Origin: Anoplopoma fimbria
Taxonomy: Eukaryota; Chordata; Actinopteri; Perciformes; Anoplopomatidae
NCBI RefSeq assembly: GCF_027596085.1
Contig: NC_072463.1
Location: forward strand, 2,668,038 to 2,732,037
Length of the DNA stretch: 64,000 bases
Direction of reading: 5' to 3'
Both the position numbers and the translations under genes were made by a program. This document shows, one piece after another, positions 1-64,000 of this stretch (position 1 is the stretch's first letter; each line of letters begins with the position of its first letter). The notes below the pieces were generated by a model. It did not search any database and was not told the DNA's origin. It worked only from the letters and a program-made list of their open reading frames with translations.

Positions 1-232
1 TCATTTAGTAAATGATGCTCCATTTAGAGTCAAACAGACCATAAAGCAGGGGATGCTTTAGGGCGGGGCTACACACTGATTGACAGGTCGACACCAGAGA
101 CGTATACGGCGTCTCTACGTCACATCTTCACATTCCAAATATGGTCACTTCTGTTTACTGGTTGCAAAAAAACAGCATGGCGACGGCCAAAACGCCAAAC
201 TCAAGGCTTCAAAACATCATTTCACAAACCAA
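1..232 (+). repeat. R1 interspersed repeat, copy 1 (cut by window start)
   Basis: Positions 1-72 match the last 72 bases of the R1 core exactly, and 73-125 match the copies at 11.7, 38.0 and 63.2 kb. Beyond about 130 the match weakens. An ATGGCGACGGCC motif survives near 177-188, and similarity ends near 232 at CACAAACCAAT. The 5' part lies outside the window. R1 is a non-coding family; small open frames in it (such as one starting MTGRHQRR) recur with the repeat and are not genes. Confidence 0.9.
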
Positions 233-427
233 TCACGAATTCACAAACAACGTGGACAAACAGACAAAGCTATGTGATCCCAGCATAAATTCAAATTGTG
301 GCTTGCAGTGTGAACAAAGCCTGAATTACACTCTCATTCTTTTCAAGCAAATTGGATTTTTCCAGCAAAAAATTGCTGCATATTTCTGAAATGTGTAGAA
401 GAGAAGGCTGAACTGGTTAAATTCCAG

Positions 428-582
<155 letters not shown>

Positions 583-681
583 TCTTCAATGTACAACAAA
601 CAGCAGTTCTGGGAAATGTAGGAGAGAATTAGCTCTCAGCGTGACTCATCCGGAGAACATCTGTTTGTAGGTGGGAGACCG

Positions 682-684
<3 letters not shown>

Positions 685-773
<89 letters not shown>
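685..773. repeat. (TG)44 microsatellite
   Basis: Uninterrupted TG array of 89 bp, the inverted partner of the CA array at 429-576. Confidence 0.99.
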
Positions 774-776
<3 letters not shown>

Positions 777-1309
777 ACTGTAACCTTTGTTTACCATAAA
801 CACAGGAGACAGATGCTGTGGGCTCTGACTCTGTTGTGGACCGTTCTGTTTAACTTCACTGAGCGGAGGCACAATAGGACACCGAGGACACCGAGGACGT
901 CTCCTTCTAATTAGACTGCACTCTAAAAACTGCTCGACACGAGTGTGTTGTTCTTGTTCTTCTGTTCCCGTGGGAACCGGCTTTACATTCATATCTTTGG
1001 GGTTTGTTTTTGTAACAAACAGGAGGACATGTCTGCTGATGTGTAACTTTGTGCATGTTCATAAAACTGAAAACATGACATGAATTTTTCAGCTAGAGAT
1101 TCGCCATTACACGAATGTGATCAATATTTTGCAATAGGAAATTGTCTCCAACTGGGGTCAATGCGCCACCATACAAACATATACTAAAGTTTGTTGTTCA
1201 AAAGGTTTATGCATTTGTAGTAACGTTTCAACGCGTTTTATGTTACATTTCTAAGCACATCAAAACCAAAGAAAAAAACTCAAGACATGACATATTTCCA
1301 GGCACCAGT
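774..1309. other. Unassigned non-coding stretch
   Basis: AT-leaning single-copy-looking DNA. A short CACCGAGGACAC-type direct duplication lies near 880-898. I see no gene, RNA or recognisable repeat. Confidence 0.6.
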
Positions 1310-1440
1310 TGAGAGACAAATCAAGTAACTAGCTGGTGAACATAGTGGAGCCTTTAGCAGCTACAGAGACAGATATTTCCCTCAGGAGTTGGTGGAGACC
1401 AAAAACGGAGCTAAAAGAGAAGGAATGCTGGACTCTGTAA
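1310..1440 (+). repeat. Fragment of a teleost interspersed repeat
   Basis: The segment from about 1330, including AGCTGGTGAACATAGTGGAG and the CTCAGGAGTTGGTGGAGACC that follows, resembles from memory a common interspersed sequence in fish genomes. No second copy was found in this window, so the call rests on recollection rather than internal comparison. Family class unknown. Confidence 0.4.
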
Positions 1441-1991
1441 CTGCTGGATCTTTTAAAACGCATCCGTTGGCTAACAACATTACCAGAACAACTATGTAAG
1501 TTGTGTTTACAACTTATTCCACCGCTCTCAAGCTGCCCGAAAAATAATCAGTTAAAGCAGCCTTTAACTTTATCATGCAAATTCAACATGGAGCCTTTGT
1601 GTGTTTAATAAATATCGACATGACATGATTGGTTAGGCTTTTATTCGCTGTGCAAAAGCTCATAAAAATCCACATCGTTACGGGAAAAAAAGACTTTGTT
1701 TTCGCTATGTACTAAAAAAATAAAGTACTCAAAGACCAATAAAAGAGTTAAAAAAACATATATTGACGTATAATTTAATTGCATGAAAAAACAACTCCTG
1801 CTGTGTGAACCCCTTCAATCTGATTCACCTTATGTGCTGCATAGCTTGATTTTGCTAGCTAGCTAGTTATAGAGCTATAAAGTGGCTGTTTTGCCGCTCT
1901 CTGACGTGGCCGAGCTATTAAAAGCTTCTGTTTGCTGACGGGAAGCAGAGTGGGACACCAAGTCCACTGTGTGCTAGACTCTGCGTTTTAG

Positions 1992-1992
<1 letters not shown>
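1441..1992. other. Unassigned AT-rich stretch
   Basis: Non-coding. It holds a (GCTA)3 run near 1853-1866 and several A-runs. Nothing else was recognised. Confidence 0.6.

Positions 1993-2029
<37 letters not shown>
1993..2029. repeat. (TG)18 microsatellite
   Basis: 37-bp TG array. It lies 119 bp upstream of the CA array at 2149-2278, in the opposite dinucleotide sense. Confidence 0.98.
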
Positions 2030-2030
<1 letters not shown>

Positions 2031-2147
2031 GGTGCTTTTACGAGTCCCAGTCGCTTTTCATTTGCTGCCATCGTGGCGCTCTGATGTGAGTTTAATCACA
2101 GAGCTGCTCAGGTGGTTATCATGCAAGTAACCAGGAAGGAGGACCAG

Positions 2148-2281
<134 letters not shown>

Positions 2282-2584
2282 TATTTTCAGTTCATTCCTC
2301 TCTGATGACTCTGTCCTCAAATGTCTTTCTTCTTTTATCTCTTTCTCATTTTCCCCTCTTCCTCCCTCGGTGAGGCAGCTGCTGAGGTGATTGTGTCATG
2401 TCTGAGGGGTGAGGATGGGTTTGTGCGTTTGTATGTGTAAGTGTGTGTGCGTGTGTGTGTGTGGCCCAGGTGGAAACACCTTGCGGTCGACCGTACTGTG
2501 AGTCAACATGAGATAACGCGAAGACGTCGTGGAGAGAGTCGTCACTTCGACAGGAAAATAGAAGCAGACTGACTCGCTCCCTCG

Positions 2585-2644
2585 CACACACACACACACA
2601 CACACACAAACACAGGTGCACACACACACACACACACACACACA
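2585..2644. repeat. Interrupted CA microsatellite
   Basis: Two CA blocks (2585-2608 and 2619-2644) separated by AACACAGGTG. A degenerate TG block lies nearby at about 2440-2462. Confidence 0.95.
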
Positions 2645-2857
2645 CTCATTCAACCACACACCTTTAAAGAAAAAATAAACAAGGCCTGACTTTCACACCG
2701 TGACTCTCTCCTCATCAGACCAACACACTCCTGACGTTAAAGGACACCAACTCTGAGGGCTGTGATGATTCCTGTTAGCATTGTTTAACTTTGGATCAGG
2801 TCACATATTTAAATAAATAGTTAGGATTAAGTAAACCCAAATTACTTTTCGGACAAT

Positions 2858-3580
2858 TGAGACAAGTCCAAGTATTTTGGGAAAAGTCCATATCAGGTAA
2901 AGAAAGAAAAACTAAAGAAAAAGACAAGTCAGGTCTCAAGTCATTTCAGAAACATTGTTGTTGTTTCCATTGTTAGCACTGTTAGCTTCTAGCCGCCGCC
3001 ATGTTGAGAGCCACGTGGAGGCAATCCCTTAATCATAGATAAATTCGGAAAAAAGCACCTTTCAATAAAAGTCTACAAAGACAAGTCCAAGTCAATGGTC
3101 AAGCCATTTGAGAAAAAAGTCAAAGTCAAACTCCGTCAAAACAAGTTCAAGTCATTTAAGAAAAGTTGAAATCGAGTCACCATTCAAAGGCAATCAAGAC
3201 AAGTTCAAGTGCTTTAGAGACCAAGTCCAAGGCAAACGTCAAACTCCAGGGCGATAAGTCCAAGTTAAGAATAGTCGAGATGTTTCCAAGTTAAGGGTCA
3301 TGTTGTTTTAGACAGGTCCAAGTCTTTCAAAGCAAGTATCAAGTCAAGTCTCATCAAAGTCCACAGTAACAAGTCAAAGTCGAATTCTGTGTAAAACAAT
3401 ATATGCATTCAAGAGGCATTGAAGGTATTTAGACAGGTCTAGTTCATGTCCTAAGTCTTTTATAGCGAGCCTCAAGTCAAGTCCCAGTTCAGTCTCAAGA
3501 CAAAGTCAGTTCAGACATAGTCACAAGATAAAGGACTGTTTAAAGTCACATGTTGATTAAGAAATGTCCGAGTCAAGATC
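2858..3580 (+). repeat. Degenerate AAGTC-type minisatellite
   Basis: About 700 bp in which AAGTC, CAAGTC and CAAGTCCAAGTC recur dozens of times (for example 2863-2874, 3080-3091 and 3335-3346), spaced by variable A-rich linkers such as TTTGAGAAAA. There is no open frame. This looks like an old tandem array that has decayed, not a transposon. Confidence 0.75.
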
Positions 3581-5938
3581 ATTTGAGCATCAAATTATTT
3601 TTATTTTGTTTGGATTAACCATAGAAGAGGCATCTGTCCTGTCAAAAATCAAGGTTGACCATAAAGTTTAAGATGACAAAATAATTTTAGTTTTGTCTTT
3701 GTTTACTTGAAGCATAAATTGAAGAAGACACAAACCTGCCCACAGCTGTCGACTACATTTTTGGGGGAATTTCACTGTCATGCTGTGCAGATTAAGTTTT
3801 TTCTCAATATTACCACAAATTGATGAGTGAATGTATTTGTACATCATTTTGTATCCTGTTTTTTACAGCCACAATGTTTAAAACAACCCAAAATACTTCA
3901 TTACAGTCGGGGATACATGTTGATCATACAACACAGAAAGGTTGAGAAAAGGCACCCAAACAACTCCATCTTGATTAAATATTAAAAAAGGAATAAATCA
4001 ACACATCATGACCTCAAAGACCCCTCATTGCTACTGAATGTTCCTCTCATCTTGACGGACAGGAACATAAAACATGTGTTTTTCTACATGATAAAGTCAT
4101 ATTTGTGTGGCGAACACATCCTCAGATAACCTTCCATCTTTAATTCAATCACCATCAGCTGTTCTGTAAACGGCTCTCTAATAAAACACAAGCTGCTCGG
4201 CTCACACAGTTTCCTCCCTCACTCAATTAGCTCGTCTGTAACGCAGCGAAACAACGAGCAAACACGTCCTCCCGCCTCATTATTTACTCTCCGTCAGGCC
4301 ACTGCTGCATGAAATCCTTGTAACGCTCAGTTTTCTGTGTTTTCTCACAAACACACCGATCCATCACGGTCCTGCTCTTTGAAAATGAGACGTGTTTCGC
4401 ATTTCAAAAGACGGGTGAAGACACAGATTTTAGTAGTTGGATAATATCACAAACTCACACAGCAGATGTAATAACAACAGTTCTGGTATTGTTATAAACT
4501 ATGTCTAAGGCTAATATTGTTATAATAAGTTTGACCTGTACTAAATGCCAGTTAATGAAAGATGTATTTTTGTATTACATTTGTGACTTATTGTACATGG
4601 AGGCTCATTACCAAAGAGCTGTTGTTAAAGGAGTAATTAACCCCGAAACATTTTAATTTGTATATTGTACTAACCTCTCAAGGCACTTTATGGTCCCAGA
4701 AAAACTTTTCTAATGAATAGAGTGAAGGAGAACAGAGTGCCCAGAACATTTGCAAACAGATTTTGACAGAGGCCGCATGAAAGACTCCAAGAGGCTCCAC
4801 AACATCTCAAAAACTACATTTTGTATTTTCAGATTGTCCTACCGTGAAGGAATTTGTTTAGCAATGGTTTCCCAAAAATAGTTGTGTTTGGATTTGAACC
4901 CACAATTGGAAAAGAGGGAGTTGGATAAAGCTGCATAGGAATATTTTGTTACTTTTTTGCTGTTTTTTTGAATTTCGTTTGCTCTCCACCGCAGTCTGTT
5001 TGTACTGATTTGCTTTCATTTTTCAGGCACTTTTTTGTTATCCCGAGATTGATTACAAGTTGATTATCTCGTTATCTCAGCGTGTATAGTCATCTTTATG
5101 CATGCTTACATTGGATTCATGATCTCGGATTGACATTGTAAATTATAAGAAGAAACAACCTTTTGTTTTCTCAAAGTAACAAGTGTTTTTTCCAGCTCTC
5201 CAAGGGCATTCTCTTGAGAGCTTGGGGTAACTGCACTATAAAAAACATAATCGCAAACACAGCTGTTCTCTGCTTCTGTAGCTTTACGACATTCAATAGA
5301 AAACTTTTTCTTGGACCAACTCACCCTGCAGTAGCTGAACCCTTTGACCTCAGTGTCTCAGACCTCCAGCCCATCCTTCCTCTGCAACCAGACCGCGTCC
5401 TAACTACAACTAATAAAGCAATCAGGATTCTGGGCTGAAACTGTGTCGTAAAGTAAAAACCTCGGTGCATGTGAGCTGAAAGTTCAAGTACGGGAGCACC
5501 ACTACAAATCTAATTTAGTGGAATGTTCCTAAATTGGGTAATAAAAACAATATTTCTTGTCGTACATGGGGAAATACCCTTCTAAATCTTTATTAACGTC
5601 TCTCATTGGAAGCAGCAGGAGTCCTGAGGTAACACACAACTCTATGGTTTGATAAAAATGAACAAAGGTGCTGTTTGGATAAGAATATATAAGACAAGTT
5701 AACCTAAAATGTAAATTCTTCACCCTGAATCATTTAAATGAATTCAATTTCACATTCTTTTTGTGTTTACTCTATGGATATATTATTTCTTCCTTTCATG
5801 TATTTTCTGTTGATTATGTGGATTGTTCTCCTTTTATCTGTTCTGATGACACTTTGTTTACACAGAATTCACATGAATAATTAATAAGGTTTGTTGTGCT
5901 TCATACTCCGTTTCCAAGGTCGGCATTTTAAAGTGTTC
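3581..5938. other. Unassigned non-coding stretch
   Basis: About 2.4 kb of AT-rich DNA with no long array, no second copy elsewhere in the window and no convincing exon. The open frame at 5163-5438 (91 codons) lacks family resemblance and is probably chance. A somewhat GC-richer patch lies at 4140-4380. Confidence 0.6.
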
Positions 5939-6285
5939 AGCCATGCTAGCAGCTCCGTGTGACTGTACAATGATGGTGTTTAGATGTAATGTTGACCATG
6001 TTCACCATCTTAGCTTAGCATGCTAGTTCGCTAACATTTGCTAATTAGCCCTAAAGAACTTACACCTGAGGCTGAGGGAAATGTCATTAGTTAGCACCCA
6101 AAAATATTAAACACATTAGAATTTCGACCTGAGGGTGGCGCTAGAGGAAAAGTCAGACGATCACCAACATTATCTTCGATCATCCTGAGGAAAACATGGA
6201 TGCTCGGACCCAAATGTCATGGAAATCCATCCAATAGATGTTGAGATATTTCAGTCTGGAGCAACATGGTGCTGCTAGCATGGCT
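5939..6285 (+). mobile_element. 347-bp element with 15-bp terminal inverted repeats
   Basis: AGCCATGCTAGCAGC at 5939-5953 is the exact reverse complement of GCTGCTAGCATGGCT at 6271-6285. The interior (TTAGCATGCTAG, then GAGGGTGGCGCTAGAGG, then ATCCATCCAATAG and GTTGAGATATTTCAGTCTGG) is familiar from teleost genomes as an abundant non-autonomous interspersed element. It has no coding capacity. A clear target-site duplication is not visible. A related fragment lies at 34432-34552. Confidence 0.7.
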
Positions 6286-10569
<4,284 letters not shown>

Positions 10570-10638
10570 CCAGCAGCTCTGCAGTATAATCTGCAAAATG
10601 TCCAACACAGTTTGTTTCAAAGCCACAGCTTCATTTAG

Positions 10639-10641
<3 letters not shown>

Positions 10642-10682
<41 letters not shown>

Positions 10683-10699
10683 TCTCTCTCTCTCTCTCT
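10642..10699. repeat. (CT)n microsatellite
   Basis: CT blocks at 10642-10679 and 10682-10699 with a short interruption, 74 bp downstream of the CA array. Confidence 0.98.
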
Positions 10700-11416
10700 T
10701 TTCCTTCTGTGCAAATATACAAGATATATTTCAACAGTTATGACAGGCAGAGATATGAGCTGCTGCTCTGGGGTCAGTCTGGATTCTCATTATTGTGTAA
10801 TATTTGGTGGCTGAGACTCAGAATCTGTGTGTGTGTGGGCGTCATCTACTAAAAAGAGACGTAATCACTTCTCAAAAACAATACCAAGTGTTTTATTTTG
10901 TGTATTTTCAGCCCTTTTTTACTGTTGCATGTTTTCTATCAGCTGTGGTTCTGACAACTCCATTAGACCCACCAACTGAGCCGCTCCATTAACACATTGC
11001 AAAAGTACATTTTCAGCTGTTATGCATCCATGAACATTTTTTACAGGCAATATCTGCAAATGAGTTACACAAGCTCCACTGGTGGAGCTTATTGAACCCC
11101 ATTTAAACAACATTTTCTCAAGAGTGCTGGGAGCAACACTCTGCAACCTTTTGCATTTCGGCTGCACAATATTGGAAAAAAGCAATAAATATTTTTCTGC
11201 AATATATATTGTGATTAATGTGTGTACAGTTTTAAAGTAAAATGCTTCAATCTGGTGCACTATGAGAGCAACATTAAGAAGCTACAATTCAATCATAAAC
11301 ACATTGGTTGTATGGCTTTGAATGGTGACGATGCTGCAATAAAAGTAATGCCGACAAAGCATAGTGAAAAGACAACAAGTAATGATAAACTACTTTTGTG
11401 ACAGTGATTAGGCTAT
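10700..11416. other. Unassigned non-coding stretch
   Basis: Holds a 113-codon minus-strand open frame (10919-11260) with no recognisable domain. An AATATATATTGTGATTAA segment near 11200-11217 resembles the ends of fish DNA-transposon relics, too weakly to call. Confidence 0.5.
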
Positions 11417-11907
11417 TTGGCAACCAGGCAGCAACCGCCGGTTTTGATGAGTGAAGCCGACGCTTCATGTCTTCTCTCTACTGTCCAGCAGGGGGCGACT
11501 CCTCTGGTTGTATAGAAGTCTATGAGAAAATGACTCTACTTCTCTCTTGATTTATTCCCTCAGTAAACATTGTAAACATGAGTTTATGGTCTCAATCTCT
11601 AGTTTCAAGTCTTCTTCAATACAGCATGATGTTCATTTAGTAAATGATGCTCCATTTAGAGTCAAACAGACCATAAAGCAGGGGATGCTTTAGGGCGGGG
11701 CTACACACTGATTGACAGGTCGACACCAGAGACGTATACGGCGTCTCTACGTCACTCCTCCTCAGTCCAAATATGGTCACTCCTTGTTCACTGGTTGCAA
11801 AAAGCCAAGATGGCCACGGCCGTAATCCAAGATGGCGACGGCCAAATCGCAGATCTAAAGGCTTCAAAACTTCAGTCCACAAACCAATGGGTGACGTCAC
11901 GACGACT
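11417..11907 (+). repeat. R1 interspersed repeat, copy 2
   Basis: Near-complete copy. 5' segment from about 11417 (GGCAACCAGGCAGCAACC, then GTGAAGCC), the identical 214-bp core at 11491-11704, then the subfamily-I segment ACACTGATTGACAGGTCGAC. The 3' part has two AAGATGGC motifs (11808-11815 and 11829-11836) and a palindromic TGACGTCA at 11892-11899. The TATATACAGTCTATG end seen in other copies is missing. The class (SINE-like or non-autonomous DNA transposon) is not settled by the sequence. Confidence 0.92.
11481..11500 (+). promoter_or_regulatory. CTCF-like motif in R1 copy 2
   Basis: CCAGCAGGGGGCGAC matches the vertebrate CTCF core consensus (CCACCAGGGGGCGC type) closely. It lies at the 5' edge of the R1 core. 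Binding is inferred from motif resemblance only. Confidence 0.4.
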
Positions 11908-12659
<752 letters not shown>

Positions 12660-12795
12660 GACACACTGTGATAAAAACACACATTCTCAGACACAGACTC
12701 ATTTCCATGTCACATTTACAGACACATGCATAAACATAACAGAAAACACACTCATCTCCTGTCACACGCAGTTACAAACACACACACACACACAC

Positions 12796-14409
<1,614 letters not shown>

Positions 14410-14478
14410 TGTTATTCTGCAGATGTGCTGCTGACAAATGGACCCCTGAAGACAGTTAACACACACACACACACACAC

Positions 14479-16105
14479 TTATATTTCAGTTTAGAGTTTT
14501 AGATTTCTGCAGCGTAAGAAGATATTTAATACACATTCCCTGAAGTCAGAATCCTTGCTGGGATGTTTTATCTTCGGCTTCATGTGGATTTTTAAAAGAA
14601 GAACAAGTAGCAGAAACAATTAGTGTCGGAATTCAGTTGGAAGTGTTCTCTGTTATCTGCAAAAATAACAAATTCTATAAGCTAGTTAAATGGGTACGTT
14701 CTGTACACTACAGTGTGCAGAAAGTAAACTCATGTACCTACGAGACTTTGTACTTTCTACTACCATGACATTTCAAAAGGGAAATGTTGTATTTTTCTAA
14801 CTGAACTATGATTCTTTCATATTCTGACTTTCAAAAACATCTAATAAACATCTAAAAAAGTTTCTACCCCCTTACTTCCTTTATCCTTGCTCGGATCACA
14901 CACACATCTACAAACTCACGAGGAACTGTCCACAGACGGACAGACGGAGTTCTGATAACCTAGCTTTAGTGAACTAGGTAGTTCCTGTTACAGCCACGTA
15001 GTGCCGCCATGACAGACTCAAGTAGACACGATGCAGTTCTGCACCATAATCACATACACATGTACAAAGCGGAGGCTAATCCAGTGACCACTGGAGAGCA
15101 GGGCTCCTGTGGGACTAGAGGAGGTGGACTCTGTGTTGACGTCATGATGCTTGATGCTCAAACAAAGTCAAAGTTGATGGGCAATGTTTTCTTCATGTTG
15201 AATTTGTCAATGATATTGATATTTCAAAAGAATGCACTACCGGAGTTGTCGGGTTTTGTTTGTCATGTGTTTCTTGTGTAACAAAAGGGCTACAACTGCC
15301 TCCCTGTGCTGCACAATGACAGTAAATGATCCTTCAATCCTTGATTTGATGCATCAATAATCATACTTTTGTCAAAAGGCGTGCTTCTGTGTATCTGCTT
15401 CAGTTCTTATGATATTAATATCGTTCTCCACGTAGGTCGCAGTCCTCTGTTACCGACATTTAATTCATATACCAGGACAGCCCAGCGGGGTTAGAAATGA
15501 AGGTTATGGTGCCTCTCCGTAATCAGCTGGAATGGCACGTGGTTCGAAAATATATGAGCACGAGTGGAACGTGGAACCTCAATTCTAGCGGGAATAGAAC
15601 CGTGAGCGCGTCTTGTTCCAGTTCACAGACGTCCCTGGAGGCGGAAAGAAAGCATATCCGAGGCCTTAAGGCCAATCAAATCAATATTTCTATATATTAT
15701 GAGATCTCAGTGGTTCACAAAAACTACAAAAATGTAATAATCCTTATCATCCTTTAAGTAAATGACCTGAATACTTTGCTAACTCTGCAAAGGGAATATC
15801 TCACACTGACTTAGGATGAGAACATTTCCACCCGGCTGTGAAGGCATGTTTATGAATGATGGATCGCCTGTTGGAGGAAATGTTGAATATTCATAACGCC
15901 TTTTGAAGCCGACCTCCTCCGGCTCCATCGGACATCAGTCGTATGGTGAAGGTCAGGGGACAGCTGACTCACGTTAAAATGAACACCCCCCCCACCTCAC
16001 CCCCCACCCATCCATCCGCTCCCCTCCCCCGCCTCACTACGCCTGTCCGCTCAGCATGTGACACATCCCATCTGTAGGCAGACAGCGGGACAGACACCAC
16101 AGACA

Positions 16106-16106
<1 letters not shown>
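14479..16106. other. Unassigned non-coding stretch
   Basis: Moderate GC at 15480-15680, where an 86-codon plus-strand frame exists without family resemblance; that patch may be a relic of an unidentified repeat. C-rich run at 15987-16030. Confidence 0.5.

Positions 16107-16146
<40 letters not shown>
16107..16146. repeat. (CA)20 microsatellite
   Basis: 40-bp CA array, 138 bp before a much longer one. Confidence 0.98.
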
Positions 16147-16151
<5 letters not shown>

Positions 16152-16282
16152 GTACAAAAAATAAAGCAGGAAACAAAATATTCAAACTTATACAGGATAT
16201 GAAAGGAAAGAAATGCAAAAAAACAACCACATTTGATATCTTAAAAAACACATCACATCACACAATACACACAGTACGCAAA

Positions 16283-18209
<1,927 letters not shown>

Positions 18210-18355
18210 AGTATATCCCACATGTCTTAGTTGGAAAAAGCTCAATTTGGAATGAGGCTTTATTCAGAATATCCAAACAGGGTGTGATGTTTAAATGAGC
18301 CGTATCAAATTCGGAAAATTGTAATATTCGGAATAATAGTGGAATACGAATGTGC
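18210..18355. repeat. Relic related to the element at 49932-50478
   Basis: Repeated ATTCGGAA and TATTCGGAATAAT stretches, with GTGCATGTAAATG at the edge, resemble the ends of the larger element at about 50 kb. Low identity; judged by eye. Confidence 0.35.
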
Positions 18356-20424
18356 ATGTAAATGAAGAAAGTGTTTTAGGTCTCCCTGCTTTTTCAAAGC
18401 ATCTAAACCAATGAAAAAATATCTTACTAAAAGTTCTCCACACTGGTCTCCCATGAGGAACAGTTTGAACCAAAAATGATAGTAGCATGTTGTGCATTTC
18501 ATAGGCTTGCTAGCAGTTTACTCCATTTTAGTGTTAGCATGCAAACAATAGCGTTTGTTTACATGCTTAAGTGCACTCAGAGCATAATGCTAATAGAGCT
18601 AACATATTTTTTTTGTCAGACTTAAAAGCGATAATTTGGAGCTCCACAGCTCCGGGCACAACATGAAGGAAAAGCCTAACATCGTCCATTTGCACAAACC
18701 AACCACACAGCGGCGATACAAAACCGGTTGGAGGTCATCAAAGTCTCCCTTTAAGCTCAAACCAGAGCTGAGCCCAAGTCCAGCTAAGTCTAACAAAGCC
18801 CAGCTTATCTTATACGTCTAAACTCTACACTGTCAGAACTGGCTCGACATTCGTTGGTCTAAGTTTGCCCTAAAAATGGCCACCACAAGAGAATTCCTCA
18901 GATAACAACATGCCCCGTTCATTGGCACCACTTATTTTATTTTTTTGCAAAACTTGCCAAGTTCATTGTAGAGATTCTGGAAATGTAGACTCAACTCAAA
19001 CCATGTTTATATCCAATTATGTTAGCTAGCAAGATGCCCCAGAAGAAGACCTCCTTGCAGTTAGCAACAAATGCTAATCCAGAGGAATCATTTATGTTTA
19101 CCCTAAAGTCAGACTCCAAGAAGCACTTGAAATTATTTACGAATTAATGGAGTTTATTTGGAAACTCTGGGATGCTCTTCCCTTTATTTAGAAGCTAACG
19201 GTTGTGTTTTCTGTTTACAGATCATTACAGGGCTGCTAGTGTGACTGTACTTTAGCGTGAATCAGATTAATATTCTACCTGAGCCTGTTCATTCTAGCTA
19301 TGACTTATAACATGTCAGTCAAACCTCTGCTGTAAATGGTAAACCGTTAATTATCCAATTAGACACTTTACGTGTGAATGCAGCTGCGTGGTAAAACAAA
19401 CATTATGGCTCTTCAGGTAATTAAGCATCCATCTGATGCCAGTCTTAATTCACAAACATCATCTGGGCTTTAAGATCTTTAAGCAGCTCACCTGTTGCTC
19501 ATTAGAGGATCAGTGGATTCAACAAGAGCTCACCTGGGCTGACTTATGGTTGGACCCTAAAACAAAGGAATAAATATCTGACAAATTAAAGAGCTATATG
19601 TATTTGCATCTTTTTGAAACACAAGACAGCATGTTTATCAATAAATATCCGAACATTACAGATGATCCTGATTTTTTTCGATATTTTACTCACTTTAAAA
19701 CCATCCTCATACTGCTTGGGTTCTGTTTGTCACTGTTTTGAGGTTTAACATGCTTTAAGACACATTGAGGAACTTTTAAAAACTGCAAAACAACAGTTAA
19801 AAAGAGTACAAATAACAGCAAAGGCAGATTGAATTAGACCTGCGACGAAAGGAACAATCGGCTGTTATGCTGTTATGAGAATTACGATTTCAAAGAGTTC
19901 GCAAATGACCCTCTTAGCTGCAAAATGGAGCCTCTATTATCTCCATTTAGTGTGCCGCACGCTCCATTTCAGACAAAGAGAAGGAGGGAACAGAGATGGA
20001 GAGAGAGAGGGGGGGGGAGAAAGAGAGAAAGAGGGAGATTAAACGGACCATTAGACCAAAATGACTCCTGTGAAGAGGGATCAGAAAACAAACAGGGCTT
20101 TGGAGAGAGCTGCTGGCAGCGCTCGCGGAGGCAATTACTATCATTATTATTGTGATCATGTTTACAGCGATTATTCGCCGCCTCACCGCGGTGCAGCTCA
20201 ACCCGAGAGGGAGGGATGGGCCGTACGTTTAGGGCAACATCTAGCGAGATGAGCGGGGACGCGACACAACACGCTAAACGCCGATCCGTTAGCGCCGAGA
20301 ACGTTAGAGGACAAAGGGAGAGTTAACGAGGGTTCTCGCTCTGATCGGGCTGAACGGGAATTTGATTGTTTTTTTTGTACGAGCTCGTTTTATTTAACGC
20401 ATTCTGATCTCAATGCATCTGAAT
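18356..20424. other. Unassigned non-coding stretch
   Basis: AT-rich, with a purine-rich segment at 19975-20040 and a GC-richer patch at 20110-20330. No gene or clear repeat. Confidence 0.55.
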
Positions 20425-21030
20425 GTTAAAGTTACTGTGAGGAACTTTTAACTGGTTCTGAATCAGTCTCAGTTTAGTCCTGATCCTCTATAGACCTCCA
20501 TCAGTAAACCAGACCATCAGAGAGAAGATCGTCTGTTTCTATAAAGTTATTCTTAAAGCTCGTCATCGGAGCCACCGGGTCGGATTCTGGAGAAACCAGA
20601 TGAAATCATGAAGGTTCACCAGTAAAACTCCTTCAGATCAGAGACCAGTCCACCGTGGACAGACCCAGATCCAGCAGAGACCAGTCCACCGTGGACAGAC
20701 CCAGATCCGGCCTCCCTGCAGCCTTCGACCTCCACTCGGAGCTCCGGAGGAAGTAGGAGAGCTCAGCTCCCGGCAGCAGCAGCGTCTCCTCCTCCTCCTC
20801 CTCCTCCTCCTCCTCCAGGAGCAGAGCTTCTCTATATTGCACAAAACGTTAAATCCAATTATAATGAATGATAAATAATCTGCTACTTCATTCCCCTTCA
20901 AGAACTCCGCCATGTTTTCTACAGTAGCCCGGAACGGACAAACCAATCACTGGCTCTACAGAGAGCCTTTCACATTTTTTTTAACGGTACCTGAAGGCAC
21001 CGTAGTTCTTCGACACTTTTGTAAAACCGC
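20425..21030 (+). repeat. Family D repeat, long copy
   Basis: Positions 20460-20620 match 48780-48937 with about four substitutions, beginning at ATCAGTCTCAGTTTAGTCCT. Beyond the shared part it continues through a tandem duplication, a CTC run (20785-20816) and a segment around CAAGAACTCCGCCATGTTTT, to about 21030. From memory this is the order of a known teleost interspersed repeat. Non-coding. Confidence 0.75.
20641..20708 (+). repeat. Tandem duplication, 36-bp period
   Basis: The 32-bp unit starting GAGACCAGTCCACCGTGGAC occurs at 20641-20672 and again at 20677-20708, identical, inside the family D repeat. Confidence 0.97.
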
Positions 21031-22789
21031 GGGAGATGAAATGCATTGACAAATGCATTATAATTAATATATGTATGTTTATAAATATGCACTGTAAATG
21101 TAAGTAAATATACAATAAAAAAGTATAAGAATTATAGCTAATGAATGAATTCATAAATATGCCCTGCAGAATAATGGCAAGCATACAAAGATGTTGCTGT
21201 TATTGTACATTTTATATAAATAAATATCATTTTCTTTCATGTTACATGTTGTGACATGAAAGAAACACTTTCTCCTTTTATGCCGTTTATGTTATTAAAT
21301 ATTGTGCTGCTCTCTGCCGGTGAGAACAGCCGCTCTGGCCCTCAGACGTCTCCTGACGACGACCTCGTCAGCCGCAGGTGAAAAATATTTCCACAGCAGG
21401 TAATTAACTCCTTAATTAGAACGAACCCCTGAGCTGCGTTACGGCGTAGCCATGGCGACCGCAGCCATATTGCATCTTCGCCGGTGGGTTAAAAACACAC
21501 ACACACACACACACACACACAGTACACACACACACACACACACACACGTTAAAGATGGATCTATATTGGCCTGCCATGCTGATGTTGACAAATGAGGGTC
21601 TTTAGCTGTGCGACCTATTGTCCCCCTTTGAATACGAGCGCTCTGCCCGTTTCATTTGATTTGTCTGATGCATGCTGGGAGGCTGAAGAACGTCCAGCCT
21701 GGTCGATGTTGAAAAAAAAACACTTGAATGAGTTAATTAACCTTTTTGTGCAGAGTGATAATAGCAGCTAAAGGACCCTCCATTCTTCTTTCTACCATCT
21801 TTTTTCTCTCTTTTACTCTTCCCTCTGTCCCTCCTGTTCTTTACCTCCCCCATTCCCCCTCCCCCATTCCCCTCAGTGGTCCTTCTCTGTTCGGCCTGAT
21901 TGCTCATAATCACTCTCTGTCTGTTTCTGTGACTAATTGGTCCATTAGAGGAGGATGGAGGCCGTCTGGTCACCAGGCAGCCTCCATCCTGGTTTACAGT
22001 ATTTCCCTTCCTTCCGTCCACGAATGCTGGTGTGTCTCGTTTGTGTGATTTAAAAAAGGGATAGTGTGGCATGTGACACCGGTGGGGACAGGTTCAAGGG
22101 TTTGACTGGTGATGTGGACCCACGGAACCGAAACACGGGTGAATTCATGTTGATGTGAAGATCTAAAAATGTGTCTGTTGTTTGTATGACGATAAGAGGA
22201 AAACAAACCCAGTGCAAAGACAGGTTTAGACCAGGAAACAGTATTATAATCATTCAATTCATAGTTATACTTAAAGTAATAAGCCACTTTCAATTGTACA
22301 AGTCTTTGCTAGGTTACCTTGTCAGATCAAATGAGAAGCAAAAACATTTCAAAAACAGCTGCCAACAGAATGATGTCACATTGTTTTTTTGATTGATTTC
22401 TGAGAAGTGAGACTTAAAAACACACCTGCATACGCTGCTTATTGCCAAAAATGACGATTAAAAACGTGAACGGGGTCTTCCAGATTGTAATTTTATAGAT
22501 AAGTCCTCATGGTTTTTGGAACGACATTCACAACAATCACAAATGGGTGAAACGTTCCGATGTCCGCATACTTCTGGCCATATACAGTAGAAGATACACG
22601 TACTGGTGTAGGTGTGATATGAGGTACACTAATGGATGAGGTGTGGTGCTGTGCAGAGACATGGCTGACAAATGATATAATCATATTAAGCATCATGATC
22701 ATTTTGTATTTGTGATAGTTTGGTGTCATATGTGAGGCTCGTCTCTGATGTTCTGCTTCCACGTCACAGAAAACAAGACGTCTGAGCAG

Positions 22790-22793
<4 letters not shown>
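21031..22793. other. Unassigned stretch with one CA array
   Basis: An interrupted CA array lies at 21495-21547. The sequence at 21770-21880 is pyrimidine-rich. No gene recognised; the open frames on both strands at 21737-22072 follow that skew. Confidence 0.6.

Positions 22794-22876
<83 letters not shown>
22794..22876. repeat. (GT)41 microsatellite
   Basis: Uninterrupted 83-bp GT array. It is followed within 120 bp by the long polypurine tract. Confidence 0.99.
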
Positions 22877-22878
<2 letters not shown>

Positions 22879-22994
22879 GCGGGGGTCTGGGTCTGAGCAG
22901 ATCGGCCGTCTAAACACTTCCCCTTGCATCACATCAGCACGCTAAGCTCTTACGTAACAGCACCCTGGGGAGCTCTGCATCCATCACCCAGACC

Positions 22995-24185
22995 AGAGAG
23001 AGGAGAGGAGAGGAGAGGAGAGGAGAGGAGAGGAGAGGAGGAGGAGAGGGGGGAGAGAGGAGAGAGAGAGAGAGGAGGAGGGAGAGGAGGGAGAGGAGAG
23101 GAGGGAGAGGAGGGAGAGGAGAGGAGAGGAGAGGAGAGGAGAGGAGAGGAGGAGAGAGGAGAGGAAGGAGAGAGGAAGAGGATGAGGAGAGGAGAGGAGG
23201 AGGAGAGGAGAGGAGAGAGGAGAGAGGAGAGGAGAGAGGAGAGGAGAGAGAGAAGAGAGGAGAGGAGAGGAGGGAGATGGAGAGGAGGAGGAGGAGGAAG
23301 AGAGGAGAGAGGAGAGAGAAGGTAGAGGAAGCGGATGAGGAGAGGAGAGGGAAGGAAGAGGAGAGAGGAGTGAGGAGAGAAGAGGATACAATGGAGTAAA
23401 AGAGGAGTCGAGAGTAGATGAGGCAATGCTGGGAGAGAGGAGACGAGAGGAAGAGGAGCAACAAGGAGAGGAGGAGGAGGAGAGATGAGAGAGGAGAGGA
23501 GAGAGAAGGAGAGGATGCAATGGAGTAAAAGAGGAGTCGAGAGGAGATGAGGGAATGGAGGGAGAGAGGAGACGAGAGGAAGAGGAGCAACAAGGAGAGG
23601 AGAGAGGAGGAGGAGGGGAGAGGAAAGGAGAGGATTGAGGATGGAGGTTGCAAAGTAGAGAGAGAGGCAGTGAAAAGGGAGATTTGAATAAATTCAAGGA
23701 GAGGAATGGAGAAAGAAAGACAAAGAGGTGGAGAGAGAGAAAGGAACAGGAGGAGGTAGAGGTAAAGAAATAAGTTTAAAACAAGACTTGCAGGTAAAAG
23801 GAGAAGACAGAGAAACAAGAGAGAGAGAGAGAGAGAAATAGGGTTAGGAAATAGAGGGAAGGATGGTGGAGGGAAGGAGAACGAAAGAAGGAGACAAGGA
23901 ATGATAAAGGAAGCAACTGAGGGGGGAAAGAAGAGCAAGAAAGAGAAGACATGAAGATAAAAATGTTGAGAGAGAGGGAGGAGGAGGGAATGAAAGAGTG
24001 GAAAAGAAGATGGATGATGGAAATGGTTAAAAAAAAGGAAAAGGAGAGTCGAGGAAACGACATGAAAGAGAGAGAGAATAAGAAACAGATAACGGGAAGA
24101 TAAGACAGAAGAGAAAGGAGAGAAAAGAGGAAGGAGGGAGAAAAATGGAAATACAGGAAGAAATGTTGGAGAGGTGGAGGTGGAG
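22995..24185 (+). repeat. 1.2-kb polypurine (GAGGA-type) tract
   Basis: The plus strand is almost all A and G. 22995-23182 (188 bp) has no pyrimidine, and 23184-23277 (94 bp) has none either; later parts have scattered T and C. Units are GGAGA and GAGAGG near the start and AAGGAGA later. The 508-codon minus-strand open frame is the polypyrimidine complement and encodes S/L/P-rich sequence only. Such tracts can form triplex (H-DNA) structures. Confidence 0.97.
23383..23602 (+). repeat. 129-bp tandem duplication inside the polypurine tract
   Basis: The block starting ATGGAGTAAAAGAGGAGTCG at 23391 recurs at 23520 with few changes, continuing through GACGAGAGGAAGAGGAGCAA. The shared part is about 90 bp and the period is 129 bp. 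Confidence 0.93.
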
Positions 24186-24268
24186 AGGAAGCGGAGGTAT
24201 CGGTCGCCCCCGCTCTGACCCCGGTCCACAGCAGCAGGCTGAACGCCACCGCCGGGGGTTAAACTCTG

Positions 24269-24452
<184 letters not shown>

Positions 24453-24540
24453 CCAAGCATGAGGAGGCAGACCTCAGCTGCAGGTCACAACCCAACTACC
24501 ATATCACTGTCAACACTGATCATCAGCTGCAGGGGGAGGA

Positions 24541-24555
24541 GGGGGGGGGGGGGGG
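24541..24555 (+). repeat. G15 homopolymer
   Basis: Fifteen consecutive G. Runs of this type are unusual and prone to sequencing error. Confidence 0.95.
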
Positions 24556-26097
24556 AATACAGAAACGAGATGGAAAGTGAAAGAGATGGAGAGACGGAAA
24601 GAAGAGAATAAAAACCACGGAGGGACGAGGAAGGTAGAAGAGTCCAGGTTCCATGCAGAGAGGAAGTAAAAGCAGAGATGTTTTACACTGAGGGAATGGA
24701 CAAACATGGACAAAATGACTTAACATATAGGGCTGCTGGATTATGACAAAAATAACAACTATGATTCATTTTGTAAATATTGAAAACGTTAGATATAATG
24801 ATATATACATATATATATATATAAGCATTTAGAAAGATCATTTTGAAACCTAATTTTTTCAAAGTTAAATGCATCAATCTGGAGCAAAATGTAAGAGTCT
24901 AGATCTATTTAGAAGTCTCCGCTCTTGTTAATAATTTAATCATAAATCTAGATATTAACGGTGATGACACAGCAAAAAAAGTCACACCCCCCCAAAAAAA
25001 GCATGCTAAACGAGACGGGATTTTTTTAACGCAAGACAAAAACGAGAATGACAATTGAACATTTTGATTTCATTCATCTTGTTCTCATAATCGTTGGAAA
25101 CCAAACACGTTATTGAAACAAAAATAAAATGAATTGCTCAGCACTTTGTAGTCGTGTCGTGTCACGCAACTTGCGCACACGTCTATAAGCACAACCTTAC
25201 GCGACGCAAATTTATAGAGAGACGAGATTACATAGAAAGTCAATGCAAAGATGCCAATGGCATGCGAGGCGAGTGCAAATAGAGTATTTGCACAAGTTGA
25301 AATATTTCAAGTTTGCGTGAGCTTCTCAGCGTTGAGATTCTCCTCCTGTCATCACGGACCTCCTGACAATGCCAACACTTTAAAAACAGTCATAAAGTAA
25401 ACGATGACGTGAGAAAACAACCAATATGAACTTATTTCCTATGAATATCAGGCGGATCTATAAATGAATCTAGAACTGTCTAAGTAGCTACCTAGTTATA
25501 GGATAATTAAAGAACAGAAACTCTACTAGAATGTATAATCTGTATCAGGTGTCACACTTTGTATTTTCCTCCCAAAGTTCATTAGTTTTTTTCTTTAGAT
25601 CTTCTTCAGAGTAATAAACTCAACCTTCTTTAGCAGAAGTAACATCTTTACAGGAACAGAAAAGTCCCAGAAACATATCTGTGTTCACCTCCTGATATCA
25701 ATGTCTATATTTCCCCCGTTGTAGTCAACACAATTCTGCAAAAGGAAAAAAGGTCAAAAACTCCCTGCTCATTACCATCCCTGAGATCAAGAGGGAGGAG
25801 AAGAAAGAGTTCACTGCTGCTCCTCGAGGAGTTCCCCCTGCTACATGTGTCAGCAGGAGGAAGAGGAGGAGGAGGAGGAGGGAGGAGGAAGACGGGCAGG
25901 TTTCCAGAATAAAAGCAAACAGCACAAAGCTCTTAATTAGTGAATAATTTATGGAGTCTTTTTTAGAAAGAGGAGCAGGAGTAATGAGGCCGAGCAGAGG
26001 GAGCAGATGGGAGGATCCTCTCATGATAACCGGGTGTGATGCAAAACCACTAATGACTTACTGTAAAGACAGTGTGACGTGTGCCTCACCCAGTGTC

Positions 26098-26099
<2 letters not shown>
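24556..26099. other. Unassigned non-coding stretch
   Basis: Purine-rich until about 24680. 24725-24905 (GGGCTGCTGGATTATGAC, then a TATATA run) resembles a decayed fish DNA-transposon end. 25140-25330 has several GCG-rich short palindromes and may also be repeat-derived. AGG run at 25856-25890. No gene. Confidence 0.5.

Positions 26100-26179
<80 letters not shown>
26100..26179. repeat. (TG)40 microsatellite
   Basis: Uninterrupted 80-bp array. A shorter CA array lies at 26287-26309. Confidence 0.99.
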
Positions 26180-26182
<3 letters not shown>

Positions 26183-26339
26183 TCATCACTTATGCAGTCA
26201 AGTGTGACATCTGGAGAACAGAAGTAAGAAAACCCCTCGAAGGAAACTTCACCATCCAACTTCTACAACACCACACATACTGTCGTCACACACACACACA
26301 CACACACACGCACACACAGACTTAAAGAGAAGCAAATGG

Positions 26340-27030
26340 ATAAATGGAAGAATGCCTCCTTTGTTTTTGATTTGCGTTTTGTAGTTTTGTGTCTATTTCT
26401 GGTTGTTTTTGTGTCTACTTATTGGTTTTTTTTTTTTTTTGCATGTCTTAAGTCGTTTAATGTTTTTCTGATCAATTTGTGCGTTTGTGCATTAAAGTCT
26501 CTTTGTAGTTGCTTTTCATCCCTTTGTGGTTGTTTTGTGTGCGTCTGGAACACAGTCTCCTGGCGATTCGTGAGATAAGTCACAAAATGTAATATATTGT
26601 TTTCATGTACAGGGACACGGATTGTGCATATATTCGTGACACACGTCAAGATGGTTTTTGCGAGACAGCATTATGCTAGAGGCAACAAAACCACTTCAAT
26701 AAAACCACAACGCAGTGTTGAAAACTGGTCTTCTGGTTGAAAGTTTGAGTCTCTTTGTAGTTGTTTTGTATTTCTTTGTGGTTGTTATGCGTCTCTTAGT
26801 CGTTTTGCCCCACTTTGTAGTCGTTTTATGTTTCTTTTTTTGTGTGTTGTGGTCTTTTTTGCGTCTTTTTGTGGTCGTTGCTCATCTCTTTATGGTGATT
26901 TGATATCACTGTGTGGTGATTTTGTGCGTCTTTGTCGTTGTTTTTGCTCTCTTTGTAGTCATTTTTCATCTCTATGTGGTATTTTCGTAGTCACTTTGCA
27001 TCTCTTTGTTGTTTTTTCATCGTTTTATGA
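26340..27030 (+). repeat. T-rich minisatellite, about 24-bp period, degenerate
   Basis: Variants of TCTCTTTGTAGTTGTTTTG recur throughout (26488, 26750, 26869 and 26949 regions), spaced about 20-25 bp and strongly diverged. Includes a T15-type run near 26427-26440. Cysteine- and phenylalanine-rich open frames are a by-product. Confidence 0.7.
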
Positions 27031-28140
27031 TCTTCCAACTACTCGTGCACACACACAACCACACACACGCACACACACACACACGCTTACACACTGTCTT
27101 TCCTCCATCTGCCCAAATAGAAGTCTTCACATGTGATCGTGAGCCTTTGTGAAAGACACATTTGAATAACAAAGAAAAGAAAAACACACATCAAACAAAC
27201 AAAAGAAACTTTGACTTTTTAGAGAGCCAGCACATACACTCACACCCTTACACACTTTCTGTCACACACACACACACACACACTTATCCCCCCCAATCCG
27301 GCCAAACACAACACAGAGTGGCACTTGGAGCTAAGTGGTAATTAGCTCAGAGAAGCCCTGACCCGGAGCCTCGGCGCCGGCTCTGTTCTAAGTGTGATTC
27401 AAAAAGGAGAAGGGATAATTAACGAGCCGGTGAGGAGAAACCTGAGGCAACGACAGAAAACTGGAAGGAAAGAAGAGGAGGACGAGGATCAGAGGCACAT
27501 CCAGCCGTCAGCACGTCAGCACCAGCAGCTTTTAATGTCTCATTCCTGTTCGTATGATGTAGCATTTGTAAAAATGACAAGAAAAACACCGTTCATTGGC
27601 AAATAAACATATCACTACATGTCATTTCCTTAATTATTTGTGACACTTTTATGTAAATAAATATTAGCTTTGCATCCGTCTGTCGAGGAGAGCTGCCAAA
27701 GTAGTCTTTAAAAGATGAAAGAAGCAGGAATTGCTCCGTACAATAGAGTCCTTTAGCTGGCAGCGTTTCATTACTGCTGCCACTACATCCTGAAACGGCG
27801 CTCACATTACTCTGCTTGTAAATAGAATTAAAGGATGTCTGTTGAATGGTGCAGACAACCTTCATGTCCGTCCTCGACTATGGAGGTATTCTGCACGGTG
27901 CATCATCGTACGTTGTGCTTCATCACTCATGACTCATCATCGTTCTCTGGATCACAAGGTCGGGTGGACGCTACAGTCAAGAAGAATGTTATTCATTAAT
28001 AAAGCTGGATTGTAGAAGCTAACAAACTACCTCAAATCTCTTTTCTCTGTAAAGCTGGTAACAGCATATACCTCACGTACACACTAATGTTAGCAGAACT
28101 GGTTTCAGCTAATATGCACCTTTAAATGAGAAGAACTATC
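27031..28140. other. Unassigned stretch with short CA arrays
   Basis: Short CA arrays near 27050-27083 and 27263-27282. A GC-richer patch at 27320-27430 has GGTAATTAGC and TAATTAACGAG cores and could be a conserved non-coding element. No gene. Confidence 0.5.
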
Positions 28141-28372
28141 CGTATTAGTCTGTTGCACTTATTGTATTCGTATTAGTTTGTTTCTGTACTTTTGCTCTGG
28201 TTTATGCTTTTAGATGCTTGTTTAAGAAAGGAGATGCACTTATGACTTCTGGTGACTAGTAGTTCTCTTGAATACCTATGTTGAATACACTTATTGTAAG
28301 TCGCTTTGGATAAAAGTGTCTGCTAAATGACTGTAATGTAAATGAATGTAATGTAATAATGTAATGTAATGT
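28141..28372 (+). mobile_element. 5'-truncated non-LTR retrotransposon 3' end
   Basis: The motif GTCGCTTTGGATAAAAGTGT followed by CTGCTAAATGAC, then a (TAATG)n tail at 28333-28372, is the typical 3' end of L2-clade LINEs, and of SINEs that borrow it, in teleosts. The upstream 190 bp reads as 3' UTR; no reverse transcriptase frame is present. The clade is from memory. Confidence 0.7.
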
Positions 28373-28479
28373 AAAAGAACTGCAAACTGCAAAAAATCTT
28401 GCATTCCCCTTAGGGATTTTACAGCTTTCTTATCGGATGGTTTTTATGATTCGTATAACTGTTTATTGAGTATGTGTTT

Positions 28480-28590
28480 CTGTTTTTGCTGATCGTGTTC
28501 TTGTTCTTAGGCATCTCTTGGAAAAGAGATCTTAATCTCAATGAGACAGCCTATATATATTAAGATTAAATTAATAAATAAAGAATAAAA
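28480..28590 (+). mobile_element. Second retrotransposon 3' end
   Basis: TCTTGGAAAAGAGATCTTAA, then TCTCAATGAGAC and an A/T-rich TTAAATTAATAAATAAAG tail, matches the pattern of another common teleost non-LTR 3' terminus (usually ending GGTTAAATAAA). Short and decayed. Confidence 0.55.
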
Positions 28591-30094
28591 ATCAAAAGTT
28601 TTGCTGCCAATCAAAGAGCTAAAGAACCACAAAACGAGTTGATTTCACTGGGTTCAGGTTCAGTTATCGATAAGGGAGATCACAGGTGTGATATTAAGGA
28701 CAGAATACTAAATCATTTTGAAAGATAACATTACGCATTATAACATAAGGTAGACAATGATTTATAAAAAAAAAAACAATCTATGGACTGTAATGATCTG
28801 GACACCGGGAGGCCTCCTCGATCGCCTTCAACTGGGCCAAAATGCCTCAGCTAGGAATATCATTATTCAGACTCTCATTTGCATTTTCTCCCATTTTGAC
28901 TTGACTTTCTATCACTGGAAGAGTTGTCTAGGCTTTGGTCATTTTAAGAAGACCTTTTTTTTTTACTGTAGAGAAAGGTATTTAGCATCTTTTTGCTTTT
29001 AAAAAAATCTTGTTATTTTTCATGAAAATCTGTAAAGACTGACAACGACCAACGGAGCTCCCCTTAACCCACAGCAGGCCGTGCTAGATCACCAAATCCC
29101 CTGTGGTAACCAAAGTTAGAATAATGAGGTTTTCACCTCTCGACAGCGATGAGACACAGCAGGGCAGATGAAAAATGGGAGGAGGGGGTGGGGTTGAAAG
29201 GCAGGTATGTCCTCTAGACTGATTCTGAATTACCTGCTGTGAGGGAGTCGGCGGCGGCGGCGTAGATAAGAGAAAATGATGATCATTACAGGAGGAGGCA
29301 GAGAGGAAGGCCGCGGCGTCAGACTCATTTCTTCTGTCAGCGATCAGCTCATTAATCTTGGCGGTGACCTTCAGACGACCAGTCAGTCAGCCGGAGACGA
29401 GCAGGACTCCGTTTGGCTTTGGTGCATAACATGATAACGTCGGTTCAGATCCTGCCTCTGACCTTTCCTGAATGTCATCCTCCTCTCTCTTTTTACCTGT
29501 CACTACTCCACCACAAGAGAGGAAGAACGACTAATATCACAGTGAAAAAAAGAAGATATTACTAAAAGGAGCTAAACACAACATTGAGAGCATTTCTATT
29601 GACTCCGTACGGCTCTCAACATGGCAGCTGACGGTGCTGATAAAGCTAACAGTGCTGATAAAGCTAACAGTGCAGAGCAGCAGCAGTTAGCTGCACTAAA
29701 AGGCATGCGTAGCCGGCCCGTCAATGTAAACAAAGCACAGAAAAACTGAGATTACAACACACAAATATACGTTTAGGCAGACGATACTGCACTTTATCTT
29801 TACGTGGACAACAGCTGTTTGCTGCTAAATTAATGTTCTGAATGTCGAATAGAGAACCTTTAAGTTTAAAAGTGTCTTGAAAAGTTTCATAATTATACTG
29901 TAAACAAAGTCTGTTGGCTTCAACCAGCATCTTTTGAAAAACCTGAAGAAGCAAAGGAAAAAACTGAATGAAGGCCATTAAATAGTGGCTGACGTTGACC
30001 GTCGTTGTATCATTTATTCATGGTAATTATTCACTTAACTTGACAATAATGAATTGAGTAAAATGTTATAATTGGTGCCTGTCGGTTTGAAAAG
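28591..30094. other. Unassigned non-coding stretch
   Basis: Holds an 18-bp exact tandem pair, GTGCTGATAAAGCTAACA, at 29634-29651 and 29652-29669, and a GGC run at 29250-29262. A12 at 28768-28779. No gene. Confidence 0.6.
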
Positions 30095-30645
30095 AAACAG
30101 CAGTGAACTAATGGAAAAGAAAAAGAAGAAAAAAGGAAATGAAACCAAAACAAAAAGGAAAGAAGGAAACAAACAAGGGAAGTGAAAAGAAAGGAAACAG
30201 CGAAGGAAAGGAAAAGGAGGTATAGGAAAGGAAATTAAAAAGGAAAGATAATGAGGAAAGTCAAGTCAACTATTCAAAAATGAAATGGAAAGGAAAGAAA
30301 GATAAAGGTAAAGGAGAGGAAGGGTAAAAGGATAGGAAACGTGAACGAATGGAAAGGAACTGAAAAGATAAAAGCAAAGGTAAGGAAATGATAAGGAATT
30401 GAAAGAGGAAACTAAAGGTGATCTAGTAAATGAAAGGAAAGGAAATGATATGATTTGAAGGACAGGAAAGAGGAAAGAGGAAAGAATAGGTCAGGAAACG
30501 AAACGGAAAGAAAAGGAACTGTGATAAAGGTAAAGACACAGAAAAGGAATAAAAAGACACAAGCAAAGTGAATATAATAGGAAAGGAAACAAACCAAAAA
30601 AGGAAAGGAAAGTTAAAGAACAGGAAAGAGGAAAGGGGAAGGACA
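30095..30645 (+). repeat. Degenerate GGAAA-type purine tract
   Basis: About 550 bp dominated by GGAAAGGAAA and AAGGAAA variants on the plus strand, with scattered pyrimidines. The minus-strand frames (F/S/L-rich) are its complement. Confidence 0.85.
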
Positions 30646-30767
30646 GCAGACAGTGTAAGAGGAGAATGTGCTGATGGGTTGTTCTGCTGACAGATTTGAA
30701 GGATGGGTTTTCTTACGGAGATGAAATTTCTCTCCCCGTCACCGCTGTCTGAAGACGGATGAGTCAC

Positions 30768-30788
30768 AACAACAACAACAACAACAAC
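30768..30788. repeat. (CAA)7 microsatellite
   Basis: Seven CAA trinucleotides. Confidence 0.95.
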
Positions 30789-31139
30789 TCTGCGGAGAAA
30801 ACAGCCAGCGGAGCGAATCGCAGCGCCGGCAACAGAAAACAACCAAGGTTAACAGCTCCGTGCTGGCATCCCTCCACTCTAATAATAATAACAATGAAAT
30901 AGGAGTTCAAGCTGTCGTCAGTCACTGTCATCCAAACGCTGCCATTAGCAAGCAATGAGAGCGTTCGCTCTGTGGTTTTTAATTAGTTATTTGGCACCCG
31001 TTTGTTAACAGTAAGCATCTTTGAGCGCCCTGAATACATTTTTCAAATCCTTAATACAATGTAATATTATTTCTAGAGGTCACAGTGACAGCACTCATTA
31101 GGCAGACTGAGGCTACATCCACATTACTGCGCACGTCTT

Positions 31140-31545
31140 TTGCAACCATGAGGCACCCTCCGGCTCTGCAGAGTGAAGCCAATGCTTCATGTCTTAAAGC
31201 TGCATTCTCTCTACTGTCCATCAGGGGGCGACTCCTCTGGTTGTATAGAAGTCTATGAGAAAATGACTCTACTTCTCTCTTGATTTATTCCCTCAGTAAA
31301 CATTGTAAACATGAGTTTATGGTCTCAATCTCTAGTTTCAAGTCTTCTTCAATACAGCATGATGTTCATTTAGTAAATGATGCTCCATTTAGAGTCAAAC
31401 AGACCATAAAGCAGGGGATGCTTTAGGGCGGGGCTACTGTGATTGACAGGTCGCTGCTGCTACCAGAGCTGTATATGGCGTCTCTACGTCACTCCTCTAC
31501 ATTCCAATATGGTCACGTCTGTTCATTGGTGACAGCCGTAATTCA
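31140..31545 (+). repeat. R1 interspersed repeat, copy 3 (subfamily II)
   Basis: 5' segment from about 31140 with GTGAAGCCAATGCTTCATG, then the identical 214-bp core at 31224-31437. After GGGGCTAC it departs from subfamily I (TGTGATTGACAGGTCGCTGC). It fades near 31545 and lacks the YY1-like motif and the 3' end. Confidence 0.92.
31214..31233 (+). promoter_or_regulatory. CTCF-like motif in R1 copy 3
   Basis: CCATCAGGGGGCGAC; one base differs from the copies at 11481 and 39840. Confidence 0.35.
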
Positions 31546-34431
31546 CAATTCAACGGTGAGATTGCATTATCAGTCCCAAGAGGCGCCGATTGAAGTCACC
31601 GTTTGCTGCTATGACGAGGGTAAAGGACACAAAAACGAGGACCTTCTTTCTTTATCAATGCTTATTTTGTTCTGCACATCTATTGTGAAGTTCACAAAGA
31701 AACTGTAAACAAACAAAAGCATAAATGCTCTCCAGTACGACAGTATTCAGTCACCAGAAGAGCTACGAGTGAGAGAACACACAACGAAAAAAACGAGTCT
31801 AGTCTAGTATAATCTAGTAAAATGTATTTGTTACTGTTCATTTTAAAGTAAATTTGATGTGTAGTGTGAGAGAGAGGTAGAGAAAGACCTGCAGCCTTGT
31901 AACTAAGTTTGAAAAAAAATCATTGGTAAAAAGGTGCTGACAAAGAAATGTATTAGTGTGGTTGTAGCCTAAAAGCTGAACCGTAAGTGTGTTTATTACA
32001 CACACAGAAGTCCGAATAGTTGGATTTATGAGGGTAAGTTCAGTTCTTCCATTGATAACTCACACAGTGCACTATTAAATAGAGTTTGATCGCTGCAGTG
32101 CAGGAGTTAGCATTCACAATACCAAAAGTCTTAAACCGCCTAACAACCTGTTTGGCCTGGACACGCACTCTCCAAATTATACTGGACATCTAATCCTCTG
32201 ACAGAACCACTCAGAACCACTTCTACACCGTTCTGTCTTCTGTCTTTTTCCATTCTCGCTGTTTAATTCAGGCCTCGCCAAGGGACATGTTAAATGTCTG
32301 AGTGCCTGTGCATTGTATTCCTGGCTACATATGCAGAGGTGGTAGAGTGTATCTGCATGTCTTTGCGTACATTGTGTCCCTACGGTAAGTGTGTACTGTG
32401 GATGTGGACTGGTGCATCCTCACAGCACATGAGTCAGAAGAAACCCATCCGGCATGCAGCGGGGCGTCGAGCTCGGTCATCTCCGTGCGTCTCCGTTCTC
32501 TGAATTATTCATCCGCTTGGGTGAAGTAACACGCATCCATTATTCATCCTGCCTCCCCGGTGTCGAGCGACCCCGAGCAGCTACAGCGCTGTGAAACCTG
32601 AAGGGAGCGCTGCTTTTTGGGCTCTGGCGTGCCGCTTTAGCTGGCTTACAGTATGCAACACTTTAGCAACAGCAGCCATTGTACGGGGAGGATTTGCATA
32701 AATTGAATGGGAATTTAAGCGAGTCGATGCTGCTCCAAAAAAATAAAAATGAGCAGTGTTGAAAGGGAAAATGAGTTTAAATAAATGTTTTTTTTCTGTT
32801 GCTGAAGCGCAGCAGATCTCTGCTCAGCAGTTTTATTTTGGAGGATTGTGACACCTACACTTGGAAAATGTTGGCTGGCATGAAAGAAAAACTTACCGTA
32901 TTATGAAACTTTATTTTCTTGGTTGCCTTTAAAATTAGTGAACATTTGAGTTTCACCTTTGTCGGAATAAACGTGATGGAAAGACGATAAAGTAAATGGG
33001 GTTTTCCCACTTCAATATGCAAATAAACTTTATATTCCCATTCAGAGTTCTGCTTTAAACCAGCTGAGAGCAGCAGGTTGGATGCGTGTGAAGATATTTT
33101 GCAGTTAACTTCTGTTTTCAAGGTCAAGAAAGAACTTTTAAGCTCGACATTTATACGAGGCAGTACTGAGGAAGGAAAAAGGAGGGCTGGAGATCTGAAA
33201 AGGCATTTTTACACTAAAGCTGCTACATGTACTGTGGGGTTTTAAAATGTCAATAACATTGAGTTACAGTATGTCTGTGTTTGTTACAGTATATGTACAA
33301 GCTGTGAGAATTCAGTAAAACAGTGATTTTCATTCTCAGGCTGATCAATTTGTAGGTATTTAAGAAGCCAGTGATGAAGACTGAGAACAAAGACAGAAAT
33401 ATTGGAGAAAGAAAAAAAGACAATTTTGTTTGGCAATTTTTGTTTCTAGGAAGTTTTGCGTTTCACCACTCCTCAGGTTAGTCGACGTTTATGTAGTAGT
33501 ATTATTTATACAGTATTATTATTACTTCTGACATTTTGCATTAACAATGTTGCAAAGACGGTGTTGCTTCCATCGTCATTACAACATCCCAAAACATGTT
33601 TCAAACTGGTGGTTTCTTCCACCATCTAATGTTGTCACAACAAATGTAAACATTTAAATAATAAAGACAATAGAAATACTATAAAACAGCTCTTAAAACT
33701 TGATAGCTGAGCAATCGAGGTACATCAATAGCATCAGCTGTTTCCATGGTGACAACCGTTTCCTGTTTAGAGTAGAAAGCCGTGAATGCTCACCAACAGT
33801 TAAAACACAGATCTTATTAACTCTCTCTCCTCTCTCTCTCTCTCTACTACTACTAAGCGTGCTAAATACGTCAAAATGTAAATGGAGTCTGGTTCCGTTC
33901 TGATTGGAGCACCGGCGTCTTGATTCCAGTAATCACAGGTTGTGTTTGTTCGCCTCGTTCAGCGATGCCACTCATCCTAATGAGCCCACTAGACTCCCAG
34001 CTGCCTCTGTTTGGGTTTACGTTATTTACCGAGCAATTAGTCATGAAGCAAGAGCTTTGAGAGAGCGATGTGATTGAACAAAGTGATGGAGCAACTCCCT
34101 CCTCACTTACACACAGAGGATCCCTGAAGACAACATTTTTTTTACTGTAATTCCTCACTCGCTGAACGACACACAGTGAGCAGAGTTTACATTTAAGTCA
34201 CGAACACACAGCAGCTTACGGGCGATGTGATAAAATAGTTCTGTTATCCTGGACGGGGGGTTAAGAAAAAGTGAAGGTTGCAGAAAATAGAGCTGAGAAG
34301 AGGAAGGACAATCACTGAGTGGGGTCTTATGTTTTCTTTTAAAGCTGAGATTTCTCTGAGACAATGCATTTAATTCATCTTTTTTAATTAAAAAAATTGG
34401 TCTGTAAAGAGTGTAATATCCACCTAGTGCC
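31546..34431. other. Unassigned non-coding stretch
   Basis: AT-rich. 32450-32730 is GC-richer, with GAATTATTCATCC, CCATTATTCATCC and the octamer ATTTGCAT near 32692-32699, a plausible regulatory patch. A short CT run lies at 33822-33844. No gene. Confidence 0.5.
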
Positions 34432-34552
34432 ATTAGCTAAATGCTAACATCATCATGCTCACAGCGACAATGCTAACAAGCTGATTTAGCAGGTGCTTAT
34501 CCCCTGTTAGCATGCTAATCTTCACCAATTAGCACTGAACACAGACACAAAC
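34432..34552 (+). repeat. Fragment related to the TIR element at 5939-6285
   Basis: Shares the ordered blocks GATTTAGCAGG, TTAGCATGCTAA and ATTAGCACTGAAC with the 5' half of that family. Truncated and diverged. Confidence 0.5.
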
Positions 34553-36919
34553 TGCCATTCAAAACTGTCTGTTAAACATACATATGTACACAAACATACA
34601 CATTCTGACAGTATTGTGTATTATTATTATTCATTATTAGTCACTGGGTTTGCACTTCTTATGTTTCTGTGTCGACCCAAATCTCTCAAACTGAAGCTAG
34701 TTGGTGATGAAACTCGACCTGATGCAGACGACTGGCTCCCTTTCATCATGAGAAACGGGTTATTTATTAGGCTGTGACATCATTTTGATGTGTACCTGGG
34801 GAGCTCTCTGATTGGCCGGCGGTCCCCGTGGAGAGGGTTCTCGTTACAGGCTGTTGTTTTGATCTCTCCCTCCGACAGACCTGCTCTCAGCACTTTACCG
34901 CTCGCTTAATTGACAACGGCGGCTCGCTGAGAAATGATACCGACAGTCTGTTAACAGATACTCTGCTGCTGACTGAACTTTTGGAAGCAGTGTTCTCTCT
35001 GCTTTGTCAGGAGATGGAAAAGGGAGGATTCAAATCAATGAAAACTTGGGAGAGGTTAAATACTAAATAATTTAAACCTTCAAAGAATTTCTTCCTCAAG
35101 CAAAATGCAAGTCTTACTTTTAAATAATTAAGTCAATTAGTCTAGTTTTTTTTCACACCCAAAAATATTTTTGCACCTATTTTGATGAATGATTACTTTT
35201 TTTGTCATTTTTACAGGCAGAAAAATGTGAAATGTGATTGTTCCAGTCTCTAATATGTGAAGATTTTTTTGAGGAGGCTTCTTTCTGTCTTGAAATATAT
35301 AACATCTGTTGATTGGACACAATTTGCTTTTTTTTAGACATCATCTTCAGGTCCTTGGAAATTATACTGCAATTGTTCCATTATTTATTGAATATAAAAA
35401 CTAGACAAATGCATTAATCATCCAATTAATCAGTAATGGAAGTCATTGTTAGCTGCAGGGGGTAGTTATTTGATAGTAGATGTAGTTAATTCACATTACC
35501 AAAAATTCTAATTTCTATTAAACTACAGTTAAAAAGAAGGAAAATGTTCTGTATTCAGAGAAGCAAAACAGACACAAAAAAAAGACGGTGAATGTACAAA
35601 ATATGTGACTTCTATACAACTACACATAATCAACATTGCTATTGTCTCTCCAAATTCTAAAATCTGTGAGATGATGATGTTCTTTAACTGGGTTGTCTGA
35701 GGTCTCCTAAATACTACATAACATCTCGGTTTATTGAAAGTTACTCTACTTTTAGGATCTTAGTTTAAACACAACATAAGTCAGTAATGGTGTGTGACAC
35801 TTTCACATTCTCTATTCACATCAGAATAAATCATACAGAGAACTGAGGCTTTCTTTTGTAGTGTAAAATAGAATAACACAGTTTACCTTGGTCTGCATGT
35901 TTTGTCTTGTCTGTTTTTCCTTATGTTTTCCCCGAAGTAATGAATATTCAGAAAAAAATATATTTATGGCTGCTAATGAATATTCTTGCACAAAAGTCTG
36001 CTTCGCAAATTAGCGTAGCGGAGGGAGTTGGATAGCCACTGGGTGCTTCTCTCAGGGCAACAACAGAGAGGAACATCAACCAACTCTGCTTTTAAAAGTC
36101 TGTTATTACCGTATAATAGATAATAAAGGAATGTGCTGCACGGAGAAAACTGGATGGTTTCACAATAAAACATCTGGACTGAGTCCCTCCATCCATGTCA
36201 GTCGATGACGGAGAAGTTTCCAAGCAGATCTCATGTTAATGATAAAGCTTCTTAGTAACGCATCAATAACAGTGCAAAGAGCAGACACAATAATCTATAA
36301 GCAGATTCGATTTTCCCCTCGAGCGTTTTTCATAAACTTGCGGATGTGGACGTTTTCTCAAGGACATCCTGATCAAGACTCCTCCTCGCCGCTCTCAGGA
36401 GCAAATTAATCCCCTGCACGCCAACCAAAAACGGAATCTATTTTTAGCGGTTCATTAGAGCCACTTCCACGTAGAGTACCACACCAACATTCAGATGGAG
36501 TAATTGGAGGGGGGGGTGTTGGTTGGGGGTGGGGTGCTCATGTTCCACTCCCGATTGGATTTGAATGTTGGCGTTTTCAACATGCAACTCCTGTATCGCT
36601 AATGAGGACTTGTAGTGCTAATCAAAAGGCGATGCCTGTGGGTGCCAATCAACATGATTACAGAGAGGAACGGGTTAGGATCACCGCAGCAAAGGATGCT
36701 GGGAGATGGGCACATGATTGCGCATCAGTGTGTGGAGCTGTGAATCTTCACTGGCCTCACGATTAGATCATGATTCACAACGATTCTCCATGTATATCGA
36801 TGTTTTATTACCCACATTTCTATACTACTGCACATGGCAACGTTCTCATCAATTATTATCACTTTTAATTAAGAAAATGTTATGAGATTTCAATAGTTAG
36901 TATGTCAAAAGTTGCATAT
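34553..36919. other. Unassigned non-coding stretch
   Basis: AT-rich. 36380-36490 (AGCAAATTAATCCCC and nearby) is a candidate conserved element. G8 at 36509-36518. 36755-36850 carries GATCATGATTCACAACGAT, reminiscent of decayed transposon ends. No gene. Confidence 0.5.
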
Positions 36920-37440
36920 TTTCTGTGTTAGCCACCTCAGTAGGTAAACATTACAAAAAACTAAATATGAATCTTTCTGCACTGCATTAAAGGGTTCTAT
37001 AATCTACAAATATAAGATTTTCACATAGCAGCTCTAAGACAGGGAACTTCCTGAAGGTCTATAGCATTTTACACAACATGAATTAGCTAAGCGGCTAGCA
37101 GACTTTCCCCCTATAATAATAATAATAGCTCTTTACGCCGAATCTCCCAACAGAGAAAACGTTGAAATTCAGCCCACAAGCACTGTTAAAACAGGGCAGC
37201 TGACATTGCTAGCTAGCAAGTTAGCGGACTGCAAAGAGTTTGAATGCCGTCTATGTGTGCGTGTGTTTGTATGTGTGTGTGTGTGTGTGTGCGAGCAAGA
37301 TATCAAAGGAGAGGAGAGACATTAGCACGACAGTAAACGACAACCGCCACACAGAAAAGACTCCCACCGAGGTCAAATCAAACCATATTTAGATTATGTT
37401 CCCTCACTGCATTGATTAGAGTCGAGAAATGTGAACACCT
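36920..37440. repeat. Family C repeat, copy 1
   Basis: Shares ordered blocks with 50700-51190: CTGCACTGCATTA, TAATCTACAAATATAAG, AAGACAGGGAACTTCCTG, ATCTCCCAACAGA, CAGCTGACATTG and TTTGAATGCCGTCT, and later ACAGAAAAGAC. Overall identity is moderate. Both copies contain a TG microsatellite at the same place (37272-37291 here). Confidence 0.7.
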
Positions 37441-37882
37441 CCATCAGAGTACGTGTGAGTGTGTGGAAAACGCTATGCATAAAGCAATAAGGACGGAGGG
37501 ACAGATTGCTATTAGGTAACAAGAAAATTAAAGTTTCAGGTCGTTTTGAGGTTGCTCGTTACTCGTTGCCATTCGTGGGTTTCATCACTGGCTTCATTGA
37601 TGAGCTTCACCTGCTCTCTTGTCCTGCTATGCTCACTATGACATCATATCATTTTGTGTTTATAAAATGAAAATAAATGCATTAAAATCGCTCAAAAGTA
37701 ACAACTTAAAAGGTTTGATTTACTTGAAATCAGGTTCAGTTATTCATGGCCCTGAGAGGATGAATCCTTTTGACTTTGGTGTTTGCCTGAAATTTGATCT
37801 TCTCTCAACCATAGACTGTATATAAGAAGTGGACGAGGTCATTGTGATGTCACCCATTGGTTTGTGGACTGATGTTCGACGA

Positions 37883-37990
37883 TTTCGCAGTCGCCATCTT
37901 GGCTTTTTTGAGACCGATGAACAGAAGGTTTGTGGATCTTGGCTTTTTCGCAGTCGCCATCTTGGCTTTTTTGAGACCGATGAACAGAAG
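37883..37990 (-). repeat. 45-bp duplication within R1 copy 4
   Basis: 37883-37927 and 37946-37990 are identical (TTTCGCAGTCGCCATCTTGG onwards), period 63 bp. Each carries one YY1-like motif, GTCGCCATCTTGG on the plus strand. Confidence 0.95.
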
Positions 37991-38269
37991 TTACCATATC
38001 TTGAATGTGAAGATGTGACGTAGAGACGCCGTATACGTCTCTGGTGTCGACCTGTCAATCAGTGTGTAGCCCCGCCCTAAAGCATCCCCTGCTTTATGGT
38101 CTGTTTGACTCTAAATGGAGCATCATTTACTAAATGAACATCATGCTGTATTGAAGAAGACTTGAAACTAGAGATTGAGACCATAAACTCATGTTTACAA
38201 TGTTTACTGAGGGAATAAATCAAGAGAGAAGTAGAGTCATTTTCTCATAGACTTCTATACAACCAGAGG

Positions 38270-38289
38270 AGTCGCCCCCTGGTGGACAG
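38270..38289 (-). promoter_or_regulatory. CTCF-like motif in R1 copy 4
   Basis: On the minus strand CCACCAGGGGGCGAC, differing from the strongest published CTCF core only at the last positions. It faces the opposite way to the motifs at 11.5, 31.2 and 39.8 kb. Confidence 0.45.
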
Positions 38290-38368
38290 GAGAGAGAATG
38301 CAGCTTTAAGACATTTCTTCATTAACTTTACATGGCAGAAGCAGAGGTTGCTGCCTGGTCCCACCAAA

Positions 38369-39814
38369 AGGTCAAGGGTTCCACTAGTAGCAATATTTCC
38401 ATCCACCTCAGCTTCACTTTAAGATTAAGGCTAATGTTGACATGCTAACTTGCTAAACATTAACATATCACACTTTCAGAGCAAACATATAATTGACGCT
38501 TTCCAGACGGTTGTATCACCAGAAACTTAATTACAAGGCTCGCTTGTTACATCTGCTGCTCGTCATTTAAACGCAGTAAAATCATAAAATAATGTAGCAG
38601 TAGTGTAGTATCTAACTGCACTACTGCTGTAAGCAATAAAGGTTCTTATAATACTATACTCATGAGCTTGACTTATTAGAAACCAGGCTTGATTTCTGTT
38701 GTAATTAGTACCACCGAGAGGTCTAGACGTCTTTTGATCCATCAACAAATCCGTGTCTACTGGGAGGCCAGTGTGAATGTCTGAGTGATTCACACTGAAT
38801 GCTGAGTTTGTTTATTTGGAGGGATTTTAATTAAGCTCTGAATATAGATTATCCACAAAATAAAAAAAATGAAGTCTGGGTTCGTATATCTGCACATGCA
38901 AATAATGAAGAATAACTGAGACGGTTGGGGAAAAAGGAAAATAAACTATTGTGCCTGTGAAAACCAGAAAAACCCCCAAAGGCATAAAAACGTCTCACTC
39001 CAACAAAAGAAGAAGTGCAGAGAGGAGAGAAAATCAAGATGACAAACAGACTCAGGTGAGAAAGCAGCAGAAGTCAAGTTTGGTACCGACTGTGAAAAGC
39101 TAAACCTGCTGCACAGAACCACCTCCTCCTGTCGGCGGCGTTTCCATATCGTGGTGATCGGAGGGGAGCGGCGGCGGCGGCGGCGGCGGCTCTGCAGGCA
39201 TCTGCTCGTTTTGTTAGGAGCTGTGTGCGAGTAAACACTTTCTGCTCGCTACCATCTGTCCAAGCTCAGATCTGCAGGAGAGTTGGCAGCCTTGGCTGGA
39301 AGAGATCGAGAGGATAGGGAGCGAGAGAGGAGGGAAGAAAGGGAGGAAACGAGATGAAACGAGAGGATACTAGGGACCGGGAGGAGAGACGGAGGGAGAA
39401 CAGCGACTTCTGAGCTTGTAGATATTAAAAATACAGGACATTTTGTGATCAAATCCTTTTGGGTTTTTTTTTTCCCCAATTAGATTTTTTATGTAATATA
39501 CAATTAAAAAAAATGTCCTGAAACATTCAAACAATAAACTAACATTTGTGCCAACACTGAATTATGGGTAAACCCAAATTGCTTCCAACAACCAAATGAC
39601 TGCAGAGAGAAATGTGTGCAGCGGATAAGCAAAACATAAAGAGGGAAATAAAAATAAAAAAAATGTTTTACTGCCTGATAAAACCAAATGATAGGAATAT
39701 TAGTCTGCATTATAGGGATGTTCATCAAGCTTGGAATCCACTTACACCTGGCACTCACAGAGGTGGTCTGGGACGCATTTAACCACATGTCTTTTGCAGC
39801 GTAAATGCTAATGT
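38369..39814. other. Unassigned stretch with a GCG run
   Basis: A (GCG)n run at 39168-39190 sits in a GC-rich patch (39115-39200). A purine-rich segment follows at 39290-39400. A9 near 39656. No gene. Confidence 0.6.
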
Positions 39815-40213
39815 GTGTCTTAAAGCTGCATTCTCTCTCCTGTCCACCAGGGGGCGACTCCTCTGGTTGTATAGAAGTCTATGAGAAAATGACTCTACTT
39901 CTCTCTTGATTTATTCCCTCAGTAAACATTGTAAACATGAGTTTATGGTCTCAATCTCTAGTTTCAAGTCTTCTTCAATACAGCATGATGTTCATTTAGT
40001 AAATGATGCTCCATTTAGAGTCAAACAGACCATAAAGCAGGGGATGCTTTAGGGCGGGGCTACGTTGTGACTGACAGGTTGCACTCCTCCCCTTTCTGAA
40101 TAATAACTTCCATTCATTGGCTGCAAGAAAAGAACAAAAAAATAAAAAAAAGGCCGTAATCCAAGATGGCGACGGCAAAATTGCCGAACTCGAGGCCTCA
40201 AATGGCAAGTTTC
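39815..40213 (+). repeat. R1 interspersed repeat, copy 5 (subfamily II)
   Basis: Begins at TGTCTTAAAGCTGCATTC, has the identical core at 39850-40063, then diverges after GGGGCTAC. It keeps CCAAGATGGCGAC at 40161-40173. It runs directly into a family B repeat at about 40214. Confidence 0.92.
39840..39859 (+). promoter_or_regulatory. CTCF-like motif in R1 copy 5
   Basis: CCACCAGGGGGCGAC, same sequence as copy 4 and in the opposite orientation, 1.57 kb away. Confidence 0.45.
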
Positions 40214-40430
40214 AAACCAAACAAAGTATTTAACGATCTTTTCCTGAACCTAACTAAGTATTTCATGACCTTTTTCCTTAGTAGTTTTGTTGCCTAAACC
40301 TAACTGAGTTTCCTGTGAAGACGAAAGTATATTTTGAAAAGACTGTATGCATGTAACAAGCAGAAAAACACAATAACAAGGAATAACTTATTGTCGGATA
40401 TCATACGAACCGTTGTATGAGGATACGTTG
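40214..40430 (+). repeat. Family B repeat, copy 1
   Basis: AAACCAAAC start, then GCCTAAACCTAACTGAG, TTTCCTGTGAAGACGAAAGT, TTTTGAAAAGACTGTATGCA and a GGATACGTTGC end. Aligns with 45262-45480 and 61140-61300. Non-coding. Confidence 0.8.
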
Positions 40431-43194
40431 CACATGTGTGTCAAATATCTTGGACGATTCAAATCTAATATTTTTTATTTCTCACAGACTATGCAACAGG
40501 AAGTGTGTATTTGCATACAGAGCGGTGAAGTGTGCACGTTCTTCAACACCTGCAACATGACAAATGTTAATTGATCCTGGCCACCACTATGTCCAACCAC
40601 GTCTTCTCTTTCTCAAAACAATGTCAGATTGCCAAACAAGTCCGCTTCTAGTGTCTGGTTAGAGCCAAATAACAACTCCTCCCAAAAACAGAAAATGATG
40701 AACTTATGAATAATGAGGTGAAAACAATCTGGTCCAATTATCAGGCTGGATCGTTAAAAAATAATTGGCCAAGTAGTGACGTTTTCTTGGTTTCGATTAT
40801 TCACTTTCTTGCTCGACAAAACAAGAACATTTCTAGAGACAAAAAAAAAAAAAGCTATTTTTTTACAGAACCCTCCAAAAAAAGATTTTCATATCTTCAC
40901 TTGATATTTCTGTTGAATCTTGAACTTGGAATTCAGTTCCAGACTAACATAGCTCAAGAGAGAAGAGATGGAAAGAGAGAAAATTCTGAATTAGAAGGAA
41001 GGCAACGTGCCAAAATAAGAGTCTGTGTGTTCATGTCTGACTCCATCTGCTTGTCTTTATGACTGGTGTTATCAGTCTGTCTGACCGTCTGTCTGTCTGA
41101 CCGTCTGTCTGTCTGTCTGACCGCCTGCCCGTCCAGCCCTCAGACACACATAACAAAGGAGATAAAAACACGTTGATGAGGAGCTTTCCATCCAAAACTT
41201 TGCTTTTCATACAATCGCTGAATCAAATCTAAACATCTGCTTTCCGGTTTCATCAGCCGTGTCACAATCCAGGCAATGTTGACTTTGACATAATTAGCCG
41301 TCTTCACTGTTAACCGTCTGGAAATAGGAATAATTCATATTTGTGAATTGCCAACAAGCATGACAGGAGATTAGAGCGATAGCAGCTATTTTGGCTGTTC
41401 AGTTCACTTATGTAAGGATGAACTGATGATGGGTACTGAATATCACCAGTTAGACAAGTGGTAACAAAGATTTTGATGTTTTTAACCATTAGTATTGGTT
41501 GTTGGTGTTCACTGGTAGAACATATCTGATAAACAGAGTGTGATGAAAAGAAAGAAATGATACGTCAACAGTGGGGGAAATTGACAGCCTAGAGTGATAA
41601 AAGTAATACAACATGAATCACTGTGGTGAAATGTTTGTTTAGCTGCTAACAATTCAACTTTAAACATATAATTGTCTCTTTGCGAACAAAGAGAATGCCA
41701 AACATTTGCCTCTCCAATGTGTTTTATATGATTGAAAACTGAATATCTTGAGGTTATGGATTGTTGTTCGAACAGGGACGTCACTTTTAAGTTTGCAAAG
41801 TTATGATTAACATTTGTTTCTTCAATTTTCGGACATTTTAAGAGTATAATAGACAAAACTATCAATCTATCAAGAAAATAACGTCAAACTAAATCTCTAT
41901 AAAAGCAATTCTTACAGACATAACTGCATCATAGTGAAGTCCATTACGGTACGAGCGCTGGTTGTGACTCCAGAATGAAATACGTGGTGATGATCACCTG
42001 ATGCAAGCGCAGCTCCAGGGCTCGGCCTGGACCAATGCTCCACGACCTGTTTGAGAAATGTATCAGAAATACCAACATCAATATGTTGTGACTGATTTAT
42101 TTTCAGTCATAGAAAGTTCAGAGTTATGACTTGTAATCAAATGCAGCAAAAGTCCACAGAAATCAGATCTCATTAATCGCTGAGGAAAACCTGTGAGTTT
42201 GAGTGTAGTTTTTTAATTGAATCACTACTTATTATTGGGGAAATGAAGCTTCCAGTATTAACAGGATCATCTTGCTTCAACTTGGGACCAACAGCTTAAA
42301 AAAATGGTCATCTACTACTATATCGGGTCAGATATCTACCATTATTTCACCACTTAAAAGCACATTTTTGATCACCATAATGGCCATTTTAACAGAAGTT
42401 TGTAATTTGTGTTTTTGGACACACCAAGCAGACTCCCTGTTCTCCGTCTTTAAGCTTTAAGTTTTCACATGTTATCAACTTTATCTGACTTCGACAAGAA
42501 AACTTTGCCTTTCTATTTACACATTATGATGCGGGTAGAGGACGTCCTCTCTCAGCAGGTCATCCTGTCCACTTCTTCACCTCAATGTTCTCGTCCTTCT
42601 CTTTATGTCTCTGCTGAAATCACTCCATCACCCTGCCTGTGTACCTGTTTGCCTATTTATCCTTTGAGCTGCTGATGTGATCTGAATGATGCTGGCTCTA
42701 TCTGCCCTGACCTTATTCTGTCTCTGCATCCTTCACTCAGTCTGTCACATGATCTGTCTGTCTGTCACAATCACCTGTTTTTTCTTCTACCACTATACGT
42801 ACAGGGAATACGGAGGAGCTCCATACAGTTATAACACTACGCCGATGAGTCCATGGACAGTTTTAGATTAAAAAAAAAAAAACTATCATTGCAAATGTCG
42901 TAAGCTAAAGTTAGCGCTAAGCAGAGCGAACCAGTAGAAACGTCTAATCTTTAGGATTGATTTAATAGTACACATATAGAAAATTGAGAACTTTGAGGTG
43001 TTTTAAAAATGTTGCCGGAGAAACTAACTTTTCCTAGCGTGATTCTGCGTCAACTTATGTCGGTGTGAACGTCCCCTTGCAGAAAGATTAATCAAGGCTT
43101 TAGTTTGGAAAATGGTTTTGGCGCAAGAAGGACTTTTGACATCTGGTTCACTGCCCACATGAAACGATATGGTTTTACAGCCCGATATCTGTGT
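40431..43194. other. Unassigned stretch
   Basis: A CTGT tetranucleotide run with CTGACCG variants lies at 41075-41120. A possible splice acceptor followed by a short open stretch lies at 42805-42871 (see findings). A12 at 40840-40853 and A13 at 42869-42881. Nothing else. Confidence 0.5.
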
Positions 43195-43410
43195 ATGAAA
43201 CAGGAAGTCAACGTTGATGTTTCTGTCATGTAACGTGCATACTTCACCGGGGTTATTCTGACCCAAATGACCATCTTTTTCCAAAGCCTAACAAAGTCAT
43301 TTTTGTTTCTGAACCAAACCTAGTTTCCTGTGAAAAAACAGTCCAGTGTTGCTGGATTTATCATTTTTCCGTAAGATATCATGAGAAAGGTTGTATGATG
43401 ACAGGTTGTG
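43195..43410 (+). repeat. Family B repeat, copy 2
   Basis: ACAGGAAGTCAACGTTGATG, CATGTAACGTGCATAC, ACCAAACCTAGTTTCCTGTG and GTTGCTGGATTTATC follow the same order as 61079-61270. Diverged. Confidence 0.7.
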
Positions 43411-44160
43411 TTATAACGTTATAAACGCTATTAATGTTTAATTGACCTCAACTGCGATCTTGTTAGCTCGTTAACATTAGCATGCTGACACACTGAAATG
43501 ATTGCGTTTACGTGTGAATTGTCGGGATAGAATGTCAGCATTAAATATACTTTAAGAGACAATAAGACGGTAGAAAGGGGCTGCTATTAATATAGTAAGT
43601 CATAATAATACTACATTATTATAATTGAGGCAGCTGTTTGCGGTCCATCTCTGCAAACACTCAGGTACTGATCTGGAGTCTCATTAATTAGAGCAGAATG
43701 GATTTGGCTGGTTGGATGTTGTTCTCTGTGTGCACAGCTGCTCAGGCTGCAAAGGGTGGAGGAGAGATGGGGAGCCGGGAGACCGAGAGCTCGCTTTAGT
43801 TCTGAGGGGCCGGTATATTTCTGTTTCTGTAAATAAAACACAACCTTTGGAGCCCTTAATATAGAAATGTCATTGCTGTAAGTCCGTTAACAATACAAAC
43901 AAAGATGGAGGGCAAAGTGGGAAAGTGAAGCAGCGTCTGCAGGAGTTTGTCAGAACAATTAGTGGTGCAAAAATGGAGTCGGATATTATTAAAATAAAGC
44001 AAAACATTGAGTAAGAAGTACAATCAAGAGGTTTGAGTTACAATAGTGAGAGAAACATGCAGACTGAGAGGACCAGTAGAGGGGGAAAGCCTGAGGATTC
44101 ATTCTTTATTATTCTCCTATTTGGAGGTTGGACGATTCCCTCCGAGGTGTCAACATATCC

Positions 44161-44193
<33 letters not shown>

Positions 44194-44735
44194 CACACCG
44201 GGAGCCTTCAGAGGCTAGGAGAGCGGATCAACCCTGGATTTCTCTAGTGTCTGTGGAGTTGCCATAGATAGAACATGCCGGGGGCATCTGATGGGTAGAT
44301 AGCTAACAACTGATCTCCCAGCAGACGGGACCCCCAGACTGGTACGCCCAACGCCCACACCCCCCCTCCCACGCTGTCTGCCTGGACCAAAGGGGAGCTT
44401 CAGCGTTTCTGCCCGCGGGGTTAAAAAACAAACATTGTCAAGACGTGTAGTAAAAGACGAGAATAGTAGAAACATGTCTGCTTTTTTTCTTGTTTTTTTA
44501 TATTGTTAACAATGGATGAAAATGAGCTTCCAGCCAGGATGTGTGTGAACGATCCTCGATGCCAAGTGTGTCTGGTGTTTGAACCAGTGTCTCCAGTACA
44601 GGAGGGGATAACTGATGCTCATGTGGTCGTATCATTTTTACACTCAGTCCAGACTCTAACATTGTATATCTATGAGGGTAAACATAAGGTACTTCTCAGT
44701 TTGGCTGTACACAAACAACAGTATGCAGATTGTTC
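43411..44735. other. Unassigned stretch
   Basis: CTC-rich run at 44158-44195 and a GC-rich patch at 44310-44425. No gene recognised. Confidence 0.55.
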
Positions 44736-44910
44736 AGGCTGTTCCCGGACAGCCTTTGCAGCCATACCAATGAAAATGAACGCATGTAGTCCACGTAATC
44801 ATGAACCAGTTAGTATACAAACTTCGGAAAACACACTGAGCAGGTGGGAGGGGTTTTAGGTGGATGGGTTAAAACAGAAACCAGTCTTTGACCCAGGAGA
44901 CCGCTAGTCA
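44736..44910 (+). repeat. Family B repeat, copy 3, left part
   Basis: CAGGCTGTTC, ACCAATGAAAATGAACGCA and AATCATGAACCAG align with 60926-61040. The right part resumes at 45262; between them lies an inverted R1 copy. Confidence 0.6.
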
Positions 44911-44958
44911 TTCCCCATGGGAACAAGGAAGGAATCGCCTTGATTCATTCGTTACATT

Positions 44959-45197
44959 CATAGACTTTACATAAGCAGTGGACGTAGTCGTCGTGACATC
45001 ACCCGTTGGTTCGAGACTGCCGTTTTGAAGCCTCTAGTTTGACGTTTTGGCCGTCGCCATCTTGGCTTTTTTGCAACCAGTGAACAAAAGTTAGCATATT
45101 TGGACTGTGGAGGAGTGACGTAGAGAGGCTTTATGTATATTGCTCTGGTAGTGGCAGCGACTTGTCAATCACAAGGTAGCCCCGCCCTAAAGCATAC
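44959..45197 (-). repeat. R1 interspersed repeat, copy 6 (old, 5'-truncated)
   Basis: Keeps the 3' terminus (plus strand CATAGACTTTACATAAG) and runs to GCCCCGCCCTAAAGCAT, then stops before the core. It is much more diverged than the other copies. The GTCGCCATCTTGG (YY1-like) motif at 45053-45065 is still intact. Confidence 0.88.
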
Positions 45198-45261
45198 TCT
45201 GTAGACCCCAAGTTTGAAACACTTCTGCATTGGTTTCATCCATCAGAAATGGAGGTATTTT

Positions 45262-45480
45262 AAACCAAACCACGATATTTTCCTCAACCTAACGAAACGG
45301 TTTTGTCGCCTGAACCTAAGTAAGTTGTTTCCTGTGTGGACTGAAGTTTATTTTGAAAAGTCTGTATGCATGTAATGAGGGGAAATTGACACTTTTTGCC
45401 GGACTTTCGTAGAAAAACGCACAAATAAATGAGGAATAACGTTTTCTTTACATATCGTGCGCACCGAAGTGAAGCAAAGT
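45262..45480 (+). repeat. Family B repeat, copy 3, right part
   Basis: AAACCAAACCACGATATTTT, AACCTAAGTAAGTTGTTTCC, TTTTGAAAAGTCTGTATGCA and GAGGAATAACG align with copy 1. Confidence 0.8.
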
Positions 45481-48400
45481 TTACAAGTGTGTTCCGCCCA
45501 AAGTCTGTAATAATGCTGACATGTTAGCGTCAACATGAACATTTGAAAAAGGTTGGCATGATGTTTTCCTTTTGCATCTCTTCTGTGAAACCAGGGCTGA
45601 AATAATCAACAGATGCTCCTAGAAGTTTCCAAGGCGTCTCTAATATGAATTGAATTGTGCCATTGTTGTCTGTCTGGGTTTGAATTACTTCAGACTGGAG
45701 GGAGAAGGTCTGATGAAACTGAATTAATGATTTTTTTCCCCCCCAAGAAATCCTGCTGCTAAATATCTATTACCTTTTTTTTTGCATCACAGTTAAGATT
45801 CAGCATCTAGCAGAATGAGAATGAGAATGAACATTTAAATTCCTCCAGCACAGCTACAATCTTCATGCAGTAGAGATGCCCAGATGCATCTTCATCTAAA
45901 ACCGTGAAAAGAAAAAAACCAGCCTGAATTGATTCTTGGAGCGGTTCTTATTTCTTTCCTTTTTTTTTTTTTAAAACAGCATGCTTTATTCTCTTCACAG
46001 CTTCCTCGTCTCTAACTGGTCACCGTTTCTGCTTATTTAAAGTCAGTTTTTTTGGGGGGGAGGGGTCAATGGGTGTCTTTCACTTTCACTTTCACCTCCT
46101 GCAATTAAGGGTTAACAAGGGCTTACATTTTAAAAATCTGTGCTAACAAGGGCAGTGCCATTCCAGTGGTTCTAGGATTTAGATTGGCCCGAGGGCAGAG
46201 AAGCCAACTAATAACCAAAAACACGGAGCACACGGTTCCTGTCAACATGCCCTTTGGCTTTAGTTTTCACAGGTAGAACTGAGCAGGAACAGCTGCAGGT
46301 AGATCTTGGCAGTGCATATTCGTTCCCACTCTTGTAGCCTACTCAACATATTGAAAGTCTCAGCAGAGGGAGTTTACATAAGCCTCCGATCGGCCGTATT
46401 CTGTTTTCCTGCTTATTTTACATTCTATTTGTGTGCTGCTATTCTAGTTTTCATCCTGTTATTCTGCTGCTGCAACATCTCTTTCCTCCACATGGATCAG
46501 CAGAGTTTAATCTCTAATTTAATAAGTGAAAAAAAAGTTGCTGGCACCAGGAGGAGCTTTAGCTGCTGAGTGGAGGGTAACTGCTGATACATTTGACCCT
46601 GACATTGGAGTCCTGCTACGAGCTGCTGCAATACTTTGCTCGGAAGAGGAATGGACTCCTCAAAAACACAAATATCACCAAAGTTTGCAGCCAATTTAAC
46701 ATTTGACCATTTAAACTCTTTCTGTTGCTGTTGTGGCTCTTTGCTCAAGCACATTGCAGAGGATATTAAACAATGCTATGAGGTTCTGTAGTGCTGTCTG
46801 TCATCTTTAATTTGAGGATATTTACATGCATAGATGTTGGGTAAACGGTGTAGGAGCTGTAGCCCTGACATTGACCTTTGCACTGTTCAAAAATAGGGAG
46901 AACTAGGTATAAAATGTGCTATGATTATGACGTATTTTTTACCAAATGAGGATGTAAACACCCTCAAATTATAGCTGGAAGTCAGCGCTTTACCCTCACA
47001 GGTCCACTAACACCACATGTCACTGTCCAGACTACTACTAACAGACCGTACTGTGATTACTAGTCACAGCCTTCATTAGGTGTCATTGCCTTCTCTGTAA
47101 CGTGCTCCAGTTGACGTAAAGGATTACAATCAATAGCACAATAAGTATCCCCCCCCCATGTATTAGGGTTTAACAGGAAATTGTTTCACCAAGGTGGTAA
47201 GATAACCTCCAGCAGGTCGATCAGATCCACCTCCAATGTGTTGAGAAAAGCCCGAAGACGTTGATTCTTTATTGGCCTCAACATAAACTCTGACATCGTC
47301 TGGACACTTGACGATGTGAAGTTTCCCTTAAAATACTTTTTCAGTTTATTTACTAAAAGGTAAAAAGGACTACAAGTGGCTTTAAGTGTAACTCGCAACT
47401 ACAAGGACAAAATATCAAAAGAAATTAAACTGTTGATGTTGAAGCATTCTCAGCATCAACGTTTATCAATTATGCAGATTAATCATTGGAGTCCCACAAA
47501 CTAGTATTCAATGCAGTGACTTCTGATTCACTGTTATGTAATACATCAGACAATACTCTTAAGAAAATGGGAGAGAAACACTTCAATAGAACTAGTTTTG
47601 TTATTTAATTTGTTTGGAGTCATTCATTTGAAAAGAATTTCTGTTAAACCAACTGCCAGATTATTATATACATCACAATACAACTAAGGATTATGGATAT
47701 TCATATTTCTACACAGAAATGCGAATACACAGTAGATTTTTATCATTTTTTGAGCCAAGAATATATGAAAAAAAAAAAATGAAGAAACATTTAGATCATC
47801 CCTGATCAGAGCCAAAGAGTTCCAGTTCCTCAAGACAGAGTGACTTCACCAGAGTCATTATATAATCACGAGTTGGCAAAAGACATAATTAGACGTATAA
47901 ATTAAATAAAAAGAAATCCATAATGAAGTTAATGCTCATTACAGGTTTTACAAAGTCCTTTTTATGTAGCCGTTGTGAGGGAACATAGTCCATCATTATC
48001 AGCAGTGGGAGACCTGGATGAAATCCAGCGCTCGCCATCAGCCTAATATCTGCCTGATAAATTTGCAGGCTAACATTATGGTCTGCCCCTATTAGTCACT
48101 GTTCACTTTGGAGAAATGAAGCTAGTGAGTGTGAAAAGTCACGAAATAAATCCCGAGGAGAAGATGGCAGCAGTGAGACGGGTCGATTAGGAGAGACGTT
48201 GCGTATAATTCCACCAGAAATGATCTTTATATGATTTCATAAAAGAAGAGATCTCTGCTCAGACTTCAGCAGTAGTCGGCGTTTGGATTGGAAGTGGACG
48301 TCTGCCAGAGCCGGCAAGGACAGAGGGATGAGAAAAAGGAGGGAGGGAGGGAGGGAGGAGGGGGTGAAATGAGGCCTCTGGGGGAAAGGAGGGCGATCAG

Positions 48401-48748
48401 ACCGGCTTCCCACAGTTCTGCAGGATCGTGAGAAAGGCGGCGAGGATTGAGCCCAGCCGTCCAGAGTGTGGGCTAATTGATTTAAGCCGTTTCTTACGGG
48501 GGGATTTACCTTTCCAGTAATTAGGGGTGAGTTCTGACAGCGTGGCGGAGAGCCCCCCTCCAGACGGATTTACCCCGCGGGATCAATTCCTAAAAAAACT
48601 GCACTTTTTGTGTTTTTGTAAACCAAAAGGGTCAAAATGTGTACATCGTGTGACGTAAGGGCTTTTAATTCCACAGATAAGACAATAAAAATCACAAGAA
48701 TCTGAGGCACTTTCACTTGATTTTAAAGCAATATAACAATTAATTATG
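45481..48748. other. Unassigned stretch
   Basis: T12-type run near 45959-45972. A 70-codon minus-strand frame at 47186-47398 looks protein-like but has no named motif. 48400-48580 is GC-richer with CTAATTGATTTAAGC and CCAGTAATTAGG, a candidate conserved element. No gene. Confidence 0.5.
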
Positions 48749-48937
48749 CTGTTTAAAGTAACTTCTATCTGGTTGTGGATCAGTCTCAGTTTAGTCCTGA
48801 TCCTCTATAGACCTCCATCAGTAAACCAGACCATCAGAGAGGAGATCGTCCGTTTTTATAAAGTTATTCTTAAAGCTCGTCATTGGAGCCACCGGGTCGG
48901 ATTCTGGAGAAACCAGATGAAATCATGAAGGTTCACC
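48749..48937 (+). repeat. Family D repeat, 3'-truncated copy
   Basis: Matches 20425-20620 at about 97% where aligned, with a small deletion near its start, and stops at GAAGGTTCACC. The open frame at 48746-48928 lies inside it and is not a gene. Confidence 0.9.
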
Positions 48938-49931
48938 GAGGGATTAGGGATTTTCCGAAGGGACTCTGGTGCTCAGAGGCACTACCACTGTTGTCCACAG
49001 GGACCGCCAAAATCAACACAAAATGAAAGATCCTTCGAGTAGATTCAAACAACAGAGAAATAATTTGCATTGTATTAAACAAAGGCCTATTACATACAAT
49101 ATTTAGCACAGGTTAAATGCTAACTGTATGTATTTGTGCATTTACTCGTGCAAAAAAAGCATGAAGAAATAACATAAATAATCAGTCAGTAATCGTGCTG
49201 CACCAACAACCTGATAAAGTTTGCCTGATAAGTCAACTTATCAGGCAGCAGCCATTAAAGTCTAACTTTAGCCCCAGTCCCAGCACTCTGGCACCGCCGT
49301 CTAAATATGGAAACCCACATGGAGTCAGACTTTTCCATTTGTTTGGACAACATTTCAAAAAGATCCAAACTGTGTCACAGATGCAGAAAAGGCAGATTTG
49401 AGCAGTGTAAATTCAGCGTTTGGAAACAGCGCCTGGCTCCCTGAAGCGTCACAGTGCCAAGCTTGACTTTGTTCTATTTTAAGCTGCTCGGCTGATACAA
49501 CCTCCTGGGTGAGAGGAGAGTGAGGAAACCTGCCTTACTGTGGCAGAGAGTTTCCTACCCCCCCAAAAAAAGATGGGTTTTTTCCTCTAGTTAGAGGAGT
49601 TTCAATCACGTATCATGACTTCAGATGAAGATTGGAGCATTTTCAGAAGTCGCGTTGCTCTAGTTGGAAAAAGTGGAGACACAGACGCAAATACTAAAAT
49701 ACTTTAAAGTGGAGCAAAATAACTCTGGCCCTCTAATCATTAACAGAACAGATCAGCAAGTTTAGCTAAAACTTTCAGCTCTGGACGACGATATAACACT
49801 GGAAAGATGAGGGAGTTCACACGTCAGGAAACAAAAAGAGAATTACACTATATAAACAAAACAGAAAGACATGTAACTCCCATATGCAACAGTCCTTCCA
49901 AAGCAAAGAGTATAAATCTGCTAATATTTCA
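48938..49931. other. Unassigned stretch
   Basis: AT-rich, no arrays, no gene recognised. Confidence 0.6.
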
Positions 49932-50478
49932 CTATTATTCCAAATATGACGATATTAAGAATATGATATAGGTCATGTAAACAGCATATTCTATTTGGAA
50001 TAAGGTCTTATTCCGAATGGAGCATTTTCCGATTAAGACATGTTGGATATGCTGATATTATTCATGCTTTAGGAGCATTGTATACGGCACATTCGGATCA
50101 TGTGACTCAATGAGTTTACGGTCAACACTGTGCATTGTACACCAGTTGTACACAAACCAACTACCAAGAGTTTACAGAGACGCTAATCCCAAAATAAATC
50201 CCACATTCATGGTCAGAAGAAGAAACACACCTACTTTTAAACATCATGAAAGACTCGACAGGTTTTTGGAAATGCACACATATTTCAATGCCAACCTATC
50301 AAACAGGTGGTTGAAGGAATGAAAGAGGGAGGAAGTGTTGACGTGGTCGAAAGATCCGTCACTGGTTACATTAATCAGAGTACGCATGGCTGCATGTAAA
50401 CGGAAATATTAATGTAATATACATTTTCAATAGCCATGTTAACAGTTTAGTAGGAATAATGTCTTTTTTGGAGTAAGG
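49932..50478. mobile_element. Decayed DNA-transposon-like element
   Basis: The left end (TTATTCCAAATATGACGATA, then GTCATGTAAACAGC) and the reverse complement of the right end (TTACTCCAAAAAAGACATTA, then CTGTTAACATGGC) align as imperfect inverted repeats of about 50 bp. The interior has GGAATAAGGTCTTATTCC. The 70-codon frame at 50110-50322 is inside it and has no transposase motif. Probably non-autonomous. Confidence 0.45.
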
Positions 50479-50699
50479 ACAAAAAACAGAGATTTCCCTC
50501 TCTTGAACTAGTATTAAGTATTAAGTATGAAGGCAGTACTATCCGTAGATTCCGGGCCAGATAGTGTATTTAAGTTCTAAAGAGGAAAAGGTTAATTATT
50601 GACCTATGAAATAGCAGTTTGAAGAAAAGCTCTAAGCTCAAGGTCAACTAGGTGGAAATGTTTCCAGAGCTTTCAGTTAAATCTTTATGGCTCGTGATC

Positions 50700-51190
50700 A
50701 ATTTAAACGACACAATAAAACCCAATTATCTAGATTAAATCCTTCTGCAGTGCATTAGAAGATGCTGCGATCTACAATATAAGGTTTCTAAGACAGGGTA
50801 CTTCCTGGATGTCTACAAGTTTTACACTGTATGTGCAGACTTTTTCCTCACTCGTAGCTCTTACTTGATTGAAGTCACTGCATCTCCCAACAGAACAACA
50901 CCAGAGTGGACACACTTTGTTTCAGCCCAACATTGTTGAAACAGAGCAGCTAACATTGGCAGCTACAGGTTGTTTGAATGCCGTCTCCTTTAGATCCGTG
51001 CACACAATGCATGTGTGTGTGTGTGTGTGCAAAGCTCTGCTAAGAGGAGACAAAAAAGCAGGACAGAAAAGACCTAAACGTAGCTGAAATGAAACCAAAC
51101 TCTTTCTGTTCTGATTCTGTTCCGTCGCTGCATCGATGCAGAGTTCTTAAAGTCTGCATCTTGAAACTGAGAAGTTCCCACACCACCTGA
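50700..51190. repeat. Family C repeat, copy 2
   Basis: Ordered match to 36920-37440: CTGCAGTGCATTA, CTACAATATAAGG, AAGACAGGGTACTTCCTG, ATCTCCCAACAGA, CAGCTAACATTGG and GTTTGAATGCCGTCT, then a TG run (51012-51029). Confidence 0.7.
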
Positions 51191-51651
51191 GTGTCTTCCG
51201 TTTTATTAAATCATTTCCTTAAAGCGAGCACCATCTGGACTTTAGATTAGATTAAAAAAAGTTTGTGTCGCCTCTTTCACGTGAACTCAGAAACTCACAA
51301 GAAAAAGCTTGAAAAATTCATTAAAAGACTGCATGCAAAGCAGGGATGACCGCTAAAAGGTGGATATCTTTTTTGGTAGTAGAAGATGATTGTCCAGATG
51401 GCGGCTCAGAGGATGAAGCGTTGTCTGGAAGCCAAATCACCGGTGACGGCGCTCCGTAAATAAAAAAAGCGGCGCTCGCTGCCAAACGAGCACGTGGACC
51501 TGCGTGGACGTGTGGGAGACTAATGGCGTAGAATTAGCCGTAGCATGTGGGCCGTCTGTCAGCGGCTATCGGGCTGCTAAATGGCACGTTGTGACATCTG
51601 GGTCAGGTCTGCCTCCTCTGTGGAATTATGGGTACTCTAGTTTGAGTGTAT

Positions 51652-51684
<33 letters not shown>

Positions 51685-53224
51685 GGCTTCCTTTCAGTAC
51701 ATTTCAGGTTCTTCGGAGTGAGGAAGAAGAAGAGGTGTGAGACTCTCCACTCTGATGGAAGCTGTTTCGTATCAGGACGGAATCTAAATCTTTGGTTACC
51801 AACTGGAAAACAATTCTGCTTTATATGTCAATAAATCCAAATCTTCACGTTATAAATTTAATATTAATATTTAAATTAATATTATTAACATGAGAGAAAA
51901 AAAATCTGCCAATCAGAGTGAGATCATTTCTCACGCAGTCTCCCTTCGTTTGTTATTTTCTACTAATAAATGCAAAAGTAAGACCAACTTCTGCAGCAGT
52001 GCCAGGTGACTCCGGACACGTGTTGGACACAGCGGCGTCCGTTTCTGATGCTCAGAGCGTCTTCCTTCTTCCTCTCCAGCCTGATTTATATTCAAGTCTG
52101 CTGCAGAGGACACGACTCAGATTAGAGCAGCAGCAGAGTGGACTCTGGGTCAGCGGCTACATTTCTCTCTAGGCCTTTAACGTATTTTTATGAATCTAAA
52201 AAAGAACAACTTGCATTCAAATGGACACCGCGTGTTCCTTTACAGAAATGGACTCTTTGGTCTCTGTACGGTAAAAAGTCCCGTCTTTCTCTGTCCTCGC
52301 TGGAGATGAAAGGACAAGCTGCTCTGCTCACATCCAAATGACCTTTGACCTCATCTCGCAACTTCAAAATGATGTTAACAACTGTATCAGCAACACTGAA
52401 CCCATCAGCTCAGCGTTTCTCCATGTACATCTGCAAAGAAAAGCTGACAAGACAAACTATTCTTCTTTTTAAATTAAATGACCTTTGACCAGAACATTTC
52501 AGCTAACTGCGACATTTATCCCCCCCGCTCCTGTAACGCGGTATCCCTGCGGTGACCTTTCACCTCTATCTGCTCTTTCTAGTGTAGCTAAGAACAGCAC
52601 GACAGGGTTGATTTGACAAGGAGGTGTCGGGGGACGTGACAGCAGCCGGAGCGCCGAGGTGTGGATGTGTTCAAGACGATGACGGAGGAAGAGGAGGAGG
52701 AGGAGGAAGAAGGAGCTAATTTAGCCGTTTGCGGCTACACAAAGCCTCCTGTCTCCATGCCAGCCCTCGTGGTGAAACATGAAATATTCATCTCATGCAT
52801 ATTTGGAAGGAAAGCTTTGGAAAGGCTGTGTTGTGAATCCTCCTTCATTACAGATGGAAAACAAAAGCTCATTCAACCTCCTCCGGATAAACTCCAGAGA
52901 ATATTCAGCGTTTGTCTCCCGCTGGGTTTTCTTTCTCCACCAAAACACAGAGTAAAGAGTTCATGGTGCATCTCCTTCAGTCTCCATGAATATCATGATG
53001 GAGCTGGACTAAACGCGCTGTCTTTCTCTGCTACAGGTAATAAAATACCAATCTGTTTGGGATTTCTTTTTCTTTTTTTTTGGTGCACATCTCAGCGTTG
53101 CCACCGTCAGCAGTCTGCAGCAGACAGCGTCTCTGACATGTTCATTTGTCACCGGGCCTCCTGGCTCACACGCCTCAGAGGAAGACGTCTCACTCAGTCA
53201 GTCCGTCCTGTTGAATTAGTGTGG
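51191..53224. other. Unassigned stretch
   Basis: TG array at 51654-51683. A 224-codon plus-strand frame (52661-53335) begins with an E-rich run from GAGGAGGAA repeats and ends in a TG array; no domain is recognisable. 52720-52800 (GAAATATTCATCTCATGCAT) is a candidate conserved non-coding patch. Confidence 0.5.
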
Positions 53225-53239
53225 CGTGTGTGTGTGCGT

Positions 53240-53270
<31 letters not shown>
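53225..53270. repeat. TG microsatellite with GTGTGC variants
   Basis: 46-bp array with three CGTGTG hexamer variants followed by pure TG. Confidence 0.95.
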
Positions 53271-54135
53271 AGCTTAAACACAGGACTTTACTTCCTGTCT
53301 GGATTCATAAAACTCATTTCTGGGGATTTTTTTAGTCGTATTATTTCTCTGCACCGGTAAATGAAGTTTGAGGTTCATACAGAGAAATATTTATTATTTT
53401 TAGAATAATTCCTAATCGCATGGATTTGGAAACCTTGAGGTTGTTTTGTCACCTGCTGTTTTTCGAAGGACAAGAATGATCTGTGAAACAAATTATAATA
53501 ACATATAATAAATAACTTGTGGTGGTAAAATTGCTCTTTTGAATATATCCATTTTTTTTTTTTTTTTTTTACTTAAGCTTATGAATTACAACAGTGTGAA
53601 CATGTGTAGGAGGTTTTACTGTGTACAGCTTTCTGACTCCTTTTTGCACTTTTCATTGACTGTACCCAATATTGGTAGGGTTTGGTAATATGACAATATA
53701 TATTGTGATAAGTCAAGGATCAAGTCAGCTTTTTACTGCTGGTAATTGCATTCACTCTTAACCCTCCACGTCTCAGTATCATCAGCGTTTGTTTGCCACA
53801 GAGATGATTTTCTGCAGTAATCCAAAATCATTAGAAAAATCAGATTTGATTTGTGTCGAGGAAACCACACGTTGCTAAAATACATCATCCCTGCAGAACT
53901 CCATCATGCTGACTGTAATGGGCCTTGAAGCTCTATTAGATTGTACATTTATATTTACCAATGCGATAAAATGCATTGGTAAGTCGTGTATTTAATTAAA
54001 CAATAAATGGCGTTCCCGTCTGGTTATCTTATAAGTACATCTCTTAAACGCGTTTCCAAAATGTTACCAATTCATGACTTTTAATATCACTTCATCAAAC
54101 TCTTAGTCTGTTTCTTGTGCTACTGCAACATTTAA
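53271..54135. other. Unassigned AT-rich stretch
   Basis: T19 at 53552-53570. No gene. Confidence 0.6.
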
Positions 54136-54185
54136 TCCCTTCTCTGGAATCAATAAAGTACTCCCTCCTCTCCCGTCTTATCTTA
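54136..54185 (+). mobile_element. Retrotransposon 3' end, fragment
   Basis: CTGGAATCAATAAAGTACTC followed by a CTTATCTTATT-type tail resembles the GGGATCAATAAAGTATC terminus common in teleost non-LTR elements (Rex1/L2-like, clade uncertain). Very short. Confidence 0.4.
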
Positions 54186-56445
54186 TTCCTTTTTCATGAG
54201 GGTTTTTCAGAGACACAAATAATGTAAACCCTCTCTGGAATAAAGTCTCCATATTGTATCTATCATAACGTCATCTTCTGCACATGTGAGCGTTTTCCCC
54301 CTGAGGGGTTAAACTCGAGCCCAGAGAAGGATTTCCCCGCTGCTGCCTGAACAACGACCCGTGAAGTTCACACACGGAACATGTGAACAATTAAAGAGGT
54401 GAAATGCTAACCTCCTTTCTTCCCCTCCTTTATTGTTCCCCTCTCTCCTCTACGCTCATGCCGACGGGAAAACAAGCACCAAGTGTTTCTCAAGACTTCC
54501 CCAGGATGTCACCATTCCTGTGAACATCGGCAGTCACCCCCTAAAAAAAAGAAAAAAAAAGACACATTGATCCGGGAACTTCCTGGGGACAGGAATGACT
54601 TCCTGTCAGCAGGGGAAGTGATGATAATCTGCACCCTGTCAGGCTCTCCGTACTCCACACCAGGTGAAGCTACTTCCCAAATCCCCGCCATTGTCTCACA
54701 GAGTTTCCAGGGGGAGGACGGGGGGGGGATTAGGAGATGAAGACCTGTCTGGATCGGAGCTCATCTCTGGATGTTTTAACACCTTTCCTCATCTGACATC
54801 CTCGTCTTCACACAGCTTCCTTTTCTCCTGCTTTGATGCAGCAACAGTGCTGTTTTTTTCCCTGACGATGACATGATGAGAAACATTGAAATCCTGCAGG
54901 TTTCCCTTTCAGTGTTTGGACAATAACAAGGAGATAAGATCTCCGTGAAGACAGATTCACGGTCCCATATGATGCCCGACTAATCTCACTTCAATGCTCT
55001 CTCAACAGAGAGAAACTACAATCCGTATTGACTTTCTCACACTGCTCCTTTATCTCAAATGAATTGGTTTCTTTTCCCGAGCTGCAGCAGATTTACACCT
55101 AATTGTAGGCGACGTTCTGTTTCTCCTTTATATTGACTTTTTTTTTTTTTTTTTTCCGTTTACTACGAAGCAGCATGTGGGAGGAATAAACAGCACTTAG
55201 CTGCACAGACACGTTGACAGAGCCGAGAGTGTGGAAGCCTTCCAGATTGTTCCTCGCCAACTGTGATGCAAAGTAGATTGCGGTAAAAGGTTTTGACAGC
55301 AGCTGCTCACAAACTGACAAGTGAAATGATGTGCGCCATAAACTCACAGATTTACACCTGAGCTCTACGTCTGCGTCCTGCAGGAACTAAACTTCATGCA
55401 CAGTTACTGGTAGATTCATATTTAGCAAACAAAGGATAACTCTTTTTACAAGATGGCAGTTTTGCGTTTTGTTTGAGACTTGGCATGTTGAATAAACATC
55501 TTAACCATTCGGCCACCAGGATGCCCAAACATTTCACATTTTACTATGCAAATACTTTAATAGTGCATTTTTTCAAAAGAGAGCATTGCAAAAGTATTTT
55601 GATAACATTCACATTTTCCAGCTGCTAATACATATAACAACGAGGCAAATCGCATCATAAAAAGTCGAACAGATGTTTAGAGCAATAAAATGTGAAAATC
55701 TGAGAAATGTAGTCAAGAAACTGAAACTTCCAAGGCAACCATGTCAGGATATAAAACTCCAAAACATCCTGAATGTTTAGGATCACATGGACTCTACGAC
55801 ATTTCAACATCACCCCACAAACAACCAGCATAAACACACATGATGTCAACAACACCACTACACACATCAAGAGCTGAACAAGAGAAATACTGAGGCAGAA
55901 ATACAAATGTAGCTCTGCCTTGTGGTGACCAAAACATCCACACATCTCAATCTCAGGTGTAAACAAATACTTATTCCACATCACATCACAGCTTATTGTG
56001 ACAAGACCAAGAAATATAGCTGGAAAATCAGATCACAACACTGCAGATAAGACGATTGGATCGCCTTAGAGAGGCATCCAACAATCACACCACAACATAG
56101 AGAGGTTACAGCTGAATGGCAGACACCTGGCAGTAGGTTCGTTGGTGGACGAGAGCAGCGGCAGCAGCAGGGGGCGTTGAGAAAAAACTGCGATCAAGTA
56201 GAACAGTTTTCAGCCTTCATGAAAACACAGGAAGTCGTTGAAATGTTTACTTCCTGTTCGTTACATTTGTAGGCTACCTGTAGTTTGCAGACTATGTTTG
56301 GGTTCTGTGGATGTCCATCAGTGACATTCTGATGCTTCATAATCGTTCATCTATGGACTGAAAACATGTTGACATCAAGATGGAATTAGGCTTTCTGAAT
56401 AAATATCTTTATTTACAGATACTAAATAAATAACCTTATATATTA
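54186..56445. other. Unassigned stretch
   Basis: T18 at 55138-55155 and an A/G run at 54543-54560. Minus-strand frames at 55099-55347 and 55655-55984 show no domain. An AGCAGGGGGCGTT near 56167-56179 is another weak CTCF-like match outside R1. Confidence 0.5.
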
Positions 56446-56763
56446 TGATAATAATAATTATTGTTATCATTATTATTAATATTGTTATTGTTATTATTGT
56501 TAGTTATTATTATATTATTGTCACTATTATTATTGTTATTGTTATTTATTATTGTTATTATTATTATTACATTGTCATTATTATTATTGTTGTTATTATT
56601 ACTGTTATTATTATTACATTATTGTTGTTGTTATTGTTGTTATTATTATTGTTAGTTATTATTATTATTGTTATTGTTATTATTATATTATTGTCATTAT
56701 TATTATTGTTATTATTATTGTTATTTATTATTGTTATTTATTATTGTTATTATTACATTATTG

Positions 56764-56795
<32 letters not shown>

Positions 56796-56954
56796 GTTAT
56801 TATTGTTATTATTATTACATTATTGTCATTATTATTATTATTACATTATTGTTATTATTGTTATTATTACATTATTGTTATTATTATTATTATTGTTATT
56901 ATTATTATTATATTATTGTCTTATTATTATTATTGTTATTATTATTATTGTTAT
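56446..56954 (+). repeat. 509-bp TTA/TTG trinucleotide tract
   Basis: Built from ATT and GTT triplets with recurring higher-order blocks such as ACATTATTGTCATTATTATT. Open frames encoding I/V/L/Y runs are artefacts. It would fall in intron 1 if the candidate exon at 57206-57292 is real. Confidence 0.97.
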
Positions 56955-57069
56955 GTCAAAACTAAGAGCCAATCAGCTCTCTGATCAGGAGACAGCAGGC
57001 GTTTCCCATCATGCACTGCGCCATGCGGTCAGTGGAGAGCAACTGAGGTCACCGTAGACCACGTGTTCA

Positions 57070-57077
57070 TGACGTCA
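57070..57077. promoter_or_regulatory. Palindromic CRE motif
   Basis: TGACGTCA, the full CREB/ATF site, about 130 bp downstream of the candidate splice donor. Motif only. Confidence 0.25.
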
Positions 57078-57205
57078 GAGCAAGTCGGACACAAATCTAC
57101 CCGCAAAACCAACAATACACAGTATAAACAACAATACACAACATAAATATCACTACACAGTATGAATATAAAGTATAAACATGAAGTATAAACATCTCTC
57201 CTTAC

Positions 57206-57292
57206 CTTCAGAGGGCTTTCGTGGTGATTTTTATGGCAAATCAGCTCCTCGAAGCTAATGCTAAAGCTAACGCTAGCTAGCTGTAGCGCCAT
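57206..57292 (-). CDS. Candidate first coding exon, gene not identified
   Basis: On the minus strand an ATG in strong context (A at -3, G at +4; GAAGCATGG) opens 29 codons, beginning MALQLASVSF and ending HHESPLK. They end exactly at AAG followed by GTAAGG, a near-consensus splice donor (57200-57205), leaving a phase-0 intron. Upstream lie two CCAAT boxes and a GC box at promoter distance. An in-frame ATG at 57376 could add 28 residues, so the start is ambiguous. I do not recognise the protein and found no second exon. The GCTAGCTAGC-type bases within it also occur in fish repeats, so chance is possible. The rest of the gene would lie towards lower coordinates. Confidence 0.3.
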
Positions 57293-57494
57293 GCTTCCCC
57301 TCGTTAAACGGCCGTAACTTGGTTTCCCGCGGTTTATTTCTTCACTCCACTTTATAAAAACACGTCCACATGTCATACTTCTCACACTTTAATTGTTTGT
57401 AAGATTTATTTTTATGTTCTTGCTCTGTAGCAAAAGCGTTCTCCTGGAACTGTTGCTAGCTAGCTAGCTAACCAAAACACTGCACTGGATCTGT

Positions 57495-57570
57495 CCAGAA
57501 CCAGCCAATCAGACACCTGCTTTTGTTGTTTTAGCCCCGCCCCCTTTTGGCTGAATCAACCAATCAGGGC
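57495..57570 (-). promoter_or_regulatory. Candidate CCAAT/GC-box promoter
   Basis: CCAAT at 57503-57507 and 57560-57564 (ATTGG on the minus strand, in GATTGGCTGG and GATTGGTTGA) flank a GC box CCCCGCCCCC at 57535-57544. The spacing of two NF-Y-type sites around an Sp1-type site, 210-270 bp upstream of a candidate ATG, is typical of broad vertebrate promoters. Direction is inferred from the exon candidate; it could also be bidirectional. Confidence 0.35.
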
Positions 57571-57647
57571 TCCTTATTTTCTTATCACTAAAAGAAGACT
57601 GATTAAGAGAATACAGAACTGATCCTGATGTAAAAAAACAAAAGTAC

Positions 57648-57705
57648 TTATAATAAGATAAGACTTTATTGATCCATAGAGTCTAATTAAAGTAATTTCA
57701 ATTAG
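57648..57705 (-). mobile_element. Retrotransposon 3' end, inverted
   Basis: Plus strand ATAAGATAAGACTTTATTGA then TCC; the reverse complement ends GGATCAATAAAGTCTTATCT, the standard teleost non-LTR terminus. Only the last 60 bp remain. Confidence 0.55.
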
Positions 57706-58712
57706 CTCCACCTTTACCAGCTGCAACATAACAATTATTTACATATGAATGCATTCACAATTATAATTCAATAATATACATTATTCTGAAATGGGCCACT
57801 CTGTATTATGAGTACTTTTACTTTTCATACATTAAGTATATTTTGATGACACATATATATCAGAATACAGGGGTCATTCATTCTGCACATCAGTACTTTT
57901 TAAACTTTGCAGAAGCTTTTTTTTGTGCATTTGGCTAGATATTGTTATTTATACTTAATGGAAAGGATCTGAATACTTTAATTGCTGTCTTCTCATTTTC
58001 TCGAGCAAAGCGAAGCAAAGTGACGACTGAAGAAAAGTTCCTGCATTAGCAATGAGCTGTAAGCAGAAGTTTAAGCCTCCCAGTTATAGTTTACTGTCCT
58101 TTTATGCTTCATAACATTAACTGCCTCTCTTCTAATTACATTCATTGCTGAGTATCTCAACTTTTATTTTGGCAGATGCTCTCGCTGCATTTTTGGACCA
58201 TCAACAAGCAAAACTTCACAATAAAAACCTCAACAAAACTAAATGAGACTGGTTGATTATACCTACCACAGTCACAGAGAGTATTAAAATAAAACTGTGG
58301 CTTTTGGCTGAAAGTAATTTTCTGCTTTGGATTTCTATCAAGAATAAATCCATAAGCATCTATTGTCAGCGTCCGTATTCTAACGTCAGGAGTAAATACA
58401 GATTAAACAAAGCAAAAGTAAACCACACTGAACCTGAGTCTGTATCTGAGAGGAACATTCAGGCTTGTGCTTTTAAGTGTAAATACCACATGTACACACA
58501 CACACACACACACACGTGTTCACACACAGGAAGTCTCCGGGAGGAAGTGTGGAAGAGCTGCGGGGTCACCTGAGGTCACTGCCACCTGGGAGGCGGCTAT
58601 TGTGTGTGATTGATGTTTCCCTGCAAACAGAAGCCGTTTACGCGCCCACGGCTGTCATCTCAACTCTTATCATGGAAATGTGCACTGAACCTTCTGGATG
58701 TATCCCAGGGGA

Positions 58713-58715
<3 letters not shown>
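57706..58715. other. Unassigned stretch with a short CA array
   Basis: CA array at 58494-58515. A GC-richer patch lies at 58525-58660. No gene. Confidence 0.6.

Positions 58716-58801
<86 letters not shown>
58716..58801. repeat. (GT)37 array followed by (AG)n
   Basis: GT 58716-58790 then AG 58791-58801. Confidence 0.98.
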
Positions 58802-58804
<3 letters not shown>

Positions 58805-58989
58805 GGGTGGAAAGAGCAGCAGGGGATTTTATAGAAGCTGCAGAGTAACATCTCCCTGCTGGCAAATAAGCAAAAAAACACTCCCAACTGTTGTCTTTTT
58901 TTTCTTACCTGCACTGAGAGTTTACAGTCATTTACACTCTGAGTGCTTCATTACTCCTGGATGCTTATAACCTGTTAAAACACAACTGT

Positions 58990-59040
58990 TTTATTTTAGT
59001 CAACACTTGAATTTCCCCCATGGGGATCAATAAAGGAATA
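58990..59040 (+). mobile_element. Retrotransposon 3' end, fragment
   Basis: TTGAATTTCCCCCATGGGGA followed by TCAATAAAGGAATA, the characteristic last bases of a teleost non-LTR element (Rex1/L2-like, clade uncertain). The GGGG/CCCC can pair as a terminal hairpin. Confidence 0.6.
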
Positions 59041-59190
59041 TAATAATATGGGCTGTTCTGTTGTTTTCCCTTCTAAATAAATGAGAAGTTGGATGATATG
59101 CAAAAAAAGTCAGAGTACAAATGCTGCACGTTCCTAATGCAGAAATGGGAACAAACACAAGCAGAGCGAGATGTTGGCTGCAGTTACAAT

Positions 59191-59595
59191 TCTATTTCAA
59201 TTTTATTTATACAGACCAGTATCACAAATATTCCTCAGAGGTAAAACATCCTCCGTCCTTGGACCTTCGCATCAGAAAAGAAAAAAAAAAACTCAATAGA
59301 TGCAATTTGCACAGTATGAACAACATAATAGAATAACAACATAGGCAATCCATATCACAGAAAGGATACATATAATGAGAAGTGAAAGCAGTAGTAGCAA
59401 AAATAATAACAGAAAAATGATTACCATTCATAAAACCAGCAGTAGAGGATCTAATAGAATGATAATGATAATGAAAGTAGTAATAGTAACTGTAATAGTA
59501 GTAGAAATGAGACTAATAATAATAATAATTACAATAGTTGCAGTGGGTATAAGAGTGTCAGTGTCCGGTTCATCCACGGAAACCTGCAAGGAATG
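59191..59595 (+). repeat. Teleost interspersed repeat (TTTATTTATA-type)
   Basis: The order TTCAATTTTATTTATACAGA, TATCACAAATATTCCTCAGA, ACATCCTCCGTCCTTGGACC, an A-run, GAACAACATAATAGAATAAC, then an AATAATAGTAGT-rich part, matches from memory a common fish element that starts TTTTATTTATATAGC. Single copy here, so the boundaries are approximate. Confidence 0.55.
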
Positions 59596-60925
59596 ACTGA
59601 AAAATGCTCATGTTGAGATTTCCTACAATTTATTTGAGCTATTATCTTTACCAAAAGTGTCAACTAGGATTATTGTGACAGTATTATCAAGAGTCATTGC
59701 ATTTATTTGTTGGCTTGAATCCCCCAAAAATATTCTAAATCAACCTATAAAACATGAAAAAGCCATGTTTTTCAGTGTCATGGCTGAATATTTCACTTAT
59801 TTCAACAATGTGGATGAGACCCAAGATTTCAGAATGAACTTTCCTGAGCAAAACACAAAAAAAAAAAAACTGATCGGATGAAGTGAAAGATAAAGAAAAA
59901 TGTTTTATTTCTTTGTGGGGTTCTTTCCATAATACTGTCGGACTCTTATAATAACAACGTGACACCAACAAGCACTTTACGTTGACGGTGAGGAGTTATG
60001 TTACGCGGTTATATTACAGCAATCTCCTTCAATACTGGAACAATTTCAAAAATTGTTGTCCCCAATAGTCACTTAAACACAATAAATATTGGAAAATAAG
60101 GTTGTAAAACACTGAAGTTACACTCTGAAGTACTCAGAGGAAAAATGGGGAATTTAAGCATCAAGATTTCCATGAAACCTCCTGTGAGACATAATGTTTT
60201 ACTTAACGAGGCCGTTTACAGCGAGGACTACTTTCTTCAGCCCCATAAGACGACTGAGTGTCTTTTTCATTTCTCTGTATGGCAGCATACAGTCTGCGTT
60301 AATGGTTCACCTGAGCAGTAAATGTAAAATACGGCCCACGCTCTCTCTCTGGAGCTGCTCACTGGTTTTATTGTGCAGGGTTTGTGGGGCGGCGTTCAGT
60401 CTTTGTCGACGTGGTTGATCCCAGACGGAGACGTTACTGGACAGAAATGTGAGACTGGGACAACATATTAGAACAAATACGCCACTACCTGACTGTGCAG
60501 CTCTTTTATTTATGCCTTCCCCTCTCTGTCATTGTCATTTGATGGTCAGAGCAACAGGAAGTAGGCTGCTAATCGTTCATGGCGACGTTTTCTTGCTCCA
60601 TGCAGTCTGCCAAAGTGGTGTCATCAGTGGAACACTTTTGTTTTGTCACCTTATGGCTTGTTCCTGATTGAACAACTGTATTATCAGCAGGTTCTTACAG
60701 GGTCAAAGCTGTACATCACCGACGGAGGACGAGAAGAAGGGACCCATAACTCATCCCCGTCAACTCACAACCTCCCATTTGTCCATCATGGAGGACCAAG
60801 AGATGGATCCCCGGCTCAGACGGTGCTGTGTCACTGTTTTATCTTCATTATGTCGGCCTGTCTGTCCGTATACAATGCAGTCGGAACGGATTAGGAAAAC
60901 CTTTCATCTGAAAGTCTTCGCAGTG
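59596..60925. other. Unassigned stretch
   Basis: A12 near 59859-59870. No gene or clear repeat before the family B copy. Confidence 0.6.
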
Positions 60926-61300
60926 TCAGGCTGTTCTCATACAGCGTTCTTAGCTAAACCTACAAAAATGAATGTGCAGTTATTGGTAGATATCTAACGG
61001 AAGCCATTTGTATGTGATCAACATAATCATGAACCAGGAAGTAGGATGAGAAGTCTTTCACTTTGTTTGTGCCTCGTGTGTAACAAGAAGTCAATGTTGA
61101 TTTATTTGTCACGTAACTGTCGTATTTACCTTACACCATTTCCATAGTTATTTTAACCCAAACATTTTTTCCTGAAGCTAACTAAGTTGTTTCCTGTGAA
61201 GAGGGAAGTTTATTTTCAAAAGACTGAATGCATGTTAATAGCAAAAATTGACGTGTGGCTGGATTTACGTAGGAAAGATTTCATCCGTTCTGTGAGGAAA
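60926..61300 (+). repeat. Family B repeat, copy 4 (uninterrupted)
   Basis: Contains both left blocks (CAGGCTGTTCTCATACAGCG, AATCATGAACCAGGAAGTAG) and right blocks (AACTAAGTTGTTTCCTGTGA, AAAAGACTGAATGCATG) in one stretch. It serves as the empty-site model for the interrupted copy at 44736-45480. Confidence 0.75.
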
Positions 61301-62981
61301 CATTGACAGAGTAGAACACACAGCCTTTTTTTAATACACAGTATTTCCAAATGTTAGGGCAACAGAGCAGAAACAATAACCATGAACACACTGAGAAGAT
61401 ATTAGGGAGTTTTTATGGCGAGTCAGTCACATGACCTCAATATGACTGGTGGTGAAGTTTCAAGCGCTGATGACCAGACTGAAGGCAAAAAAGTTATGGG
61501 GCTTTAAAAACCATATTACATGGTCTTCAACAGCAGATGTTTTCACGGGAATCCAGATCCAGAACTTTCCACACTGATACTACTGTATTTAAAAAAAATA
61601 AAGCATCTTTTATATCATATTATTATGTAGATCAAGAGTAGTCTTTGTTTAAAATACCTATTTTTCTGCACCTGAAAAATACATCTTCAGGTAAAGTTGA
61701 CTTTATTTTATTATGTAGATCAAGCAAAACTAGTATTTTTCAATTATTTTTAGCAATATTTTCAGGTCGTTTTAGTGTGAAGACGATATCTTTGAACTAC
61801 ACCTCCAATATCTGCTAAATTATTATTAATATTGGGATTATGACTCGCAGCAGTCTTACTATTTCAGTAGAGGATTGATCTTTCTTCACATGGGTTTACA
61901 GGTTTATAATCATAGGTTAAGATCATAAATCAATAGTTACCTTTTCTGGAATCCTGCTTTCAGAGATCCATAAAGAAAAGTCTACAATTGTATCAGCGTC
62001 AGCAGCAGAATTAAGGGACCTGCTAAAGCCAAGCAAAGGGGACAAATAACAAGTACTGTTCATGTCACTACAGGGTTAAACTGTCACAGAAATAAAGAAG
62101 AAATTATTCAATATGAAAAACGTTCAGATGACAATTAATTAAAGGTGTTCGTATTGATATTGCAGTGTTCTACTGTGGCATTAATAGCCAATTAGAACTG
62201 TGATATTGTTAGGTTATATGAAATAATTTAGAAATGTATTAGCCCATAAATCAGGCAATATAATGTCAACATAATGATGAAGTGTATTTTTCATATTCTT
62301 TTCAAACTGAAAATTGCTTCAAAAGTACTAAAACAAACAATCCATTAGTGAAAAACTTCAGACTAATTGACTCCTACAGCTGGTCTACACCATTCATAAA
62401 ATGTGTTTATACCTCAGACTAGTTCCCCAATCAATCAAGCTCACTCCTCCTCCTCCTCATCATCACCTCATCTTCCTCCTCCTCACATGCAGGATGGTGG
62501 AAGGCGTCGTAGCACCAGAGGAGTCTTCATCCGCTGAACTCTGCAGGGAGGCGGAATAACAAACCCTCATTCCTGCACTGAGCAAACTGCAGAAAAGCAA
62601 TAAACACCACCAGCTCCATGAATCATTTCCCACTGAGGGAGGGAAGAAACCATTTTAAAGGTGGTGGTGGGGGGCGAGATGACGAAGGTTTGATGTAGAG
62701 GGTGAGGGAAGCATGTTGCTCCCCACAGGGAGGCCCTGCTGAGGACCTGGCGGAGCGGGGGCGGGGTTTATCTCATCTCGGGGTGTTATTCTGTATCCGA
62801 CTCCGATCCCTCTGTCAACAGAAGAGTTGTTGTTTTCATATCAGTGGTCTTTTTTTTTTTTTACACACTTTTACAGTCAAAGTAATTTATGTTGTTTACC
62901 TCCAGTTCCCCAGTTATGAGCATGTGGATGCTGCAGAAATCATCTTTTCATATTTACACAGAACAATCCCAATCACCGATC
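61301..62981. other. Unassigned stretch
   Basis: AT-rich. A CTC/CAT run lies at 62443-62485, a GGTGGTGG run near 62660, and T13 near 62849-62861. No gene. Confidence 0.6.
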
Positions 62982-63400
62982 GTATAGAAGTCTATGAGAA
63001 AATGACTCTACTTCTCTCTTGATTTATTCCCTCAGTAAACATTGTAAACATGAGTTTATGGTCTCAATCTCTAGTTTCAAGTCTTCTTCAATACAGCATG
63101 ATGTTCATTTAGTAAATGATGCTCCATTTAGAGTCAAACAGACCATAAAGCAGGGGATGCTTTAGGGCGGGGCTACACACTGATTGACAGGTCGACACCA
63201 GAGACGCATACGGCGTCTCTACGTCACTCCTCCTCAGTCCATATATGGTAATTTCTGTTTATTGGTTGTGAAAAAAAAACATGGCAACAGCCATATTCCA
63301 AGATGGCGACGGAGAAATCGCTGAACTCAAGCCTTCATAACTGCAGTCCACAAACTGTGGTGTCACAATGACTACATCCACTTCTTATATACAGCCTATG
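62982..63400 (+). repeat. R1 interspersed repeat, copy 7 (5'-truncated)
   Basis: Starts abruptly inside the core at GTATAGAAGTCTATGAG, is identical to the other cores to 63176, and follows subfamily I with one change (CGCATACGG). It keeps CCAAGATGGCGAC at 63298-63310 and reaches the 3' terminus (TATATACAGCCTATG) at 63400. It lacks the CTCF-like motif because of the 5' truncation. Confidence 0.93.
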
Positions 63401-64000
63401 ACGCCTGCTCCATCTTGATTGGTTAATACTACTCGGACTACAAAGAGAAACCAGAATGCTTCCGGTACCAGCATCTTGTCATGTTGCCTACAGACAAAAG
63501 TGTTTTTACTGTAGTTGGAGCTACAGTGAAATAACAGCCTCCTCTCTGGCAACGTAAAGGTTAAACATCGGTGCCGTCAGCAGAGATGAATTATCACCTC
63601 CACTCTCCAGTAAACAGCTGACACTTCTACTGTTCTGTTGAACACAATTAGATTTTCCTGAGCCCTGAAAGGCCATGTGTTCTGGTCGCCTCCACCCTCC
63701 TGAACACAATGTCCCTGATAACAGCTCGCTGCAGACGCTCAGGTAAGACGGGGGTCATTAATAGATGACACAGCTTCCCGTTTGCTGGCGTGCGTGAGTT
63801 TATGTGCTCATTGTCTGGAAAACAATCCACGCAAACAAAAAAAAAAGAAAAAAAAGTGAAAGGTGGAGCGATGAGTCTCAGCCATTCACCGCAGAGTGTC
63901 AAAACAAGGTCATGTGGACGGAGCTCATAACGCGCTGTTCCCACGCCAACAGGGGAGTCTGCAGCGGCGTGCGGAGCCGCAGAGCGAGCAGGCCGCCCGG
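63401..64000. other. Unassigned stretch ending in GC-rich DNA
   Basis: No gene recognised to 63925. The last 75 bases are GC- and CpG-rich (GCAGCGGCGTGCGGAGCCGC) and could be the edge of a CpG island or exon continuing outside the window. Confidence 0.45.

What the first reader, a model, noticed from the sequence alone, without database searches (positions are those of the whole stretch)
11491..11704. R1 core is identical in all young copies while the rest of the element diverges
The 214-bp block at 11491-11704, 31224-31437, 38066-38279 (minus) and 39850-40063 reads as the same sequence with no indel or substitution. 62982-63176 matches over 195 bp and 1-72 over 72 bp. The 3' halves of these copies differ by many substitutions, deletions and duplications. 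Uniform age cannot explain this. Options are very recent amplification of a chimeric element with assorted 3' parts, gene conversion restricted to the core, or constraint on the core.
Basis: partly seen in the sequence, partly recalled or inferred. Interest (0 to 1): 0.75.

Follow-up and report, generated by a model that had tools for sequence, protein, structure and literature searches.

The report
Overwritten core in old fish transposons
Many scattered copies of an old jumping-gene remnant in this fish genome carry the same roughly 214-letter middle, letter for letter, although their ends look old and worn, which suggests that the middles were overwritten recently from one source, or that the assembly blended them.

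Summary
The 214-bp block is exact at all four stated places, and the copy at 1-72 is a full exact core once the adjoining sequence is read. I sampled 300 kb more of the same genome. In 16 copies the core shows 5 differences in about 2,990 bases; the Y-type near tail shows 38 events in 744 bases and the near-5' strip 13 in 297 (part of the copies). Both outer ends diverge about 40% pairwise, as in old copies. Genome-wide, 2,595 places match a 200-bp core with at most 3 mismatches; the 100 listed are exact. R1 is a hAT-like non-autonomous DNA transposon with 8-bp target duplications. Two exact-core copies have decayed duplications (6/8); three diverged-core copies have 7/8, 8/8 and 8/8. Two copies are mosaic inside the core. 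Uniform age is excluded. Best reading: old insertions whose interior was overwritten in place by gene conversion strongly biased to one source. Main rivals: an assembly artefact, which only raw reads can exclude, and a young burst with chimeric ends. Constraint is unlikely.

The parts
11425..11900 (+). R1 copy c11491 (5' end CAGGCAGC at 11425, counted by hand; 3' end eroded, limit approximate); exact core 11491-11704; Y-type identity continues 65 bp past the core
31147..31530 (+). R1 copy c31224 (start counted by hand); exact core 31224-31437 joined to an older-type tail (identity to Y stops at the core end)
37810..38357 (-). R1 copy c38066m, both ends recognised (limits counted by hand); exact core 38066-38279; candidate target duplication 5 of 8 (not significant alone); direct duplication in the tail
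39805..40220 (+). R1 copy c39850, 5' truncated; exact core 39850-40063 with an older-type tail carrying a deletion (outer limits approximate)
62982..63400 (+). R1 copy c62982, 5' truncated at core position 20; exact core from the first base after the junction to 63176 (3' limit counted by hand)
1..235 (+). R1 copy c1, 3' part; with the adjoining stretch L034 it is a full exact 214-bp core (3' limit approximate)
44956..45201 (-). old R1 copy c45201m, 5' truncated near core position 189; older-type tail
11491..11704 (+). the shared core itself (214 bp): a stop in each of the six frames, no significant RNA fold

Best explanation
R1 is an old family of short (about 500-550 bp) non-autonomous, hAT-like DNA transposons. 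After insertion, the middle of many copies was overwritten in place by ectopic gene conversion, strongly biased towards one sequence variant (Y). In most sampled copies the tract covers the 214-bp core and ends at different points beyond it (in L013 and L034b it ends inside), so the core stays near zero divergence while both ends keep decaying at the age of the insertion. Shown: near-zero core divergence between worn ends, mosaics, variable tract ends, decayed target duplications in two copies. Inferred: that the process is DNA-templated conversion, that a master or driving variant is the donor, and that crowding near a chromosome end (seen at the start of C1) promotes it, because zebrafish meiotic breaks and contacts between chromosome ends concentrate near telomeres.
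For: Core 5 differences in about 2,990 bases against near tail 38/744 and near-5' 13/297; against the first ~52 bp of the Y tail alone 5/416, Fisher p=0.004. U-shaped divergence reaching old-copy levels at both ends. Exact-core copies L007 and L023 have decayed 8-bp duplications (6/8 each); diverged-core copies L013 7/8, L017 8/8 and L026 8/8 (by eye); 20 mispaired controls, at most 5/8. Mosaics inside the core: L013 has the older-type state at 17 and 194 (shared by L017 and L026) and at 177 (L026), but Y states at 45, 67, 156 and 160, and a 116-bp run free of differences except A129C, which L018a shares; such a run came up in 2 of 200,000 permutations, or 221 of 200,000 with adjacent changes merged and a run of 113 or more accepted. 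L034b is Y to 155, then older-type at 156 and 160, before a junction at 163. Tract ends vary. Whole genome: 5,611 matches to an inner 20-mer, 2,595 to the 200-mer with up to 3 mismatches. In C1:99493-2298707, counted by hand from the capped listings, 39 of 71 20-mer places are exact over 200 bp.
Against: The required bias is severe. Assuming 1e-8 mutations per base per generation (recalled), unbiased conversion among 2,600-5,600 equal donors would need about 1% of copies converted per generation, which is not credible; only a master donor, a directional sweep or another process fits. No donor locus was found. Only 3 exact-core copies have both ends recognisable, and one of them (c38066m, 5/8) is within the range of the mispaired controls. 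The flank counts are uneven: 21 of the 38 near-tail events lie in c38066m and c1, which carry another tail variant (without them 17/558), and 6 of the 13 near-5' events in c11491, while 5 of 10 copies have none. No relative or second individual was available. A short-read assembly artefact could imitate much of this.
Confidence: 0.45

Rival explanations
1. Assembly or polishing artefact: short-read correction, bubble merging or gap filling replaced the interior of a high-copy repeat by its majority sequence, while copy-specific flanks survived.
For: Bimodal core divergence (about 0 or at least 8%) and the gradient away from the flanks are what consensus snapping would give. Other repeat families in the sample are too rare to be a strong control.
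Against: Truncated copies c62982, L018a and L018b match the core right up to their junction with non-R1 DNA, where reads anchored in that DNA would reveal private variants. Single private variants survive inside the core (T58C and G210A in L034a, A129C in L018a). The first 52 bp of the Y tail, no closer to unique sequence than the core in full-length copies, keep more private changes. Other repeats in the 264 kb compared show mostly 4-35% divergence; the closest matches (84 bp exact, 73 bp at 98.6%, 176 bp at 97.7%) lie in tandem-repeat stretches.
Confidence: 0.25
2. Very recent burst of a young Y subfamily whose new copies were born chimeric, with 5' and 3' parts copied from assorted older elements (for example by template switching in gap repair).
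For: A burst easily gives thousands of near-identical cores. Several exact-core copies share a tail type. Tails carry deletions and duplications.
Against: Decayed target duplications in L007 and L023. Private changes in the Y tail exceed those in the core about 7-fold. L013 is a diverged copy with older-type edges and a Y middle.
Confidence: 0.22
3. Selective constraint on the core (RNA, protein or binding site) in every copy.
For: The region is recognisable, translated in one frame, in five database proteins from short contigs, presumably of fish origin.
Against: Diverged-core copies reach 19% core difference; no unusual RNA fold, z +1.2; every frame has a stop within the core; thousands of dispersed copies cannot plausibly all be under per-base selection (inference).
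Confidence: 0.03

Closest known systems
Gene conversion of dispersed repeats (primate Alu, yeast Ty, LTRs)
   Same: Mosaic copies, short tracts, homogenisation of dispersed repeats; named for Ty, primate SINEs and Alu in passages of PMC7251063
   Different: Here one core is near-identical in 16 of 20 sampled copies, on several chromosomes, with old ends. I recall no dispersed family so uniformly overwritten; the search listings showed none by title, which is no exhaustive search
hAT-type MITEs (non-autonomous DNA transposons; features recalled)
   Same: About 500-550 bp, no coding capacity, 8-bp target duplications, CA...TG ends, T at position 2 and A at position 7 of the left 8-mer in 10 of 13 copies each (hand count)
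   Different: No inverted repeat seen beyond CA...TG; no transposase or autonomous partner identified (none sought)
SINEs with conserved central domains (CORE-SINE, V-SINE, Deu-SINE; recalled)
   Same: Conserved middle with variable 3' parts
   Different: No retroposition hallmarks seen (8-bp duplications, no tail repeat, truncation at either end); identity far higher than between SINE families (recalled)
Crypton YR transposons
   Same: 3' end near TATGG, as in the termini of most CryptonS elements of oomycetes and diatom (PMC3212892 passages)
   Different: 8-bp target duplications argue against recombinase insertion

Membership tests
hAT superfamily (non-autonomous) | 8-bp target site duplication | tested here: met
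   L017 8/8, L013 7/8, L007 and L023 6/8, c38066m 5/8, against at most 5/8 in 20 mispaired controls; L026 8/8 by eye
hAT superfamily (non-autonomous) | duplication consensus nTnnnnAn (recalled) | tested here: met
   T at position 2 in 10/13 and A at position 7 in 10/13 left 8-mers, counted by hand: the 12 copies with a 5' end of 15/22 or better, plus L026
hAT superfamily (non-autonomous) | terminal inverted repeats of about 10 bp or more | tested here: not met
   by eye: 5' CAGGCGGCAACC against reverse complement of the 3' end CATAGACTGTAT, only CA shared (ends); so called hAT-like, not hAT
hAT superfamily (non-autonomous) | mobilised by a hAT transposase | not tested
   no autonomous partner sought
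Interlocus gene conversion | mosaic copies with donor-type tract inside recipient-type sequence | tested here: met
   L013 and L034b, permutation
Interlocus gene conversion | recipient insertion older than the converted tract | tested here: met
   decayed duplications in L007 and L023 with exact cores; only two clear cases
Interlocus gene conversion | same pattern in raw reads or in orthologues | not testable with these tools
   no reads held; the tool states that this genome has no relatives here
SINE | variable-length duplications and simple-repeat 3' tail (recalled) | tested here: not met
   8-bp duplications directly after CTATG where both ends are recognised

The most novel reading that the evidence does not exclude
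A directional, drive-like conversion sweep: one variant of an internal transposon segment has spread through thousands of pre-existing dispersed copies within roughly the last 10^5 generations, without new insertions, helped by clustering near chromosome ends during meiosis or templated by RNA/cDNA from one master copy.
Probability: 0.25. Interest if true: 0.88.

Novelty: new variant of a known kind. Interest (0 to 1): 0.62.

Why it matters
If real, the age of a repeat copy cannot be read from its core: a standard divergence estimate would call these copies brand new although their ends, and in two cases their target duplications, are old. It would also be a dispersed, non-tandem family under concerted evolution across several chromosomes, making the rate, direction and chromosomal geography of ectopic conversion in a vertebrate measurable. 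If it is an artefact, it warns that assemblies can blend the centres of high-copy short repeats.

Tried and rejected
Looked for copies outside this genome. Viral contigs: three patterns, 0 matches. Phages: no match. Prokaryote genome contigs: six 20-mer matches, all in bacterial records and taken as chance; not examined further. Papers searched for 12 element k-mers, some in variants recalled from memory: none. Protein database: 5 hits at E 0.001 or better among 9 candidates for the core frame (sequences), from short contigs of unknown host.

Rejected: Crypton circle insertion (the 3' end resembles TATGG, but 8-bp duplications); SINE; functional RNA (the only Rfam hit in the window is UnaL2); nested young insertion (older copies are collinear across both core borders). 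An early estimate of about 17,000 copies, from 27 stretches placed mostly within 3 Mb of contig starts, is superseded by the counts. A paper search for the assembly by its size found none.

Rows dropped or cut: the near-tail count used 8 of the 16 Y-core copies (those with Y-type tails; c31224 and c39850 have older tails; L018a, L018b and L008b lack one; L033, L034a, L034b were fetched later and not added). The near-5' count used 10 of 16. The divergence profile used 13 of the 16 plus four old copies. In the core count, lengths and differences were entered by hand; L034b was counted only to position 155, dropping its two older-type differences; L013 was left out as a diverged copy; large deletions (L018b, L023b) and truncations were not counted as differences; and L023b's share was entered as 74 bases where one search shows about 67, so 2,990 is some 7 too many. 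The count 5/416 was read by hand from the alignments printed. L026's 5' duplication was missed by the script and read by eye. One search timed out and one search failed; the translation and the counts were redone, the fuzzy motif scan was not repeated. In the permutation with merged changes the threshold was relaxed from 116 to 113.

Wanted but not obtained: the exact-only count of the 200-mer, the counts of the 53-bp tail with 3 mismatches (95, 99, 103, 107, 115, 124, 129, 132, 135 busy) and with 0 (125 busy), and a UnaL2 control (65 busy). Whether the list is sorted by mismatches is unknown, so '100 listed, all exact' is not a frequency; the listings are capped and show C1 only.

Full report
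Observation. The 214-bp block is exactly identical at 11491-11704, 31224-31437, 38066-38279 (minus) and 39850-40063; 62982-63176 and 1-72 are exact substrings. The neighbouring 10 kb (L034) shows that the copy at 1-72 is a full exact core.

Sample. The window is C15:2668038-2732037 of a 652-Mb genome in 7,151 contigs, the ones I sampled being chromosome-sized, 19-33 Mb. I fetched 30 stretches of 10 kb, 27 spread over C1-C18 and three within 20 kb of the window. With the window they hold 20 copies or pieces: 7 in the window, 10 in the spread stretches, 3 more beside the window. Sixteen have the majority (Y) core, exact or nearly so. L013, L017, L026 (about 92, 92 and 81% core identity) and c45201m (truncated, 26 bp of core) are old. 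L027-L031 and L036 hold none, nor do many of the other stretches.

Divergence. Over the 16 Y copies the core has 5 differences in about 2,990 bases, 0.17% (95% interval 0.05-0.39%). Outside it, in the copies that were compared, there are 38 events in 744 bases of near tail (8 copies) and 13 in 297 of near 5' (10 copies) (Fisher p 4e-22 and 1e-10). The excess is uneven: 21 of the 38 lie in c38066m and c1, which carry another tail variant (without them 17 in 558), and 6 of the 13 in c11491. Even the inner 52 bp of the Y tail have 5 events in 416 (p 0.004). Pairwise divergence of the 13 Y copies aligned is 0.41 and 0.27 at the 5' side, 0-0.012 within the core, then 0.04-0.06, 0.16, 0.17 and about 0.43 in parts of the far tail; the four old copies show 0.07-0.23 in the core and mostly 0.2-0.45 outside. 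The Y copies are thus about as worn at their ends as the old ones. Far-end values are approximate because of indels.

Anatomy. R1 runs from CAGGCGGCAACC to CTTATATACAGTCTATG with 8-bp target duplications: L017 8/8, L013 7/8, L007 6/8, L023 6/8, c38066m 5/8; L026 8/8 by eye. Twenty mispaired flanks give at most 5/8, so c38066m alone proves nothing. R1 is hAT-like in duplication length and consensus but lacks inverted repeats. The core has no significant RNA fold and a stop in every frame. Copies are truncated on either side (c62982, L018a, L018b) or deleted internally (L023b).

Overwriting. Three facts point to replacement after insertion. First, exact-core copies L007 and L023 have decayed duplications, the three diverged-core copies with both ends nearly perfect ones. 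Second, mosaics: L013 has older-type states at 17, 177 and 194, Y states at 45, 67, 156 and 160, and a 116-bp run free of differences except one it shares with L018a; L034b changes from Y to older-type at 156 before its junction. Third, identity tracts end at different places: 2-35 bp to the left and 0-65 bp to the right of the core in the eight full exact copies examined.

Scale. The inner 20-mer occurs 5,611 times and the 200-mer with up to 3 mismatches 2,595 times; reversed controls 0. The 100 places listed for the 200-mer are exact and lie in C1:105595-3431427, about 30 per Mb against a genome mean of 4. The capped lists show only C1, and five stretches at 8 or 15 Mb of C1, C2, C3, C17 and C18 have none, so enrichment at chromosome ends is indicated, not proved.

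Mechanism. Ectopic gene conversion of old copies explains mosaics, variable ends and old duplications. My estimate, assuming a recalled mutation rate of 1e-8, is that unbiased exchange among thousands of equal donors is too slow by orders of magnitude; a master donor at about 6e-6 conversions per copy per generation, or a directional sweep, would do. In zebrafish, meiotic breaks form near telomeres and about 30% of telomeres associate with other chromosome ends early in prophase (PMC6336226, abstract), a plausible setting for copies near chromosome ends. That link is inference.

Artefact. Short-read consensus snapping could mimic the pattern. Against it: truncated copies are exact right up to non-R1 DNA, single private core variants survive, and the Y tail, no closer to unique sequence, keeps more changes. 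These are arguments, not proof, and the assembly has gaps.

Verdict. Overwriting by biased conversion is my first choice at 0.45, artefact 0.25, chimeric young burst 0.22, constraint 0.03.

Noticed in passing
window 28283-28336 (+), followed by 28324-28374: UnaL2-type LINE 3' element (Rfam RF00436, 63.3 bits) followed by a short tandem tail; relatives at L018 and L020 are 89-96% identical over 200-271 bp.
   Followed up: partly
C1:99493-3431427: Listed exact R1 cores crowd the first 3.4 Mb of C1 at about 30 per Mb against a genome mean of 4, suggesting accumulation near chromosome ends; only C1 could be seen.
   Followed up: partly
window about 37810-37990 (minus): The tail of copy c38066m carries a direct duplication of about 45 bp around a CCAAGATGGCGAC motif, which resembles a YY1 site (recalled); the motif recurs in several R1 tails.
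   Followed up: no
L034:3090-3252 (minus): R1 copy joined at core position 163 to other sequence that holds a GGGCGTGGCCGC motif, perhaps another repeat.
   Followed up: no
window 20440-20785 and 48757-49034, L008:6723-7195: A dispersed sequence 95% identical over 181 bp within the window (77-99% in pieces to L008), with an internal 36-bp tandem repeat; identity unknown.
   Followed up: no
window 429-576, 10409-10568, 12504-12657, 16285-16434, 24270-24451: Long CA/AC arrays of 148 to 182 bp, four of the five perfect.
   Followed up: no
L009:3002-8001: A run of exactly 5000 N after a GT array, an assembly gap or withheld sequence.
   Followed up: no
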